Source: Maribacter dokdonensis DSW-8 (GTDB lineage: Bacteria > Bacteroidota > Bacteroidia > Flavobacteriales > Flavobacteriaceae). Taken from it: a stretch of DNA of 64,000 bases. Below are positions 1-64,000 of this stretch, piece by piece (positions within the stretch are counted from its first letter, which is position 1; each line of letters begins with the position of its first letter). Made by a program: the position numbers and the translations under genes. A model generated the notes under the pieces. It did no database searches. It saw only the letters and a list, made by a program, of their open reading frames with translations, and was not told the origin of the DNA. The DNA is taken from NCBI RefSeq assembly GCF_001447995.1, contig NZ_LDPE01000004.1, positions 171,183-235,182 of the forward strand, written 5' to 3'.

Positions 1-104
1 GGGTTTGACCCATATTTACAATAACGACGATTATCAAAGTATACAGCGGTTTTCGTCATATAATAAAACATCACATACAGCAATAGGAGAAAAAGCAATT
101 TAAA
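1..104 (+). other. left-edge stretch, possible tail of an upstream gene
   Basis: Two forward frames are open from the left edge. Frame 1 closes with TAA at 22-24 after seven codons, and frame 2 closes with TAA at 101-103, directly before the first complete gene. Either could be the 3' end of an upstream gene of the same cassette, but too little is visible to choose or to name it. A TAGGAG stretch at 84-89 lies about 15 bases before the ATG at 105, rather far for a ribosome binding site. Confidence 0.25.
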
Positions 105-1121
105 ATGATAGCAACACAGTACAAAGGCGATAAAACATTTTCTGTAATAGAAAAAGAAATAGAAGCTCCAGCAAAAGGAGAAGTTAGAATTAAAGTGGCA
201 TACGTAGGCGTATGTGGTACAGATGTACACATTTATCATGGTATGATGGATAAACGCGTAAACATACCTGAGACCATTGGTCATGAAATGTCCGGAACCA
301 TAGACGCCATAGGTGAGGGTGTAAGCGGATTCAAAGTAGGTGATAAAATAGTGGTTAGACCGTTGGATGATAGAAAGGTGAAATCATCTGACAAGGGGTT
401 CAACCATATTTGTGAAGAGCTTAAGTTTATTGGTATTGATAGTCCGGGTGCTATGCAACAGTACTGGAACGTACCTGCATTTACACTTCATAAATTAAAA
501 GAAGAAACAGACTTAAAATTGGCGGCATTGATAGAGCCTTTATCAGTAGCAGTGCATGATGTAAGAATGGGTGAATTAAAGGCAGGTGAGACCGCCGTGG
601 TTTTGGGCGGTGGCCCAATAGGTCTTTTAGTTGCTTTGGTAGCCAAGGAAAAAGGGGCACAGGTAATTGTATCTGAAGTAAATGAAACAAGAATATCCAA
701 GGCAAAAGAATTAGGACTTGATGCTGTAAACCCTATAAAAACGGACTTAGTAGATTATGTAAAAAGCAAGACCGATGATAAAAGGGCAGATGTTGTATTC
801 GAGGTTGCAGGAGTTCAGCCTGCATTGGATATTATGACAGAGGTTGCCGGTATTAGAGGTAGAATTGTAATGGTAGCTATACATGGGCAAAAGAAAGAAG
901 TAGACTTATTTAAATTCTTTTGGAAAGAACTTAAATTAATAGGGGCAAGAGTGTATGAAAAAGAGGATTATGAACAGGCTATACGTTTAATTACGGCGAA
1001 TGAATTGCCATTCAATGAAATGATTACGGACGTGCAACCGCTAAAGAACATACAAACGGTATTTGAAAATATAGATAAAAACCCCGACGGACTAAAAGTC
1101 TTGATGGATTGTCAATCATAA
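105..1121 (+). CDS. zinc-type alcohol/polyol dehydrogenase (MDR family), probable 2-keto-3-deoxy-L-galactonate 5-dehydrogenase
   Basis: This is a 338-residue medium-chain dehydrogenase. The N-terminal GroES-like domain has the catalytic-zinc set: GVCGTD with a following His near residue 44, then GHE near residue 60. The Rossmann domain carries GGGPIG near residue 168. It is the first of five tightly spaced same-strand genes. In the agar-sugar pathway a dehydrogenase of this type oxidises C5 of 2-keto-3-deoxy-L-galactonate to the 2,5-diketo acid; that assignment is inferred from the neighbours. Oddly, the structural-zinc lobe near residues 88-108 has lost the usual Cys cluster and keeps only one Cys (in HICEE). 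Alternatives are an L-galactonate, threonine or sorbitol dehydrogenase. The family call is secure, the substrate is not. Confidence 0.75.
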   Translation: MIATQYKGDKTFSVIEKEIEAPAKGEVRIKVAYVGVCGTDVHIYHGMMDKRVNIPETIGHEMSGTIDAIGEGVSGFKVGDKIVVRPLDDRKVKSSDKGFNHICEELKFIGIDSPGAMQQYWNVPAFTLHKLKEETDLKLAALIEPLSVAVHDVRMGELKAGETAVVLGGGPIGLLVALVAKEKGAQVIVSEVNETRISKAKELGLDAVNPIKTDLVDYVKSKTDDKRADVVFEVAGVQPALDIMTEVAGIRGRIVMVAIHGQKKEVDLFKFFWKELKLIGARVYEKEDYEQAIRLITANELPFNEMITDVQPLKNIQTVFENIDKNPDGLKVLMDCQS

Positions 1122-1146
1122 CTAAGAACTAAAACTTTAAAAGAAA

Positions 1147-1917
1147 ATGGGAGTACTGGATAAATTCAGTTTAAAAGGAAAAACGGCATTGGTTACGGGT
1201 TGTAAGCGAGGCATAGGTAAAGCCATGGCAATAGGTCTTGCGGAGGCTGGTGCAAATATCATAGGTGTAAGTGCTACTTTAGAGTCAAGCGGTAGCGATG
1301 TAGAAAAGGAAATAAAGGCACTGGGTAGAGATTTTAAAGCCTATGCGTGTGATTTTAGTGATAGAAAAGCACTATATAGTTTTATTGCAGCCGTTAAAGG
1401 CGATTTTCCTGTAATAGATATTTTGGTAAACAATGCTGGAACCATATTAAGGGCGCCAGCCGTTGAACATTCAGACGAGTTATGGGATAAAGTGATAGAG
1501 GTAAACCAAAATGCACAATTCATTTTAACCAGGGAAATAGGAAAAGAAATGGTTGAGCGTGGTACAGGAAAAGTAATATTTACGGCATCGTTGTTAACTT
1601 ACCAAGGTGGAATAACCGTGCCGGGCTATGCAGCCAGTAAGGGAGCGATCGGTCAGTTGACCATGGCCTTTGCTAACGAATGGGCCGGTAGCGGAGTAAA
1701 TGTCAACGCCATTGCACCGGGGTATATAAGTACGGACAATACAGAAGCCTTACGTAATAACGAAGAACGGGCAAATTCTATTTTGGCTAGAATTCCGGCA
1801 GGAAGATGGGGAGAACCAGAAGATTTTGCAGGACCCGTGGTCTTTTTAGCTTCGGACGCGGCTGCATATATGAACGGAAGCATCACTCTGGTAGACGGAG
1901 GTTGGATGGGTAGATAA
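1147..1917 (+). CDS. short-chain dehydrogenase, KduD-like; probable 2,5-diketo-3-deoxy sugar acid reductase
   Basis: This is a 256-residue SDR with the nucleotide motif TGCKRGIG near residue 18, NNAG near residue 95, a catalytic Ser in TASLLTYQGG and YAASK as the Tyr-Lys pair. The start (FSLKGKTALVTGCKRG) resembles 2-dehydro-3-deoxy-D-gluconate 5-dehydrogenase, KduD. In the 3,6-anhydro-L-galactose route a KduD-like enzyme reduces the 2,5-diketo acid to 2-keto-3-deoxy-D-gluconate, so this gene plus the preceding dehydrogenase would invert C5. It starts 25 bases after the previous stop and 19 bases before the next gene, as in an operon. It could instead act on other keto-deoxy acids, such as those from alginate, pectin or fucose. 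Confidence 0.72.
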   Translation: MGVLDKFSLKGKTALVTGCKRGIGKAMAIGLAEAGANIIGVSATLESSGSDVEKEIKALGRDFKAYACDFSDRKALYSFIAAVKGDFPVIDILVNNAGTILRAPAVEHSDELWDKVIEVNQNAQFILTREIGKEMVERGTGKVIFTASLLTYQGGITVPGYAASKGAIGQLTMAFANEWAGSGVNVNAIAPGYISTDNTEALRNNEERANSILARIPAGRWGEPEDFAGPVVFLASDAAAYMNGSITLVDGGWMGR

Positions 1918-1936
1918 TCACACTAAAAACAGAAAA

Positions 1937-3391
1937 ATGGCATCAATAAAAGAATACGAAATGTTTATAGATGGATCTTGGGTTACTTCAACCTCTGGTG
2001 AAACCATCAATATTATAAATCCATCAACTGAGGAGGTTTACGCAAAGGTTCAAAATGGAACGGTTGCGGAAGCTGTACAAGCATTGGAAGCAGCCGATAG
2101 GGCACAGAAAGAGTGGAAAAAAGTCCCCGCCAGAAAGAGAGCGGAACTTCTGTATAAATTTGCTGATGAAATAAAGGCGAATGCCGATAAATTGGCAGAA
2201 CTTTTAGTAAAGGAACAAGGTAAGTTGCTTAAAGTAGCTAAAATGGAAGTTGCGGTAACCGCTTCTTTTATAGAATATGCTTGTGAGGGAGCACGAAGAA
2301 TTGAAGGTGATATCATTCCTTCAGATAACCCAAATGAACAAATTTGGATTCAAAAAATACCACGAGGAGTAGTAGTTGCTATAACGGCATGGAATTTCCC
2401 TTTGGCTTTGGCCGGAAGAAAAATTGGTCCGGCATTGGTAGCAGGAAATGCTATCGTGGTAAAACCGACTTCAGAAACTCCGCTAGCAACATTAGAATTA
2501 GGGCACTTAGCTAAAAAAGTTGGTTTGCCAGATGGTTTGTTGAATATTATTACAGGTCCAGGAAGAGCTATGGGTACTGCCTTGGTAGAAAATCCTATAA
2601 CCAAAATGGTGACCATGACAGGATCTACTCCTGTAGGTCAACAAATTGCAAAAATGGCAGCACAGAACCTAACGCACGTACAGTTGGAATTGGGTGGAAA
2701 GGCTCCGTTTATAGTGTTTGAAGATGCTGATATTGATGCAGCCGTAGATGCGGCCTTACATTCTAGATTCGATAATTGTGGCCAAGTATGTACTTGTAAT
2801 GAACGTATGTATGTTCATGAAGATATTTACCATGAATTCATGAATAAATTTATTCAAAAGACCAAAGCGTTAAAAGTGGGTGATCCAATGCTGGAGGATT
2901 CAGATATGGGACCAAAGGTGAACAAAAGCGAATTGGAGCATATGGAGCATTTGGTCAAAGTGAGTTTAGATGAGGGTGCAACAATTGCCACTGGTGGTAA
3001 ACGTTTGTCCGGTGGTGAATTTGATAAAGGATATTGGTTTGAACCAACGGTTTTGACCGATGTAACCCAAAATATGACCATTGTTCATGAAGAGTCATTT
3101 GGACCTATTTTACCTGTGTTGAAATTTAAGGATTTTGATGAGGTTGTAGGCTTTGCAAATGACTGTGAATATGGTTTGGCGGCAATGGTATTTACCAATG
3201 ACATGAATAAAATCATGCGTTGCAACGATGAACTTGAATATGGTGAGATCTATGTGAATCGTGGTCATGGAGAACAGCACCAAGGTTTTCATAACGGATA
3301 TAAGTTAAGTGGCTCTGGTGGTGAAGACGGTAAATACGGATTTGAGCAGTATATGGAAAAGAAAACGTTTTACGTAAGACATAAGGCATAA
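1937..3391 (+). CDS. NAD(P)-dependent aldehyde dehydrogenase, AldA-like; probable 3,6-anhydro-L-galactose dehydrogenase
   Basis: This is a 484-residue aldehyde dehydrogenase of usual length. Visible catalytic features are AWNFP (Asn153), LELGGK (Glu251) and CGQVC (Cys285). The C-terminal part around [14 protein letters not shown] resembles E. coli lactaldehyde/glycolaldehyde dehydrogenase AldA. Oxidation of 3,6-anhydro-L-galactose to the anhydro-aldonate is the first step of agar monosaccharide breakdown, and the enolase-superfamily gene that would act on that product begins at the last base of this stop codon (TAATG overlap). No signal peptide is seen, so it is cytoplasmic. Lactaldehyde (fucose/rhamnose) is the main alternative substrate. 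Confidence 0.8.
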
Positions 3392-4482
3392 TGAGTACAA
3401 GAATAGCAAAAGTAGATTGTCAATTATTTAAGGTTCCTTTACCAGAAGTAATGAACGATGCCAAGCACGGCGACCATACGCATTTTGAGCTGGTGACAAC
3501 TACAATTACCTTGGAGGACGGTACTGAAGGCACTGGTTACACGTATACCGGCGGTAAAGGCGGGCACGCTACCAAAGCTATGGTAGAGCATGATTTTACT
3601 TCTTTTTTAATAGGTAAGGATGGTTCTAAAATTGAGGAGCTTTATGAAGAAATGGAATGGCATATTCACTATGTAGGTAGAGGAGGTATTGCCTCTTTTG
3701 CCATTTCTACCATAGATATTGCCCTTTGGGATATTCGCTGTAAAAAAGCCGATAAACCTTTATATAAAATGGCCGGAGGTGCAGACAATACCTGTAAGGC
3801 ATATTGCGGTGGTATAGATCTTCAATTTCCTATTCCAAAGCTTTTGGATAATATGAGAACCTATTTGGATAGCGGGTTCAATGCCGTTAAGATTAAAATA
3901 GGAAGGGAAAATTTAGAAGAAGATTTAGAACGCATAAAAGCGGTACGTGAGTTTGTTGGTCCGGATGTTACGTTCATGGTCGATGCCAATTATTCTATGA
4001 CCGTAGAAAAAGCGATAAAAGCTATTGAAGGCTTTAAACAATATGATATTACCTGGTTTGAAGAACCGATTATACCTGATGATTATTTAGGATTTGGCGA
4101 AATTGTTGATCGTACCGGTTTTCCTTTGGCCATGGGTGAAAATTTACATACCATTCATGAATTTGAATATGCCTTTGCACAATCCAAACTATCCTTTATT
4201 CAACCGGATGCTTCTAATTGCGGTGGTGTAACAGGTTGGTTGAAAGTGGCAAAAATGGCGCAGGAACATCATATCCCGGTATGTAGTCATGGTATGCAAG
4301 AACTTCATGTAAGTCTTGTCTCTTCTCAACCCAATGCAGGTTGGTTAGAGGTACATAGTTTTCCTATCGATCAATATACCTTAAGACCTTTGGTTGTTGA
4401 AAATCATAGAGCGGTAGCTCCTGAAACTCCGGGTACCGGGGTCATTTTCGATTGGGAAAAATTAGCCCCTTATAAGAGCTAA
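3391..4482 (+). CDS. enolase-superfamily (mandelate racemase subgroup) protein, probable 3,6-anhydro-L-galactonate cycloisomerase
   Basis: This 363-residue protein has the barrel residues of the superfamily: a Lys-x-Lys pair (Lys167, Lys169), metal ligands Asp198 (MVDAN), Glu224 (FEEP) and Glu250 (GEN), and a late His300 in CSHG. That fits mandelate racemase-type acid-sugar dehydratases and the anhydro-galactonate cycloisomerases, which open the 3,6-anhydro ring to give 2-keto-3-deoxy-galactonate. Its start overlaps the aldehyde dehydrogenase stop by one base (TAATG), so the two are probably co-translated. Length is well below fuconate dehydratases (about 440 residues), which argues against the fucose route. 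Galactonate- or galactarate-type dehydratase remains possible. Confidence 0.72.
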
Positions 4483-4559
4483 GTTAAACTGCGTTTAAGT
4501 GAAAGTATTCCTTGTTTTAACAATGCTTTTATAAGCATGAACTATTACAAATACTTAAC

Positions 4560-6125
4560 ATGGAAGTAAATAAAAATTATATAATAAGAATAGCCGCCAT
4601 TGTTGCTCTGGGCGGCTTTATTCTTGGTTTTGATGCTTCCGTTATTTCTGGAACTTTAAAGTTTGTAGAACATGAATTCTCCCTTAACGACATTCAATTA
4701 GGCTGGCTGGTCAGTTCTATAACCCTGACTGCTGCGCTAGGCACTTTTATTGCGGGACCTTTAAGTGATAAAATAGGCAGAAGAAGCGTACTCAAATATG
4801 CAGCTTTATTATTTGCGGTCTCAGCGCTCTTTTCAGCATTTTCCACTACGTTCACCATGTTGATCATAGGCAGGTTAATAGGTGGTTTTTCTGTAGGTGC
4901 AGCTTTGATCATTGCTCCTATGTATATTGCAGAGGTAAGTCCGCCGGAGAAGAGAGGGCAAATGGTATCTTTTAATCAATTGAATATTGTCATTGGTATT
5001 TCGGCCGCATTTTTTACAAACTATCTAATCTTAAGATTGGGCGATAGCGATTATGGTTGGGTAAACACCATTAATCTAAAAAAATGGAATTGGCGTTGGA
5101 TGCTTGGTTTAGAAGTGTTTCCCGCATTATTATATTATATAGGGTTGTTTATAGTGCCGCAAAGCCCTAGATGGCTGTCCATGAAAGGTTCTTTAATAGA
5201 GGCAAGGCAAACGTTACAGAGGTTCGTGGGAGCAAATGAAGCTGCAAAACAAATGAAAACTATTGAAGAGAGTATTCTTCAAGAAGGTAAAAAGGAAAAA
5301 GTCCAATTTGGGGAGCTTTTTAAAAAGAACATACGCCATGTAATACTGGTAGGCATTATTGTTGCCATATTTCAACAGCTGGTAGGTATAAATTCTGTGA
5401 TGTTCTATGCACCCTTAATTTTTGAACAAACAGGCATTGGTACAGATGCATCGTTTTTACAAGCTATTTTAGTAGGATTGGTAAATTTGATATTTACTAT
5501 AGTAGCCATGAAGATTATAGACAAATTAGGTAGGAAACCTATGTTGATTTACGGTATGATAGGTATGGCATCAGCAATGTTGATTCTAGCCTATGGTTTT
5601 AAGACTGCCACCTATATATTAGATGACAGCGCATTAAATGGGTTATCTAATGATGTGCCAATTGAAAAATTAAGGGCTTTGGAAGATCAAACCTTTACTT
5701 CAGATTTAGATTTTAAAGAGGCGCTTTCCAATGCCTTAGGAGATGATAAAGCCAAACAGTATGAAGCTGTTTTGGTAACTGCCGCGGCAAAGATGAATTC
5801 GGTTCTTATTTTATGTGGTATTCTTTTATTTGTCTCTTTTTATGCAGTTTCCATAGGTCCTGTAATGTGGGTACTTTTTTCAGAACTGTTCCCAAATCGA
5901 ATTCGCGGTTTGGCAATTTCATTTGTAGGTTTGGTAAACCTTACATTTGCCTTTTTGGTTCAACTTGTTTTTCCTTGGCAATTATCTAATCTTGGTAATT
6001 CGTTGACCTTTTTGTTATACGCAATTTTTGCAATAATAGGTTTGTTGTTTATTGTTGCCAAGGTACCGGAAACAAAAGGGAAATCACTAGAAGAATTGGA
6101 AAAACTACTAGTGAAATCCACATGA
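4560..6125 (+). CDS. MFS sugar porter
   Basis: This is a 521-residue inner-membrane transporter with about twelve hydrophobic helices. Sugar-porter signatures are visible: GFDASVISG in helix 1, DKIGRR after helix 2, a GRxxGG-type segment in helix 4, PQSPRWL before the central loop, QQLVGINSVMFYAP in helix 7, DKLGRKP after helix 8 and a PETKGKSLEELE tail. A long hydrophilic insert near residues 355-415 lies between helices 9 and 10. It probably imports the monosaccharide fed to the four upstream enzymes. The 77-base gap before it holds a perfect 6-bp hairpin at 4523-4538 (loop TTAT) that could modulate expression. Substrate cannot be read from sequence. Confidence 0.85.
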   Translation: MEVNKNYIIRIAAIVALGGFILGFDASVISGTLKFVEHEFSLNDIQLGWLVSSITLTAALGTFIAGPLSDKIGRRSVLKYAALLFAVSALFSAFSTTFTMLIIGRLIGGFSVGAALIIAPMYIAEVSPPEKRGQMVSFNQLNIVIGISAAFFTNYLILRLGDSDYGWVNTINLKKWNWRWMLGLEVFPALLYYIGLFIVPQSPRWLSMKGSLIEARQTLQRFVGANEAAKQMKTIEESILQEGKKEKVQFGELFKKNIRHVILVGIIVAIFQQLVGINSVMFYAPLIFEQTGIGTDASFLQAILVGLVNLIFTIVAMKIIDKLGRKPMLIYGMIGMASAMLILAYGFKTATYILDDSALNGLSNDVPIEKLRALEDQTFTSDLDFKEALSNALGDDKAKQYEAVLVTAAAKMNSVLILCGILLFVSFYAVSIGPVMWVLFSELFPNRIRGLAISFVGLVNLTFAFLVQLVFPWQLSNLGNSLTFLLYAIFAIIGLLFIVAKVPETKGKSLEELEKLLVKST

Positions 6126-6146
6126 CATTTTTAAACGGTATCTATA

Positions 6147-6623
6147 TTAATACTTTGTCTTGTCTTGTTTAGAAGCCCAATCATTAAAGACTTCAACGGC
6201 TTCTTCTTGAAGCATTTGCTTAAAATGAATTTGTCTGTCCTGCATTTCAACTTCTAGCTCATCATATATAAACTGGTCATCAAAATCTATAGCCTTTGCA
6301 TCTGCTTTATCACAACCATAATATACTGCCTTTGGTCTGGCCCAATAAATAGCACCAAAGCACATTGGGCAGGGTTCGCAAGAAGTATAAATAATACAAT
6401 CTGTTAATTGAAACGTATTCAGTTTTTTACAGGCATCTCTAATAACCACCATTTCTGCATGTGCAGTAGGGTCGTTCGTAGAAGTTACCTTGTTATGACC
6501 TTCGGCTATAATTTCTCCATCTTTTACAACTACGGCACCAAAGGGGCCGCCTGCATTTGAGTTCATTCCTTTTGCTGCCATTTCTATGGCTCTTCTCATA
6601 AAAAACTCGTGATCTTTCGTCAT
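6147..6623 (-). CDS. guaD: guanine deaminase, cytidine/deoxycytidylate deaminase fold
   Basis: This 158-residue protein has the zinc motif of the cytidine deaminase superfamily, HAE (in PTAHAEM) and PCPMC. GGPFGAVVVKDG, SCEPCPMCFGAIYWARP and the FDDQFIYDE tail closely match Bacillus-type guanine deaminase GuaD, which makes xanthine and ammonia from guanine. It is cytoplasmic and faces the sugar cassette tail to tail with only 21 bases between the stops. Other nucleoside or tRNA adenosine deaminases share the zinc motif, but GAIYWARPKAVYYG and the short C-terminal domain favour GuaD. Confidence 0.85.
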   Translation of the reverse strand: MTKDHEFFMRRAIEMAAKGMNSNAGGPFGAVVVKDGEIIAEGHNKVTSTNDPTAHAEMVVIRDACKKLNTFQLTDCIIYTSCEPCPMCFGAIYWARPKAVYYGCDKADAKAIDFDDQFIYDELEVEMQDRQIHFKQMLQEEAVEVFNDWASKQDKTKY

Positions 6624-6949
6624 ATTTATAAAATTCTAATGGTATATATTTATTATTTGGGGATGCAAATTACGCCTTTTAGATGCAATTCTAAGCATAG
6701 GTTTTTTTTGAAAGAGAATGTTCTTTTTGGGTAATTGTTAAAAAAATTATGAAAGATTTTGATTTTTATCCGACTTAGTTTAAAACCAACCAATTAGAAA
6801 AATGCTCAAGATGAATTATTTAAAGAGGTAAATTTCTCAATTATACCTCTTAAAATCTAATCAACTGTCGTGTAAAGTAACTCTATTGAATTTATAGTTT
6901 CTGTATACTGTTGATAATCAGTAATATTGGTTTTTGTTAAAATTAGATA
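6624..6949. other. intergenic region between guaD and a Crp-type gene
   Basis: This AT-rich divergent spacer of about 325 bases should hold the promoters of guaD (minus) and the Crp-type gene (plus). The only strong structure is the inverted repeat listed at 6819-6852. I see no tRNA, small gene or clear TAnnTTTG promoter element. Confidence 0.4.
6819..6852. promoter_or_regulatory. inverted repeat upstream of the Crp-type gene
   Basis: The arms AAGAGGTA (6823-6830) and TACCTCTT (6844-6851) are perfectly complementary across a 13-base spacer, and pairing continues into flanking TTTA/TAAA. No forward gene ends here, so it is unlikely to be a terminator. It could be a two-half-site operator, perhaps for autoregulation by the gene at 6950. 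Confidence 0.35.
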
Positions 6950-7615
6950 TTGAAAGCAATTACAAAATATTGGTTCTTAGAAGGATTTAGCCTTTTTAAA
7001 AAATTGGGGATGCCTTCTATGATGAAACTCTGCAATCTATTGGAGATGGAACATGTTGATAAAGGCAATATTATCGACATGGGAGAAAGGGATAAAAATT
7101 GCATTTTCTTCTTAAAAAATGGATCTGTTAAAATTATCGACTCTGAAAATAACATTGTTAAGTATGTTGTGAAAAAGGGAAATATTTTTGGAGAACTCTC
7201 TATCTATGATAAGGATAACTCGTCTAAAGAAGTTGCCATAGCTCTAGAAGACGTAGTCATTTGTTATATAGAATCTGATATGATGGAAGGCTTAATGGAA
7301 GAGTATAAGTCTTTGAAAAACGGTCTGTTAAAAATATACGGTCTTCGTATTAGAAAATTGGAAACAAGACTGCAAGACCTATTATATAAGGATAGCAAAA
7401 CTAGAATATCTGAATTTATTAAAGTTTTTATAGAAGAGTTTGGTGAAGTGGAAAAGGACCGGATAGTGGCAAAAAACTTACTCTCTCATAAAGACATTGC
7501 CAACTTGACCAATACCTCTAGGCAGACGGTAAATAACGTATTGAGCATAATGCGTAAAGAAAACATCATTGATTATGATTCAAAATTTATATCGTATTCA
7601 AAGAAAACTATATAA
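6950..7615 (+). CDS. Crp/Fnr-family transcription regulator
   Basis: This 221-residue protein has a cyclic-nucleotide-binding-like beta-roll (about residues 25-120, with FFLKNGSVKII and GNIFGELSIYD) and a C-terminal winged helix (about 150-210, with LSHKDIANLTNTSRQTVNNVL). No N-terminal Cys cluster is seen, so it is not an oxygen-sensing Fnr. The best start is TTG at 6950; no ATG lies in frame near it, and the first downstream ATG would cut into the N-terminal helix. It starts 35 bases before the large outer-membrane gene, so it may regulate or be co-transcribed with it. The effector is unknown. Confidence 0.78.
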   Translation: MKAITKYWFLEGFSLFKKLGMPSMMKLCNLLEMEHVDKGNIIDMGERDKNCIFFLKNGSVKIIDSENNIVKYVVKKGNIFGELSIYDKDNSSKEVAIALEDVVICYIESDMMEGLMEEYKSLKNGLLKIYGLRIRKLETRLQDLLYKDSKTRISEFIKVFIEEFGEVEKDRIVAKNLLSHKDIANLTNTSRQTVNNVLSIMRKENIIDYDSKFISYSKKTI

Positions 7616-7650
7616 CCATTTAAACATACATGTAAAATAAACCAACTATT

Positions 7651-10600
7651 ATGAAAAAGTTCTCCCATTTTCCCCTAACATTCTCTTTAATATTATTTGC
7701 GAGCACTATATTTTCACAAGAAATAGAACAGTCTATTTATATTACCGGTAATACATGGGATATTTCAGATACTGAAGTGCTTTCTGAGATTTCAAAAAAA
7801 TCGCAATTGGTAAATAAACCTACCGTATTAATTTTAGGAAACGCTGCACCTAAAACTGAAATTGAAAAATCATTGGATATACAATTGTCTATACTATCAA
7901 ATCTAGGCAAAGATGTCATTTTTATACCTGGTGATAAAGAATGGGTAAATGGCTACAAGGGTGTTTTTGATATAGAAAAATACATACAGAAAAATAGCAA
8001 AGCCAAATTTTCTCCTGATGATGCAGAACCTATTAAGCATCAAGATTTGGGAGAAAACGTAGAATTGATTACGGTAGATTCTCAATGGTACTTAGAAAAT
8101 TGGGACGATCATATTTATATTAATGAAGAATCTGAAATTCAGAATAGAACATTATTCTTTTTAGAATTTGAAAATCGCATAAAAAAAGCACAAGGTAAAA
8201 TTGTTTTTGTAGCGCTACATCACCCAACAAAAACGAATAGTAAACAAGGTTTTCTTAGTAATATCGGAGGATTCTCTACACAAGAGTTTCAGAATAAGCA
8301 ATACCGTACGCTTAGAAACAGGTTAAAAACTATAGCTAAAGGTGCGGATAACGTTATTTTCTTGTCCGGTAAAAGTGGAAATTTACAATATATAAAAGGT
8401 AATGTACCACAAATTATAAGCGGAGCGGCTGGTAAGCTTAAAGCTGTAAATAATGGAGGACAAGATGATTTTTCTATTGCTGAAAAAGGTTATGTACGTC
8501 TAGATATTACTACTAACGGTAGTGTATTGGCAAAGTATTTTACCTTAAAAAACGGAACTTTTAATGAGGTTTTTAAGACGACTGTTCTAAAGAGTGAAAC
8601 TGAAGATTTAGAAATTTACAACTTCGATAAAAATTTAGGAGCCAAAAAATTAGCGGCTATTTATACCAAAGAGGCTACTACAAAAAGTGTATTCTATAAA
8701 GCACTTTGGGGTGAACATTACAGAGAATTTTATGGTAAGGAAGTTGATGCTCCAATTGTTTTTTTAGATACATTAATGGGAGGTTTAACGCCGTTAAAGC
8801 GAGGAGGCGGGCAGCAATCAAAATCACTTAGGTTAGAAGATAAAGAAGGTAAGCAGTATGTTATGCGTGCTCTAAAAAAGAGTACTATAAAATTTTTACA
8901 GGCAAATGCTTTTCAAGAGACTTATATTGGCGATGTTCTAGATGGTACAACAGTTGATAAATTTTTGGCCGATTTTTATACGACTTCAAACCCATATACT
9001 CCATTTGTTATAGGTGGGTTGTCTGATGCGGTTGGTGTCAATCATACCAATCCTATTTTATATTACATTCCTAAACAAGAAAGGTTAGGTGTTTATAATG
9101 ATGAGTTTGGTGATGAGTTATACATGATTGAAGAGCATGTTGGCGATACACAAGTAGAGGCAGAGGGTTTTGGGAAACCGTTAAAAATATTAAGTACTGC
9201 TGATGTTTTACAAGAGATAAACAGATCGGGTAAATCGGTAGTAGATGAGCCTTCTTATATCCGTGCAAGAATATTCGATATGCTTTTGGGAGATTGGGAC
9301 CGTCATGAAGACCAATGGCGCTGGGCACTTTATAAGAATGAAGACGGAACGGAATATTGCAGTCCAATACCCAGAGATCGAGACCAGGCATTTTCAAAGT
9401 ACGACGGTAGTTTAATTAGTTTTCTGACAAGGGTAATTCCCGGGTTACGTAAAATGCAAACTTATGATGAAGAACTTAGAAGTGTAAAATGGTTTGCATC
9501 ATCTCCCTATCATTTGGATTTAACTTTTATTCATGCTTCTGGATGGGATGAATGGGAAAGACAAACTGATCATATTCAAAATGAACTATCAGATGCTGAT
9601 ATTGAAAATGCCTTTGAGGCAATTCCTGAAGAAATAAAAGGACCGGTTATCAATGATATAAAGCGTAAATTAAAAGGCAGACGAGATAACCTTAAAAAGA
9701 TTTCAAAAGCGTATTACCTTCATTTGAATAAATTTCAAGTAGTTACTGGAACACAGAAAGCAGATGATTTTACCATAACTAGATTAGCTGATGGTAAGAC
9801 TAATGTAAAAATAGATCGTAAAGATTTAGGCCTGTTAAATCACACATTTTCTAAAGATATCACTAAAGAAATTTGGCTGTTTGGATTAGATGGGAAAGAT
9901 ACGTTCACTGTGGAAGGGGAAGGTAACCAGCCTATAAAAATTAAAATAGTAGGAGGAAAGAAAAACGATACCTATGACTTTAAGAATACGCGTAAAGTAA
10001 AGTTATATGATTATAAGGATAAGGAGAATACTATTATAAATAAAAGATCTAAAAAATGGTTGGTAAATGATTATGAATTAAATAATTACAATCACAAAAA
10101 AGTAAAGTATAATTTTAATCAGTTATTGCCTATCATAGCATTTAATCCAGATGATGGGGTTAAATTAGGAGTGTTGAGCAATCATACATCATATAGTTTA
10201 CAACGTAATCCCTTTACCTACAAACACAGTATTAATGCTGCATTTTATACCAGTACATCTGGTTTTGATTTGTCATATAAGGGTGAATTTTCTAATATAT
10301 TTCATAACTGGAATTTTGGTTTAGAAGGTTTGTATACCAGTCCTAATTTCTCTGAAAACTTCTTTGGTTTTGGTAATGAAACAAATTATGATGTTGACGA
10401 GGAAGATTTAGATTTCAATAGAATCAGAATCAGTAAATTTAAAGCAGCGATTTCATTAAAATGGGAAGGTATTAATGGAGGTTCTTTTTATTTTAAACCT
10501 TTAATAGAATCTTTTGAAGTTGATAATACGGAAGGTCGTTTTCTGGCGCAAATACCAGAGACTAATGCAATTTTTGATAGGCAAACATATACGGGTGTAG

Positions 10601-11157
10601 AAACTGCTTATAATTTCAAAAATAAGAATAGTGCCGCATTTCCAACTTTAGGGCTAGATGCAGGATTGACCATAGGTTATAAAACAAATATAGATAATAC
10701 CACTGCGGATAATAGTTTTGGCTATATACAACCAAAATTGGTCATTGATCATAAGTTGACCAAAAGCGGGAGTGTAGTTTTTGCAACAAAAATTGCAGGT
10801 GAAGTTTTGATCGGTGATGATTTTGAATTTTACCATGCAGCAACTATTGGTGGTATTAATAGTTTAAGAGGATTTAGAAATGAAAGATTTACAGGGAAAC
10901 GATCTTTTTATCAAAATACAGATATAAGGTTTCCTTTAGGAGGGTTAAGAACTAGCCTTGTTCCGTTTAGATTTGGACTTACCGGTAGTTTCGATTACGG
11001 TAGGGTTTGGGTTGAAGATGATACCTCTAATAAATGGCATAATTCGGTAGGTGCGTCAGCTTGGCTTATAGGAGCCGAAGCATTTACGGTAAACCTAGGA
11101 TATTTTAATAGTGTAGATGGGGGGCGTGTAGTCTTCGCACTAGGCTTTTCATTTTAA
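7651..11157 (+). CDS. giant outer-membrane protein: degenerate metallophosphoesterase-like head, kinase-like middle, beta-barrel tail
   Basis: This 1168-residue protein begins with a signal peptide (cleavage near SQEIE). Residues about 28-270 look like the calcineurin-type phosphoesterase domain common in Bacteroidota, but nearly all metal ligands are lost: the expected GD, GDN and GNHDW motifs read GN (33-34), GNA (63-65) and GDKEW (94-98), and the GHxH site reads GKSGN (240-244). Only HHP (190-192) remains. Residues about 320-690 hold a Gly-rich segment (385-388), a Lys in ALKK (409), DWDRHEDQW (548-556) and PRDRDQAF (574-581), which resemble the catalytic and metal loops of HipA/PI4K-like kinases. 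From about 850 on, alternating strands ending in LGFSF fit a BamA/Omp85-like barrel. Function is unknown. Confidence 0.65.
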   Translation: MKKFSHFPLTFSLILFASTIFSQEIEQSIYITGNTWDISDTEVLSEISKKSQLVNKPTVLILGNAAPKTEIEKSLDIQLSILSNLGKDVIFIPGDKEWVNGYKGVFDIEKYIQKNSKAKFSPDDAEPIKHQDLGENVELITVDSQWYLENWDDHIYINEESEIQNRTLFFLEFENRIKKAQGKIVFVALHHPTKTNSKQGFLSNIGGFSTQEFQNKQYRTLRNRLKTIAKGADNVIFLSGKSGNLQYIKGNVPQIISGAAGKLKAVNNGGQDDFSIAEKGYVRLDITTNGSVLAKYFTLKNGTFNEVFKTTVLKSETEDLEIYNFDKNLGAKKLAAIYTKEATTKSVFYKALWGEHYREFYGKEVDAPIVFLDTLMGGLTPLKRGGGQQSKSLRLEDKEGKQYVMRALKKSTIKFLQANAFQETYIGDVLDGTTVDKFLADFYTTSNPYTPFVIGGLSDAVGVNHTNPILYYIPKQERLGVYNDEFGDELYMIEEHVGDTQVEAEGFGKPLKILSTADVLQEINRSGKSVVDEPSYIRARIFDMLLGDWDRHEDQWRWALYKNEDGTEYCSPIPRDRDQAFSKYDGSLISFLTRVIPGLRKMQTYDEELRSVKWFASSPYHLDLTFIHASGWDEWERQTDHIQNELSDADIENAFEAIPEEIKGPVINDIKRKLKGRRDNLKKISKAYYLHLNKFQVVTGTQKADDFTITRLADGKTNVKIDRKDLGLLNHTFSKDITKEIWLFGLDGKDTFTVEGEGNQPIKIKIVGGKKNDTYDFKNTRKVKLYDYKDKENTIINKRSKKWLVNDYELNNYNHKKVKYNFNQLLPIIAFNPDDGVKLGVLSNHTSYSLQRNPFTYKHSINAAFYTSTSGFDLSYKGEFSNIFHNWNFGLEGLYTSPNFSENFFGFGNETNYDVDEEDLDFNRIRISKFKAAISLKWEGINGGSFYFKPLIESFEVDNTEGRFLAQIPETNAIFDRQTYTGVETAYNFKNKNSAAFPTLGLDAGLTIGYKTNIDNTTADNSFGYIQPKLVIDHKLTKSGSVVFATKIAGEVLIGDDFEFYHAATIGGINSLRGFRNERFTGKRSFYQNTDIRFPLGGLRTSLVPFRFGLTGSFDYGRVWVEDDTSNKWHNSVGASAWLIGAEAFTVNLGYFNSVDGGRVVFALGFSF

Positions 11158-11173
11158 TTAAAAACTACCACCA

Positions 11174-12787
11174 ATGAAAAAACCAATTGTAATTACCAAA
11201 CTAAGCACTTTAGAAAACAAAAAACCAGAACATGCATTAGTCAATGGTTTGGATTTAGTAATCGTAAAGTTTGATGATGAAATATCAGTGCTTTACGGTA
11301 GATGTTTACATAGAGGGGCATTAATGTCAGACGGTCATGTAGATGGTCATAATCTTATTTGTGGTGTTCACGGGTGGGATTATAGAGTAGATACCGGAGT
11401 TTCAGAATACAATAACGCTGAGGTGTTACATAAATTTACTACTAAAATAGAAGGGGACAATTTGTTTGTAGATGAAGAAGAGATCGATGCCTATTTAGTT
11501 AATAATCCGCAGCCTTTTAATAGAGACGCGTATTTAGGTGCATACGCAGATACCCACCCTGAAGAAACAGAACCGTATACCGGGTACATAAAGGAACTTG
11601 CTACAAACGGGTTAAAAAACTTAGGTCATCACGGATTCTCGGCTTCCATGGGAGTAGATAGAAATACGTTGCCTAAATGGAGCGATATACAGTTTCTGCC
11701 AGCACAATTGGCAAGCAGACCTCTGTTAGATGAAGATGCCGTAGCAACAAAGGTGATTATTGGTCCAAATGCCAAAAAGCCTTTACATCTAGACATTCCA
11801 CTCTTTGTTAGTGATATGAGTTTTGGAGCGTTGTCTCGTGAAGCAAAAATTGCATTGTCTCGAGGGGCAGAAATGGCAGGTACGGGTATTTGTTCTGGAG
11901 AAGGCGGAATGTTACCCCAAGAGCAAGAAAATAACAGCAGGTATTTTTATGAATTGGCTTCGGCTAAATTCGGTTTTTCTTGGGATAAGTTAGACAATGT
12001 ACAAGCCTTTCATTTTAAAGGTGGACAAGGCGCTAAAACCGGTACGGGCGGTCATTTGCCTGGGTCAAAAGTAAGTAAGGAAATTGCTGAAGTTAGAGGA
12101 TTGAAAGAAGGGGAAACTGCTATTTCACCTGCAACTTTTCCAGATTTTAATGGCGTAGATGATTTTAAATCTTTTGCCGCTCAAGTAAGAGAATATACAG
12201 GAGGTATTCCTATTGGATTTAAAATAGCGGCCAGTCATATTGAAAAAGATATTCAGTTTGCATTAGATGTAGGTGTTGATTATATCATTTTAGATGGTAG
12301 AGGTGGGGGAACAGGTTCTGCACCAACTATACTAAGAGACAATATCAACGTACCTACAATTCCTGCTTTGGCAAGGGCAAGAAAATATTTAGATAAAGTA
12401 GGTGCTACAGATGTTACCTTGATAATCACAGGAGGTTTACGAATTGCCGAAGATTTTGGTAAAGCACTTATGTTAGGTGCAGATGCCATTGCCGTATCTA
12501 ATTCGGCTTTACAGGCAATTGGTTGTTTAGGAATGCGTGCTTGCGGTAGTAACAACTGCCCGGTAGGTATTGCAACCCAAAAAGAATCTTTGCGAAGTAG
12601 GCTGATAATAGAATCTTCTGCAAAACAATTACATAACTATTTTGATGCTACAAACAATCTGATTAAGGTTATTGCGAGAGCTTGTGGTCATGATGATATC
12701 TCAAAATTTAATTTTGATGACCTATCTACCTTTAATTATGACATGCATCGTCTTACAGGAATAAATTACGCAGGGATAAACGCTTAA
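11174..12787 (+). CDS. Rieske-domain fused to FMN-binding glutamate-synthase-like protein
   Basis: This 537-residue protein joins two redox modules. Residues 1-105 carry a Rieske [2Fe-2S] motif, Cys44-x-His46 and Cys63-x2-His66. The rest is the FMN-binding synthase domain of glutamate synthase (SFGALSREAK, GGQGAKTGTGGHLPG, GGRGGGTG), including the 3Fe-4S pattern C-x5-C-x4-C in CLGMRACGSNNC. No amidotransferase domain is present, so it is not a whole GOGAT. It lacks a signal peptide. It is first in a run of closely spaced genes to 14818. The likely role is an electron-transfer flavoenzyme on an amino acid or keto acid; the reaction is unknown. Confidence 0.8.
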   Translation: MKKPIVITKLSTLENKKPEHALVNGLDLVIVKFDDEISVLYGRCLHRGALMSDGHVDGHNLICGVHGWDYRVDTGVSEYNNAEVLHKFTTKIEGDNLFVDEEEIDAYLVNNPQPFNRDAYLGAYADTHPEETEPYTGYIKELATNGLKNLGHHGFSASMGVDRNTLPKWSDIQFLPAQLASRPLLDEDAVATKVIIGPNAKKPLHLDIPLFVSDMSFGALSREAKIALSRGAEMAGTGICSGEGGMLPQEQENNSRYFYELASAKFGFSWDKLDNVQAFHFKGGQGAKTGTGGHLPGSKVSKEIAEVRGLKEGETAISPATFPDFNGVDDFKSFAAQVREYTGGIPIGFKIAASHIEKDIQFALDVGVDYIILDGRGGGTGSAPTILRDNINVPTIPALARARKYLDKVGATDVTLIITGGLRIAEDFGKALMLGADAIAVSNSALQAIGCLGMRACGSNNCPVGIATQKESLRSRLIIESSAKQLHNYFDATNNLIKVIARACGHDDISKFNFDDLSTFNYDMHRLTGINYAGINA

Positions 12788-12796
12788 AAATATACT

Positions 12797-13528
12797 ATGA
12801 AAAAACAAATGCATTTAGCATCGCAATATTTAGCTGCTGCAGCAATCAGCTTTGTACTTGAAAAAGATGATGACAGCCATACGAACTTAGGTTGGTCTAT
12901 TGAAAAAAAACAACTGGAAACCCACCCCTTATCATCAAGCGGAGATATACTTTCTTTGAATTATAACACTTTTTCATTAGAATGGAATTCTCCAAAAAAT
13001 GATGCTTCTTTTACCCTAGATGGTAAAACACATCAACAGGTGCTGGAATGGTTGGTTAAAACTTCAAAGACATTTTTAGATAAGGTATATACCTATGAAT
13101 TTCATTATGACTTGCCGTATACAATAAATGCATCGTATGCTTTCAAATTAAATGCATCAAAATTAAAAGAATTGGCATCTTTAAGAACCTTGGCACAATC
13201 TAGCTTGGTGGCTACGCTAAAAGAAACAGGTTTGGAATCTGATGTTCGCATATGGCCGCATCATTTTGATTCTGGAGCTTATGCTTGTTTAAATGATGAT
13301 ATAGCAGTAGGTTTTGGATTGGCAATTCCTGATGCTTTGGTAAATGAGCACTACTTTTATATTAGCGGATATAAAGGTCATAATGGTTTAGATACATCGA
13401 ATTTTGATGCACTTTCTTTAGGCGAATGGAAAAACGATGGATTTAAAGGAGCAGTTTTACCAGCTACAAAAATTAATAAAGATCAGGCAGTTCAGTTTTT
13501 TACTGAAGCTATAAATACCTATAAATAA
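12797..13528 (+). CDS. conserved hypothetical protein, possibly DUF5996-like
   Basis: This is a soluble-looking 243-residue protein with no signal peptide or membrane helix. The conspicuous part is WPHHFDSGAY (about residues 153-162), followed by GFGLAIP, HYFYISGY and FKGAVLP. From memory this order resembles proteins of unknown function DUF5996; I cannot confirm that. The His-His-Asp group could bind metal (speculative). It sits 9 bases after the Rieske/glutamate-synthase-like gene and 4 bases before the YjeF-like gene, so it is very probably part of the same operon. No function is proposed. Confidence 0.6.
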   Translation: MKKQMHLASQYLAAAAISFVLEKDDDSHTNLGWSIEKKQLETHPLSSSGDILSLNYNTFSLEWNSPKNDASFTLDGKTHQQVLEWLVKTSKTFLDKVYTYEFHYDLPYTINASYAFKLNASKLKELASLRTLAQSSLVATLKETGLESDVRIWPHHFDSGAYACLNDDIAVGFGLAIPDALVNEHYFYISGYKGHNGLDTSNFDALSLGEWKNDGFKGAVLPATKINKDQAVQFFTEAINTYK

Positions 13529-13532
13529 TAAT

Positions 13533-14186
13533 ATGAAGGTAACCAGTCTTTCCTTAGAAGCCTTTAAAGAGATGGATTATTGGGCGGTAGAGAAATACAA
13601 TTTATCCATTGAGTTGATGATGGAAAATGCCGGTTTGCAGTTGGCTAGATTAATCGCTAAAAAAGCAAATAAAAGTTCGGTAATAACCATTGGGGTAGGT
13701 AATGGCAATAATGGCGGCGGCGGTCTGGTCGCTGCTCGTAGACTTGCTGCCTGGGGTTACAATGTAAATTTAGATTTGGTTGTACCTATTAGCAAAGACC
13801 TACCAAAAGCTCAATTAGAAAGAGCATTGCTATTTGGGGCAAAGAAAGGTATACCGGAAACTACTGATATTTGGGTAGATGCCTATTTGGGGTTCTCTCA
13901 AAGATTACCGCTGTCTGATGCATTTGCCAAAAGTATTGCACTAGCCAACGGATCATCGGCATTTAGAATATCATTGGACATTCCCGTTGGTATTGCCAAA
14001 GAAGGTAAATTATCAGGGTTTAAGGCGAACCAAGTAATGACATTGGCAGCTCCTAAAACTATTTTGGAACAATTGCCAAACGAGGTAGAAGTATATGTGG
14101 CCGATTTGGGAATACCGAAATCTGTTTATGAGCATTTTAATATTAAGATGCCAAATTTTAATGAACACCAATTGATAGCTTTATAA
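13533..14186 (+). CDS. YjeF N-terminal domain protein, NAD(P)HX epimerase-like
   Basis: This 217-residue single-domain protein matches the N-terminal half of YjeF (AIBP/NnrE), which epimerises hydrated NAD(P)H. Visible features are the opening helix ending MMENAGLQLARL, the phosphate-binding loop GNGNNGGGGLVAARRL (about residues 54-69), VDAYLGF and the DIP-G motif in SLDIPVGIAKEG. The usual loop is GNNGGDG; here the Asp is Gly, which may alter substrate or activity. The C-terminal dehydratase half (NnrD) is absent and not nearby. The gene is third in the Rieske-flavoenzyme operon, which suggests a specialised rather than housekeeping copy. Confidence 0.72.
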   Translation: MKVTSLSLEAFKEMDYWAVEKYNLSIELMMENAGLQLARLIAKKANKSSVITIGVGNGNNGGGGLVAARRLAAWGYNVNLDLVVPISKDLPKAQLERALLFGAKKGIPETTDIWVDAYLGFSQRLPLSDAFAKSIALANGSSAFRISLDIPVGIAKEGKLSGFKANQVMTLAAPKTILEQLPNEVEVYVADLGIPKSVYEHFNIKMPNFNEHQLIAL

Positions 14187-14197
14187 CCAATTTTGAG

Positions 14198-14818
14198 ATG
14201 AACGATAAAGAAGAAGCCAAAGAAATTGATAAGCAATTAAGAAAAGAACTAGGTATTGATAAGGAGAAGCTAAAGGAATTAAAGAAGAAACTTTCAAAGA
14301 TAGAACCACGATCAGAACGTGGAGCGGAGACTTTGTTTCGTTTGGTATCTAAAAATCAGTATACGTTGAATACGATGATAGATAGAAAATCAAATATTCT
14401 TATTTCCATCAATGCACTTATTCTATCTATTATACTGGGTACGGTATTAAGTCAGCTAGATAAAGATCCACATCTTATATATCCTGCAGTTATAATGCTT
14501 GCAACGAATCTTATATCTATTGCATATGCGGTATTTGCAACCAGACCAGAGTTAACACACGGAGATAGAAGTACCAATAACCTTTTGTTCTATGGTAATT
14601 TTAATACCATGAACGAAGAAGAATATACCGAAGAACTGACCGAGTTAATGTACAAAGGAGATGAGCTTTATAAGACCATTGCAAGAGATACTTTTCATTT
14701 GGGAAAGACTATAGATAGAAAATTTAAACTACTTAGAACTTCTTTTCATGTATTCTTAGTAGGTATTATTTTGGCGGTGATAGGATTTATAGCGTGCCAT
14801 ATTATGTTTGCCATGTAG
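14198..14818 (+). CDS. Pycsar-type PycTM membrane effector-like protein (DUF5706), orphan
   Basis: This 206-residue protein has a charged N-terminal coiled region (1-45), then RGAETLFRLVSKNQYTLN, a first hydrophobic hairpin (about 75-125: IDRKSNILISINALILSI and YPAVIMLATNLISIAYAVFATRP), a GNFN-type loop and a final helix (about 180-204). The order matches PycTM, a membrane effector of Pycsar anti-phage systems that is triggered by cyclic UMP or CMP. In many Bacteroidota the domain follows an HD domain; that is absent. No nucleotidyl cyclase is found in this window, so it is either an orphan or has a distant partner. It lies 11 bases after the YjeF-like gene. Confidence 0.72.
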   Translation: MNDKEEAKEIDKQLRKELGIDKEKLKELKKKLSKIEPRSERGAETLFRLVSKNQYTLNTMIDRKSNILISINALILSIILGTVLSQLDKDPHLIYPAVIMLATNLISIAYAVFATRPELTHGDRSTNNLLFYGNFNTMNEEEYTEELTELMYKGDELYKTIARDTFHLGKTIDRKFKLLRTSFHVFLVGIILAVIGFIACHIMFAM

Positions 14819-14820
14819 TA

Positions 14821-15216
<396 letters not shown>

Positions 15217-15376
15217 TCATTTGAGGTCTCCATAAAGCGAAGCCTACCCTTCATATGTTCCGTTTATGTTTTAATATTCTTTTTCATTTAAAATTAAACC
15301 TTCTATAATTTCAAGAGAGTTGTAGATTCTTCAGAAAAGAACAATCTTTAAACTTTAAATCAAACTGACAACGACC

Positions 15377-17284
15377 ATGAGGAAAGTAACCGTGTATTTT
15401 GTAATATTATTTTGGTGCGGATTTAACATAAAGGCACAAGAACAAGAGTATGGAAAAAATCAGCCCTATTCTTCTTATTGGTTTGTACACGAGCTTTTAG
15501 AATGGTCACCAGAAAATGATAGGGAATCAAAGTTTAATGTAAGTTGTATTCCTTTGGCAGATCGGTTTTTAAATGATAGTACGGATTTAGGAGAAGGTTC
15601 ACCAAAAATTCCGGGTATTATAGCTTTAATGGCACCTCATACCACTAATTTTCATCCTTCTCAAGGGTTTTCTTCGATAAAACAATATGCTTTTCCATTT
15701 TGGCAATACATAGATTATTTTGTGCAATGGGGTGGCTCAGCAAACGAAGGTATTATTGTGCCGCCAACAGCGTTCTGGACAGATGCTGCCCATAAAAACG
15801 GAGTAAAGAGTATAGGTACGGTGTTTTTTCCGCCCAACGTTTATGGCGGTAAGGAAGAGTGGGTGTATGAGTTTCTTGTAAAGAATGAGGATGGAGGCTT
15901 TCCTGTTGCCGACAAACTTATTGAAGTAGCTAAAACATATAATTTTGATGGCTGGTTTATTAATCAAGAAACGTATGATTTGGTGGGTAATATGGGGAAA
16001 CTCATGCAAGAATTCATCACATATTATAGGGAACGATCAAATTTAAAATTGGTCTGGTACGATGCCATGATAGATGATTCACGCGTAATTTGGCAAGACG
16101 AATTAAACGAGCACAATCAAATGTATTTTCAAAATGGAGATACTAATATGTCTGATGTGTTTTTTATCAATTTTAGGTATCACGATGTCAATTTAGAAGA
16201 TAGTAAACTTCTGGCCAATAAACTGGGAAGAAGTGAGTGGGATCTGTTCGCAGGTATAGACGTACAGTCCAAAAGTTATAAGACACCTGTAAAATGGGAT
16301 GCACTATATAAGAACGGTAAACCTAATAATACATCTATAGGTATTTACTGGTCCAACTCTACCTTTGATATTTCTGAAAGTAAAATGCCAGAGGACGTAT
16401 ACCGTAAAGAACAAAATTTTTGGAATGGTGGTTCAACTATAGAGACTAGGTTTGGCGAAAGTACTTGGCAAGGATTCTCCAATTATTTTGAACCACGAAG
16501 CGTAATTAATGAACTGCCTTTTAAATCTAATTTCAATTACGGACTTGGTAGTTTTTACAATGAGAAAGGAAAAACGGTTTCAAGAGAAGAATGGCATAAT
16601 TTAAGTATTCAAGACGTATTGCCAACATGGCAATTTCAGGTAGATACTACCAAAGTTGAACCTACCATTAGTTTTGAGGATAGCTATTTTGGTGGTAGTA
16701 GCTTATTTTTAGAAGCGTACGAGAATGCAGAACTACCTTTGTACAAGACAAAAATAAGTTTAGAAAAGAATGTGAATTTTAGCGTTGTCGCTAAAACTAC
16801 TGGTGATATAAGTTTAGAGTTTTATTGCCAATTATCTAACGGGGAGATTTTAACCAATGCGCTAAAAAATTCACTTTCCTGGAAGAAAAACAATTTTAGA
16901 ATAACCGCTCGTAAAAACGTTCGTATAATTAAAATCGGAGTTAGAACTAGGGGCAAAGGTAGTGCGTATTTAGGCGAAGTTGCCATAAACTCCAAACGCG
17001 AACCATCACCAACTACATCTCAATTTCAGGTAAATGGATTTTTAAATGAAAACAATGCCGAATTGTATGTTCATTTTAAAACTTTAGATGCTCCTGTATA
17101 TCATAATTTATACTTTATAAATGAAGAAAATGACAAAATTTGGTTAGGTAAAACACCCTCTAAAGATTTTTATATTTCAAAAATTCCTACAAAAAATGGA
17201 AAAATAAAAATTGAAGTGCAATCGGAGAGTTTTGGTGGTAAAAAAGGTGAAATCATTAAAAAAACCATTGACATTTCTAAATGA
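15377..17284 (+). CDS. GH85 endo-beta-N-acetylglucosaminidase
   Basis: This 635-residue protein has an N-terminal signal peptide (cleavage near KAQEQ). The catalytic barrel (about 30-360) shows GH85 landmarks: YAFPFWQYIDYFVQWGG, PPTAFWTDAAHKNG, then FDGWFINQET, where Asn196-x-Glu198 is the Asn/Glu pair used in substrate-assisted cleavage of the chitobiose core of N-glycans. The C-terminal 270 residues look like beta-sandwich domains. There is no Cys lipobox and no clear type IX sorting tail, so it is periplasmic or secreted. It stands alone, without SusC/SusD genes nearby. Family call is strong; natural substrate (algal or animal glycoprotein) is inferred. Confidence 0.85.
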   Translation: MRKVTVYFVILFWCGFNIKAQEQEYGKNQPYSSYWFVHELLEWSPENDRESKFNVSCIPLADRFLNDSTDLGEGSPKIPGIIALMAPHTTNFHPSQGFSSIKQYAFPFWQYIDYFVQWGGSANEGIIVPPTAFWTDAAHKNGVKSIGTVFFPPNVYGGKEEWVYEFLVKNEDGGFPVADKLIEVAKTYNFDGWFINQETYDLVGNMGKLMQEFITYYRERSNLKLVWYDAMIDDSRVIWQDELNEHNQMYFQNGDTNMSDVFFINFRYHDVNLEDSKLLANKLGRSEWDLFAGIDVQSKSYKTPVKWDALYKNGKPNNTSIGIYWSNSTFDISESKMPEDVYRKEQNFWNGGSTIETRFGESTWQGFSNYFEPRSVINELPFKSNFNYGLGSFYNEKGKTVSREEWHNLSIQDVLPTWQFQVDTTKVEPTISFEDSYFGGSSLFLEAYENAELPLYKTKISLEKNVNFSVVAKTTGDISLEFYCQLSNGEILTNALKNSLSWKKNNFRITARKNVRIIKIGVRTRGKGSAYLGEVAINSKREPSPTTSQFQVNGFLNENNAELYVHFKTLDAPVYHNLYFINEENDKIWLGKTPSKDFYISKIPTKNGKIKIEVQSESFGGKKGEIIKKTIDISK

Positions 17285-17705
17285 TACCATTTGATTTTTT
17301 AAAGAGAAAATTGAATTTTTTAGACAGATGGGTAAAGCTATTATATTGAAGAAAAACGACTTAAGTTGGTGAACTTAAATTGTAAAAAATTACATCAATG
17401 TTAATAGTATGTTATTAGAAAAAAATGACTATGGCCAACTTTATTAAAAATAATTTATACAATTATTAGCTGAAGTAATTCTTTAAGCAAATCTAAATTT
17501 AGAATTTAAATTTATCAATATAATACATTGATACAAAGGTATTTAGTGTGTGATTTGGAGAAGGTTGGCATTCTTCTATTTTTAGTTAAAATTGCAATTG
17601 TTGATAACCATGTTAAAAGCTTAACGAGGTAAATGTGAAAATAAGGTGATTAATTTTGGAACTTTACACCTCGCTTAATTAGTTCATCATTAACATTATT
17701 TTAAC
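17285..17705. other. long intergenic region before the ribonucleotide reductase operon
   Basis: This AT-rich spacer of 421 bases contains no open frame worth calling. Its right half holds a TAATTTTG promoter-like element and a pair of inverted GAGGT-containing arms, both listed separately. The left half has many short A/T palindromes and nothing I can assign. I see no NrdR-type box. Confidence 0.4.
17619..17680 (+). promoter_or_regulatory. inverted arms bracketing a -7 element upstream of nrdB
   Basis: A TAATTTTG element at 17651-17658 fits the Bacteroidota -7 consensus TAnnTTTG and lies 47 bases before the nrdB ATG. It is bracketed by imperfect inverted arms: TTAACGAGGTAAA at 17621-17633 and TTTACACCTCGCTTAA at 17663-17678. 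Because the -7 element lies between the arms, the structure cannot be an RNA hairpin from this promoter, so a repressor binding pair is more likely. Confidence 0.4.
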
Positions 17706-18980
17706 ATGAAAATCACACAGGTCATAAAACGGGATTTTTCAACAAAACCCTTCCATTTACACAAAATTACAAATGCTATTTTAAAGGCTATGACAGCCGT
17801 TGAACATGGTGGTCCTGGTGAAGCTGAAATAATTTCCAATAATGTGCATTTAGCACTGTTAGAAAGAAAGAAATTAGACGATAATTATATTCCTACAGTA
17901 GAGGAGGTTCAAGATTTCGTTGAGAACAAATTAATGGAAGGCGGTTACTTTGATGTTGCTAAGGGATATATTCTATATAGAAATGAGCAAGCACAGAAAA
18001 GAAAATCGAACATTTTTGAAAAGCGAGTGAATCTAAAACCTTATGAATACCCTGCATTGTACGAATATGTATCGGCAATTAGACATTCATATTGGATACA
18101 TACGGAATTTAACTTTACAAGTGACATTCAAGACTTTAAGACTGGCTTGAATGACATTGAAAGAAATGCCATAAAAAATGCGATGTTGGCCATTTCCCAA
18201 ATTGAAGTTGCGGTTAAAAGCTTCTGGGGAGATATCTACCATAAGATGCCAAAACCAGAAATTGGTTCTGTAGGTGCAACGTTTGCAGAAAGTGAAGTAA
18301 GACATCATGATGCGTATTCTCATTTGTTGGAAATATTAGGTTTAAATGCAGAGTTCAAGAACTTGAAGAAAAAGCCTGTAATAATGAAAAGGGTTCATTA
18401 TTTGGAAACGGCTCTTAAGAACTCTAAAAGCGAAGACAACAAAGAATATTCAGAATCAATTTTATTGTTCTCACTATTCATAGAGCACGTATCGTTGTTC
18501 TCTCAATTCTTGATAATCATGGCCTTTAATAAACATAAGAATATGTTTAAAGGTATCTCTAACGTCGTTGAGGCAACCTCAAAAGAAGAACAGATCCATG
18601 GCGATTTCGGAATTGACATCATCAATATTATAAAAGATGAGAATCCTACATGGTTTAACGTAGAATTTAATAGTACTGTTCAAGATATGTGTAAAGATGC
18701 ATTCTTGGCCGAGAGTGATATTATAGATTGGATTTTTGAAGCAGGTGAAATAGATTTCCTTCCTAAAAACTTAATCAAGGAATTCATTAAAAAGAGATTT
18801 AATGATTCGATAGAAAGTATCGGAATCGAAAAAATATTTGAGGTAGACGAAGAATTATTATCTCAGACAGAATGGTTTGATGATGAGATAATCGGTACCA
18901 AACATGGCGATTTCTTCGTAAAGCGCTCCATCAACTATAGCAAAAGAACACAAAGTATAACCAGTGACGACTTATTTTAA
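17706..18980 (+). CDS. nrdB: class I ribonucleotide reductase small (radical) subunit with N-terminal ATP-cone
   Basis: This 424-residue protein is longer than a typical NrdB because residues 1-95 form an ATP-cone, an allosteric domain normally found on NrdA (MKITQVIKRDFSTKPFHLHKITNAILKAM, then VEEVQDFVENKLM). The ferritin-like core follows, with metal-ligand helices QIEVAVKSFWGD, ESEVRHHDAY (E-x2-H and a Tyr at the radical position) and EEQIHGDFG. This matches the flavobacterial subclass (Leeuwenhoekiella-type) in which dATP inhibition acts through the small subunit and the cofactor may be dimanganese. nrdA starts at the next base after the stop. Metal type cannot be read from sequence. Confidence 0.9.
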   Translation: MKITQVIKRDFSTKPFHLHKITNAILKAMTAVEHGGPGEAEIISNNVHLALLERKKLDDNYIPTVEEVQDFVENKLMEGGYFDVAKGYILYRNEQAQKRKSNIFEKRVNLKPYEYPALYEYVSAIRHSYWIHTEFNFTSDIQDFKTGLNDIERNAIKNAMLAISQIEVAVKSFWGDIYHKMPKPEIGSVGATFAESEVRHHDAYSHLLEILGLNAEFKNLKKKPVIMKRVHYLETALKNSKSEDNKEYSESILLFSLFIEHVSLFSQFLIIMAFNKHKNMFKGISNVVEATSKEEQIHGDFGIDIINIIKDENPTWFNVEFNSTVQDMCKDAFLAESDIIDWIFEAGEIDFLPKNLIKEFIKKRFNDSIESIGIEKIFEVDEELLSQTEWFDDEIIGTKHGDFFVKRSINYSKRTQSITSDDLF

Positions 18981-20777
18981 ATGAACGATTCAAAAATTAA
19001 CTTAGAGACTAGCGTAAAGGAAGAAATTAAGCTGAATGGTTCTAATGAACTGGTACAAGCAAGAAAAGAAGCGCTTAAAAGTATAAAACAAGACAAAGAA
19101 GAAGGGTTTAAGTGGTTAAATCAAGATAGTCGTAACTTCTTGGCTTCTGGTTATTTAACTCCTGGAGTATCAGCCGAAACCCGTATTCGTGAAATTGCCG
19201 ATAGAGCGGAGAAAATATTAGGTATGCCTGGTTTTTCAGATAAGTTCTATGGGTATATGAGTGAAGGTTTTTACTCATTGGCATCTCCGGTATGGTCAAA
19301 TTTTGGAAAAGAAAGAGGATTGCCAATTAGCTGTTTTGGCTCTAATATAGCCGATGATATGGGTAACATTTTGTACACCCAATCTGAAGTAGGTATGATG
19401 TCTAAATTAGGTGGTGGTACCTCTGGTTACTTTGGTAATATTAGACATAGGGGAGCAGAAGTTAAAAATAATGGTAAAGCATCTGGTGCGGTACATATTA
19501 TGCAGCTTTTTGAATCTATGGTAGATGTCGTAAGCCAAGGTTCTGTACGTAGAGGTCGTTTTTCTCCTTACTTACCGGTAGAACACGCTGATATTGAAGA
19601 GTTTTTGGAAATTGGTACTGAAGGTAACCCTATTCAAGAATTGACTCATGGCGTAACTGTTACGAATGAGTGGATGCAAGAAATGGTAGATGGTGACAAT
19701 GAAAAACGTTCTATCTGGGCCAAAGTTTTACAGAGAAGAGGTGAAATGGGCTACCCATATATCTTCTTTAAGGATAATGCCAACAATGGTGCTGCAGATG
19801 TATACCAACAAAAAGGTCATAAGATTTATGCTAGTAACCTGTGTACGGAGATTATGTTGCCATCTAGTGACGAGTGGTCTTTTGTATGTGTATTGTCTTC
19901 TGTAAACGTTCTGCATTACGATAAATGGAAAGATACAGATGCTGTAGAAACTATGGTATTCTTTTTAGATGCCGTAATTACGGAATTCTGTGAAAAATTA
20001 GAAGTATACCGCGATTCTGAAAATAGAGAAGATCGCCAAACCTTTTTGTTCATGGAACGCGCTTATAATTTTGCAAAAGACAACAGAGCGCTAGGCTTAG
20101 GAGTATTAGGTTGGCATTCATTATTACAATCTAAAATGTTGCCTTTTAACAGTCAAGAAGCCTATAATCTAAATAGTGAGATATTTAAGACAATTAAAGA
20201 GAAATCTTATAGTGCTTCTGAAGAGTTGGCAGATAAATTTGGAGAGCCAAAGGTTTTAAAAGGTTTTGGAAGAAGAAATGCGACATTGAATGCAATTGCA
20301 CCTACAACGTCATCTGCATTTATATTAGGTCAGGTTTCTCAAGGTATAGAACCAATTTGGTCAAATACCTACGTAAAGGATATTGCCAAGGTAAAGACAA
20401 CCATAAGAAATCCGTTCTTAGTTGATCTTTTAGAGGAGAAAGGCATGAATACTACAGAGGTGTGGAGAAGCATTCGTGATTTTGATGGATCTGTACAGCA
20501 TTTAGATTTCCTTTCTGATTTGGAGAAAGATGTATTTAAGACCTATTCAGAAATTGACCAGATGGACATTATCTATCAAGCAGCAAATAGACAAAACCAT
20601 ATTGATCAAGGTCAATCCGTTAACATTATTGTTCATCCAGAAATGCCAGTTAAAGAAATCAATAAGATTCACGTAACAGCATGGAAATTAGGATTGAAGT
20701 CACTGTACTACCAACATAGTATGAATGCTGCTCAAAAATTCAAGCAAAAGAAAGATTGTGCTAGTTGTGAAGCATAA
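18981..20777 (+). CDS. nrdA: class I ribonucleotide reductase large (catalytic) subunit lacking an ATP-cone
   Basis: This 598-residue protein reduces ribonucleotides to deoxyribonucleotides. Active-site elements are present: the first redox Cys in PISCFGSN, the Asn-x-Cys-x-Glu set in SNLCTEI, the second Cys in SFVCVLSS, the Tyr-Tyr radical relay in LKSLYYQHS, and a C-terminal CASC pair for re-reduction. It is about 150 residues shorter than the E. coli enzyme because the N-terminal ATP-cone is missing; nrdB carries that domain instead. The gene starts one base after the nrdB stop and ends before a strong terminator, so the two form a closed operon. Confidence 0.93.
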   Translation: MNDSKINLETSVKEEIKLNGSNELVQARKEALKSIKQDKEEGFKWLNQDSRNFLASGYLTPGVSAETRIREIADRAEKILGMPGFSDKFYGYMSEGFYSLASPVWSNFGKERGLPISCFGSNIADDMGNILYTQSEVGMMSKLGGGTSGYFGNIRHRGAEVKNNGKASGAVHIMQLFESMVDVVSQGSVRRGRFSPYLPVEHADIEEFLEIGTEGNPIQELTHGVTVTNEWMQEMVDGDNEKRSIWAKVLQRRGEMGYPYIFFKDNANNGAADVYQQKGHKIYASNLCTEIMLPSSDEWSFVCVLSSVNVLHYDKWKDTDAVETMVFFLDAVITEFCEKLEVYRDSENREDRQTFLFMERAYNFAKDNRALGLGVLGWHSLLQSKMLPFNSQEAYNLNSEIFKTIKEKSYSASEELADKFGEPKVLKGFGRRNATLNAIAPTTSSAFILGQVSQGIEPIWSNTYVKDIAKVKTTIRNPFLVDLLEEKGMNTTEVWRSIRDFDGSVQHLDFLSDLEKDVFKTYSEIDQMDIIYQAANRQNHIDQGQSVNIIVHPEMPVKEINKIHVTAWKLGLKSLYYQHSMNAAQKFKQKKDCASCEA

Positions 20778-20813
20778 ATAATTGTTCTAGAAATAGAATA
20801 TACAGTTTAAGAT

Positions 20814-20864
20814 CCGGTGTTTTAGAGAACGAAAACGTTCTGCTAAGGCACCGGCTTTTTTTTA
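20814..20864 (+). terminator. rho-independent terminator after nrdBA
   Basis: A long nearly continuous stem forms from CCGGTG (20814-20819), TTAG and AGAACG pairing across an AAAA loop with CGTTCT, CTAA and CACCGG (20849-20854). A run of eight T follows at 20856-20863. Confidence 0.88.
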
Positions 20865-21090
20865 TTAAACAGTTTGTGCTGTTATCATAGCGTAAATATG
20901 TTCAGCGTATAAATTCTGAGAGGTTAAAATATGTTAAATAATAAGGTATATTAAACCATTTTTAAATTTTAAAGTCATATTTAATTGCCTTTATGATAGT
21001 CTTTGATATCATTTTTTATTTAGTTGAAAATATGGTGCTAAAACCTTGTTAAATATAGCTTAAGATATCCCCAAAATAGGTGTTTAGGTT

Positions 21091-21098
21091 TAGATTTG
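21091..21098 (+). promoter_or_regulatory. -7 promoter element upstream of RND efflux operon
   Basis: TAGATTTG exactly fits the Bacteroidota -7 pattern TAnnTTTG and lies 37 bases before the ATG of the adaptor gene. A clear TTTG at -33 is not visible, so confidence is moderate. Confidence 0.4.
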
Positions 21099-21134
21099 TT
21101 AGTAACCAAACTAACTAAAAACAATCCACCACCT

Positions 21135-22214
21135 ATGAAAACAAAATACATTGTTTACGGTATCTTGCTGATAGGGTTGACCGCTTTGATCGTTTATCGA
21201 ATAAATGCCAATAATGAAATTGGAGAGCCTAAACTGTCAGAGGAATCATCAACAGCTACAACCGTAAAAGGCCTTGTTTTACAAGAACAAGAATTTAATG
21301 ACAATATTTCTCTCTCTGGAACTATTGAAGCCAATGAACAAATAGAAATTAGAAGTGAAATATCAGGAGTTGTAGAGAGTATCAATTTTGAGGAAGGTAG
21401 TAAAGTGGTAGAAGGTCAAGTACTTTTTACTGTAAATGATGTTGAGCTACAGGCACAACTTTCAAAAGTACAAACGGCACAAAAATTAGCTTCTGAAAAT
21501 GAACGAAGGGCAAAATTGCTTTTAGAAAAGCAGGCTATTAGTCAAGAGGAATATGAAATTGCAAGTGCGGATTTTCAGTCCGCAAGCGCAGAATCACAAC
21601 TCATACAAGCCCAATTATCAAAAACTATTGTTAGGGCACCGTTCTCAGGTACCATTGGTTTACGTTCCATATCAAAGGGAACCTATGTTACACCATTAAC
21701 ACCTATTGCTAAATTGGTAAATACCAGTAAACTTAAAATCACCTTTTCCATACCCGAAAAGTATGCATCCCAGGTAGAGATTGGTACAAATCTCACTTTT
21801 ACTACTTCAGACGCCAATATAAATCATGAGGCTACCGTGTATGCTATAGAACCTGAGGTTGAAATTGCTACCAGAACCTTGAAAATGAGAGCAATTGCAG
21901 AGAATAGTGAAGGGAAAATTTATCCAGGTACTTACGCAAACGTTCTTTTGCCTTTAGAAAGCGTTGATAATGCGTTATTGGTTCCGTCAGAATCTTTGAT
22001 TCCGGTACAGAACGGTAAACGCATTTTTATATCTGAAAAAGGTAGGGCGAAAGAGATAGATGTAGAGATTGGTACAAGAACTGGAAATGAAGTTAGGGTT
22101 TTGACAGGCTTAAAAGCCGGTGATACCATTTTAACTTATGGCGTGATGGCCTTAAAAAATGGCACACCGGTGGAAATAGATTTTAATCAACCAGAAGCAA
22201 GAACAGGGGAATAA
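21135..22214 (+). CDS. RND efflux periplasmic adaptor (membrane fusion protein)
   Basis: This protein has about 359 residues from the ATG at 21135. An in-frame TTG at 21096 is rejected because it overlaps the likely promoter and because the ATG begins directly at an N-terminal membrane anchor (MKTKYIVYGILLIGLTALIVY). Next come a beta-barrel/lipoyl region (GTIEANEQIEIRSEISGVVE), a coiled-coil hairpin (about 105-160), the returning lipoyl half (VRAPFSGTIGLRSISKGTYV) and the barrel and membrane-proximal domains. It bridges the inner-membrane pump and the TolC-type channel encoded next. The stop overlaps the pump's ATG (TAATG). Substrates are unknown. Confidence 0.9.
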   Translation: MKTKYIVYGILLIGLTALIVYRINANNEIGEPKLSEESSTATTVKGLVLQEQEFNDNISLSGTIEANEQIEIRSEISGVVESINFEEGSKVVEGQVLFTVNDVELQAQLSKVQTAQKLASENERRAKLLLEKQAISQEEYEIASADFQSASAESQLIQAQLSKTIVRAPFSGTIGLRSISKGTYVTPLTPIAKLVNTSKLKITFSIPEKYASQVEIGTNLTFTTSDANINHEATVYAIEPEVEIATRTLKMRAIAENSEGKIYPGTYANVLLPLESVDNALLVPSESLIPVQNGKRIFISEKGRAKEIDVEIGTRTGNEVRVLTGLKAGDTILTYGVMALKNGTPVEIDFNQPEARTGE

Positions 22215-25200
22215 TGAATCTATCTACTTTAAGCATAAAAAGACCGGTACTTGCCATAGTAATGAATGTGACCCTGGTTCTTTTTGGTATTATAGGTTAC
22301 ACGTATTTAGGAATTAGGGAATTTCCCTCAATTGATCCCGCACAAGTTTCGGTAAGAACTACTTATTCTGGTGCCAATGCAGATATTATAGAATCTCAAA
22401 TTACCGAACCACTGGAGAAGGCCATTAATTCTATTGACGGCATTAGAAATTTAAGCTCATCTAGTGTACAAGGTTCAAGTTCTATTAATATAGAATTTAA
22501 TCTAGACAAAGATCTAGAAGAAGCAGCAAACGATGTTAGGGATAAGGTGTCACAAGCAATTAGAAGTTTGCCCGATGATCTTGACTCTGCACCTGTGGTG
22601 TCTAAATCTGATGCGGATGCACAAAGAATATTGTCAATGACCGTTCAGAGCGATAATAAAAATATTCTTGAATTATCCGATTATGCTGAAAACGTCATCG
22701 CTCAAAGAATAGAAACCATACCAGGCGTTAGTAGTGTGCAAATTTGGGGTCAACGAAGATATGCCATGAGGCTCTGGATAGACCCTTTAAAACTTTCCTC
22801 ATATGGATTAACGGTTTCAGATGTACAAGATGCATTATTGGCACAGAATGTAGAATTACCATCGGGAAAATTAACCGGCGATAACACAGAGCTAACAGTA
22901 AAGACCATAGGTAATTTAAGTACTGAAGAACAATTTAATAATATCATTATCATGGCAGATAATGATAAGTTAGTGCGTTTAAGTGATATAGGCCAAGCTT
23001 CATTAGAGGGTGAGAACATGGAGACTAAAATGAGTGATTCTGGTCAGCCCATGGTAGCTACTGCGGTAATCCCACAACCCGGTACTAACTATTTGGAAAT
23101 CGCAGATGCTTTTTACGAAGAATACGAAAACCTTAAAAAAGATTTACCGGAAGGCTTTAAATTGAATATTGTAATTGACGACACCGTCTTTGTAAGACGG
23201 GCGGTTACCGAAGTAGCCGAGACCTTACTTATTTCGGTAATTCTGGTAATATTGGTCATCTTTGTTTTCTTTAGAAATTGGTCAATGGCCATGCGCCCTT
23301 TAATTGATATTCCTGTATCCTTAATTGCTACGTTTTTCGTAATGTGGTTGTTTGGTTATTCAATAAATGTTTTAACACTTTTGGCTATTGTATTGGCAAC
23401 GGGATTGGTTGTTGATGATGGTATCGTTGTGACCGAAAATATTTATAAAAAGGTAGAAGAGGGTATGAGTCCCATTGAGGCGGCTATCAAAGGGTCTAAT
23501 GAAATATTTTTTGCTGTAATATCCATATCAATAACATTGGCAGCCGTATTTTTGCCCGTCATCTTTTTAGAAGGGTTTGTAGGAAGGCTATTTAGGGAGT
23601 TTGGGGTAGTACTTGGAGCAGCTGTACTAATTTCGGCATTTGTGTCTTTATCGTTAACTCCCATGCTCAATGCCTACTTAATTAAACCGGGCAAACAAAA
23701 GCAAACAAAATTTTATCATGTAACTGAGAAATACTTTTTGCAAATGAATAAATCCTATGCAGAATCGCTAAGGGTTTTCATGAAAAGAAAATGGTTGAGT
23801 TTCCCTATTCTAGCGGGCTGTATAGCTTTAATTGCGGTATTTTATATTCTTCTACCAAAAGAAACGGCTCCTTATGATGATCGTAGCTTTATACGTTTAA
23901 GTGTTAATGCTCCAGAGGGTTCTTCTTATGAGTATATGGATAGGTTAATGACCGATATTACCGAATTGATAAATGATTCGGTACCAGAAAAAAAGGTGAG
24001 TTTGGTTTTGACTTCACCTGGTTTTGGTTCTTCATCTGTGAACAGCGGTAGGGCTAATATTGCATTGGTGGATCCTAGTGAGCGTGATCGATCGCAAAGA
24101 GAGATAGCCAATGATTTAGGTGAATGGGCAAAAGCTTATGTAGGAGGAAAATCAAACGTATCGGAACGCCCAACTATTTCAGTGAATAGACGTGGAGGTC
24201 CACCGATACAGTATATTATTCAAGCTCAGAATTTTGATAAGTTAAAGGAATACATACCGGAATTTATGGCAGAAGCTGAGAATGATGAGACCTTTTCTTA
24301 TGTAGATGTCAATTTGAAATTTGATAAACCGGAGCTATATGTTTCCATAGATAGGGAGAAAGCGGAGACATTAGGAGTATCTGTTATAGATGTAGCCCAG
24401 ACTTTGCAATTGTCATTAAGTGGTCAGCGTTTTGGCTATTTTTTAAAGAATGGAAAACAATATCAAGTAATAGGTCAGTTTGATAAGGAGGATAGGAATG
24501 CCCCAATGGACCTCACATCTATATTTGTAAAGAACAAGGACGGATTACTTATTCAATTGGATAATTTGGTACATACTACCGAGCATAGTAGTCCGCCACA
24601 ATTATATCATAACAATCGCTATATGGCAGCAACGGTTTCAGCAAATCTTGCGCCTGGAAAAACTATAAATGATGGTATTGCCGCAATGGAAAGAATTAAA
24701 GAAAATGTACTTGATGATACCTTTACCACTGATTTGGGAGGTGAATCTCGTGATTTTGTTGAGAGTAGTTCCAATACACTCTTTGCATTTGGACTAGCAT
24801 TATTACTGATATTTTTGATTTTAGCGGCTCAATTTGAAAGCTTTATTGACCCTTTTATTATCATTTTAACGGTGCCTATGGCGGTTGCCGGTGCACTGTT
24901 TTCATTGTGGTTGTTTGGGCAATCTTGGAATATATTTAGCCAGATCGGTACTATAATGCTAATTGGTCTTGTAACTAAAAATGGTATTTTGATTGTTGAG
25001 TTTGCAAACCAATTAAGGGAGCAAGGTATTGAAAAAAGTGAGGCAATTATGAAGGCTTCAGAATCAAGGTTAAGACCTATTTTAATGACCAGTTTAACCA
25101 TTGCATTAGGCGCTCTACCAATTGCGTTATCTCTTGGAGCAGCATCAACTAGTAGAATAGGTATGGGGGTAGTAATTATAGGAGGTACCATGTTTTCTTT

Positions 25201-25294
25201 GCTATTGACCCTTTTTGTGATACCTGCCCTGTATTTATTGTGGTCTAGGGAGAAAGTAGAGAGACCGGAATTTAAAGTACTTGAAACCAACTAG
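22214..25294 (+). CDS. RND multidrug efflux pump, AcrB/HAE1 type
   Basis: This 1026-residue inner-membrane pump has the full-length two-repeat layout: helix 1 at 12-30, two large periplasmic loops and helix bundles near 335-500 and 850-1010. The proton-relay residues are present: the Asp pair in GLVVDDGIVVTENI (helix 4) and the Lys in LVTKNGILIVEFAN (helix 10). That pattern marks HAE1-type drug or lipid exporters rather than heavy-metal pumps. It is the middle gene of adaptor-pump-channel, with a 1-base overlap upstream and a 1-base gap downstream. No regulator gene is adjacent. Confidence 0.93.
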   Translation: MNLSTLSIKRPVLAIVMNVTLVLFGIIGYTYLGIREFPSIDPAQVSVRTTYSGANADIIESQITEPLEKAINSIDGIRNLSSSSVQGSSSINIEFNLDKDLEEAANDVRDKVSQAIRSLPDDLDSAPVVSKSDADAQRILSMTVQSDNKNILELSDYAENVIAQRIETIPGVSSVQIWGQRRYAMRLWIDPLKLSSYGLTVSDVQDALLAQNVELPSGKLTGDNTELTVKTIGNLSTEEQFNNIIIMADNDKLVRLSDIGQASLEGENMETKMSDSGQPMVATAVIPQPGTNYLEIADAFYEEYENLKKDLPEGFKLNIVIDDTVFVRRAVTEVAETLLISVILVILVIFVFFRNWSMAMRPLIDIPVSLIATFFVMWLFGYSINVLTLLAIVLATGLVVDDGIVVTENIYKKVEEGMSPIEAAIKGSNEIFFAVISISITLAAVFLPVIFLEGFVGRLFREFGVVLGAAVLISAFVSLSLTPMLNAYLIKPGKQKQTKFYHVTEKYFLQMNKSYAESLRVFMKRKWLSFPILAGCIALIAVFYILLPKETAPYDDRSFIRLSVNAPEGSSYEYMDRLMTDITELINDSVPEKKVSLVLTSPGFGSSSVNSGRANIALVDPSERDRSQREIANDLGEWAKAYVGGKSNVSERPTISVNRRGGPPIQYIIQAQNFDKLKEYIPEFMAEAENDETFSYVDVNLKFDKPELYVSIDREKAETLGVSVIDVAQTLQLSLSGQRFGYFLKNGKQYQVIGQFDKEDRNAPMDLTSIFVKNKDGLLIQLDNLVHTTEHSSPPQLYHNNRYMAATVSANLAPGKTINDGIAAMERIKENVLDDTFTTDLGGESRDFVESSSNTLFAFGLALLLIFLILAAQFESFIDPFIIILTVPMAVAGALFSLWLFGQSWNIFSQIGTIMLIGLVTKNGILIVEFANQLREQGIEKSEAIMKASESRLRPILMTSLTIALGALPIALSLGAASTSRIGMGVVIIGGTMFSLLLTLFVIPALYLLWSREKVERPEFKVLETN

Positions 25295-25295
25295 A

Positions 25296-26600
25296 ATGAA
25301 TATAACCAAGTTACCATTTTTATTATTGATTATTTTACATCTTAACGCCGCCGCTCAAGAAATTCTGACTATTGAAGATGCCGTTAAGATTACGGTCAAA
25401 AACAACTATCAGATTATTACGGCCGCCAACAATTTAAAAATTGATTCTGTCTCCGTAAGTCCAGGTTTTGCTGGAATGCTTCCTACTTTAGAAGCAAGTA
25501 TTGAAGATAATAATAGTGTGCAGAATTTATCACAAACAAGAACAGATGGTTCTCAAGTAGAACAGGACAATGCTAAAAATAATAGTTTGGACTATGGGGT
25601 AACTTTAGATTGGACCTTATTTGATGGGTTAAGTATGTTTGCGGCATATGATCAATTGAAACAGAACCGAGAATTAGGTGCAGAAGAATTAAAGCAAGTG
25701 GTGTTAACCAAGGTTGGCGAGGTAATGATAACTTACTACGATTTGGTACAACAACAACAGCAATTAGCCGCTTTGGACAGTACTATTTTTATTTCAGAAC
25801 AAAGAGTAGAATTGGCTAAAAATAGATTCTCTATTGGAAAGGCCTCTAAACTGGAAGTTTTAAATGCTCAAGTAGATTTAAATACCGATCAAACTTTAAT
25901 GCAACGCCAAAAAGAACTGTATGCAAATACCAAAATTCAGTTGAACGAACAATTGGCGAGAGACTTAACAACCGATTTTAAGGCAGTACCTGAAATTTTT
26001 GTTGATGAAAGTCTAATACTGACCGATTTAGAATCGAAGTTAATGGAAAATAATCCCGAATTAAATGCAGAACGAATCAGTAGAAGGATAAGTGAGCTAG
26101 AACTTAAACAGGTTAAGGCATCAAGGTACCCCACCATTTATGCTACTACCGGTTATAATTTTGGAAAATCAGAATCTAGTCTTGGTTTTACTACAAGTTC
26201 GGAGTCTAACGGATTTAGTTATGGATTTGGGGCAACATTAAATTTATTTGATGGATTTAATCAAAATAGGAATGAGAAAATAGGAAAAATGGAATTGGAA
26301 AACGCAGCAATAGCTATTAAAGAAAAAGAACAACAGCTGCTTTCTACTTTGAGTACAACCTATCAAACTTATTTGACCAATATTAGTTTAATTGAACTAG
26401 AGGGAAATAATGAAGCAATAGCGAAAGAAAATTTAGACATAACCGTAGAAAAGTACAGGATAGGAATTATTCCTACAATAGAGTTTAGAACGGCACAACT
26501 TAATTATATAAATGCTAGGGTTAGGTTTAGTAATGCAAAATTTCAAGCCAAATTATCTGAAATTATTTTAAAACAAATGTCAGGAGAATTGGACATATGA
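25296..26600 (+). CDS. TolC-family outer-membrane efflux channel
   Basis: This protein has about 434 residues from the ATG at 25296; an in-frame TTG at 25281 would overlap the pump gene and lacks support. A signal peptide (cleavage near AAAQE) is followed by two long alpha-helical, Gln/Leu/Glu-rich repeats of the OEP family (for example LTIEDAVKITVKNNYQI and KNRFSIGKASKLEVLNAQVDLN, and again VEKYRIGIIPTIEFRTAQLNY). It completes the tripartite pump with the two upstream genes. A weak stem (CTTGGAA/TTCCAAG, 26628-26664) lies between it and the convergent ackA but has no T-run. Confidence 0.88.
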   Translation: MNITKLPFLLLIILHLNAAAQEILTIEDAVKITVKNNYQIITAANNLKIDSVSVSPGFAGMLPTLEASIEDNNSVQNLSQTRTDGSQVEQDNAKNNSLDYGVTLDWTLFDGLSMFAAYDQLKQNRELGAEELKQVVLTKVGEVMITYYDLVQQQQQLAALDSTIFISEQRVELAKNRFSIGKASKLEVLNAQVDLNTDQTLMQRQKELYANTKIQLNEQLARDLTTDFKAVPEIFVDESLILTDLESKLMENNPELNAERISRRISELELKQVKASRYPTIYATTGYNFGKSESSLGFTTSSESNGFSYGFGATLNLFDGFNQNRNEKIGKMELENAAIAIKEKEQQLLSTLSTTYQTYLTNISLIELEGNNEAIAKENLDITVEKYRIGIIPTIEFRTAQLNYINARVRFSNAKFQAKLSEIILKQMSGELDI

Positions 26601-26678
26601 AACTGGTTCATTATGAACGGTAAAGCCTTGGAATTTAGCCATCAATTACAGAACAATTTCCAAGACTCGTGATCAGAA

Positions 26679-27863
26679 CTAATTAATTAACTGGTAAACC
26701 TGTTTGGCAATTTCTAATTCTTCATTTGTAGGGATTACCAGAATTTTAACCTTAGAATCCGTGGTGTTTATTTCTCTAACATTTTTAGATCTTAAATCAT
26801 TTTTGGAGTCGTCTAAGTGAAGATTAAAACACTCCATATCCTTGCACACAAGTTGGCGCATTAAACTGGAGTTTTCTCCAATACCGGCAGTGAAAATGAT
26901 AGCGTCTAAACCGTTCATTGCCGCTATATAGGCGCCTATGTATTTTTTAATTCGGTAGGCGTTCATTTCTAAAGCAAGAATGCAATTGGTATTACCTTTA
27001 CTCGCCTCTACTTCGATATCACGTAGGTCATTGTAACCTGTAAGGCCTAGCATTCCACTTTTTTTGTTCAAAAGTTCATTTACTTCATCTAAACTATACC
27101 CAAGTGTATTCACCATATAAAATATAATGGAATGGTCAATATCTCCACTTCGTGTACCCATTACCAATCCGTTAGACGGTGCAAATCCCATACTGTGATC
27201 AATACTTTTACCATTCTCAATAGCTGTAATACTACACCCGTTACCTAAGTGAATGGAGATAAGTTTAGTGTTTGTTTTTCCTAAGTATTTATTCGCTTTT
27301 TCCGAAACATATTTGTGGCTGGTACCATGAAAGCCATACGCCTGAACTCTCTTTTCTTCGAACAGGATATTGGGAACGGCATATTTTTTAGCTTTTATGG
27401 GTAACGTACCATGAAAGGCAGTATCGAAAACAACGATCTGATTAGCTGATTTAAAAATTTCTTCCGCCATTAGTATTCCTTCTAGATTAGCAGGGTTATG
27501 TAAAGGGGCTAGGGGGGAAAGTGATTTTATTTTTTGCTTAACTTCTTCATTGATTAAAGTAGTATCAACATAATCTTTACCACCATGTACCACACGATGA
27601 CCAATGGCATCTATTTCCTCTGTACTATTGATCACGCCCATTTCAGCATCAAGCAAAAGAGAAGTAATTCGCTCTAGGCCAGCTTTGTGAGTTGCAATTT
27701 CATAGGTTTTTTCAACCTTATGTGTATCCGTTTTATAGGTTGAAATAGCTTGGATACTACCAATGCGCTCTATAGATCCTTGGCAAATAATCTTTGCTGC
27801 AGGCATATCTAAAAGTTGATATTTTATAGATGAGCTACCAGAGTTGATAATTAAAATGTTCAT
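26679..27863 (-). CDS. ackA: acetate kinase
   Basis: This 394-residue protein, usual length for AckA, interconverts acetyl phosphate plus ADP and acetate plus ATP. Visible motifs are NSGSSSIKY at the N-terminus, HRVVHGG, FDTAFH, YGFHGTSHKYV, HLGNGCS and MGTRSGDID, all of the ASKHA acetokinase family. It is cytoplasmic. It starts 10 bases after the pta stop, so the two form a pta-ackA operon read on the minus strand. Confidence 0.97.
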   Translation of the reverse strand: MNILIINSGSSSIKYQLLDMPAAKIICQGSIERIGSIQAISTYKTDTHKVEKTYEIATHKAGLERITSLLLDAEMGVINSTEEIDAIGHRVVHGGKDYVDTTLINEEVKQKIKSLSPLAPLHNPANLEGILMAEEIFKSANQIVVFDTAFHGTLPIKAKKYAVPNILFEEKRVQAYGFHGTSHKYVSEKANKYLGKTNTKLISIHLGNGCSITAIENGKSIDHSMGFAPSNGLVMGTRSGDIDHSIIFYMVNTLGYSLDEVNELLNKKSGMLGLTGYNDLRDIEVEASKGNTNCILALEMNAYRIKKYIGAYIAAMNGLDAIIFTAGIGENSSLMRQLVCKDMECFNLHLDDSKNDLRSKNVREINTTDSKVKILVIPTNEELEIAKQVYQLIN

Positions 27864-27873
27864 GAAAATGAGT

Positions 27874-29967
27874 TTAGAATCCTTCTGCTTGAATAGCAGT
27901 AATTATTACGGTGTTAAAAATATCATCTACGGTACAACCTCGGCTTAAATCATTAACCGGTTTATTTAGACCTTGTAACATTGGTCCGATCGCCAAGGCA
28001 CCAGTTTCTCTTTGTACCGCTTTATAAGTATTGTTTCCTGTATTCAAGTCAGGGAATATAAACACGCTAGCTTGCCCTGCAACTTCAGATTCGGGCAATT
28101 TACTTAAACCGACTTTGGCATCAACGGCAGCATCATATTGAATGGGACCTTCCACTTTTAAGTCGGGTCTTTTATCTTTTATGATTTCAGTAGCTTTTCG
28201 TACTCTATCAACATCTTCACCAACACCCGATGCTCCTGAAGAATACGATAGCATGGCTACTTTAGGTTCTATGCCAAATGCAGCGCTTGTTGCCGCAGAT
28301 GAAATTGCAATTTCAGATAATTGCTCTGAAGTAGGATTAGGGTTAATGGCACAATCTCCAAAAACAGTGACCCTATTGGGTAAACACATAAAAAATATAG
28401 AAGATACTATAGAAACACCAGGCTTTGTTTTTATAAACTGTAATGCAGGTCTTATGGTATGTTGGGTGGTATGTACGGCACCGGAAACCATGCCGTCAGC
28501 ATGCCCTTTATAAACCATCATGGTACCATAATATGATACGTCTTCCATTAAATCTTTGGCCATTGCCAAGTTTACGTTTTTATGCTTACGTAATTCAAAC
28601 AGGGTAGTGGCGTAATCTAAAAAATTGTCAGATGTTGTAGGATCAATAATGTTTATGGTGCTAAGGTCTATGTCAATATCCAGTTCAGTGATTTTTGAAA
28701 TAATCTGATCTCTATTGCCTAAAAGTGTAATGGTTACCGCTTCGGCATCTATCAGCATTTTGGTTGCCATCAGAATTCGTTCATCTGAACCTTCGGGCAG
28801 TACAATATGTTTTTTAGATGATTTGGCTTTTTGCAGAAGGTTATATTGAAACATTCTAGGGGTTATGCCCTTAGCTTTAAAAGTAATTAACCTTTCAGCC
28901 AGTTCTTTGGTAGGAATGTGTTTTTCGAACTCTTGTATTGAGGTCTGTATTTTTTCGGTATTTTCAGCATAAATACGAGGTCTAATAGTCCCTATTTTAT
29001 TGGTGACATGGAAGGTACCTCTTGCTACAGATAGAATGGGAATGATGTCTGAAAGTCCCTCTATCAACTTTATAATAGATTCTTCCGGTAATAAACCACC
29101 GGTTAGAACAATACCGGACAAGCTAGGGTAGTTCGTAGAAATATTGGCTTGTAGCGCCCCTAAAATAATATCTGCGCGATCACCAGGTGTAATTACCAAG
29201 CTATCATCTTTTAAATGCGTTATGTAGTTACGTAATTGCATGGCGCCAACACTAAAACTACCAACTTGATTATTGATATAATCTTCACCAAAAAGTATTT
29301 TAGCATCTAATTCTTGGGCAATTTCCTTTAATGTAGGGCTACCTAAAATAGGGTTTACAGGTATGGTAGCTACCAATACGTCATTGGGTAGTTTTTCTTT
29401 TAATCCTTCAGAAACAATAGAAACATTTTCTGGTTGTACTTTATTGGCTACGATTAAAAGTACATCTAAACCTTTCTCTTTAAAAGAGTCATATGCCATG
29501 TAAAGATTACCGACCAACTCATCCAAAGTTTTGTTTTTTCCGCTTGCTAGAATAACTGCAGGTATGCCTAGGTTTTTTGCAATAAGAACATTAATGTCCC
29601 ATTCAATTATGGCACCTTCTCCAGAAAAATCGGTTCCTTCCACTAAAACGAAATCGAACTTTTTTTCTATAGTTTTATACTTGTGTATAATATGCCCTAC
29701 AATTTCATCGTCTTTATCTAGGTTTTTTAATTGTACTACTTGGCTTCGTGTATATGCAAAAGCTTCTTCAGGCTTCATATCTACATTAAAGTAGCTTAAA
29801 ACAGTGTCAATATGATTGTCGGTTTTACCTTCGGGAACATCATCGATAATAGGTCTGAAATAGCCAACCTTGGCAGTTCTACCTAAAAGAAGCTGCATAA
29901 GACCTAATGAAATAATTGATTTTCCACTATTTGGTTCTGTAGTAACAATATATATAGCTTTACTCAC
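27874..29967 (-). CDS. pta: phosphate acetyltransferase, three-domain
   Basis: This 697-residue long-form Pta converts acetyl-CoA and phosphate to acetyl phosphate and CoA. The N-terminal part is a dethiobiotin-synthetase-like P-loop domain (TTEPNSGKSIISLG, residues 9-22), the middle is a DRTGG domain (about 215-330) and the C-terminal catalytic PTA domain starts near residue 370 (IVLPEGSDERILMA ... GRGC-like end NDLSRGCTVDDI). It lies immediately upstream of ackA. The route yields ATP from acetyl-CoA or assimilates acetate. Confidence 0.96.
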   Translation of the reverse strand: MSKAIYIVTTEPNSGKSIISLGLMQLLLGRTAKVGYFRPIIDDVPEGKTDNHIDTVLSYFNVDMKPEEAFAYTRSQVVQLKNLDKDDEIVGHIIHKYKTIEKKFDFVLVEGTDFSGEGAIIEWDINVLIAKNLGIPAVILASGKNKTLDELVGNLYMAYDSFKEKGLDVLLIVANKVQPENVSIVSEGLKEKLPNDVLVATIPVNPILGSPTLKEIAQELDAKILFGEDYINNQVGSFSVGAMQLRNYITHLKDDSLVITPGDRADIILGALQANISTNYPSLSGIVLTGGLLPEESIIKLIEGLSDIIPILSVARGTFHVTNKIGTIRPRIYAENTEKIQTSIQEFEKHIPTKELAERLITFKAKGITPRMFQYNLLQKAKSSKKHIVLPEGSDERILMATKMLIDAEAVTITLLGNRDQIISKITELDIDIDLSTINIIDPTTSDNFLDYATTLFELRKHKNVNLAMAKDLMEDVSYYGTMMVYKGHADGMVSGAVHTTQHTIRPALQFIKTKPGVSIVSSIFFMCLPNRVTVFGDCAINPNPTSEQLSEIAISSAATSAAFGIEPKVAMLSYSSGASGVGEDVDRVRKATEIIKDKRPDLKVEGPIQYDAAVDAKVGLSKLPESEVAGQASVFIFPDLNTGNNTYKAVQRETGALAIGPMLQGLNKPVNDLSRGCTVDDIFNTVIITAIQAEGF

Positions 29968-30397
29968 TTGTAAATGGGATTAGTGTTTATCAAATTTATA
30001 GGATTTTGTCAGGGAATACTATTCATGGGTTATAAACTGACATTTTCGTTTAAAATAACATTTTTTTATGTTTTGTAGTTTTAAAATAAACATAAGTGGT
30101 TGACTCTAAATATTCAAGTTTCAAAAATATGGATCAAGGGTATTTTGTAATATGATGAAAATCATATAAACTAGAAAGATATTTACAGAGTTTTGGGGGA
30201 ATACGATCTTAAATCTTGACTAGCTTACATTTAATAACACATTGGTCATTTAAAGTAGTCAACATCAGTATCATCAAGTACACAATTTTTACTAAAAGGT
30301 GCGTTAAGCTATTAGAGGCTATTGCATTGCCATAGCTTTTAAAACCCTGATACTGCAAAGTGCTTTATATTAATCTGTTGCAGCAGAATTGAATTTT
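29968..30397. other. intergenic region between pta and the thioredoxin/ApbE operon
   Basis: This AT-rich divergent spacer of 430 bases should carry the pta promoter (minus) and the promoter of the thioredoxin-like gene (plus). A 7-bp stem, AAGCTAT and ATAGCTT, spans about 30307-30343 and could lie in the leader of the forward operon. I see no open frame, tRNA or consensus -7 element. Confidence 0.35.
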
Positions 30398-30838
30398 ATG
30401 AAAAAATATGTAATTACAGTTTTGATGTTGGTCATAGGGGTAAGTACCGCTATTGCCCAAGATTGGCTAACAGATTTTACTGAAGCAAAAGAACTTGCTA
30501 AAACTCACAATTTGCCTATTGTCCTTGTTTTTCAAGGTTCAGATTGGTGTGCACCTTGTATTAAATTGGATAGATCGGTGTGGTCAACAGATGAGTTTAA
30601 GAAGTATGCCATAGACCATTATATTATGTTACAAGCAGATTTTCCACGTAGAAAAAAGAATGCATTGCCAGTAGTGCAATTAAATAAGAACAAGGTTTTG
30701 GCAGAAAAGTACAACCGTCAAGGTATCTTCCCCTTCGTGGTAGTAATGAATGCAGATGGTAAAGTGTATGGCGAAACCAGTTATAAAAAACTGTCACCAA
30801 AAGAATACATTGAAGAATTAAATTCATTCATAAAATAG
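30398..30838 (+). CDS. exported thioredoxin-fold protein
   Basis: This protein has about 146 residues from the ATG at 30398 (an in-frame TTG at 30389 is less likely). A signal peptide (cleavage near AIAQD) is followed by a thioredoxin fold with DWCAPC, giving a CxxC redox pair (Cys-Ala-Pro-Cys) after GSDW, and FPFVVVMNADG carrying the cis-Pro region. It is a periplasmic thiol-disulfide protein. It starts the operon with ApbE, DUF4266 and DUF3570 and ends 1 base before the apbE start. A plausible job is keeping Cys residues of a partner reduced, perhaps those of the DUF4266 lipoprotein (inference). Confidence 0.82.
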   Translation: MKKYVITVLMLVIGVSTAIAQDWLTDFTEAKELAKTHNLPIVLVFQGSDWCAPCIKLDRSVWSTDEFKKYAIDHYIMLQADFPRRKKNALPVVQLNKNKVLAEKYNRQGIFPFVVVMNADGKVYGETSYKKLSPKEYIEELNSFIK

Positions 30839-30839
30839 C

Positions 30840-31817
30840 TTGAAAAAACTAGTTCTCATAGTAATGATATGTTCTGTTGGGCAGCTTCTGGCTCAAGAGC
30901 CTTTTAAGCGTACTATGAAATTAATGGGTAGTCGATTTGATATTACGGTTGTAGCTAAAGATCCTATTGAAGGTGAAGAGTATATTAATTTGGCTGTCAG
31001 TGAAATAACAAGAATAGAAAAGTTGATTTCTTCTTGGGACCCAAATTCACAGACATCGGAAATTAATAAAAATGCAGGCGTACAACCTGTTAAAGTTGAT
31101 GCAGAATTGTTCAATTTAGTACAAAGGGGAATAGGAATTTCTACATTGACCGATGGTGCTTTTGATATCAGTTATGCATCAATGGATAACATCTGGAAGT
31201 TTGATGGTAGCATGACTGAAATGCCTGAAGAAGCAGCCATTAAAGCATCCGTTTCTAAAGTAGGATATCAAAATATCCTCTTGAATAAAGAAGATCATAC
31301 CGTTTTCCTCAAATTGAAGGGTATGAAAATAGGTTTTGGAGCAATAGGAAAAGGTTATGCGGCGGATAAGGCAAAAGAATTATTGATTTCCAAAGGTGTG
31401 GTAGCAGGTATTATAAATGCATCTGGAGATATGAATACTTGGGGAAAGCAACCTAATGGTGATAGTTGGCAAGTAGCCATTACCAACCCAATGAATAAGA
31501 ACAAGGTGTTTGCATTATTACCCTTGGATAATGGAGCGGTGGTTACCTCCGGTAATTATGAGAAGTACGTAACTTTTAATAATACCAGATATACACATAT
31601 TATTGATCCCCGTAGCGGTTATCCGGCAACGGGAATTGTTAGCGTAACAGTATTTGCCCCAAAGGCAGAACTTGCAGATGCGCTTGCAACATCTGTTTTT
31701 GTAATGGGTAAAGAAGTGGGTTTAAATAGAATAGAGCAGTTGCCAAAGGTAGAGTGTATCATTATTGACGACTTGGGTACTATAATTACATCTAAGAATA
31801 TTCAAATAAATAAGTAA
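30840..31817 (+). CDS. apbE: FAD:protein FMN transferase, ApbE family
   Basis: This 325-residue exported protein starts with TTG at 30840; the signal peptide MKKLVLIVMICSVGQLLAQ begins right there and no better ATG exists. ApbE motifs are clear: the start of the mature part RTMKLMGSRFDITV, DGAFDISYASM, GFGAIGKGYAADKA, NASGDMNTWG and the metal site in YTHIIDPRSGYP. ApbE attaches FMN covalently to Thr/Ser of extracytoplasmic flavoproteins. No classical target (NqrC, RnfG or an FMN-bind domain) is seen in the operon, so the target is unclear. It ends 1 base before the next gene. Confidence 0.9.
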   Translation: MKKLVLIVMICSVGQLLAQEPFKRTMKLMGSRFDITVVAKDPIEGEEYINLAVSEITRIEKLISSWDPNSQTSEINKNAGVQPVKVDAELFNLVQRGIGISTLTDGAFDISYASMDNIWKFDGSMTEMPEEAAIKASVSKVGYQNILLNKEDHTVFLKLKGMKIGFGAIGKGYAADKAKELLISKGVVAGIINASGDMNTWGKQPNGDSWQVAITNPMNKNKVFALLPLDNGAVVTSGNYEKYVTFNNTRYTHIIDPRSGYPATGIVSVTVFAPKAELADALATSVFVMGKEVGLNRIEQLPKVECIIIDDLGTIITSKNIQINK

Positions 31818-31818
31818 A

Positions 31819-32028
31819 ATGAAAAGGATTTTAATTGTGTTGGTAATGATTGGTGGTCTTAGTAGCTGCACGGTATTAAAGGAGTATGATAAAGTAAATA
31901 TCAACGATCCTGACATGACCTTGCAAGATAAAAAGTGCGATAGAAATGTGATTACCATGCATTCGTATAGAGAAGCAGCGGTAGGCGCAAATGGAGGTAA
32001 AACAGGTGGAGGCTGCGGCTGTAATTAG
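31819..32028 (+). CDS. DUF4266 small lipoprotein with Cys-rich C-terminus
   Basis: This 69-residue lipoprotein has the lipobox in GLSSCTVL. The mature part holds KCDRN and SYREAAVGANGGKTGG and ends in GGGCGCN. The layout (tiny lipoprotein, conserved HSYREAA-like stretch, Gly/Cys tail) fits DUF4266, a family often found beside DUF3570. The two tail Cys could bind metal or carry a modification; that is inference. It sits 1 base after apbE and 6 bases before the DUF3570 gene, so translation is probably coupled. Confidence 0.78.
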   Translation: MKRILIVLVMIGGLSSCTVLKEYDKVNINDPDMTLQDKKCDRNVITMHSYREAAVGANGGKTGGGCGCN

Positions 32029-32034
32029 TAAGTA

Positions 32035-33372
32035 ATGAAACAACAAAGACATAAGTTTAAATTTATAGTGCTACTCATTGCATGTATGCTATGCGGTGCT
32101 GGTTACGCCCAGCAAAATACCGGTGCAACCAACTCTTATAAAAAACGTGTGTTGGAAACTACCGAAGTAGATTTCTTGAGCAGTTACTATTCTCAAAACG
32201 GTGATAATGCTGCTGTTACCGGTGGTATTGGTACAGAAGAACTTACAGATGTTACGGGAACTGTTATAGTATCGGTACCATTGAATGATGATGATATTTT
32301 AACCATAGATGCTGGTGTTTCTGCCTACACCTCTGCATCTTCCAGTAATGTGGATCCATTTGATGGAAGCGAAAGGGCAGATGCTTTTGTAGCAAGTACT
32401 GGAGCTTCTAGGTCAGATGTATGGACCAACTTGTCCGGCACATATACGCATAGTTCAGATGATAGAAATACTATGTACTCTGGAAATCTATCAGTGTCAT
32501 CGGAATATGATTATTTTTCATTCGGATTTGGTGGTGGGTTAACAAAGCTCTTTAATGAAAAAAATACCGAGGTAAGTATTAATGCAAATATATTTTTAGA
32601 TACCTGGACTCCTATCTACCCAACGGAACTAAGACCATTTGCAAGTGGAGCAAATGGGTTGGATAACGGATTCTTTTCAAACAAGACAATTACCGGGAAC
32701 ACAGATTACAGTCCTACTTTTGAGAAGTTTACAGATGAGACAAGAAACTCCTATTCGGTAGGTTTGGGCTTTTCTCAAATATTAGGTAAAAATCTTCAAG
32801 GTTCATTGGCTTTAGATTTTGTAAAGCAAGATGGTTTACTGAGTACACCTTTTCAACGTGTTTATTTTGCAGATGTAGCCGATTCATTTATTCAAGAATT
32901 TCAACTTGCGGATGCTATTGAGCAATTACCGGATAGCCGCTTTAAAGTTGCAGGTGGCGGAAGGTTGAATTGGTATATAAATGAAAGTGTTGTGTTACGA
33001 TCCTACTATAGATATTATTTTGATGATTGGGGTATTAACTCGCACACGGCAAGTGTAGAAGTGCCTATTAAGCTAACGGATAAGTTTACGGTATACCCAT
33101 CCTATAGATTTTACCAGCAGTCAGCCGCAGATTATTTTTACAGATATGAAGAAGCATTTTCTACGGATACGTTTTATACCTCTGATTATGATTTGTCAAA
33201 ATATTCGGCAAACCAATTTGGAATGGGAGTTTCCTACACGGATATTTTTACAAAAATGCATGTCTGGAAACTCGGACTTAAAAGTATAGATGTAAAGTTC
33301 TATAAATATGATAGGAATACGACCTTTAGTTCCAGCATTGTTACAGCAGGCTTTAAGTTTGTGATGGATTAA
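32035..33372 (+). CDS. DUF3570 outer-membrane beta-barrel protein
   Basis: This 445-residue protein has a signal peptide (cleavage near GYAQQ) and then alternating amphipathic strands with Gly/aromatic turns, ending in a beta strand (SSIVTAGFKFVMD). The family features VDFLSSYYSQNGDNAAVTGG near the mature start and LRSYYRYYFDDWGINSHTAS fit DUF3570. It is likely an outer-membrane barrel and is the last gene of the thioredoxin/ApbE/DUF4266 operon. The role is unknown; a channel or surface partner of the small lipoprotein is a guess. Confidence 0.82.
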   Translation: MKQQRHKFKFIVLLIACMLCGAGYAQQNTGATNSYKKRVLETTEVDFLSSYYSQNGDNAAVTGGIGTEELTDVTGTVIVSVPLNDDDILTIDAGVSAYTSASSSNVDPFDGSERADAFVASTGASRSDVWTNLSGTYTHSSDDRNTMYSGNLSVSSEYDYFSFGFGGGLTKLFNEKNTEVSINANIFLDTWTPIYPTELRPFASGANGLDNGFFSNKTITGNTDYSPTFEKFTDETRNSYSVGLGFSQILGKNLQGSLALDFVKQDGLLSTPFQRVYFADVADSFIQEFQLADAIEQLPDSRFKVAGGGRLNWYINESVVLRSYYRYYFDDWGINSHTASVEVPIKLTDKFTVYPSYRFYQQSAADYFYRYEEAFSTDTFYTSDYDLSKYSANQFGMGVSYTDIFTKMHVWKLGLKSIDVKFYKYDRNTTFSSSIVTAGFKFVMD

Positions 33373-33399
33373 TTTTATATTACATTTTAATAATTTATA

Positions 33400-34875
33400 A
33401 TGGTTTTACGAGAAGAATATGACCTAATATGTGTAGGTGCAGGTATCATGAGTGCTACGTTAGCTTTATTGGTAAAACAGTTAAAGCCAGACCTTAACGT
33501 TTTGATCGTTGAACGATTAGGTAAAGTGGGACAAGAAAGCTCTGCCGCTTGGAACAACGCCGGTACTGGTCACTCTGCCTTATGTGAGTTGAACTATACT
33601 CCAGAAAACGAAGATGGTGCTGTAGATATTAGCAAGGCAATTAACATCTGTACCCAGTTTGAAATATCTAAGCAATACTGGTCTTATTTGGTAGCGGAAG
33701 GCTTGATCAAAGACCCTAAAACATTCATCACTCCTGTACCACATCATAGCTGGGTAAAGGGAGGAGAGAACGCCAACTATCTTGAAAATCGTTTTAAAGC
33801 TTTTAAAGAGCATTTTATGTTCAACTCGATTGAGTTTACTAGAGAAGTTGAAAAAATGAAAGAATGGTTTCCTTTAATGATGCATAATCGTACTGAAGAT
33901 GAGGTTATGGCAGCATCGCGCATAGATAGGGGAACCGAGATGAATTACGGCGCATTAACGGAAAAATTATTTGCTATACTTAAAGATGAATATGATACTG
34001 AAGTATTGTTCCATACAGAGGTTGAAGACATAGACCCTGACCATGATGAAGAATGGTTGGTGAAAATGAAAAATTTAGAAACAGGTAAGAAAAATACGAT
34101 CGATGCCGAACATGTTTTTATCGGTGCCGGTGGCGGTAGTCTTTTATTGCTGCAAAAGGTTGAAATTGAGGAGAAAGACGGCTACGGTGGATTTCCTGTT
34201 AGTGGCGAATGGTTAGTCTGTAAAAATCAAGATATCATTAATCAGCATAACGCCAAGGTATATAGCAAAGCAGGTATTGGTGACCCGCCTATGTCGGTAC
34301 CGCATTTAGATACCCGTTATATCAATGGAAAGAGAGAATTGTTGTTTGGTCCGTTTGCAGGTTTTAGTCCAAAGTTTTTAAAAGAAGGTTCTTATCTAGA
34401 TTTATTAAAGTCAATTAATTTTGACAACATACCATCCATATGGGGCGTGTTTTGGCATAATCTTCCGTTGACAAAATATTTATTGGAACAAGTGGCCATG
34501 AGCTTTGATGATCGCATGGAATCATTGCGTCAATTTGTTAAGGATGCCAAAAATGAAGATTGGGAAATTGTAATTGCAGGTCAACGTGTTCAAACGATAA
34601 AAAAAGATGAATTTGAAGGCGGTTCGTTGGAGTTTGGTACACAATTGGTAAGTAGTAAAGACGGTAGGATTACATGTTTGTTGGGAGCATCACCAGGAGC
34701 TTCAACTTCTGTTAAAATAATGCTCGATGTTATTGAAAAAGCATTTCCAGAATTGATAGCATCGGAACAAGGGAAAGATAAACTAAATGAAATGGTCCCA
34801 TTTTATAACAAGGAAGTCACTAAAGAATTATTCGATCAAGAATTGGCTAGGGTAACCAAAGATTTGAATTTGTAG
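33400..34875 (+). CDS. mqo: malate:quinone oxidoreductase
   Basis: This 491-residue FAD enzyme oxidises malate to oxaloacetate and passes electrons to quinone at the inner membrane. Visible are the dinucleotide motif GAGIMSATLA near residue 13, WNNAGTGHSALCELNYTP (about 51-68), GAGGGSLLLLQ and FPVSGEWLV, all typical of Mqo. Length matches the family. It has its own 28-base gap after DUF3570 and probably a separate transcript; it is a TCA-cycle function. Confidence 0.95.
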   Translation: MVLREEYDLICVGAGIMSATLALLVKQLKPDLNVLIVERLGKVGQESSAAWNNAGTGHSALCELNYTPENEDGAVDISKAINICTQFEISKQYWSYLVAEGLIKDPKTFITPVPHHSWVKGGENANYLENRFKAFKEHFMFNSIEFTREVEKMKEWFPLMMHNRTEDEVMAASRIDRGTEMNYGALTEKLFAILKDEYDTEVLFHTEVEDIDPDHDEEWLVKMKNLETGKKNTIDAEHVFIGAGGGSLLLLQKVEIEEKDGYGGFPVSGEWLVCKNQDIINQHNAKVYSKAGIGDPPMSVPHLDTRYINGKRELLFGPFAGFSPKFLKEGSYLDLLKSINFDNIPSIWGVFWHNLPLTKYLLEQVAMSFDDRMESLRQFVKDAKNEDWEIVIAGQRVQTIKKDEFEGGSLEFGTQLVSSKDGRITCLLGASPGASTSVKIMLDVIEKAFPELIASEQGKDKLNEMVPFYNKEVTKELFDQELARVTKDLNL

Positions 34876-34984
34876 TTTAAGGTAAATCTTTTAAGATACT
34901 TTTATGCTTATTAGAACAACAAGAGTACAATAAATAGACCGTACTTGCATTATCCTTAATTAGATAGATGGTAAGTACAATTAC

Positions 34985-35860
34985 ATGCATCATAAAATTT
35001 TAATCCTTTTTTTATTTTTGATTACCGGATCTGCCTCGGCACAGTTGAGCGATTTGGCAAGAATAGATTTTACATTTATACCCAATAAAAATTCTGATGT
35101 AGAATATACCCGTTCTAGAGTATTGATAAATGCTCCAATTCCTTTAAAGGGAGAAGGAAAATATTTGTTTTTAGGGTTTGATTATAGCAATATTCATCTT
35201 CGCTTTAAAGATGAAGAATTGCCATTTGATAGAAATCAATTAAATGACTTTAGAATACTTGATTTTACCATAGGGTATACACAGCCACTAAAGAATGATT
35301 GGCGATTAGGGGTAAGGTTTCAGCCGGGTATAAGTACAAACCATACGGCAAGAAATTTAACGGTTGATGACATCGTCTTTTCAGGAGACTTGGTTTTTAT
35401 TAAAAAATATGAAGATGACTATAAGCCATCACGTTTGATCTTAGGGCTTTCGTATTCCCAAAATAGAGGCTATTTATTCCCTTTACCTTTTATAAGCTAC
35501 TACAAAAAATTTAGTGCAGATTGGTCATATAATTTGGGGATTCCCAAAACCAATTTACAATACCATATATCGGACAAACATAGAATGAAGTTGTTTGCCC
35601 AATTAGATGGTTTTACCTCTAATGTGCAGAATGGGGCACTGGTGAATGATACGTATGTTGCGGAACTCATAAATATGTCTTTGATCAATGGTGGTCTACA
35701 ATATGAGTATCATTTTACAGAACACTTTCAGCTAGATTTAAGGGCGGCTTATAATTTTAGTTTAAGCAATAAGCTAAAAGATGGAGACAATAATACCATA
35801 CTTACAATAGATAACGATTCTAGAAGTTATTTGAGGGCGGTATTGAAATTTAAAATATAA
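34985..35860 (+). CDS. exported beta-barrel protein, DUF6268-like
   Basis: This 291-residue protein has a signal peptide (cleavage near ASAQL), then repeated amphipathic strands (YLFLGFDYSNIHLRF, WRLGVRFQPGIS, LILGLSYSQNRGYL) and a final strand ending RAVLKFKI, typical of outer-membrane barrels. From memory it resembles DUF6268. It stands alone before a perfect bidirectional terminator. Function is unknown. Confidence 0.65.
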   Translation: MHHKILILFLFLITGSASAQLSDLARIDFTFIPNKNSDVEYTRSRVLINAPIPLKGEGKYLFLGFDYSNIHLRFKDEELPFDRNQLNDFRILDFTIGYTQPLKNDWRLGVRFQPGISTNHTARNLTVDDIVFSGDLVFIKKYEDDYKPSRLILGLSYSQNRGYLFPLPFISYYKKFSADWSYNLGIPKTNLQYHISDKHRMKLFAQLDGFTSNVQNGALVNDTYVAELINMSLINGGLQYEYHFTEHFQLDLRAAYNFSLSNKLKDGDNNTILTIDNDSRSYLRAVLKFKI

Positions 35861-35866
35861 ACTAAA

Positions 35867-35896
35867 AAAACGCCAGAATTTTTATTCTGGCGTTTT
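35867..35896. terminator. bidirectional terminator
   Basis: A perfect 12-bp stem, AAAACGCCAGAA (35867-35878) with TTCTGGCGTTTT (35885-35896), has a 6-base loop and A/T runs on both sides. It serves the DUF6268-like gene and the convergent molybdenum hydroxylase operon. Confidence 0.9.
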
Positions 35897-35919
35897 AGTA
35901 TTACAATAGCATAAGGGTA

Positions 35920-38121
35920 TTAACCTATTACGGATTTCTCCGTAATAAACGGTTGATTATAATGTCTTTGTCCTGTAGCTTTATAAAGGGCATTGGCCAA
36001 CGCGCCAATAATTGGAGGTAAAGATGGCTCTCCCAAACCTGTTGGGTCAATTCCGTTATCCACAAAGAACGTTTCTATTTCTTTAGGTGCTTCCTTATGT
36101 CTTATTAAGCGATAAGTGTCAAAATTCTTGTGTTGTGGTTGCCCGTTTTCAAAGGTCATTTCACTATAGGTGGCATGCCCTATGCCATCTATAATACCAC
36201 CTTCAATTTGGTTTTTTGCAGCCATTGGGTTGATTACAATACCGCAATCTACCGCACACCATACTTTATCAACTTTTGGAGCATCCGTATCATCATTTAA
36301 GTCTAATACTTGTGCAACATAAGAGTTATGGCAGTAATAGGCAGAAACACCTCTTTTTGCACTACCTTGCCCGTTAGACCAACCGGATTTATCCCTTACC
36401 AATTTTAAAACACCGGCATAACGCTCGGGATCGTAATCGTTCTTTTCTGGTTCACCAACAGGATTTTTAATTGCTCTGTCAAAAAGTTCCAGTCTGAACT
36501 CAATAGGGTCTTTACCTGCGGCTTCTGCAACTTCATCAATAAAGGCTTGTTCTGCACCGGCAACAAAGTTTGAGCGTGGTGCTCGCCAAGCTCCGGTAGT
36601 AACTACCGTTTCTAAATTAAACTTCTCAGCTAAGTAATTATCTACGGCACCGGCAGGAAACCTGTTTTCAAAAAGTAGGTCGTCATTAGATCCGGCACCT
36701 TTAACATGCCATGCAAGCAAGTTACCCTCTTTATCCAATGCTGCTTTATATTTTACCTTGTATGTAGGGCGATATGTACCTTGGGTCATATCATCCTCTC
36801 GGGTATATACTAATTTTATGGGAGCTTGCATTTTTTGTGAAATCACCGCAGCTTCTACTCCAAATGTTCCATAGAGGCGTCTTCCAAAACCACCACCCAT
36901 ACGGGTCATTTTAATATCGATTTTTTCAACCGGTAAGCCTAATCTAGAAGCCAATGTTTTTTCTAAAAACTCAGGTGTTTGTATGGGACCGTTCAATAGC
37001 GCCCTTTCTCCATTTACATCTGCAAAGAAGTTCATGGGCTCCATGGTATTGTGTGCTAAAAATGGTGCGCTATACGTACGTTCAATAATCTTATCGGCTT
37101 TTCTAAATGCACTTGCCACATCACCATCTTTACGTGCAGGTTTTTTAGAAGTAGAATTCAATAATTTAGTCAATGCCTCATCATGGCCTTCGGTACTTTC
37201 TAAGGTCGAAGTTTCTTCCCATTCAACCTTCAACGCTTTTTTGGCTTGCATACATTGCCAGGTAGAATCACCTACAATGGCTACCAATTTAGCAATTGCA
37301 CCACCATCGGACCATTGTTTTTCAACATTTTCAGGATAAACATCAATAGGGAAAACATCTTTAATGCCGGGCATAGATTTTACAGCTTCGGCATCCATTG
37401 ATTTATAGGTGAGTCCAAAGGCTGGTGGATGTATGATCATGGCAATCATCATACCTTCCTCTTGAATATCAATACCAAATAAAGGTTTACCGGTAACCAA
37501 ATTAGGTCCGTCAACATTTCTTTTATCCGTTCCTATAATATTGAAATCACTTGTTTCTTTTAACGCAACCTCTTCTGGCACGGTCATGGTAGCGGCTTTA
37601 GAGGCCATTTCTCCAAAACCAGCGGAATTGTCAGAGGCGGTATGGCTTATAACACCATTGTCAACTGTTATTTCAGAGGCATCTACTTGCCATGCATCCG
37701 CTGCCGCAGCAACTAACATATGTTTTGCTGTGGCACCGGCCATTCTAAGTCCAGACCAACCAGCTCTTATAGATTGGCTTCCTCCCGCAAGTTGTCTTTG
37801 GAAAATATCGGTATTCAAAGGGGCTTGTTCAACCACAACGTCTTTCCAATCAACACCTAGTTCATCTGCTATGATCATAGGCATTGAGGTTTTTACATTC
37901 TGTCCAATTTCTGGATTTGGAGACATTATGGTTACCAAACCGTTATCGGCAATTTTTAAGAAACCATTAATGTTGAACCATTCCTTTGGTATACTTTTTA
38001 TTTGTTCTGGTGTTGGTTTGCATGAAGCAAGCCAGCTAAACCCTAAGATCATTCCGCCACCTGCTAGCGTACTACTTTTTAGAAAGGAACGTCTATTATA
38101 TGAAGTTTTAATGAGTGTCAT
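35920..38121 (-). CDS. molybdopterin-binding subunit of a xanthine-dehydrogenase-type hydroxylase (IorB-like)
   Basis: This 733-residue protein begins with a twin-arginine signal (NRRSFLKSST), so it is exported folded. Molybdenum-domain landmarks are present: GGGFGRR, GAWRAPRSN and the late catalytic Glu in GLGEPSLPP. The length and internal order fit the isoquinoline 1-oxidoreductase beta or aldehyde oxidase type. It works with the [2Fe-2S] subunit encoded just upstream (49-base gap). No FAD subunit, cytochrome c or XdhC-type maturation gene is in the window. The substrate (N-heterocycle or aldehyde) cannot be told. Confidence 0.85.
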   Translation of the reverse strand: MTLIKTSYNRRSFLKSSTLAGGGMILGFSWLASCKPTPEQIKSIPKEWFNINGFLKIADNGLVTIMSPNPEIGQNVKTSMPMIIADELGVDWKDVVVEQAPLNTDIFQRQLAGGSQSIRAGWSGLRMAGATAKHMLVAAAADAWQVDASEITVDNGVISHTASDNSAGFGEMASKAATMTVPEEVALKETSDFNIIGTDKRNVDGPNLVTGKPLFGIDIQEEGMMIAMIIHPPAFGLTYKSMDAEAVKSMPGIKDVFPIDVYPENVEKQWSDGGAIAKLVAIVGDSTWQCMQAKKALKVEWEETSTLESTEGHDEALTKLLNSTSKKPARKDGDVASAFRKADKIIERTYSAPFLAHNTMEPMNFFADVNGERALLNGPIQTPEFLEKTLASRLGLPVEKIDIKMTRMGGGFGRRLYGTFGVEAAVISQKMQAPIKLVYTREDDMTQGTYRPTYKVKYKAALDKEGNLLAWHVKGAGSNDDLLFENRFPAGAVDNYLAEKFNLETVVTTGAWRAPRSNFVAGAEQAFIDEVAEAAGKDPIEFRLELFDRAIKNPVGEPEKNDYDPERYAGVLKLVRDKSGWSNGQGSAKRGVSAYYCHNSYVAQVLDLNDDTDAPKVDKVWCAVDCGIVINPMAAKNQIEGGIIDGIGHATYSEMTFENGQPQHKNFDTYRLIRHKEAPKEIETFFVDNGIDPTGLGEPSLPPIIGALANALYKATGQRHYNQPFITEKSVIG

Positions 38122-38169
38122 CTGTTTGTTTTTTTAGAAGGTTAAAATCTCAATTAGAGTGCAAATCTT

Positions 38170-38634
38170 TTACGCATTTGAACTACTTGCAGCGTTTTTA
38201 ATTGCTTTCTTAATTCGAGTATAAGTACCACAACGGCAGATGTTACCGTTCATGGCATCTTCAATTTCGGTATCGGTCGGATTAGGATTTCTCTTTAAAA
38301 ATGCACTGGCGTTCATAATTTGACCGGCCTGGCAATACCCACATTGGTAGACATCTTCTTCTAACCAAGCTTTTTGAACTGGGTGATCTCCGTTTTCAGA
38401 GAGACCTTCAATGGTAGTAATTGATTGTTCGCCAACCGCTGATACGGGTAATTGACAAGACCTAACGGCATTGTCGCCCAAATGAACGGTGCAAGCGCCA
38501 CATTGCGCAATACCACAACCAAATTTTGTACCTACTAATTTTAAATGATCTCGTAGCACCCAAAGCATTGGCGTTGATGGGTCAACGTCTACTTCTTGGG
38601 TTTTTCCATTAACTTTTAAATTGAAGTTTGCCAT
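38170..38634 (-). CDS. [2Fe-2S] small subunit of the molybdenum hydroxylase (IorA-like)
   Basis: This 154-residue protein carries two iron-sulfur modules: a plant-type ferredoxin set [14 protein letters not shown] with a later Cys in RSCQLP, and a C-terminal four-helix set [10 protein letters not shown] with CRCGTY. It has no signal of its own, as expected for a subunit carried out by the Tat signal of its partner. It is the first gene of this two-gene minus-strand operon and moves electrons from the molybdenum site to an unknown acceptor. Confidence 0.9.
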
Positions 38635-38870
38635 GCTATTTTTTGTATTTGTTTGAGTCGCTTGAAATTAAGGTTTTTTTTAGAGTTTTAATGTGGTTTT
38701 AACTTTAAATATTCTTAAAGAAATGCCAACTTTTTGGTTAGCCATTTAGAGTGTCCAATTTGAAAGAGTTATTATAATATTTTATCGTGATATCGTAAGA
38801 AAAGTTATGCAGGTACATTTATCAAAATTAATAACCAATTGCTTAAGGGCATTTAATTGATAAGCACGGT

Positions 38871-39872
38871 ATGATTACTCAAAATATAACCTCAATTTCA
38901 GAATCTATCATAGACACGGTAGGCAACACACCATTGGTAAAGCTTAATAACGTTCTTGATGATTCACATTTTAATTTATTTGGTAAACTAGAGGCGGCTA
39001 ACCCTGCGGGGAGTATTAAGGATAGAACCTCACTTTATATTATAGAACAGGCACTTGCAAGTGGAACAATTAAAAAGGGAGATACCGTAATAGAATCAAG
39101 TTCCGGAAACATGGCCTTGGGCCTTGCCCAAGCTTGTTTGTATTATGGTTTAAAACTTATAGTCGTAGTGGACCCCAAACTAAATTCACATACAGAAAAG
39201 ATTTTAAAAACCTATGGCGTACGCATTGAGCATGTTACGGTACCCAAGGAAAATGGCGGCTATTTAGCGGCTAGGCTTGAGAGGGTTCAACAATTATTGG
39301 ATCAAATACCCAACAGTTATTGGTCTAACCAATATGGTAATCAAAATAATCCATTAACGCATCATGAAACTATGTCTGAACTAATGGATTCTTTACATGG
39401 CAAGTTAGATTACCTATTCGTTGCTACAAGTACTTGTGGAACACTAATGGGCTGTGCAGATTATATCCACGAAAACCATTTGAACACCAAAATTATTGCC
39501 GTTGATGCCGTTGGAAGTGTTCTTTTTGGCGGTCCACCATTAAAGAGGTTGATACCGGGTCATGGTGCCGGTGTGCCCTCTCAATTTTTAAATACCAGTA
39601 GAATTTATGATCATGTGTATGTAGATGATGTGGATTGCGCCCGCGGATGCTGGAGCTTACTGGAAAAAGAAGCCATTTTATGTGGTGGTTCTTCTGGTGG
39701 AATGATCAGTGCCGTACGTAAATACAGTCAAAAAATGGAGCAGGATAGTAATTGTGCACTGTTTCTATGTGATCGTGGAGAACGTTATTTAGATACCATT
39801 TATAATAGAGATTGGTTATTAAAAGAACTTCCGGAAAGTAAAAACGCTTTTACGCCAATTGGCGGTTGGTAG
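38871..39872 (+). CDS. SbnA-like PLP-dependent synthase (cysteine-synthase fold)
   Basis: This 333-residue fold-type II PLP enzyme has GNTPLVKL, the PLP Lys in GSIKDR, the substrate loop SSSGNMALGLA and the phosphate loop GGSSGG. The overall sequence, including QYGNQNNPLTHHETM and the C-terminal FLCDRGERYLDT, resembles SbnA, which joins O-phosphoserine and glutamate on the way to 2,3-diaminopropionate in staphyloferrin B. It leads a three-gene operon with an FAD enzyme 12 bases later. A plain cysteine synthase is less likely because of the neighbours. The product here is unknown. Confidence 0.8.
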   Translation: MITQNITSISESIIDTVGNTPLVKLNNVLDDSHFNLFGKLEAANPAGSIKDRTSLYIIEQALASGTIKKGDTVIESSSGNMALGLAQACLYYGLKLIVVVDPKLNSHTEKILKTYGVRIEHVTVPKENGGYLAARLERVQQLLDQIPNSYWSNQYGNQNNPLTHHETMSELMDSLHGKLDYLFVATSTCGTLMGCADYIHENHLNTKIIAVDAVGSVLFGGPPLKRLIPGHGAGVPSQFLNTSRIYDHVYVDDVDCARGCWSLLEKEAILCGGSSGGMISAVRKYSQKMEQDSNCALFLCDRGERYLDTIYNRDWLLKELPESKNAFTPIGGW

Positions 39873-39884
39873 AAGAGATATGTT

Positions 39885-41690
39885 ATGGAAAATACACAAT
39901 CATATAAAATAGGCATTGTAGGTTTTGGACCTAAAGGCTTCTATGCATTTGAAAGATTAATTGCATATATAAAAACTTATAATCTGTTTGAACACATACA
40001 AGTACATATTTTTAATTCGACGGGTTTTTTAGCCTCTGGAGATGTTTATAGACAAGATCAACCGGAGTATTTGATCATGAATTATACCAATGGTAATATT
40101 TCTGGTTGGGCTTTGCAAGAGCCATTTTCAGTAGTACCTAAAACTCCTGATTTTGTATCATGGCTTGAAAATAACAATTATGGAAGCACTTCGCCTAATT
40201 CATATGCTCCTAGAGCGCTAGTAGGTGAATATTTATCAGATTGTTATCATCAGGTTATGGAACATTTACCAGACAATGTAGAAGTTATAGATCATATAGG
40301 TTTGGTCACTAATGTAGTCAAGAATAACAACGAGTATCAGTTGCATTTTAAAAATGATGGGCTATCACAGGAATACGTGGTTAATTGTGATAAGGTACTT
40401 TTTACTACTGGTCACAATACGTTTAAATCTCAACGAGATAAATCCGTTGATAATGCCAAAAAGATAAACTTTATTTACCCTACCAATGATACATTAAAAC
40501 ATCTGAAAAAAGATTCATTAGTGGGAATTAAAGGCTTTGGGTTAACCGCCATTGATGCTATTTTGGCGTTGACCGAGGGTAGGGATGGAACTTTTGTCAA
40601 AAATGAAAAAGGAGTATTAAAATACGAGGCATCTGGTAAAGAACCATTTAAAATTTATCCGTTTTCAAGAACCGGATTGCCAATGATACCTAGAAATGGT
40701 TCCACTGAATCTTCTATAGAATTACATTATTTTACCCAAGAGTGTATGGCTCACTTAAAGGAAAATAAACCCGTAAGTTTTGAGTGTACGGTACTACCTT
40801 TGATAAAGAAAGAATTCTATTTTGCTTACTACAGTGTTTTGTTCAAAAACTATGGACATCAGTTTTATTACGATGAAGATTTTACCGTACTGGAAAATCA
40901 AGTGCAGTACTTTCATGAAGATTATCCTGAATCACCCGTTTTTAATTGGGATAGCATAGTAAATCCGTTTAATGATGAGCCTATTTTATCAACGGTGCTT
41001 TTACAATGCTATCTAGAATTTTTAATACAGGAAGCAAAAAAAGGAGAGGATGAAAGTCCATTTTTGGCTGCTGTTGGCGCATGGCGCAAAATAAGTCCGT
41101 TATTCAATGAACTGTACAGTTTTGGAGGATTGGATGCCGCTTCGCATAAATTGTTTGATACGTACTATTTTGGACTGTTCAATAGATTGTCATATGGTCC
41201 GCCAGTACAGAATATGCAGAAAATGCTGGCATTGTGCAAAGCGGGTATTTTAGATTTCACTTATATAAAAGCTTCGACTTGTTCAGAAAACACCGTGGAC
41301 GACAATTATACTTTGCAATTAAATGATGCCCAGGCTACAGAACTAAATTACATAGTCAATGCCACCATTTCCAGAGCAAGAGAGGGTGAATTTAAAAACG
41401 AGCTATACCAAAACTTAATAAAGAACGGTCTAGTACGTGCGTTTCAAAATAAACTAAATACCAGTTATAGCCCGGGTTGTGTGGATATAGATGAAAACGG
41501 TAATGCCATAAATGCACATGGTAAAGTTGATTCCCATATTACATTTTATGGTACTCCAACTGAAGGAATAACCTGTGATAATGATACCCTATCTAGGTCT
41601 AGAAACAATTTTGCAACTATTTGGGCAAAGCAAACCTGTTACAGCATATTAAAAAAAGCTAGAATCACCGAAAATTATGGAGGAGAATAA
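39885..41690 (+). CDS. FAD/NAD(P)-binding oxidoreductase, large, in SbnA-like operon
   Basis: This 601-residue protein has an N-terminal dinucleotide motif GIVGFGPKGFYAFERL (about residues 9-24) and the pattern SGDVYRQDQPEYLIMNY typical of the FAD-NAD(P)-binding (HI0933/NAD_binding_9-like) group; a second Gly motif is near GIKGFGLTAIDA (about 213). No signal peptide. Between an SbnA-like synthase and a PLP decarboxylase, it could oxidise or hydroxylate an amino-acid intermediate, a role that in the siderophore pathway is filled by the unrelated dehydrogenase SbnB. The following gene overlaps or abuts its stop. Reaction unknown. Confidence 0.7.
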   Translation: MENTQSYKIGIVGFGPKGFYAFERLIAYIKTYNLFEHIQVHIFNSTGFLASGDVYRQDQPEYLIMNYTNGNISGWALQEPFSVVPKTPDFVSWLENNNYGSTSPNSYAPRALVGEYLSDCYHQVMEHLPDNVEVIDHIGLVTNVVKNNNEYQLHFKNDGLSQEYVVNCDKVLFTTGHNTFKSQRDKSVDNAKKINFIYPTNDTLKHLKKDSLVGIKGFGLTAIDAILALTEGRDGTFVKNEKGVLKYEASGKEPFKIYPFSRTGLPMIPRNGSTESSIELHYFTQECMAHLKENKPVSFECTVLPLIKKEFYFAYYSVLFKNYGHQFYYDEDFTVLENQVQYFHEDYPESPVFNWDSIVNPFNDEPILSTVLLQCYLEFLIQEAKKGEDESPFLAAVGAWRKISPLFNELYSFGGLDAASHKLFDTYYFGLFNRLSYGPPVQNMQKMLALCKAGILDFTYIKASTCSENTVDDNYTLQLNDAQATELNYIVNATISRAREGEFKNELYQNLIKNGLVRAFQNKLNTSYSPGCVDIDENGNAINAHGKVDSHITFYGTPTEGITCDNDTLSRSRNNFATIWAKQTCYSILKKARITENYGGE

Positions 41691-41691
41691 G

Positions 41692-43149
41692 ATGTATTAT
41701 AAAGGAAAACCAAAATATCAACTTACACCGAAAACATCGGATTGGATGCATGAATTATTTAACAATCAATCCGTTGTTAAAGGTTTGGTAGAAAGATATG
41801 GTTCACCGATCAATGTACATCATTTGCCATCTTTCAACAACAATTGTGAGATGTACAAACAAGTATTTGAGAGTTACGGATTAAAATATAGAATCTTCTA
41901 TGCCAGAAAGGCCAATAAATCTAGAGGGTTGGTAAAACAAGCATTTGCATCGGGTATTGGTGTAGATACCGCCAGTTTTAAAGAATTGGAACAATCATTG
42001 GCATTAGGTGGTAATAGTGAAAATTTAGTGCTTACAGCTGCAATTAAGACAGAACCGCAAATTGAATTGGCCATAAAGAATGGCGTTCCTATCATATTGG
42101 ATAATGAAGACGAGTGTGTACTAACACAAGCAATTGCCAATAGAATTGGTCTAAAAGCAAATGTAGGTTTTCGCATTAGCGGATTTACCGTTGACCAAGA
42201 AAAACTTTATAGCCGTTTTGGTTTTGATGTTGATGAGGTAGTAAACTTCATTGCATCATATGTTGGGGAAAACAAGTCCTTTGATATGCTTGATGTTACC
42301 GGACTTCACTTTCATTTAGATGGATATTCCACTTATCAACGCAGCGTAAGTTTGGTTGCCAGCGTTCAAATATTTTCAAAGTTGAAAGAAAAAGGATATG
42401 CAATGTCCTTTATTGATATAGGTGGGGGTATACTAATGAACTATTTAGAAGATGAAAAAGAATGGAATACATTCAATGAACATTTGAAGAAGTCGGTCTT
42501 GGAAGATAGCAATGATATTACGTTTAACAATAATAGTCTTGGTTTTAGACTGGAGGATGGTCAGTTACGTGGTAAACTGAATACGTATCCGTTTTTTAAT
42601 GAGATAAACAAAGAAAGTTTTATTGGAGAAGTACTGGATTTTGTAGATGATCAATCTGGTTTGTCGGTAGCATCATTATTAGTAAAGAATGGAGTTGAAT
42701 TGCGAATAGAACCCGGTAGATCATTATTAGATCAAGTAGGTATGACAATTGCAAAAGTGATACACCGAAAGAAAGATGCAAAAGGGCAGTGGTTGGTAGG
42801 TCTAGAAATGAATATGAGCCAAATGATGAGTTCTAGCGCAGATTTTCTTTTAGACCCGTTTATGTTATATAATTCTGAGGTTGAAAAAAACGAGAATGTA
42901 GATGTATTTTTTACAGGAGCCTATTGTTTAGAAAGAGATGTGTTGCTGAAGAGAAAAATAACCTTGCCTAGATTACCTGCAATAGGGGAGTATGTTGCTT
43001 TTGTCAATACTGCTGGTTATATGATGCATTTTTTTGAAACCGAGGCGCATTTATTTGAGTTGTCATCCAATCTAATGTTTACGGGGTCCAATGAAAAATT
43101 ATCGTTTTTTCAATTTATTGATGATGCCAAAATTGCCTTGGAACAGTAA
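41692..43149 (+). CDS. PLP-dependent decarboxylase (alanine-racemase fold), Y4yA/SbnH-like
   Basis: This protein has about 485 residues from the ATG at 41692, which has GGAGGAG 7-8 bases upstream; ATG at 41677 would add five residues and overlap the previous gene by 14 bases. Fold-type III features are clear: PLP Lys in FYARKANKS, HFHLDGYS, the Gly-rich DIGGGIL, EPGRSL and the C-terminal YCLERD and TAGY active-site loops of the diaminopimelate/ornithine decarboxylase group. It probably decarboxylates the D- or L-centre of the operon's product, as SbnH does in staphyloferrin B, but no siderophore synthetase or exporter gene follows. Confidence 0.78.
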   Translation: MYYKGKPKYQLTPKTSDWMHELFNNQSVVKGLVERYGSPINVHHLPSFNNNCEMYKQVFESYGLKYRIFYARKANKSRGLVKQAFASGIGVDTASFKELEQSLALGGNSENLVLTAAIKTEPQIELAIKNGVPIILDNEDECVLTQAIANRIGLKANVGFRISGFTVDQEKLYSRFGFDVDEVVNFIASYVGENKSFDMLDVTGLHFHLDGYSTYQRSVSLVASVQIFSKLKEKGYAMSFIDIGGGILMNYLEDEKEWNTFNEHLKKSVLEDSNDITFNNNSLGFRLEDGQLRGKLNTYPFFNEINKESFIGEVLDFVDDQSGLSVASLLVKNGVELRIEPGRSLLDQVGMTIAKVIHRKKDAKGQWLVGLEMNMSQMMSSSADFLLDPFMLYNSEVEKNENVDVFFTGAYCLERDVLLKRKITLPRLPAIGEYVAFVNTAGYMMHFFETEAHLFELSSNLMFTGSNEKLSFFQFIDDAKIALEQ

Positions 43150-43242
43150 AGATATCTTGCAATATGTAATGCATCAATAACTGTATTTTTCAAGGTAAGG
43201 GAACGGTATGGTATTGGGTAAATTGTATTAAAACAATATATC

Positions 43243-43641
43243 ATGAAAATACAAGCATATTTAGCCTTTAACGGTAATTGTCAAGAAGCATTGCACTTCT
43301 ACGCAAACCTGTTCAATGCAGACATAAAAAATAAGCAAACATACGAGGATAAGAAAATAGATGTTCCGTCTTCTTATCGTGGAAAATTACAGCACGCAGA
43401 GCTCAAAGGAAAAGGAGTTCATTTTATGGCATATGATGCCTCTCCAGACACACCTTTGAACAAAGGCAATCAAATTAATATGAGTGTTGATCTCGATAAT
43501 TTGGACGAAGGCAAACAGTTATTTAATGACTTGTCAAGTGGAGGTCAAGTACACCATGAATTTAGGGAACGTGAATGGGGGCATTTTGGTAGATGTACCG
43601 ATCGTTTTGGTATAGGATGGATGGTAAACGTTGATAAGTAA
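43243..43641 (+). CDS. VOC-superfamily protein, PhnB-like
   Basis: This 132-residue single-domain protein of the glyoxalase/bleomycin-resistance fold has the PhnB/YjdN layout: AYLAFNGNCQEALHFYANLF at the start, HAELKGKGVHFMAYD in the middle and WGHFGRCTDRFGIGWMVNV at the end. Such proteins may bind metal and small molecules; substrate is unknown. It follows the PLP decarboxylase by 93 bases with its own terminator, so it is probably a separate unit. Confidence 0.82.
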   Translation: MKIQAYLAFNGNCQEALHFYANLFNADIKNKQTYEDKKIDVPSSYRGKLQHAELKGKGVHFMAYDASPDTPLNKGNQINMSVDLDNLDEGKQLFNDLSSGGQVHHEFREREWGHFGRCTDRFGIGWMVNVDK

Positions 43642-43661
43642 AAATCAAAAATAAATAAAGT

Positions 43662-43712
43662 AAGAGGTATTTTCTAGCGGCAATTATTGTCGTTTGAAAA
43701 GCCTCTTTTATT
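43662..43712 (+). terminator. probable terminator after VOC gene
   Basis: AAGAGG (43662-43667) pairs with CCTCTT (43702-43707), with an inner partial stem CGGCAA/TTGTCG, followed by TTTATT. A few mismatches make it weaker than the other terminators here. Confidence 0.55.
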
Positions 43713-43718
43713 ATTAAC

Positions 43719-43731
43719 CTCGCTAGGCGAG
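43719..43731 (+). promoter_or_regulatory. leader hairpin upstream of hibernation factor gene
   Basis: CTCGC-TAG-GCGAG is a perfect 5-bp GC-rich hairpin ending 17 bases before the hpf ATG, in an otherwise A-rich leader. It could hinder or time ribosome loading. Confidence 0.35.
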
Positions 43732-43748
43732 TAAAAACAAGAGAATTT

Positions 43749-44051
43749 ATGGAAATTATATATGAGTATGATGGTGTAACAGCAAGTGACAGGTTGGAAA
43801 CATATATCAAGGACAAGCTGGACAAATTGCATGCAAAATTTGATGATGTAATTAGGGCAGATGTATTTATAAAGCAAGAAAACACATCTTCTGATGAAAC
43901 AGGTATGATCTGTAATATACGGTTAAGTGTACCTGGTCCTAGAATTTTTGCAGAAGCCAGTAATCAAAATTTTGAAGAGTCGGTAAACGAATCTATTAGT
44001 GAACTGGAAAGACAGTTGAGAAAACGTAAGGATAAAATGAAAACGTATTAA
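43749..44051 (+). CDS. hpf: ribosome hibernation-promoting factor, short HPF/RaiA family
   Basis: This 100-residue single-domain protein has the beta-alpha-beta-beta-beta-alpha pattern of the family (VTASDRLETYIKDKLDKLHAKFDDVIRADVFIK, then ICNIRLSVPGPRIFAEASNQNFEESVNESISELERQLRKRKDK). Short HPFs bind the 30S decoding region in stationary phase and promote inactive 70S/100S forms. The basic C-terminal end fits rRNA contact. A hairpin lies in its leader and a tiny basic ORF follows 9 bases later, in front of a strong terminator, so expression may be tied to stress or starvation. Confidence 0.9.
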   Translation: MEIIYEYDGVTASDRLETYIKDKLDKLHAKFDDVIRADVFIKQENTSSDETGMICNIRLSVPGPRIFAEASNQNFEESVNESISELERQLRKRKDKMKTY

Positions 44052-44060
44052 ACTTAGATT

Positions 44061-44147
44061 ATGAAAAAAGCATTGTTATTATATTTTGGTAAAAAGTTCT
44101 ATAAAAGTTGGCTAAGGAAAAAACGAGCTCAAGCAGCTAGAACTTAA
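44061..44147 (+). CDS. 28-residue basic microprotein
   Basis: An ATG-TAA frame of 28 residues begins MKKALLLYFGKKFYKSWLRKKRAQAAR, a hydrophobic start followed by a strongly basic amphipathic helix. It lies 9 bases after hpf and 17 bases before a strong terminator, so it is probably on the hpf transcript. It could contact rRNA or membrane. It may also be only a chance frame. Confidence 0.4.
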   Translation: MKKALLLYFGKKFYKSWLRKKRAQAART

Positions 44148-44164
44148 AATTAAATATTACGTAT

Positions 44165-44198
44165 AAAAATAGCCCTTGCTAAAACAAGGGCTATTTTT
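44165..44198. terminator. bidirectional terminator between hpf unit and DUF2383 gene
   Basis: AAAAATAGCCCTTG pairs perfectly with CAAGGGCTATTTTT across CTAAAA, a 14-bp stem including the A/T ends. Confidence 0.9.
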
Positions 44199-44216
44199 AT
44201 TGATAATTATATAAGA

Positions 44217-44669
44217 TTATCTATAGTCTTCAAGAACTTCCGTGGTTTCTAAATCATTCTGTAATTGTTCTCTTTGTGCTCTGATAATTTCCTTTAAACG
44301 GTGTGGCATCATGGTTTCTGCCAAGGCATTATCATAATCGTTAATGGCTGCTTTGTCTCCCCTAACTGCTTCCTCTAGCATTGCTTCATCATTATCCTCA
44401 GCAAAGAATGCCTTAACATCCATCCAAGTTCTGTGTAGTGTACCGGCTGCGCTACCTTCAATTTGAACGCTACCTAAATCTAATTCAGGAACAGAACCTC
44501 TAAGTTCTTTCAAGAACTGCATGCGATCTATAATTTTTTTCTCAAAGTAACTTTTAATTCCTACATCCTTTGAATTTTCAGATGCTTTTTCAAAACCTTT
44601 AATGGCATCTTCATTTTTACTTACCAAGTCTTTAAGACTATCTTCAATTTTCTTTATATCGTTATTCAT
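44217..44669 (-). CDS. PA2169/DUF2383-family four-helix bundle protein
   Basis: This protein has about 150 residues from the ATG at 44669 (MNNDIKKIEDSLKDLV); an upstream in-frame ATG at 44690 adds seven residues without family support. The sequence is almost all helical, with EDAIKGFEKASENSKD, SYFEKKIIDRMQFLKEL and GSAAGTLHRTWMDVKAFF, which fit the DUF2383 ferritin-like bundle; some Glu/His could bind metal. It is usually a stress-linked family in Flavobacteria, and here it lies beside hpf and a putative operator. Function is not known. Confidence 0.82.
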   Translation of the reverse strand: MNNDIKKIEDSLKDLVSKNEDAIKGFEKASENSKDVGIKSYFEKKIIDRMQFLKELRGSVPELDLGSVQIEGSAAGTLHRTWMDVKAFFAEDNDEAMLEEAVRGDKAAINDYDNALAETMMPHRLKEIIRAQREQLQNDLETTEVLEDYR

Positions 44670-44732
44670 AATATTAAATTTAATAGGCAATCATGCCTGT
44701 TATTAATCATTTCTGTTATAGGCAATTTAAGG

Positions 44733-44748
44733 GTAAACGGGCGTTTAC
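44733..44748. promoter_or_regulatory. perfect 7-bp inverted repeat, operator-like
   Basis: GTAAACG-GG-CGTTTAC is a perfect inverted repeat with a 2-base centre. It lies between the divergent DUF2383 gene and the microprotein gene at 44909, followed by TTGACG at 44750-44755. That is a likely operator for one or both genes. Confidence 0.45.
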
Positions 44749-44908
44749 ATTGACGTTATACGATAGTACTTTAGCTGTATGCAGTTAAGCTTTAAACTCT
44801 TAAGAATTAGCTTCTAAAAGAAGGTTTTAGCATAGATTTTATATGGATAGAGTTAAGTTGAAATCTAGGTAGTGCTTACATTGTTATCGAACTTAAAAAA
44901 GAAAAACT

Positions 44909-45052
44909 ATGGGATTATCACCACTATTTGGAGTAGCAAAAATGTTAGTAAGAAGTAGAAAATTGAAAATGGCGGCCGTTGGTTTACAATTGGCCTATTT
45001 AGGGTACACTTATTATTCAGAGAAGAAAAAAAATAAACAGGTGTCAAAATAA
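44909..45052 (+). CDS. 47-residue small basic membrane-associated protein
   Basis: The frame MGLSPLFGVAKMLVRSRKLK ... QLAYLGYTYYSEKKKNKQ encodes 47 residues: a hydrophobic/basic N-terminal half, a short membrane-like stretch (about 21-36) and a Lys-rich tail. It has an ATG with an A-rich leader and a promoter-sized upstream gap containing the GTAAACG palindrome. The bias toward Lys/Gly/Tyr and codon pattern look coding. I do not recognise a family. It may be a stress-induced microprotein. Confidence 0.5.
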   Translation: MGLSPLFGVAKMLVRSRKLKMAAVGLQLAYLGYTYYSEKKKNKQVSK

Positions 45053-45209
45053 TTTAAAATTTAAAGTTAAACATCTGATATTCAATTAATAATGTGTATT
45101 TATTAAAGTTATTAATTTACAGAATAAGATAAAACCTATGAATTTTTATTAATAATCAATTGAATGAGTTGCTAGACCTTTGGAGTATGAAATCCCAAAA
45201 TCTAGTATT

Positions 45210-46439
45210 ATGAACAATTCATTTAAAATTAGCCTTTTGTTCGCCTGTATGGCAACCATGGGTTATGGCCAAGATTTGGCCTACAACGATTCTTCAACCA
45301 GTTTTCTTGAAAGAAAGGTTACAGAAGTTTCTAACCGCACAGATAATTACAACAAGTTAAAATCACTTGGTTATTCAGATGAAGAAATCTTTGAAGACCT
45401 AGGTAATGCCAATTTCCTGACCAAAAAATACGAGAATGCCTTATACTGGTATGGCAGACTTATGGAAATTTCTGAAGATGGTACCTTAAAGAAAAGTTAC
45501 CAAAAAAGATTTGATCACGCCGTTTCTCAGTTAGGTAAAGAGGTACAAAACGAGATTGCCGATGAAAACTGGACAGAGCTGGTTAAAGATGACTATAAGA
45601 TGACCCGTAATGTTATTCACCCACGTCTTACCTCAAACAACAGACGAAATTTTTTACCGTGGGATGACAACCAGATGAGTAGCGAATTTGCAGCTACAAC
45701 AAAAACACCGGCAAAAAAAGCATCAGGTGAGTACGCTCCGCCAGTGGCGTTGACCAATGGTGGTAATACGGCATACTATAGTAAAACCGTATATCGTAAA
45801 CCCGTAACCGGCATGTTCTCCAAGAAAAAAGCAGTCCATAAAATTTATAAAGCTGACAAAGTAGGCGGCGAGTGGAAAAAAATAACCGAAGTAGCGGTTT
45901 GTCCAGGTGATTACTCGGCAAAGCACCCAGCCGTATCACCAGATGGCAGTAGATTGTTCTTTGCTTCTAATATGCCGGGAACGTATGGTGAGTATGACAT
46001 TTATGTGGCAACCATTCAAAAAAACGGAATGTTGGGTCAGGCGAAGAATCTAGGTGAAAAGGTCAATACCGCTAAAAATGATATTCACCCTAACCCTATA
46101 TCTAACGGTAGTCTAGTATTTGCCTCTGACGGTAGGGAAGGCTATGGAGGTTTAGATGTGTACATGGTAGAGGTTGGTCAACGTAGTGTAGGGCTGGCGG
46201 TTAACATGGGTAATACAATTAACAGCTCTTATGACGAATACTCCGTAAACTTATTGCAAGGTGATGGTTCCGGTTACGTGGTATCTAACAGAATTGCAAA
46301 AGGTAAGCATACACAGAACGTAGCATTTAACTTAAATGATAAACCTATAAACGAAAGAGACAGAGATGATCGTTTCTTGGAAGCTTTTAACTCAGAAAAA
46401 CAGATGCAATATTCTAGCTCTGTATTTGAAGATGAATAA
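45210..46439 (+). CDS. exported TPR/PD40-repeat protein, type IX secretion-linked
   Basis: This protein has about 409 residues from the ATG at 45210; the in-frame TTG at 45180 is rejected because the signal peptide (cleavage near GYGQD) begins at the ATG. A TPR-like helical region (about 40-120: LGNANFLTKKYENALYWYGRLME) precedes PD40 beta-propeller repeats (HPAVSPDGSRLFFASNMPGTYGEYDIYVA, then HPNPISNGSLVFASDGREGYGGLDVYM). Such proteins commonly pair with PorP/SprF proteins and carry an OmpA tail; here the OmpA domain is missing and the end is short and acidic. The PorP/SprF gene follows 65 bases later. Confidence 0.8.
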   Translation: MNNSFKISLLFACMATMGYGQDLAYNDSSTSFLERKVTEVSNRTDNYNKLKSLGYSDEEIFEDLGNANFLTKKYENALYWYGRLMEISEDGTLKKSYQKRFDHAVSQLGKEVQNEIADENWTELVKDDYKMTRNVIHPRLTSNNRRNFLPWDDNQMSSEFAATTKTPAKKASGEYAPPVALTNGGNTAYYSKTVYRKPVTGMFSKKKAVHKIYKADKVGGEWKKITEVAVCPGDYSAKHPAVSPDGSRLFFASNMPGTYGEYDIYVATIQKNGMLGQAKNLGEKVNTAKNDIHPNPISNGSLVFASDGREGYGGLDVYMVEVGQRSVGLAVNMGNTINSSYDEYSVNLLQGDGSGYVVSNRIAKGKHTQNVAFNLNDKPINERDRDDRFLEAFNSEKQMQYSSSVFEDE

Positions 46440-46504
46440 CCACCCATTATTCATATCCCCCAATTCATAGACAATTTCAATTCTAATCATTAAAATCAAA
46501 CGTT

Positions 46505-48289
46505 ATGGAAAGTCCGTATAAAATCAGTAGTTTTCTTATTGCTTTATTTTTATTGGCTCTTGTCCAAACAGTAAAAGGTCAAGAAACCAATGCAAACTTA
46601 GGCTCCAGTAGTACCTACCACAATCAATTATTCTTCAACAGGTTTTTTATAAACCCAACATTCTCTTTGGTACGTGAGAACAAATCATATTTGAACATTC
46701 TACATAGAAACCAATATGCAACCTTTGACGACAACAGTCAAAACTACTTTCTAGGTTTCAGTAATAAGTTAAATGACCATACAGCTGTAGGTATTGGCGT
46801 ATATAGCCAATGGTCTGGTGTGGTTCAAGAATTTGGTTTCAATGCCAACTACGCATCATCTGTTCGTTTAGGAGACAAATCTGTATTAACGTTTGGTACC
46901 AATGTAACTTACTTTAATCAAGGTTTGGACAAGAATAGAGTTGTTGTAAGTACAGATGACCCAGAGATAGCAGATGCTAGAAAAGAAAGTAAAATTGCGG
47001 TACAACCAGGTATCAATCTATCACTTGGTAGTTTTGATTTTGGACTGTATGCAGAAGATTTAGTAAAATACAATCAAACAACGAACGAATTTTTGACCGA
47101 TTTGTCAACCAAGAGTGTTAAGGCATCGGTTCAATATACCCATTCATTTGAGCATTCAAGAGGACTTTTTGAAAATGCGAGATTAATGCCAATGGCTCAA
47201 GTAGGGCAAAATTATGATGGTAGCCTGTACTACTTTGGTTCCATGTTATTAGACTTACCAAATTATGGTTGGTTGCAAACTACGGTAGACCAAGAATATG
47301 GTGTAGCAGCTGGTGTAGGTTTTAACTTAAGTGAAAAAATGTCTTTAGGTTATTTAATGGAGAAAGATCTATCAAGTGATGATGCCAACCTTGGTTGGAA
47401 CCATGAGATTACATTGGCATATAAGTTTAAAGATGATGATTTGGCCATTTCGGTAGCAGATAATTCATCGGACAATCAAATAGATAATATCGTAAGAAAT
47501 TATGAAGAGCAAATAGCCAATTTAATAGAAGAAAGAGATAGTGCAAGAAAAGCAAGTAGAAGAAAGCAAGAAAGTAGTTCTAATGCACCTGTTTCAGAAA
47601 GTAGTTTGGCTTATGAAAATAAAATAATCTTAGATGAACTGATTCTTCGTCAAGATTCAATTGAGAGTGAAAGAATAGCAGCGTTTGAAGAGCGTTTTGA
47701 GCTAATTGTAAGAATGTTGCGTAACGATATTGATACTACCATTAAAAGCTCTTTACAAGACTTTAGTGTAGAGGAAAACACCTCATATGTAAACAATGAT
47801 ATCGTGGATGATGCTATAGATTTTGTAACAGAGCCTGCCGATGCATTTGCTACGGGTACAACATCAACATCTTCAAATACATCTACAGCGGCAACATCGA
47901 CTTCTTCAAGAAGGGCGAACTTCAAGGAGTTTCCATCAACAAGAGATAATTTTAAAGAAATGCCTGTTAAAATGTTAGTGGATTCAGATGCAATAGATAT
48001 GAATTCAGGATATTATGTTATCGCAAACGTATACAGCCAAACAAAGTATATGAATGCATTTATGAAAGATTTACGTGAAAAGGGTTTGGATCCAAAGCAA
48101 TTTTACAATAAGGAGAACGGTCTATATTATGTATACTTGGCAGACTATGATTATAAGAACGAGGCACAAATGGCTGCAAGTACGGATTTAAACGGTAAAT
48201 ACAATCAAGAGAAATGGATCATGCAAGTGAACGAAGCAACTGCAACAGCATCCAATACTTTTGAAGACGATTATATAAGTAGAGAATAA
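46505..48289 (+). CDS. PorP/SprF-family outer-membrane protein with SPOR-like C-terminus
   Basis: This 594-residue protein has a signal peptide (cleavage near KGQET), then the PorP/SprF barrel (about 30-320: YHNQLFFNRFFINPTFSLVRENKSYLNILHRNQYATF). PorP/SprF proteins help anchor or export surface adhesins by the type IX system. After it come a coiled-coil (about 335-420), a Ser/Thr-rich linker (about 455-475) and a C-terminal SPOR-like domain (about 500-580, SGYYVIANVYSQTKYMNAFMKDLREKG), which in other proteins binds peptidoglycan stripped of stem peptides. No giant adhesin gene is adjacent. A strong terminator follows. Confidence 0.82.
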   Translation: MESPYKISSFLIALFLLALVQTVKGQETNANLGSSSTYHNQLFFNRFFINPTFSLVRENKSYLNILHRNQYATFDDNSQNYFLGFSNKLNDHTAVGIGVYSQWSGVVQEFGFNANYASSVRLGDKSVLTFGTNVTYFNQGLDKNRVVVSTDDPEIADARKESKIAVQPGINLSLGSFDFGLYAEDLVKYNQTTNEFLTDLSTKSVKASVQYTHSFEHSRGLFENARLMPMAQVGQNYDGSLYYFGSMLLDLPNYGWLQTTVDQEYGVAAGVGFNLSEKMSLGYLMEKDLSSDDANLGWNHEITLAYKFKDDDLAISVADNSSDNQIDNIVRNYEEQIANLIEERDSARKASRRKQESSSNAPVSESSLAYENKIILDELILRQDSIESERIAAFEERFELIVRMLRNDIDTTIKSSLQDFSVEENTSYVNNDIVDDAIDFVTEPADAFATGTTSTSSNTSTAATSTSSRRANFKEFPSTRDNFKEMPVKMLVDSDAIDMNSGYYVIANVYSQTKYMNAFMKDLREKGLDPKQFYNKENGLYYVYLADYDYKNEAQMAASTDLNGKYNQEKWIMQVNEATATASNTFEDDYISRE

Positions 48290-48344
48290 TGAATTGAGTT
48301 TCCATAATTTCCTAAGGTTTTATGGTTGATTTGAATTGTCAATA

Positions 48345-48392
48345 AAAGGAGGGGTGTTATCCGGGGGGATGACTGGGTCCCCTCCTTTATTA
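48345..48392 (+). terminator. terminator after PorP/SprF gene
   Basis: AAAGGAGGGG (48345-48354) pairs perfectly with CCCCTCCTTT (48379-48388) and is followed by ATTATTT. The 24-base loop is G-rich. Confidence 0.8.
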
Positions 48393-48961
48393 TTTGGTTT
48401 ACATTGGTGGTAACTCTTGATTTTAACTTTACGTTAACTATCGATGAATTACCTTATTTTTTAAGAAAAATTGGTAGTTGAACGAAAATATATGGGTTTT
48501 CAACGGCTATGTTGCATTAATTTATATATTTCCAACACCAAAAAGATTCAAACCCAATTGTATAACCCCAAATCCCCCCACAACCATGAATGAGTATTAC
48601 CTACACAATTCCCATTTTAAAACACATCTTTTTCTTCACAGGTTTTCTAATTTTTTAGAACTCAAAAATCTCACAGATTTACTGTTTGGCAAACGGCTCG
48701 GTTTTATGAACTGAGACGTTAGCGGTCATCCGTTTTTCAATTAGATTTTTTAACTGAACAATAGCAAAGAACTTTCAATTTTTGATTGCTCTTTAGGGCA
48801 ACTTTTGTCTATTGATTTGTAAAACTGAATTTATAGTTTTCACTATTTGTTCATTTACATGTCCGTTGTTTAGTGGTTTTAACCTTTGTAAAAGGTTTCT
48901 GAAATTATTAAAAACTAACCGTAGTCATTATTCTGTAAATAGAATATTGGCTTCAAAAACT
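48393..48961. other. long intergenic region before the atypical response regulator
   Basis: This spacer of about 570 bases contains a weak frame at 48478-48714 with TTG start and unconvincing composition, and no tRNA, hairpin or consensus -7 element I can defend. Composition is AT-rich throughout. It may carry the promoter of the gene at 48962. Confidence 0.3.
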
Positions 48962-49603
48962 ATGGAGATTATGAAAAGCTCAAATATTAGAATAATAGTA
49001 TTGGAAAAAGATACCTCACTGCATACCGTTTATAGAAATCATTTTGAGGAAATAGAAGGTTATGAAGTAGTGGGCAGTTACACGTCTGCCAAAGATGCCA
49101 TCAAAGATTTCAAGTTTACAAGACCTCAAATTGTACTTTCTGAAATAGAATTGAACGATATGAACGGCGTAGATGCCATTAAATTGTTTAAAAAGAAAGA
49201 CTGGGAAATCAAAATTGTAATGTTCAGTGAAAATAATGATTTTGAAGTGATTAAGAATGCGTTCAAAAAAGGAGCAAATGGTTACCTAACAAAACCATTG
49301 ACCCTGGATAAATTGGAACACGCCCTAAAGAGTATGGAAAAAGAAGGTGCGGCAATGAGTAATGATATAGTCAAGAAAATCATTAGCAATTTTCATAGAA
49401 AAACCTTTGCTTTTTTCTCAGAAAGAGAAAATCAGATCGTAGATTTTTTATGTCAAGGAGCTACTTATAAAATGATTGCCCAAAAGCTTTTTGTAACACC
49501 AAGTGCAGTAAATTTCCATATTCAGAATATCTATTTAAAGTTAGATGTTAACTCTAAATCAGAAGCACTTTCTAAATTGGAACAATTACAAAATCAGCTA
49601 TAA
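48962..49603 (+). CDS. atypical response regulator with LuxR-type DNA-binding domain
   Basis: This protein has about 213 residues from the ATG at 48962; an upstream in-frame extension is rejected because it is hydrophobic and unlike the family. Residues 9-125 are a receiver fold and residues 150-210 a LuxR helix-turn-helix (FSERENQIVDFLCQGATYKMIAQKLFVTPSAVNFHIQNIYLKL). The phosphoacceptor Asp is replaced by Glu61 (IVLSEIEL), while the Ser and Lys switch positions (FSENN, LTKP) are kept. It may therefore be locked active or be independent of phosphorylation. No sensor kinase is adjacent. Targets are unknown. Confidence 0.82.
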   Translation: MEIMKSSNIRIIVLEKDTSLHTVYRNHFEEIEGYEVVGSYTSAKDAIKDFKFTRPQIVLSEIELNDMNGVDAIKLFKKKDWEIKIVMFSENNDFEVIKNAFKKGANGYLTKPLTLDKLEHALKSMEKEGAAMSNDIVKKIISNFHRKTFAFFSERENQIVDFLCQGATYKMIAQKLFVTPSAVNFHIQNIYLKLDVNSKSEALSKLEQLQNQL

Positions 49604-49649
49604 AAGTGGTATAAATTAAAATCTTATTCTTTTGATTGTAAAGGTAATA

Positions 49650-49663
49650 CGAAAACCTTTTCG
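49650..49663. promoter_or_regulatory. palindromic operator candidate upstream of xylB
   Basis: CGAAAA-CC-TTTTCG is a perfect 6-bp inverted repeat around CC, in the divergent-free spacer before xylB. It has the form of a LacI-type operator and could be bound by the regulator encoded at 52821. Confidence 0.4.
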
Positions 49664-49755
49664 AAAATTATTAGTAATTTGAAATTAATATAAAGAATTG
49701 CAAATCAACACTTTAATGGTTTTTATTTAAAAATTTAAATTTAATTAAATTCAGT

Positions 49756-49772
49756 TACGATAATTTTTCGTA
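49756..49772. promoter_or_regulatory. second inverted repeat upstream of xylB
   Basis: TACGA and TCGTA are separated by 7 bases (TAATTTT), 30 bases before the promoter-like TATTTTTG element. It may be a regulator site; the short arms leave room for chance. Confidence 0.3.
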
Positions 49773-49802
49773 GCCTAAATATCTATTGCTAAGGATAGTA
49801 CT

Positions 49803-49810
49803 TATTTTTG
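49803..49810 (+). promoter_or_regulatory. -7 promoter element for xylBA
   Basis: TATTTTTG fits TAnnTTTG and lies 37 bases before the xylB ATG, a spacing typical of Bacteroidota promoters. The -33 box is not clear. Confidence 0.4.
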
Positions 49811-49846
49811 GTTTAACTTATTACAGCAAACCAATTTATACTATTT

Positions 49847-51334
49847 ATGTACCATTTAGGATTAGATATAGGAAGCTCATCTATTAAGATAGCCTTGGTA
49901 AATGCTTCAACGGGAAAGAGCGTTGGGGTAGTTACTGAACCAGAGACAGAAATGTCTATGGAGGCTGTAAAAAATGGTTGGGCAGAACAAAGTCCATTAG
50001 ATTGGTGGCGTTATGTTTGTAGCGGCATTGACAAACTATGTACACAAGAAAAAATTGAAAAATCAGATATATCGGGTATCGGTATATCCTATCAAATGCA
50101 CGGTCTAGTGCTTATTGATAAAGAAGGGAATCCACTTAGAAAATCTATTATATGGTGCGATAGTAGGGCAGTGGGTATAGGTCAACATGCATATGAAGAA
50201 ATGGGGGCCAATACCTGTAATTCGCATCTACTGAACTCGCCATCTAACTTTACGGCTTCTAAATTAAAATGGGTAAAGGAAAATGAGCCCGATATCTATG
50301 CGCAAATCTATAAAATGATGCTTCCGGGCGATTTTATCGCCTATAAGTTATCTGGTGTGGTAAATACTACAGTTTCCGGCTTGTCAGAAGGTATATTCTG
50401 GGATTTTAAAAGTGATGCCATAGCAGAAATTCTACTTGATCATTACGGACTGGAAAAAGAGATGATTCCAGATATTGTGGATACCTTTTCTGTACAATCT
50501 AAAGTAAATGAAAAAGGTGCATCTGAAAGTGGGCTACAAATAGGTACGCCAATTCTTTATCGTGCAGGAGACCAACCCAATAACGCTTTGACCCTAAATG
50601 TATTTAATCCGGGTGAAGTAGCGGCAACGGGCGGCACATCTGGTGTTGTATATGCAGTGACGGATAATCTTTCTGTAAAAGAAAGCTCAAGGGTAAACAA
50701 TTTTGCACATGTAAACTACTCTCTTGGAAAACCCGCTAGAATAGGAAAATTACTTTGTATTAACGGAGCAGGAATACAATACCGGTGGTTACTTAATAAT
50801 TTAAATGTCTCCTCTTACGAAGAAATGAATATACTGGCCAACGAAGTGCCGATCGGGTGCGATGGGGTATCCATGATTCCCTTTGGTAACGGGGCAGAAA
50901 GAATGCTGGAAAGTAAGGAAGTGGGTACTAGGATCATCAACCTAAATCTGAACAATCACGGAAAAGGGCACTTGTGCCGTGCAGCATTGGAAGGTATTGC
51001 CTTTTCTTTTGTTTACGGTATGGAAATTATGGAATCTGACGGAATAAAAGTAAATGTAATGCGCGCCGGGAACGATAACCTATTTCGTTCAGAAATATTT
51101 TCAACTACGGTAGCCACTTTAATTGGTTATGATATTGAAATTTATAATACCACTGGGGCGATCGGTGCAGCAAGGGCGGCCAATCTGCATAAAGGAGATT
51201 TTAAAGCTTTTGGTAAAACGGTTTTGGATAATGATTATGTAATGACCTTTAGTCCAAAAGAAGATAAAACGGCATATAAAAACGCGTATGCCACCTGGAA
51301 AAATGAATTGGAATTAATATTGAACAACTTATAA
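49847..51334 (+). CDS. xylB: xylulokinase, FGGY family
   Basis: This 495-residue kinase phosphorylates D-xylulose to xylulose 5-phosphate for the pentose phosphate pathway. The N-terminal phosphate motif is [13 protein letters not shown]; substrate-side features are [20 protein letters not shown] and the catalytic Asp in AGDQPNNAL; the second nucleotide motif is [10 protein letters not shown]. xylA follows 10 bases later. Two inverted repeats and a -7 element lie upstream. The xylA neighbour makes xylulose the clear substrate. Confidence 0.95.
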
Positions 51335-51344
51335 AATCAACATA

Positions 51345-52661
51345 ATGGCAAACAAAGAATACTTTAAAGGTATAGACAAAATTAAGTTTGAAGGAAAAGA
51401 ATCCGATAATCCGTTGGCATTTAAATATTACAACCCAGAACAAGTTGTAGCGGGTAAGACCATGCGTGAGCACTTTAAGTTCTCCACGGCATATTGGCAT
51501 ACCTTCTGTGGTCAAGGATCAGACCCATTTGGACCTGGTACGCAGAGTTTTGAATGGGATAAATCATCCGATGCGGTACAAGCGGCTAAAGATAAGGCAG
51601 ATGCTGCATTTGAATTCTTTGATAAAATAGGATTCGATTACTACTGTTTTCATGATTTCGATTTAATTCAAGAAGCACCCACCTTTGCTGAATCTGAAAA
51701 AAGATTGGCAACAATTACGGATTACCTGAAAGAAAAACAGAAGGAATCCGGGAAAAAATTGCTTTGGGGTACGGCCAATTGTTTCTCAAACCCAAGATAC
51801 ATGAACGGTGCAGCTACTAATCCAGATTTTAACGTTGTGGCAAGAGCCGGTGGTCAAATTAAATTGGCATTAGATGCTACCATAGCTTTAGGAGGGGAAA
51901 ATTATGTATTCTGGGGCGGTAGAGAAGGTTATATGTCCTTATTGAACACAGATTTAGGTCGTGAGGTAGATCATATGGGACAATTCTTGACCATGGCGAG
52001 AGATTATGCACGTAGTCAAGGCTTTAAGGGTAATTTCTTTATTGAGCCAAAACCTATGGAGCCAATGAAGCATCAATATGATTTTGATTGTGCTACGGCA
52101 ATTGGTTTCTTAAAAGAATATGGTTTGGAGAAAGATTTTAAAATGAACATTGAGGTCAACCATGCAACGTTGGCGCAGCATACTTTTCAGCATGAAATTG
52201 CGGTTGCCGCAAAAGCAGGTATGTTAGGTAGTATGGATGCAAACCGTGGAGATTACCAAAACGGTTGGGATACCGATCAGTTCCCTAACAACATTCAGGA
52301 AACTACAGAAGCTATGTTGGTATTCTTAGCTGCAGGCGGTTTACAAGGTGGAGGTGTCAATTTTGATGCTAAAATTAGAAGAAATAGTACCGATTTAGAA
52401 GATGTATTCCATGCACATATTGGCGGAGCAGATACTTTTGCCAGAGCATTGATCACTGCGGATAAGATTATTTCTTCCTCTTCATATAACAAATTGCGTG
52501 AAAACAGATACAGCTCTTTTGACTCAGGTAAGGGTAAAGATTTCGAGAACGGTAAATTAGATTTGAAGGATCTTTACAATATTGCCAGTGAAAACGGAGA
52601 GTTAGATTTACAGAGTGGTAAGCAAGAATTGTTTGAGAACATCATCAATCAATACATATAG
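51345..52661 (+). CDS. xylA: xylose isomerase
   Basis: This 438-residue TIM-barrel enzyme converts D-xylose to D-xylulose. Features are [17 protein letters not shown], the catalytic His in [16 protein letters not shown], the metal ligands in [15 protein letters not shown] and [15 protein letters not shown], and [17 protein letters not shown]. Length fits class II enzymes, about 50 residues longer than class I. It follows xylB in one operon and ends before a strong terminator; the xylose transporter is not in the window. Confidence 0.97.
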
Positions 52662-52731
52662 TTTTCTTAGTTCAATTTCCTCTAAAAAATAGAGGATTGT
52701 TAGCCCAATTTTGAAAAGCTAATTTGAAAGG

Positions 52732-52772
52732 AAATGCCCCTAGTTTTATAACTTGGGGCATTTTGCTTTTTG
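52732..52772 (+). terminator. terminator after xylBA
   Basis: AAATGCCCC (52732-52740) pairs with GGGGCATTT (52755-52763) across a 14-base loop, followed by TGCTTTTTG. A second short hairpin, TCCTCT/AGAGGA, lies just upstream at 52679-52695. Confidence 0.75.
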
Positions 52773-52820
52773 CAAATAATTTAAATGTCAATTTAAATCT
52801 GTTCTTTTGCAGAATAAGTT

Positions 52821-53837
52821 ATGAAAAAAGTTACCCTAAAGGATATTGCAGGACATTTTAAGGTGTCTATCTCAACCGTTTCAAAAGCGATAAATGATAG
52901 TCATGAGATCAGCATTGACCTAAAGGAAAAAATACAGGCCTACGCAAAGGAAAAGCACTACAAACCTAATAGGTTGGCACTGAATTTATTGAATAAAAGC
53001 ACCAAAACTATTGGTGTCGTAGTTCCCAATATTTTAAATTACTTCTTTGTTCAGGTGCTGTATGGTATTGAAAAGGTCGCTAATGAAAGCGGTTATAATA
53101 TCATTAGTTGTATTAGCAATGAATCTAGTGCAAAGGAGACCAAAACTTTAGAGTTTTTTGATGCCGGTACAGTAGATGGCGTAATCATGTCATTGGCAGA
53201 AGAGAGTCAGAATGAAGACAAGCATGATGCACTCACCGATATCATTAATAATGACATTCCCGTAGTTCTTTTTGACCGAGTGTCAGATAATGTGCAGTGT
53301 GATAAGGTTGTGGTAGATGATTTTGAAGCCGGTTACAAGATTACCAAATACTTGGTGCAAATAGGCTGTAAAAATATAGCGGTAGTAAATCCCATATCAA
53401 GTTCCAGTGTCGGAAAATTAAGGTTGTTGGGCTATAAAAAAGCATTGCAGGAATTTGAAATTCCTTTCGATCCCAAATTGGTAATTAACCTAACGGTGAA
53501 AGATGATTTGGATCTGTTAATGTCTTTTTTGTTGAATTATAAGACCATTGAAGGTATCATAGGTATTGATGAGCTTATTGCGGTACAAGTGTTAGAAGTT
53601 GTAAAGGCAAGAGGCTACAAGGTGCCCAATGATATTTCAATAATAGGTTTTACGAACGGGCAGTTGTCAAAGTATGTTACACCATCATTGACCATGGTTA
53701 GTCAGCACGGTAAGTATATTGGTGAACAAACGGCTAAATTGCTGATCAACAGAATTAAAAATCCTGAGTTGCCTTACGAGACCAAAACAGTGAAAACCAG
53801 TTTGCTGGTAAGAGATTCCACTAAAAAATTACAATAG
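52821..53837 (+). CDS. LacI-family transcription regulator, probable xylose operon regulator
   Basis: This 338-residue protein starts with a LacI helix-turn-helix (VTLKDIAGHFKVSISTVSKAINDS, residues 4-27) and hinge helix (YKPNRLALNLLNK), then a periplasmic-binding-protein-like sensor domain (TKTIGVVVPNILNYFFVQVLYGIEKVA ... VVLFDRVSDNVQCDKVVVDDFEAGYKITKYL). It lies directly after xylBA but beyond its terminator, so it has its own promoter. It probably regulates xylBA through palindromes such as 49650-49663; the ligand is presumably xylose or a relative (inference). Confidence 0.88.
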   Translation: MKKVTLKDIAGHFKVSISTVSKAINDSHEISIDLKEKIQAYAKEKHYKPNRLALNLLNKSTKTIGVVVPNILNYFFVQVLYGIEKVANESGYNIISCISNESSAKETKTLEFFDAGTVDGVIMSLAEESQNEDKHDALTDIINNDIPVVLFDRVSDNVQCDKVVVDDFEAGYKITKYLVQIGCKNIAVVNPISSSSVGKLRLLGYKKALQEFEIPFDPKLVINLTVKDDLDLLMSFLLNYKTIEGIIGIDELIAVQVLEVVKARGYKVPNDISIIGFTNGQLSKYVTPSLTMVSQHGKYIGEQTAKLLINRIKNPELPYETKTVKTSLLVRDSTKKLQ

Positions 53838-53839
53838 CC

Positions 53840-55213
53840 TTAAACTGTTTCTGGGTGAGGGTGTTTCCAGTCTCCGCGATATTCTCTTTGCAATAACGCA
53901 GTTGCTTCAGGATCATTTAAAACCGTTCTGCTTATTGGGTCATAGGTTAATGGCCTTTTTAGATCCATAGATAAATTGGCCAAAATACAACTAGCGGAAG
54001 AGATATGCCCTTGTTCAATATCTGCAACAGGTTTTGTATTGTTTTCAATGGCATTTAAAAAATCGATCATATGTCTACGGGTGGCTGGTGCGGCATGTAA
54101 TTCAATATCTTTTTCGGTTACATCTTCAGGGTATTCATCTTTTTCATAAAGCACGTTGAACCTAATGGTGTCACCACCATCAACAGGTACAAATTCAGCC
54201 TTCATTACATCGCCTTTAAGTACACCTTTAGATCCGTAGATTTTGAATGCCCAAGGGTAGTCTGGATCATCTGGGTTTCCCCATGTTCTATGTTGCCAAT
54301 TACAATTAAGATCATAATATTCGAATACGGCAGATTGGGTGTCAGATATATTCGATTTTCCGTCCTTGTCAACAAAAATGCCTCCGTGAGAACTTATTCT
54401 TTTGGGCCATCCTAGGTCTAGCATCCAACGAACGGTATCAAGCATATGAACACACATATCTCCGGTAATTCCGTTTCCATATTCCCTGAATGTACGCCAC
54501 CATCTTTTGTGAGGTAAGCCATCATAAGGGCGTAATGGGGCAGGACCTGTCCACATTTCATAATCGAAGAATTCCGGTACTTTTTGTTCTGGTGGATTGC
54601 CATTGGCACGCATATGATAATAACAACACATATCTACATGTCCGACAGTACCTAAAAGTCCGTTGTTTATAATTTTATTTTTAGCATCTACAAGATGAGG
54701 TGTGCTTTTTCGTTGAGTGCCCACTTGTACTACTTTATTGTATTTTCTAGCTGCTGCAACCATGGCTTCACCCTCTATTACATCAACACTAATAGGTTTT
54801 TGAACATAAACATGAGCACCATGTTTAAGCGCTTCAATACAAGTTAAGGCATGCCAATGATCGGGTGTTCCAATAAGGACAATGTCTAATTTTTTTTCTT
54901 GCAACATGGTTCTGTAATCTGCATACAATTTTGGTTTTTTACCGTTTTTTTGCCGTTCGGCAACTAATTGTGAAGCGGTATTTAGTTGATGTTCATCTAC
55001 ATCGCACAGTGCTGTAATTTCAACGTTGGCTACTTGAATAAGGCGTAATAAATCACCAGTGCCATACCATCCCGTGCCAATTAGTGCAACTTTCTTAGGT
55101 TTTTCATTGGCAAAAAAATCATAGCTATACGGGTTTATAGAAGTAAAAAGTAGCGATGCCGAAGAAGCTTTAATAAAATTACGTCGTTTCATTAAAGATG
55201 GTGTGGAAGACAT
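53840..55213 (-). CDS. exported Gfo/Idh/MocA-family oxidoreductase
   Basis: This 457-residue protein has a twin-arginine-like signal (KRRNFIKASSASLLF); a second ATG at 55192 directly precedes it. The Rossmann motif is ALIGTGWYGTGDLL, followed by ALCDVDEHQL, GTPDHWHAL, VQKPISVDVIEGE (usually EKP) and the GMC-like end of the family (HAAPATRRHMIDFLNAIENNT). Such Tat-exported members use NAD(P) brought out with them and oxidise or reduce sugars at C3 in glycoside oxidation pathways. The GMC oxidoreductase and sugar isomerase genes lie just beyond on the other strand. Substrate is unknown. Confidence 0.82.
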   Translation of the reverse strand: MSSTPSLMKRRNFIKASSASLLFTSINPYSYDFFANEKPKKVALIGTGWYGTGDLLRLIQVANVEITALCDVDEHQLNTASQLVAERQKNGKKPKLYADYRTMLQEKKLDIVLIGTPDHWHALTCIEALKHGAHVYVQKPISVDVIEGEAMVAAARKYNKVVQVGTQRKSTPHLVDAKNKIINNGLLGTVGHVDMCCYYHMRANGNPPEQKVPEFFDYEMWTGPAPLRPYDGLPHKRWWRTFREYGNGITGDMCVHMLDTVRWMLDLGWPKRISSHGGIFVDKDGKSNISDTQSAVFEYYDLNCNWQHRTWGNPDDPDYPWAFKIYGSKGVLKGDVMKAEFVPVDGGDTIRFNVLYEKDEYPEDVTEKDIELHAAPATRRHMIDFLNAIENNTKPVADIEQGHISSASCILANLSMDLKRPLTYDPISRTVLNDPEATALLQREYRGDWKHPHPETV

Positions 55214-55355
55214 GATTTTGCGAATTTTAATATTAAGAACTTCGTAAAAATAGCATCCATTTTAACAAAATCATTTAAAATCACACTAAAAATTTATGAA
55301 TTTGTTAGTGTTTGTTATAATTAGGTATATTTAGATCAATTAATAATTTTATCTA

Positions 55356-56753
55356 ATGAAGTTACGAAATTACCTGCTCGCGCTTTGCATTTTGGCGACA
55401 TCCTTTGTAAAAGCTGAAATTTCTTTACATGGCATTTTTACAAATCATATGGTTTTGCAAAGAGAGACCAGTGTGCTGCTGTACGGATGGGCAAATCCAA
55501 ATGAGGAGTTCACAGTGTTTACTAGTTGGAACAATGAAGCTGTAAAGGTTAAAACGGGCAATGATGCAAAATGGGAGATCAATGTAAATACGCCAAAGGC
55601 AGGCGGCCCGTATGAGATTAGCTTTAAGGGTGAAAGCAATGAAATTACATTGAAAGATGTTTTGATCGGTGAGGTGTGGTTGTGTTCCGGGCAAAGTAAT
55701 ATGGAGTGGAGTGCAAACAGTAACATTGCAAATAAGGACATAGAAATTGCCAATGCCAATTATCCCAATATTAGATTGTTCTCAGTGAACAAAAGAACAT
55801 CTACATATCCACAGGAAGAGATAAGCGGTACATGGGTTGCCTGTACTCCCGAAACCATGCAGGATTTTAGTGCGGTTGCCTATTTCTTTGCTAGAAACCT
55901 TCAAAAAGAAATGAATATTCCCATAGGTTTGATAGATAATGCATGGGGCGCCACCAGTGCGGAAGTGTGGACCCCAAAATCTGTTTTTGATGCACATTCA
56001 GATTTAGTGGAAGCCCATAAAAAAGTAGCAGCCAACAAGTGGGTTACCGTTGAAAAATCTGTTTTGTATAATGGTTTAATAGCCCCGTTGACCAAATTTA
56101 AGATAGGTGGTACAATTTGGTATCAGGGCGAATCTAATACGGCAAATGCAGAAAGCTACCAAAAGCTTTTTACAAATATGATTACTTCATGGCGAAATGC
56201 CTGGAACATTGATTTTCCTTTTTATTATGCCCAAATAGCACCCTTTAAATATGGACAAGAATTTGCCGGGGGCGTGGTACGCGATCAACAAAGAAGAACA
56301 TTGGGATTGAAAAATACAGGTATGGTCATGACCAGTGATATCTGCACTATAGAAGATATTCATCCTTTAAACAAGCAAGATGTAGGGTTAAGACTAGCGA
56401 ACATAGCACTTAAAGAGCACTATGGATTTTTGGAGGATAAAGAAATTTACGGACCTCTTTACAAAGATTTTACAATTGACGGAAATAAAGTAGAAGTTCA
56501 TTTTAGTCATGCCGATGGCTTGTATAATAAAGGAAAAAAAATTACGCTATTTGAAATTTCCAATGCCCAAGGAGAGTGGTTTCCGGCTAAAGCAAAATTG
56601 AAGAATGAAACGGTATTAGTAAGTGCCAAAGAGGTTAAAAAACCTACAGCAGTTAGGTATGCCTGGAAGAGTACGGATATAGCCACTTTGTACAATAGTG
56701 CGGGTTTACCGGCTTCTACATTTAAGACAGAGAAGTTAAATGATCAAAAGTGA
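55356..56753 (+). CDS. sialate O-acetylesterase-like SGNH hydrolase
   Basis: This 465-residue protein has a signal peptide (cleavage near KAEIS) and an N-terminal beta domain (FTNHMVLQRETSVLLYGWANPNEEF), then the SASA hydrolase domain with the Ser nucleophile in CSGQSNMEWS and the conserved WYQGESNT; a late Asp/His pair is near EDIHPLNKQDVG. It removes O-acetyl groups from sugars. Sialic acid is only one option: in marine flavobacteria these enzymes often sit in polysaccharide loci and strip acetyl groups from xylans or algal glycans. Confidence 0.85.
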   Translation: MKLRNYLLALCILATSFVKAEISLHGIFTNHMVLQRETSVLLYGWANPNEEFTVFTSWNNEAVKVKTGNDAKWEINVNTPKAGGPYEISFKGESNEITLKDVLIGEVWLCSGQSNMEWSANSNIANKDIEIANANYPNIRLFSVNKRTSTYPQEEISGTWVACTPETMQDFSAVAYFFARNLQKEMNIPIGLIDNAWGATSAEVWTPKSVFDAHSDLVEAHKKVAANKWVTVEKSVLYNGLIAPLTKFKIGGTIWYQGESNTANAESYQKLFTNMITSWRNAWNIDFPFYYAQIAPFKYGQEFAGGVVRDQQRRTLGLKNTGMVMTSDICTIEDIHPLNKQDVGLRLANIALKEHYGFLEDKEIYGPLYKDFTIDGNKVEVHFSHADGLYNKGKKITLFEISNAQGEWFPAKAKLKNETVLVSAKEVKKPTAVRYAWKSTDIATLYNSAGLPASTFKTEKLNDQK

Positions 56754-56865
56754 AGTATTGTACTTCAAAAATATCCGTCCGTCCAATTACAAATGTTATT
56801 CAGCTAAAAACGGGGGTCGTTATTCTATTAAAAATTAAATTGTAATCAATAACTAATTTCAAATT

Positions 56866-58587
56866 ATGCAGATAAAAGAATCCTCAGAACTCTTTGACGT
56901 GATCATAGTAGGTTCAGGAGCAGGTGGTGGTATGGCTACCAAGCAGTTGGCAGATGCAGGTTTAAATGTAGCTGTTGTAGAGGCGGGTCCGTTTTTTGAC
57001 CCGGCAGATCCAAAAACCATGACGCAATTAAAACAACCATATGATTCACCTAGAAGAGGGGCAGGAACCACCCGTGCCTTTGGCGAATGGGATATGTCTT
57101 GGGGAGATTGGGAAGTTGAAGGAGAGCCATATACACATGCGGAAGGAACTGAATTTAAATGGTGGCGTGCAAGAATGCTAGGTGGTAGAACCAATCACTG
57201 GGGGCGTATTTCTTTACGTTTTGGACCAAAGGATTTTAAAGGAAAAACACGTGATGGCCATGGCGATGATTGGCCAATAGGCTATGAAGATGTAAAGCCA
57301 TATTATGATAAATTAGATAAATTAATTGGAGTATTTGGCACCAATGAAGGTAGAGAAAATGATCCCGACGGATTCTTCCTTCCTCCCCCGAAACCAAGAT
57401 TACATGAATTATTTTATATCAACGGGGCAAAGAAGTCTAACATACCGGTGATACCAGGTAGGCTTTCCATGTTGACCAAAAGAATTAATAATGACCGTGG
57501 TGTTTGTTTCTATTGTGGACAATGTGGTAGGTCATGTCAAATTTATGCTGATTTCTCTGCGGGTAGTTGCTTAATTTTTCCGGCACAGAAGAGCGGTGGT
57601 CAAGTGAAATTGTTCGTAAACTCCATGGTACGTGAGGTTACTACAAATGAAGAAGGTAGGGCCACCGGTGTTTCATATATCAATAAAGAAGATAGAAAAG
57701 AATACAAACTAAGAGGTAAAGTAGTGGTCTTGGCCGCTTCTGCATGTAGTTCTGCACGAATTTTGTTGAATTCAAAAAGTAAGCAGCACCCTAATGGTTT
57801 GGGTAACAGTAGTAACTTGGTAGGTAGATATTTACATGATTCTACCGGGGCAAGTGCAGCAGGTGTTATACCGGGCTTAATGAACAGAAAAACCTCATAT
57901 AACGAAGATGGTGTAGGGGGTATGCATGTGTATTCACCTTGGTGGGGAGACAACTCTAAGCTTGATTTTCCAAGAGGATACCATATTGAAGTTTGGGGTG
58001 GTATGGGCCAACCTAACTATGGTTTTGGTTGGGATCCCAATGCTATGAACAAATACTTCGGGTTAAAATCTGGTGGTTATGGAGAAAGCCTACGTGATGA
58101 TGTAAAGAAATATTACGGATCAGTTGTTGGGTTTGGTGGCCGTGGAGAAGGCTTGGCCAATATTGATAACTATTGTGAAATTGACCCAACTACGGTAGAT
58201 GAATACGGTATTCCCGTTTTAAAATTCAACTACAAATGGTCTCAGTACGAAAAGAATCAGGCAAAGCATATGCAAGATACTTTTGAAGAGATTATTCATA
58301 ACATGGGCGGTCATTACCTAGGTGAAAAACCTGGTAAAGATCAAGATTACGGTCTTCATAAGCCAGGTGAAATTATTCATGAAGTTGGTACCACAAGAAT
58401 GGGCGATGATCCAAAGACATCGGTAACCAATAAGTTTCAACAATTACATGATGCAGATAATGTATTTATCGTAGATGCGGGAGTTTTTGTTTCTCAGGCG
58501 GATAAAAACTGTACTTGGACCATTATGGCGCTTTCATGGAGAGCTTCAGATTATATCATTGAGCAATTAAAGGCACAAAATATTTAG
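56866..58587 (+). CDS. GMC-family oxidoreductase with Fe-S motif
   Basis: This 573-residue flavoenzyme has the FAD motif VIIVGSGAGGGMATKQL (residues 12-28), RARMLGGRTNHWGR (101-114) and the C-terminal His/Asn region GTTRMGDDPKTSVTNKFQQLHDADNVFIVD. Unlike plain GMC enzymes it has Cys214-x2-Cys217-x2-Cys220-x3-Cys224, a four-Cys pattern suited to an iron-sulfur cluster, as in FAD-dependent sugar dehydrogenases. No signal peptide; export may ride with the Tat-type signal of the small subunit encoded 1 base later. It likely oxidises a sugar hydroxyl, perhaps C3, and passes electrons onward. Confidence 0.85.
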   Translation: MQIKESSELFDVIIVGSGAGGGMATKQLADAGLNVAVVEAGPFFDPADPKTMTQLKQPYDSPRRGAGTTRAFGEWDMSWGDWEVEGEPYTHAEGTEFKWWRARMLGGRTNHWGRISLRFGPKDFKGKTRDGHGDDWPIGYEDVKPYYDKLDKLIGVFGTNEGRENDPDGFFLPPPKPRLHELFYINGAKKSNIPVIPGRLSMLTKRINNDRGVCFYCGQCGRSCQIYADFSAGSCLIFPAQKSGGQVKLFVNSMVREVTTNEEGRATGVSYINKEDRKEYKLRGKVVVLAASACSSARILLNSKSKQHPNGLGNSSNLVGRYLHDSTGASAAGVIPGLMNRKTSYNEDGVGGMHVYSPWWGDNSKLDFPRGYHIEVWGGMGQPNYGFGWDPNAMNKYFGLKSGGYGESLRDDVKKYYGSVVGFGGRGEGLANIDNYCEIDPTTVDEYGIPVLKFNYKWSQYEKNQAKHMQDTFEEIIHNMGGHYLGEKPGKDQDYGLHKPGEIIHEVGTTRMGDDPKTSVTNKFQQLHDADNVFIVDAGVFVSQADKNCTWTIMALSWRASDYIIEQLKAQNI

Positions 58588-58588
58588 A

Positions 58589-59314
58589 ATGATGGATAGA
58601 AGAAAGAGTTTACAAACTATAATACTTGGAGGTGCTGCAGCAGGTACCGGTCTGGTCTTCAATTCATGTAAGACAGAAAGTGGGGAAACTATAGATGAGA
58701 CTATAGCCACCACTAGTGAAAAGTACTTTGGTAGAACCCCGGCAGAGCTAGAACGCATAGAAAAATTAAACGCGGAACAATTGTTCAATGATCATGAAAT
58801 GGAAACCATTGCAGCCTTAAGCGTAGTAATTTTACCGCCAAAAGAACCACATGGTGGTCCAATAGAGGCAGAGGTACCTGATTTGGTTGAATTTATGGGT
58901 AAAGATATTCCAGAAATGGGTCCTATTTTATTGGGTGGCTTAATGTGGTTGGATCATAAGAGCAATACAGAATTTGGTACGGAATTTAAGTCGGCCACTT
59001 TAGAGCAGAAAAAACAGATCTGCGATGAAATTTGCTGGCATGACACGGAAAAGCCTTTAAGCGAGCAACCATTGGAAATTCAGTTTTTCTATACCATGCG
59101 AGGGTTGACCGTTACTGGTTATTACACCTCTAAAGTGGGTATTGCGGATTTAGGATATAAAGGGAATACACCTAATGTGTGGGATGGAGTACCGCAAGAT
59201 GTTCTTGATCAACATGGCGTTGCCTATGATCCGGAATGGATTGCAAAATGCGTAGACCAAAGTAAACGAAACGTCATTGCCGAATGGGATGATGAAGGAA
59301 ATTTACTTACATAG
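58589..59314 (+). CDS. gluconate 2-dehydrogenase subunit 3-like small subunit
   Basis: This 241-residue protein has a twin-arginine-type leader (DRRKSLQTIILGGAAAGTG) and a lipobox-like NSCK at about residue 29. The mature part fits the gluconate 2-dehydrogenase subunit 3 family (FNDHEMETIAALSVVILPPKEPHGGPIEAEVPDLVEFM, then FYTMRGLTVTGYYTSKVGIADLGYKG). It probably escorts and anchors the GMC flavoprotein encoded immediately upstream. No cytochrome c subunit is present, so the electron acceptor is unknown. The next gene follows 11 bases later. Confidence 0.88.
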   Translation: MMDRRKSLQTIILGGAAAGTGLVFNSCKTESGETIDETIATTSEKYFGRTPAELERIEKLNAEQLFNDHEMETIAALSVVILPPKEPHGGPIEAEVPDLVEFMGKDIPEMGPILLGGLMWLDHKSNTEFGTEFKSATLEQKKQICDEICWHDTEKPLSEQPLEIQFFYTMRGLTVTGYYTSKVGIADLGYKGNTPNVWDGVPQDVLDQHGVAYDPEWIAKCVDQSKRNVIAEWDDEGNLLT

Positions 59315-59325
59315 AAAGTAGTAAG

Positions 59326-60147
59326 ATGATAAAAAAAATAATGATTGCCACTATCCTTTTGGGTAGTGGTTTTTTAGCGCACTCTCAAGAAGTTGGTATA
59401 CAGTTGTATAGTCTTAGAAATCAATTTAAGATGGATGTGTCCAATACCTTAGGGTTGATCAATGAATGGGGAATTAGTAAGATTGAAGGCGGTGATACCT
59501 ATGATATGCCGTTAGAGGATTTTAAAGCATTACTTGACCAGAATAATTTAGATATGGTAAGTATTGGTGCCACATTTGAAGATTTGGAGAGCGATGTTGA
59601 AAAAGTCATTAAAAATGCTAAAGATTTTGGTGCTAAATATGTAATGTGCGCTTGGGTGCCTCACGAGGGGAACACTTGGGAATTAAAAGAGACCCAACAT
59701 GCTACCGAAGTTTTTAATAAAGCCGGTAAAGTTTTGAAACAAAACGGATTGGTTTTAGCTTATCATCCGCATGGATATGAATTTAGAAAATATAAGAGAG
59801 GTACTTTGTTTGATTATATGGTACAAAATGCAACGGATTTTACATTTGAGCTAGATGTTTTTTGGGCACAGCACGGAGGTGCGGACCCGTTGGAATTGAT
59901 GAAGAAATACCCTAAGAAATTTACACTTTTACATCTTAAAGATATGGAGAAAGGTATTAAGGGTAATAATACCGGGCACGAAGAAGATGATACTAATGTT
60001 GTTTTGGGCACTGGGCAAATAGACATTGCAGGTGTAGTTGCCGAAGCTAAAAAATTAGGTATTGAATATATGTTTATAGAAGATGAATCTTCTAATGTTG
60101 TTACTCAAGTACCAAAAAGTTTAGAATATTTAAAAAGTTTAAAGTAA
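59326..60147 (+). CDS. exported sugar phosphate isomerase/epimerase-like TIM-barrel protein
   Basis: This 273-residue protein has a signal peptide (cleavage near AHSQE) and then the xylose-isomerase-like TIM barrel (AP endonuclease 2 family): GIQLYSLRNQFK, AYHPHGYEF, FELDVFWAQHGG, LLHLKDMEKG and FIEDESS, which supply the metal-binding Glu, Asp and His set. Because it is exported and lies in an operon with a GMC dehydrogenase, it may act on oxidised glycosides (3-keto sugars), as exported members of the family do in other Bacteroidota. A terminator follows, closing the three-gene unit. Confidence 0.82.
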   Translation: MIKKIMIATILLGSGFLAHSQEVGIQLYSLRNQFKMDVSNTLGLINEWGISKIEGGDTYDMPLEDFKALLDQNNLDMVSIGATFEDLESDVEKVIKNAKDFGAKYVMCAWVPHEGNTWELKETQHATEVFNKAGKVLKQNGLVLAYHPHGYEFRKYKRGTLFDYMVQNATDFTFELDVFWAQHGGADPLELMKKYPKKFTLLHLKDMEKGIKGNNTGHEEDDTNVVLGTGQIDIAGVVAEAKKLGIEYMFIEDESSNVVTQVPKSLEYLKSLK

Positions 60148-60169
60148 ACCAACTACCAACTTGAATGCA

Positions 60170-60205
60170 AAACCTTCTATTTTCAAATAAATAGGAGGTT
60201 TTTTT
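60170..60205 (+). terminator. terminator after GMC operon
   Basis: AAACCTTCTATTT (60170-60182) pairs with AAATAGGAGGTTT across TCAAAT with one G-T pair, followed by TTTTT. Convergent with the sulfatase gene. Confidence 0.8.
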
Positions 60206-60237
60206 ATATGCTTTAACTTGATTCTAATATTTAAAGT

Positions 60238-62010
60238 TTAGTCCACTTTTTTAAACTGTAATAACCTAAAATCGGCTACCGCTTTATTTGGCATTTCCAG
60301 AGCTTTAAGAGTCAAAGTTCCTTTGCCTTTAGGTAATGTAATTATTCCTAGATTCAATGGTTTAAACTCCTTTACATAGGACTCCATTCTTAATACTCGA
60401 TCATATTCCTTACCTATAAGAGGAGAATCAAAGGCTTCTATTATTTTAGCCGTGATCTTACTATCACCAAAACTTAGTTCTACAACTGAACCCAAATCTT
60501 TTGGCGGACATGTGTAATACATTTCAACCTGGAAATTACCTTCTTCAAATACATCAACGTTCCAAGTAATAGAGTCATTTACAGAATTCCAATTGGTGAA
60601 AAAAGAATCATTTGGCCAGCGGTTGCTGCGCTCTATGGTACCATGGGCTTCACCATCTCTAGCTGGTAGTTGAGTATATATGGCTTTTGGATAACCTAAG
60701 GTAAAAGCGCGATCATCATTCTGTTTGGTGGTAGTTATGGTTTCGTTTTCCCACTTACGTTTAGCTTCAAGAAATTTGTTGACCAGATTTTGGTTCTTAT
60801 TGGATATATCATTTTTTTGCGCTCTGTCAACAGTAATATCATAAAGTCTATTTTCATTATCTAGTCTATATTTTTGACTTCTAACACTTGTTTTTCCGTT
60901 CCAATGGTTAAAAAGAAATCGATCCTTACTTTCAAATTTATTTCCCAATAGTAAAGCGCTCAAGTCTTCACCGTCAACAGGAAATTCTGTTGAATAAGGT
61001 ATAGAAAGTAAACCACATAATGTAGGTAAGATATCAATACCACCGGCTATTTCATTAAGTTCCAGTCCTTTTGGAATATGTTTGGTCCATTGAATATAAA
61101 AAGGGGTACGAACACCACCTTCGTCAACACTTCCTTTTTTACCTTTCATGTTTCCGTTCCAACGATAGGTGTTAGGACCGTTATCCGATAGGTAAATAAT
61201 GATGGTTTTGTCTTCAAGATTCAGTTTTTTGATTTTATCGGTAATCCTTCCAACATTATAATCAATATTTTCTACCATGGCCAAAGCGGCCTTGGTAAAC
61301 TGCAGGTCTTCATCATCGTTTGCGTCGGATAAGAAATTTAAAGACTTGTTTTTCATTTTGTTCCAAAATTCATCGGGCACTTGCATAGGGCTATGCGGTG
61401 TATTGTATGGTAGGTACAGAAAAAAGGGTTTTGCTTTGTTGTTTTCAATAAACTCCAATCCTTTATCGGTTAAATCATCCACCAAAAAACCGTTACCCTT
61501 TACCAACGCACCGTTATGTTCCAACATAGGACTAAAATAATTGCCCCAATGACCAGATGCAAAACCGTAATATTCATCAAACCCTTTGCTATTTGGGTGG
61601 TATGGCGGTTGCATGCCGTTATGCCATTTTCCAAAAGCAGCAGTATGGTAATCTGCTTTTTTCAGTATTTCGGCAATCGTAGTTTCGTTCATATTAATAC
61701 GCTCACCACCAGAAGAAGTTTCGTAAACACCCGTACGGGTAAAATACCTGCCCGTTAATATTTCTGCTCTGGTAGGAGAACAAACGGGCTGCACGTAAAA
61801 GTTATTGAATGTTGCTCCATTGGTCTTTAAAGCATCAATATTTGGTGTGCTTAGGTTGTTATTTCCGCTACTGCTTAAATCTCCCCAACCTTGATCATCG
61901 GCTAAGAAAAGAATAATGTTCGGTTTTTTAACCGTTGGCTCGTTACGTGATAATTTACCACAAGAAAGGTTCAAAATAATGATGAAAATTACAAGTAGAT
62001 TCTTTGCCAT
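60238..62010 (-). CDS. sulfatase lipoprotein, formylglycine-dependent (S1 family)
   Basis: This 590-residue protein has a lipobox (LNLSC17). The alkaline-phosphatase-fold catalytic domain shows IILFLADDQGWGD (metal ligands), the formylglycine site Cys77-Ser-Pro-Thr-Arg in VCSPTRAEILTGR, FGKWHNG, and YLSDNGPNTY. It removes sulfate from algal polysaccharides or oligosaccharides. The C-terminal part (about 430-585) looks like a carbohydrate-binding beta-sandwich. It needs a separate maturase (anSME or FGE) not seen here. Substrate cannot be told. Confidence 0.92.
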   Translation of the reverse strand: MAKNLLVIFIIILNLSCGKLSRNEPTVKKPNIILFLADDQGWGDLSSSGNNNLSTPNIDALKTNGATFNNFYVQPVCSPTRAEILTGRYFTRTGVYETSSGGERINMNETTIAEILKKADYHTAAFGKWHNGMQPPYHPNSKGFDEYYGFASGHWGNYFSPMLEHNGALVKGNGFLVDDLTDKGLEFIENNKAKPFFLYLPYNTPHSPMQVPDEFWNKMKNKSLNFLSDANDDEDLQFTKAALAMVENIDYNVGRITDKIKKLNLEDKTIIIYLSDNGPNTYRWNGNMKGKKGSVDEGGVRTPFYIQWTKHIPKGLELNEIAGGIDILPTLCGLLSIPYSTEFPVDGEDLSALLLGNKFESKDRFLFNHWNGKTSVRSQKYRLDNENRLYDITVDRAQKNDISNKNQNLVNKFLEAKRKWENETITTTKQNDDRAFTLGYPKAIYTQLPARDGEAHGTIERSNRWPNDSFFTNWNSVNDSITWNVDVFEEGNFQVEMYYTCPPKDLGSVVELSFGDSKITAKIIEAFDSPLIGKEYDRVLRMESYVKEFKPLNLGIITLPKGKGTLTLKALEMPNKAVADFRLLQFKKVD

Positions 62011-62112
62011 AGATTGATTTTAATTGATGTTCGGTCATTATACATTGAAACTATTTTAAAGATAAAGCACCTTTGTCAAAAATCTGTATCTTCAAACACA
62101 AATAATATAAAC

Positions 62113-62850
62113 ATGTTTAAGAATAGAGTTTTAGGTCTGTCTTTATTGGCATTACTTATGTTTATCGTAAGTTGTAAAGAAGAGAATAAGAAAGAAAATA
62201 CAGCTGCTATTAAGGAAGAAATAGGGGATACCGTATTGGATACTATCGTAGAACCTAAGATACAAAAACCAGTATTCAAAAGTCTGGAGGGTGTAGCAGA
62301 TACTACATTTGTGCGTTTAGCAGACTATAGCGATGGTTTTGCTTATGATCTACGTTACGCTACCAAAAATAATTTTTTAAAAGAAAAGGTGTATGATTGT
62401 GGCGAATGTTACACTAGGGCTAAAACGGTGAAGGCTTTGCTAAAGGCAAATGAGGAGTTTAAAAAACATGGTGTAAAAATAAAGTTCTACGATTGCTACA
62501 GACCTAATTCCGTACAGTATAAAATGTGGAAAATAGTCCCTAATCCGCAATATGTAGCCAATCCGGTAAAAGGTTCTATTCATAACAAAGGTGGGGCCGT
62601 AGATATAACATTGGTAACCCTGGAAGGGGAAGAGGTTAAAATGCCAACGGATTTTGATTTTTTTGGAAAACGCGCCTACCATGATAATTTTGACTTGCCG
62701 CAAGAGATTTTGGATAATAGAAAGTTGCTAAAGGAAACCATGGAGAAATATGGTTTTTGGTCTACCCGAACGGAGTGGTGGCATTATAATTTACAAGGAG
62801 CTTCAAATGACCCAATAGCAAATTTTAAATGGGATTGTAATGAAATATAA
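62113..62850 (+). CDS. D-alanyl-D-alanine dipeptidase (VanX/DdpX-like, M15D)
   Basis: This protein has about 245 residues from the ATG at 62113; an upstream in-frame start at 62014 would add a non-signal-like stretch. A lipobox is in FIVSCKEE, so it is a lipoprotein. The zinc-peptidase M15D motifs are clear: YDCYRPNSVQYKMW, SIHNKGGAVDITLV (SxHxxGxAxD) and EWWHYNL (Glu and His). VanX-type enzymes cut D-Ala-D-Ala dipeptides; in the envelope this one may recycle peptidoglycan. It is not a resistance cluster: no VanA/VanH genes. It overlaps the next gene by 11 bases. Confidence 0.88.
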   Translation: MFKNRVLGLSLLALLMFIVSCKEENKKENTAAIKEEIGDTVLDTIVEPKIQKPVFKSLEGVADTTFVRLADYSDGFAYDLRYATKNNFLKEKVYDCGECYTRAKTVKALLKANEEFKKHGVKIKFYDCYRPNSVQYKMWKIVPNPQYVANPVKGSIHNKGGAVDITLVTLEGEEVKMPTDFDFFGKRAYHDNFDLPQEILDNRKLLKETMEKYGFWSTRTEWWHYNLQGASNDPIANFKWDCNEI

Positions 62851-63769
62851 TAGCATAGCAATTAAAGTCACTTCACTACTGATCTCACTGCATTTAGTTG
62901 GTTGTACAACTATGGAACGGACTATTGATCTTTGGCCAAAAGATAACATTCCAAATCAAAAAAAAACTAATATAGAAGAAATACATGAACAGCGTGATAT
63001 CCTAAGAATAAGTAAGGTTCAAAAGCCAACTTTAGAGGTATTCTTGCCAGAGAAGACTAAAGCTAATGGTAAAGCGGTGTTGATTTTTCCGGGTGGCGGA
63101 TATGGTATTTTAGCTTATGATTGGGAAGGAACCGATGTAGCCCAGTTTTTAGCCGATAGAGGTATAGCCGGTATTGTAGTGAAATATAGATTGCCCTCGG
63201 ACGAAACGCAAACAGATAAACATAATGTGCCGTTAATAGATGCCCAAAGAGCTATTAAAATGGTCAGAAGTAGGGCAGGAGAATGGGGTATAAATAAAAA
63301 TGAAATAGGCATTATAGGTTTTTCCGCAGGTGGCCATTTGGCATCAACTCTAGGTACCAAATACAATAACCGTGTTTATGAACCAATAGATGAAATAGAT
63401 AAAGAAAGTGCAAGACCAGATTTCATGGTACTTATGTATCCGGTAATAACTATGGGTGAAGAAACCCATTTAGGATCTAGGAATAATCTGTTAGGAAAAG
63501 AGCCTTCTGAAAAAATGATATACGAATATTCCAGTCAATTTCATATCAATTCAGAAACCCCACCAACATATTTGGTACATGCAATGAACGATGAAGTTGT
63601 ACCTGTAGCCAACAGTGAATATTTTCATTCGATGTTTAATGTAAAGGCTACCGCAAAGAGCGAATTGTATCTTTTTGAAAAAGGCGGACATGGTTTTGGA
63701 CTGGCCCAAGATGATCCTATTTTAAGAAAATGGCCAATTAATCTAATAGATTGGATTAATAGTTTATAA
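62840..63769 (+). CDS. alpha/beta-hydrolase esterase lipoprotein (acetyl-xylan-esterase-like)
   Basis: This 309-residue protein has a lipobox (HLVGCTTM). The alpha/beta-hydrolase fold shows an oxyanion motif FPGGGYG, the nucleophile in GFSAGGHLAS, and a late Asp/His (VHAMNDEVVPVANS, KGGHGFG) of the catalytic triad. It resembles esterases of the BD-FAE/acetyl-xylan group that release acetyl or other acyl groups from polysaccharides. Its start lies inside the dipeptidase gene (11-base overlap), so it is probably translated with it. Substrate is unknown. Confidence 0.85.
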   Translation: MKYNSIAIKVTSLLISLHLVGCTTMERTIDLWPKDNIPNQKKTNIEEIHEQRDILRISKVQKPTLEVFLPEKTKANGKAVLIFPGGGYGILAYDWEGTDVAQFLADRGIAGIVVKYRLPSDETQTDKHNVPLIDAQRAIKMVRSRAGEWGINKNEIGIIGFSAGGHLASTLGTKYNNRVYEPIDEIDKESARPDFMVLMYPVITMGEETHLGSRNNLLGKEPSEKMIYEYSSQFHINSETPPTYLVHAMNDEVVPVANSEYFHSMFNVKATAKSELYLFEKGGHGFGLAQDDPILRKWPINLIDWINSL

Positions 63770-63840
63770 ACCGAATTACTTTTATATTTTTGCAAATTGA
63801 TTTTCATTGATAGCAATTGTCATTGAAGTTACGGGATGTA

Positions 63841-63860
63841 GCCCTTCGACTACGCTCAGG
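63841..63860. repeat. single copy of a dispersed flavobacterial repeat-like sequence
   Basis: CCCTTCGACTACGCTCAGG matches, from memory, a motif commonly scattered in intergenic regions of Flavobacteria. Only one copy occurs in this window, so its repeat status is not shown here. Confidence 0.35.
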
Positions 63861-63937
63861 ATTAACTGCACTACAGTTCATCTTAAGTAGCTGAAAAACT
63901 ATATGAATTCAGGAAGATATTCTTCCTTTAAATTTTT

Positions 63938-64000
63938 CGGGATGTAGCGCAGTCCGGTAGCGCACTCGGCTGGGGGTCGAGTGGTCGCAGGTTCAAATCC
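63938..64000 (+). tRNA. tRNA-Pro (anticodon GGG), truncated by the window end
   Basis: The cloverleaf runs CGGGATG (acceptor), GCGC/GCGC (D stem), CTCGG/TCGAG around the loop CTGGGGG (anticodon GGG, codon CCC), then a T arm beginning GCAGG TTCAAAT. The 3' acceptor arm lies beyond the window; about 14 bases are missing. Confidence 0.93.

Follow-up and report, generated by a model that had tools for sequence, protein, structure and literature searches.

A set of three adjacent genes, here called A, B and C, in the 64,000-nucleotide stretch of Maribacter dokdonensis DSW-8 DNA analysed in this study (the window) is a real and widespread pathway of three genes, each step of which can be given a likely enzyme class. 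The trio is a variant of SbnA-initiated diamine metabolism with an N-hydroxylase-type enzyme. We put at about one half the probability that it forms a dedicated, stand-alone three-step pathway of condensation by A, N-oxygenation by B and decarboxylation by C. Diaminopropionate (Dap) chemistry feeds siderophores and peptide antibiotics, commonly via the SbnA/SbnB pair. A compact and repeatedly inherited trio of this kind points to a metabolite class that genome mining based on SbnA/SbnB would misname or miss; in listings the trio proteins go by no more specific names than "SbnA", "FAD/NAD(P)-binding protein" and, for C, "Y4yA family" or "diaminopimelate decarboxylase". No description of the trio was found in the literature searched, a scope that took in few subscription papers. 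With three genes and nameable substrates, the trio is directly testable in vitro.

Organization of the locus

Gene A (38871..39872, + strand, 333 aa) encodes an SbnA-type PLP beta-replacement enzyme, predicted to be a synthase of N-(2-amino-2-carboxyethyl)-L-glutamate (ACEGA). Gene B (39885..41690, + strand, 601 aa) encodes an FAD/NADPH N-hydroxylase-like monooxygenase of the FzmM/CreE fold, and gene C (41677..43149, + strand, 490 aa) a Y4yA-family fold-III PLP decarboxylase. The three open reading frames are co-directional. A and B are separated by 12 bases (39873-39884), and B and C overlap by 14 bases when the first ATG is taken as the start of C; a second in-frame ATG at 41692, the start used by some homologues (e.g. 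P0150), gives no overlap. The coordinates bear out the preliminary description, which had reported a three-gene run with a 12-base gap followed by near-overlapping ends. Its assignment of an SbnA-like PLP synthase, a large FAD/NAD(P) enzyme and a PLP decarboxylase was equally sound: A carries the Pfam family PALP and scores 409.1 bits against the SbnA equivalog model TIGR03945 (cut-off 349.95), B carries PF13454, and C carries PF02784 (Orn_Arg_deC_N).

Molybdenum-hydroxylase-type genes lie upstream in the opposite orientation (35920-38634), and genes for a VOC/3-dmu-type protein and a ribosome-hibernation-factor-type protein lie downstream. The host assembly is 4.4 Mb, and the nearest named homologues of the trio proteins are from Maribacter; in Maribacter litoralis the trio is present and its gene neighbourhood is also alike. 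Elsewhere in the window, the Pfam run on 22 proteins, out of 49 open reading frames of at least 120 aa, identified a 537-aa protein in which a Rieske domain is joined to a glutamate-synthase-type FMN domain (11174-12784) and a glycosyl hydrolase family 85 protein (15377-17281).

Alignment of the upstream rows revealed a conserved element, GAAAGAGTTATT...TGATAT...TAcATTTA, at 38762..38821 on the + strand, 50-109 bases before gene A. This block of about 60 bases is kept in 15 distinct genomes of the host genus, own included (18 upstream rows), and the remaining intergenic region 5′ of gene A is mostly unconserved across the same genomes. The block is possibly the promoter or operator of the operon. 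A sigma-70 promoter scan gave no excess (19 found, 21.4 expected from shuffles), nor did a terminator scan exceed shuffles, and no family was matched in an Rfam search for regulatory RNA at the trio.

Conservation and spread of the trio

A related-locus scan with B gave a single locus, and the survey rests on genome searches. When 198 relatives were searched with B, 27 genomes matched at E <= 1e-3. The complete trio is found in 18 of them (own, 14 of the same genus and 3 of the same family), and 8 have only a distant B-like protein without adjacent A or C, seven of these at 90-148 tblastn bits and one (G190) at 29.6 bits. A genus mate (G012) retains a decayed trio, with residues 1-122 of A and 556-601 of B beside a full-length C (L027, G012:C38). 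Of the 36 genomes of the host genus, 15 (the host's own among them) have the complete trio, which is therefore patchy there; a few of the remaining assemblies are themselves incomplete (64-85% complete). Across 395 genomes sampled evenly from the phylum (cut-offs B E <= 1e-40, C E <= 1e-30), B occurs in 9, C in 11 and both in 8, and the order is A-B-C in 8/8. The exceptions are G199, which has a B-like gene alone, and G241 and G290, which have a distant C without B. In G523, C stands at the very start of a contig and is 52% identical, and no B was found. Across all genomes examined, B matches scoring more than 260 tblastn bits occur in 23 genomes and in the window, and each of them is preceded by A and followed by C. 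A second search using the B alignment added P0241 and P0242 alone among the best 120 of 173 matches.

The same gene order recurs across phyla, so the trio is not a matter of chance. The preliminary description had proposed a genome-neighbourhood survey, with failure of the trio to co-occur in other genomes as the outcome that would count against it; the survey found A, B and C together widely. Furthermore, A and B are fused in Pricia and Mesonia (P0063, P0074, P0088) and at loci L041 and L042, of which L041 is probably the same Pricia genome as P0063. The pairwise distances of A, B and C, taken with one locus per genome or plasmid, correlate at 0.96-0.99 (27 members, 351 pairs) and at 0.90-0.94 in a thinned set (14 members, 91 pairs, still including two of the host genus and two Sulfitobacter), with genome kinship contributing to both figures. 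The order A-B-C is also kept on both Sulfitobacter plasmids examined and on the Tsukamurella plasmid pTpau01, and the trio is probably mobile. The B frame of pTpau01 (L062:6382-7899, 506 aa) carries PF13454, and the annotation covers just part of it, as a hypothetical protein.

Outside the genus the flanks hold no common pathway gene, as judged by Pfam on 20 proteins, of which 19 come from nine other trio genomes and the remaining one adjoins the solitary B of G199. Their families include short-chain dehydrogenase, VIT1, Na/H exchanger, asparaginase, sigma factor with FecR, heme oxygenase and others, and 2/20 have no Pfam family. A conjugative plasmid of Vibrio crassostreae carries a lone flavoenzyme of B's family (L063:5965-7761, 212 bits) next to an MFS transporter; neither A nor C has a match within the 13.7 kb fetched.

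Enzymes encoded by the trio

The best solved relative of A is SbnA of S. aureus (5d84, E 9.7e-77). The available part of PMC12414870 describes Arg132, Tyr152 and Ser185 of SbnA as key for binding O-phosphoserine (OPS). The matching residues of A are R135, Y155 and S187, and this triad is kept in 27/27 distinct trio proteins, drawn from 39 trio rows that represent 27 distinct genomes or records after omission of a fragment (L027) and a second match of G114 (L029). By family and specificity residues, A is predicted to make ACEGA, with OPS and most likely glutamate as its substrates. The preliminary description would have been undercut by A being a plain cysteine synthase in activity. A does score 206 bits with the cysKM model, though below its cut-off of 344, and its scores with the cysteine-synthase models in general stay under their cut-offs. 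Yet it exceeds the SbnA cut-off and its OPS-specificity residues are those of SbnA, unlike the host's three other CysK-like proteins, which have Gly at the Ser position; at the level of sequence the objection appears to be largely answered. That A is a cysteine synthase in an incidental neighbourhood is hardly to be credited, given also the invariant triad, the three other CysK-like genes at the host's disposal and the order of the trio conserved across phyla. Plain cysteine synthase was rejected as the identity of A on model score and residues.

The closest solved structure to B is FzmM. B shares full-length homology with the aspartate N-hydroxylases FzmM and CreE (8CP2, 8CP5; PMC10404684, available in part), at 24% identity, and the three-domain class-B N-hydroxylase fold is present. 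The catalytic Asn is kept (FzmM Asn62, N66 of B, 59/59 rows), as is the NADPH-side motif (G217, L220 and T221 in 59/59, G219 in 58/59). The preliminary description had spoken of an unrelated flavoenzyme replacing the dehydrogenase. The replacement stands, but B is a full-length relative of aspartate N-hydroxylases, and because of this relationship the likely chemistry is N-oxygenation and not a plain dehydrogenase swap. B is thus likely to perform N-oxygenation, as predicted from its sequence.

One could suppose from this closest structure that B hydroxylates aspartate itself to give nitrosuccinate or nitrite, with A and C acting on nitro or nitrite-derived compounds. This is very improbable, since the four entry-chamber residues of FzmM, Arg276, Arg412, Asn413 and Arg416, are replaced by L280, S404, P405 and N408 in B (HMMER alignment), and the substitution N413E in FzmM abolished hydroxylation. 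Across the 59 B rows, R is found at 408 in 1/59 and N at 405 in 4/59. B differs from FzmM and CreE also in its linkage to SbnA and a decarboxylase, sometimes as a fusion with SbnA. As an aspartate N-hydroxylase proper, B was rejected on the differing chamber residues.

Several homologues of C are named "Y4yA family PLP-dependent enzyme", and diaminopimelate decarboxylase or alanine racemase are the names of others. In the NCBIfam search C matched no model named Y4yA. K78, H213, G249-251, E345-R348 (the EPGR motif) and C417 are invariant in 41/41 aligned rows, an alignment that includes Sinorhizobium Y4yA and relatives from Mycobacterium and Aureimonas. From knowledge of the fold, K78 is presumably the PLP lysine and C417 the catalytic Cys. 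The predicted structure of C (pLDDT 86.8) matches best the D-ornithine/D-lysine and diaminopimelate decarboxylases in a fold search. Among solved decarboxylases, diaminopimelate decarboxylase scores better (E 9e-18) than 6knh (E 5e-8), which we take to be SbnH, and C as an SbnH orthologue is unsupported. The parallel with SbnH drawn earlier holds as far as a PLP decarboxylase is concerned, but C is not SbnH-like, being of Y4yA type and nearer to diaminopimelate decarboxylases.

Relation to siderophore and peptide synthesis

The staphyloferrin B enzymes SbnA/SbnB/SbnH of Staphylococcus aureus are the nearest known parallel in two respects: gene A qualifies as an SbnA on model score as well as residues, and both systems have a fold-III PLP decarboxylase. 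In the trio, however, an N-hydroxylase-type flavoenzyme stands in the place of SbnB, C is nearer to diaminopimelate decarboxylase than to 6knh, and NIS synthetases are not found. Fifteen genomes, chosen from the 24 trio genomes and including the host's own, were tested for synthetase families. IucA/IucC was found in 0/15, own included, and of 14 controls, E. coli and Haloferax gave a positive result in the same search. The earlier statement that no siderophore synthetase is present therefore holds genome-wide for IucA/IucC. The accompanying statement that there is no receptor or exporter fared less well. An RND efflux set lies at 21096-26600, about 12 kb upstream of the trio, and nothing was seen tying it to the trio; for the rest, the Pfam check of the statement covered 22 of the 49 window open reading frames of at least 120 aa.

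Alternatively, a siderophore or non-ribosomal peptide could be assembled by genes at another place in the genome, and the trio would then provide it with Dap or with a building block derived from Dap. Sub-clusters of sbnA/sbnB are abundant in gene clusters of Bacteroidetes, according to the available part of PMC9248904, and four rhizobial-type Y4yA clusters carry IucA/IucC. NRPS condensation domains are present in the host genome and four other trio genomes, but are absent from 10/15, and IucA/IucC is lacking in all 15. Moreover, no synthetase is found among the 19 neighbouring proteins examined in nine further trio genomes; the transporters among them are VIT1 and a Na/H exchanger, once each. 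Such a supply role is consequently judged improbable, and an NIS siderophore or NRPS sub-cluster was rejected as the general explanation on the IucA/IucC and condensation-domain counts, although the host's own genome has an NRPS. This NRPS lies on contig C1, apart from the contig of the trio, and nothing was seen connecting the two.

Proposed pathway

From established SbnA chemistry, the expected product of A is ACEGA. In the stand-alone pathway that we favour, A would join O-phospho-L-serine to a second amino acid. Its family and specificity residues suggest L-glutamate as the most likely partner and the secondary amine ACEGA as the product. B, as an NADPH/O2-dependent flavin N-hydroxylase, would take this product directly and oxygenate its nitrogen. 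N-oxygenation of a secondary amine yields a hydroxylamine, and a second round yields a nitrone, which on hydrolysis gives a ketone and a primary hydroxylamine. B may thus stop at the N-hydroxy compound, or may iterate to the nitrone, whose hydrolysis would give 2-oxoglutarate and beta-N-hydroxy-diaminopropionate. FzmM oxidises repeatedly (PMC10404684, in the part available), and B could accordingly release 2-oxoglutarate via a nitrone. It would then release 2-oxoglutarate as SbnB does, yet leave an oxygen on the diaminopropionate nitrogen. C would remove the carboxyl group that adjoins the free amine on the half derived from serine, to give an N-oxidised ethylenediamine-type product, the order of the B and C steps being a proposal only.

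A possible though doubtful alternative is that B is a stand-in for SbnB, splitting ACEGA oxidatively into L-2,3-diaminopropionate and 2-oxoglutarate with no oxygen left on nitrogen; C would then turn Dap or a Dap conjugate into ethylenediamine, and the product would be Dap or 1,2-diaminoethane. The A-B fusion is consistent with this, as are other clusters of CysK-type and Y4yA-type genes that include a member of the ornithine cyclodeaminase (OCD, SbnB) family or an octopine dehydrogenase relative. The OCD/SbnB family was not found in 10/15 trio genomes, own included, which also fits a stand-in, but the other 5/15 have such a gene elsewhere in the genome. The best relatives of B are NADPH/O2 monooxygenases, and the NADPH-side motif and catalytic Asn so strictly kept in B would be needless for a dehydrogenase.

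The N-oxygenation pathway can be carried further to a specific product, albeit speculatively and with rather poor odds of being right as a whole. The trio may make a small metal-binding N-hydroxy metabolite, either N-hydroxylated ACEGA decarboxylated on the serine half (an N-hydroxy-iminodicarboxylate) or free N-hydroxy-ethylenediamine, through repeated flavin-dependent oxygenation of a secondary amine that passes from SbnA to the hydroxylase within their fusion protein, and may have spread across three phyla partly by plasmids. To our knowledge, no metal-binding N-hydroxy metabolite of this kind is known from any bacterium. The aminopolycarboxylate metallophores [S,S]-EDDS and EDHA, a tentative lead, would resemble the proposed product as ethylenediamine-based chelators. 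Their ethylenediamine bridge is serine-derived. EDDS is made by neither NRPS nor NIS, as given in the available part of PMC4993170.

Related clusters with Y4yA-type genes

Outside the trio, ten stretches bearing a Y4yA-type gene were examined, by Pfam for some and by annotation for the rest. A CysK-type gene lies near the Y4yA-type gene in nine, G290 being the one without. An octopine dehydrogenase relative and IucA/IucC accompany them in 4/10 (Sinorhizobium fredii, Bradyrhizobium, S. chiapasense and Agrobacterium vitis plasmids), an ornithine-cyclodeaminase relative and a MATE exporter in 2/10 (Mycobacterium avium, Aureimonas), and a class-V aminotransferase with a CysK-rhodanese protein in 2/10 (G241, a Streptomyces plasmid); the M. 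chimaera stretch has CysK-type and Y4yA-type genes and no further enzyme annotated. The further enzyme varies among Y4yA clusters, and the trio is thus one form of a modular scheme, its redox slot filled by an N-hydroxylase-type enzyme.

The y4yB-y4yA-y4xP-y4xO-y4xN-y4xM cluster of S. fredii, whose role is called enigmatic in the available part of PMC3973906, resembles the trio in having a Y4yA decarboxylase beside a CysK-type enzyme, but its third enzyme is an octopine dehydrogenase relative, and IucA/IucC and an MFS transporter are present in the stretch. The trio gives this enigmatic rhizobial y4yA a pathway logic: a CysK-type enzyme, one exchangeable enzyme and Y4yA. The clusters of Mycobacterium avium pMAH135 and Aureimonas pAU20b likewise combine a CysK-type enzyme, one redox enzyme and a Y4yA-type decarboxylase, annotated in pAU20b as "amino acid decarboxylase". 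Unlike the trio, both have OCD instead of the flavoenzyme and are followed by a MATE exporter; in pAU20b the gene order also differs and iron ABC-transporter genes adjoin.

On the Mycobacterium chimaera plasmid (L085:5303-8744), the Y4yA and MATE exporter genes lie opposite an ArsR/SmtB metalloregulator gene, an arrangement hinting at a metal link for Y4yA products. The set of Y4yA-type gene, CysK-rhodanese fusion and class-V aminotransferase in G241, of the same phylum (L086:2041-10520), and on the Streptomyces plasmid (L080:7001-11826) perhaps represents another pathway; a flavin amine oxidase and a GNAT protein are likewise encoded in the G241 stretch. Outside the trio, a small gene for a "ParB N-terminal domain-containing protein" immediately precedes Y4yA in three cases, S. 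fredii, Bradyrhizobium and Agrobacterium vitis, and in Aureimonas it lies close by (L059:6465-6893, L081:5555-5986, L082:4456-4890, L084:5480-6004).
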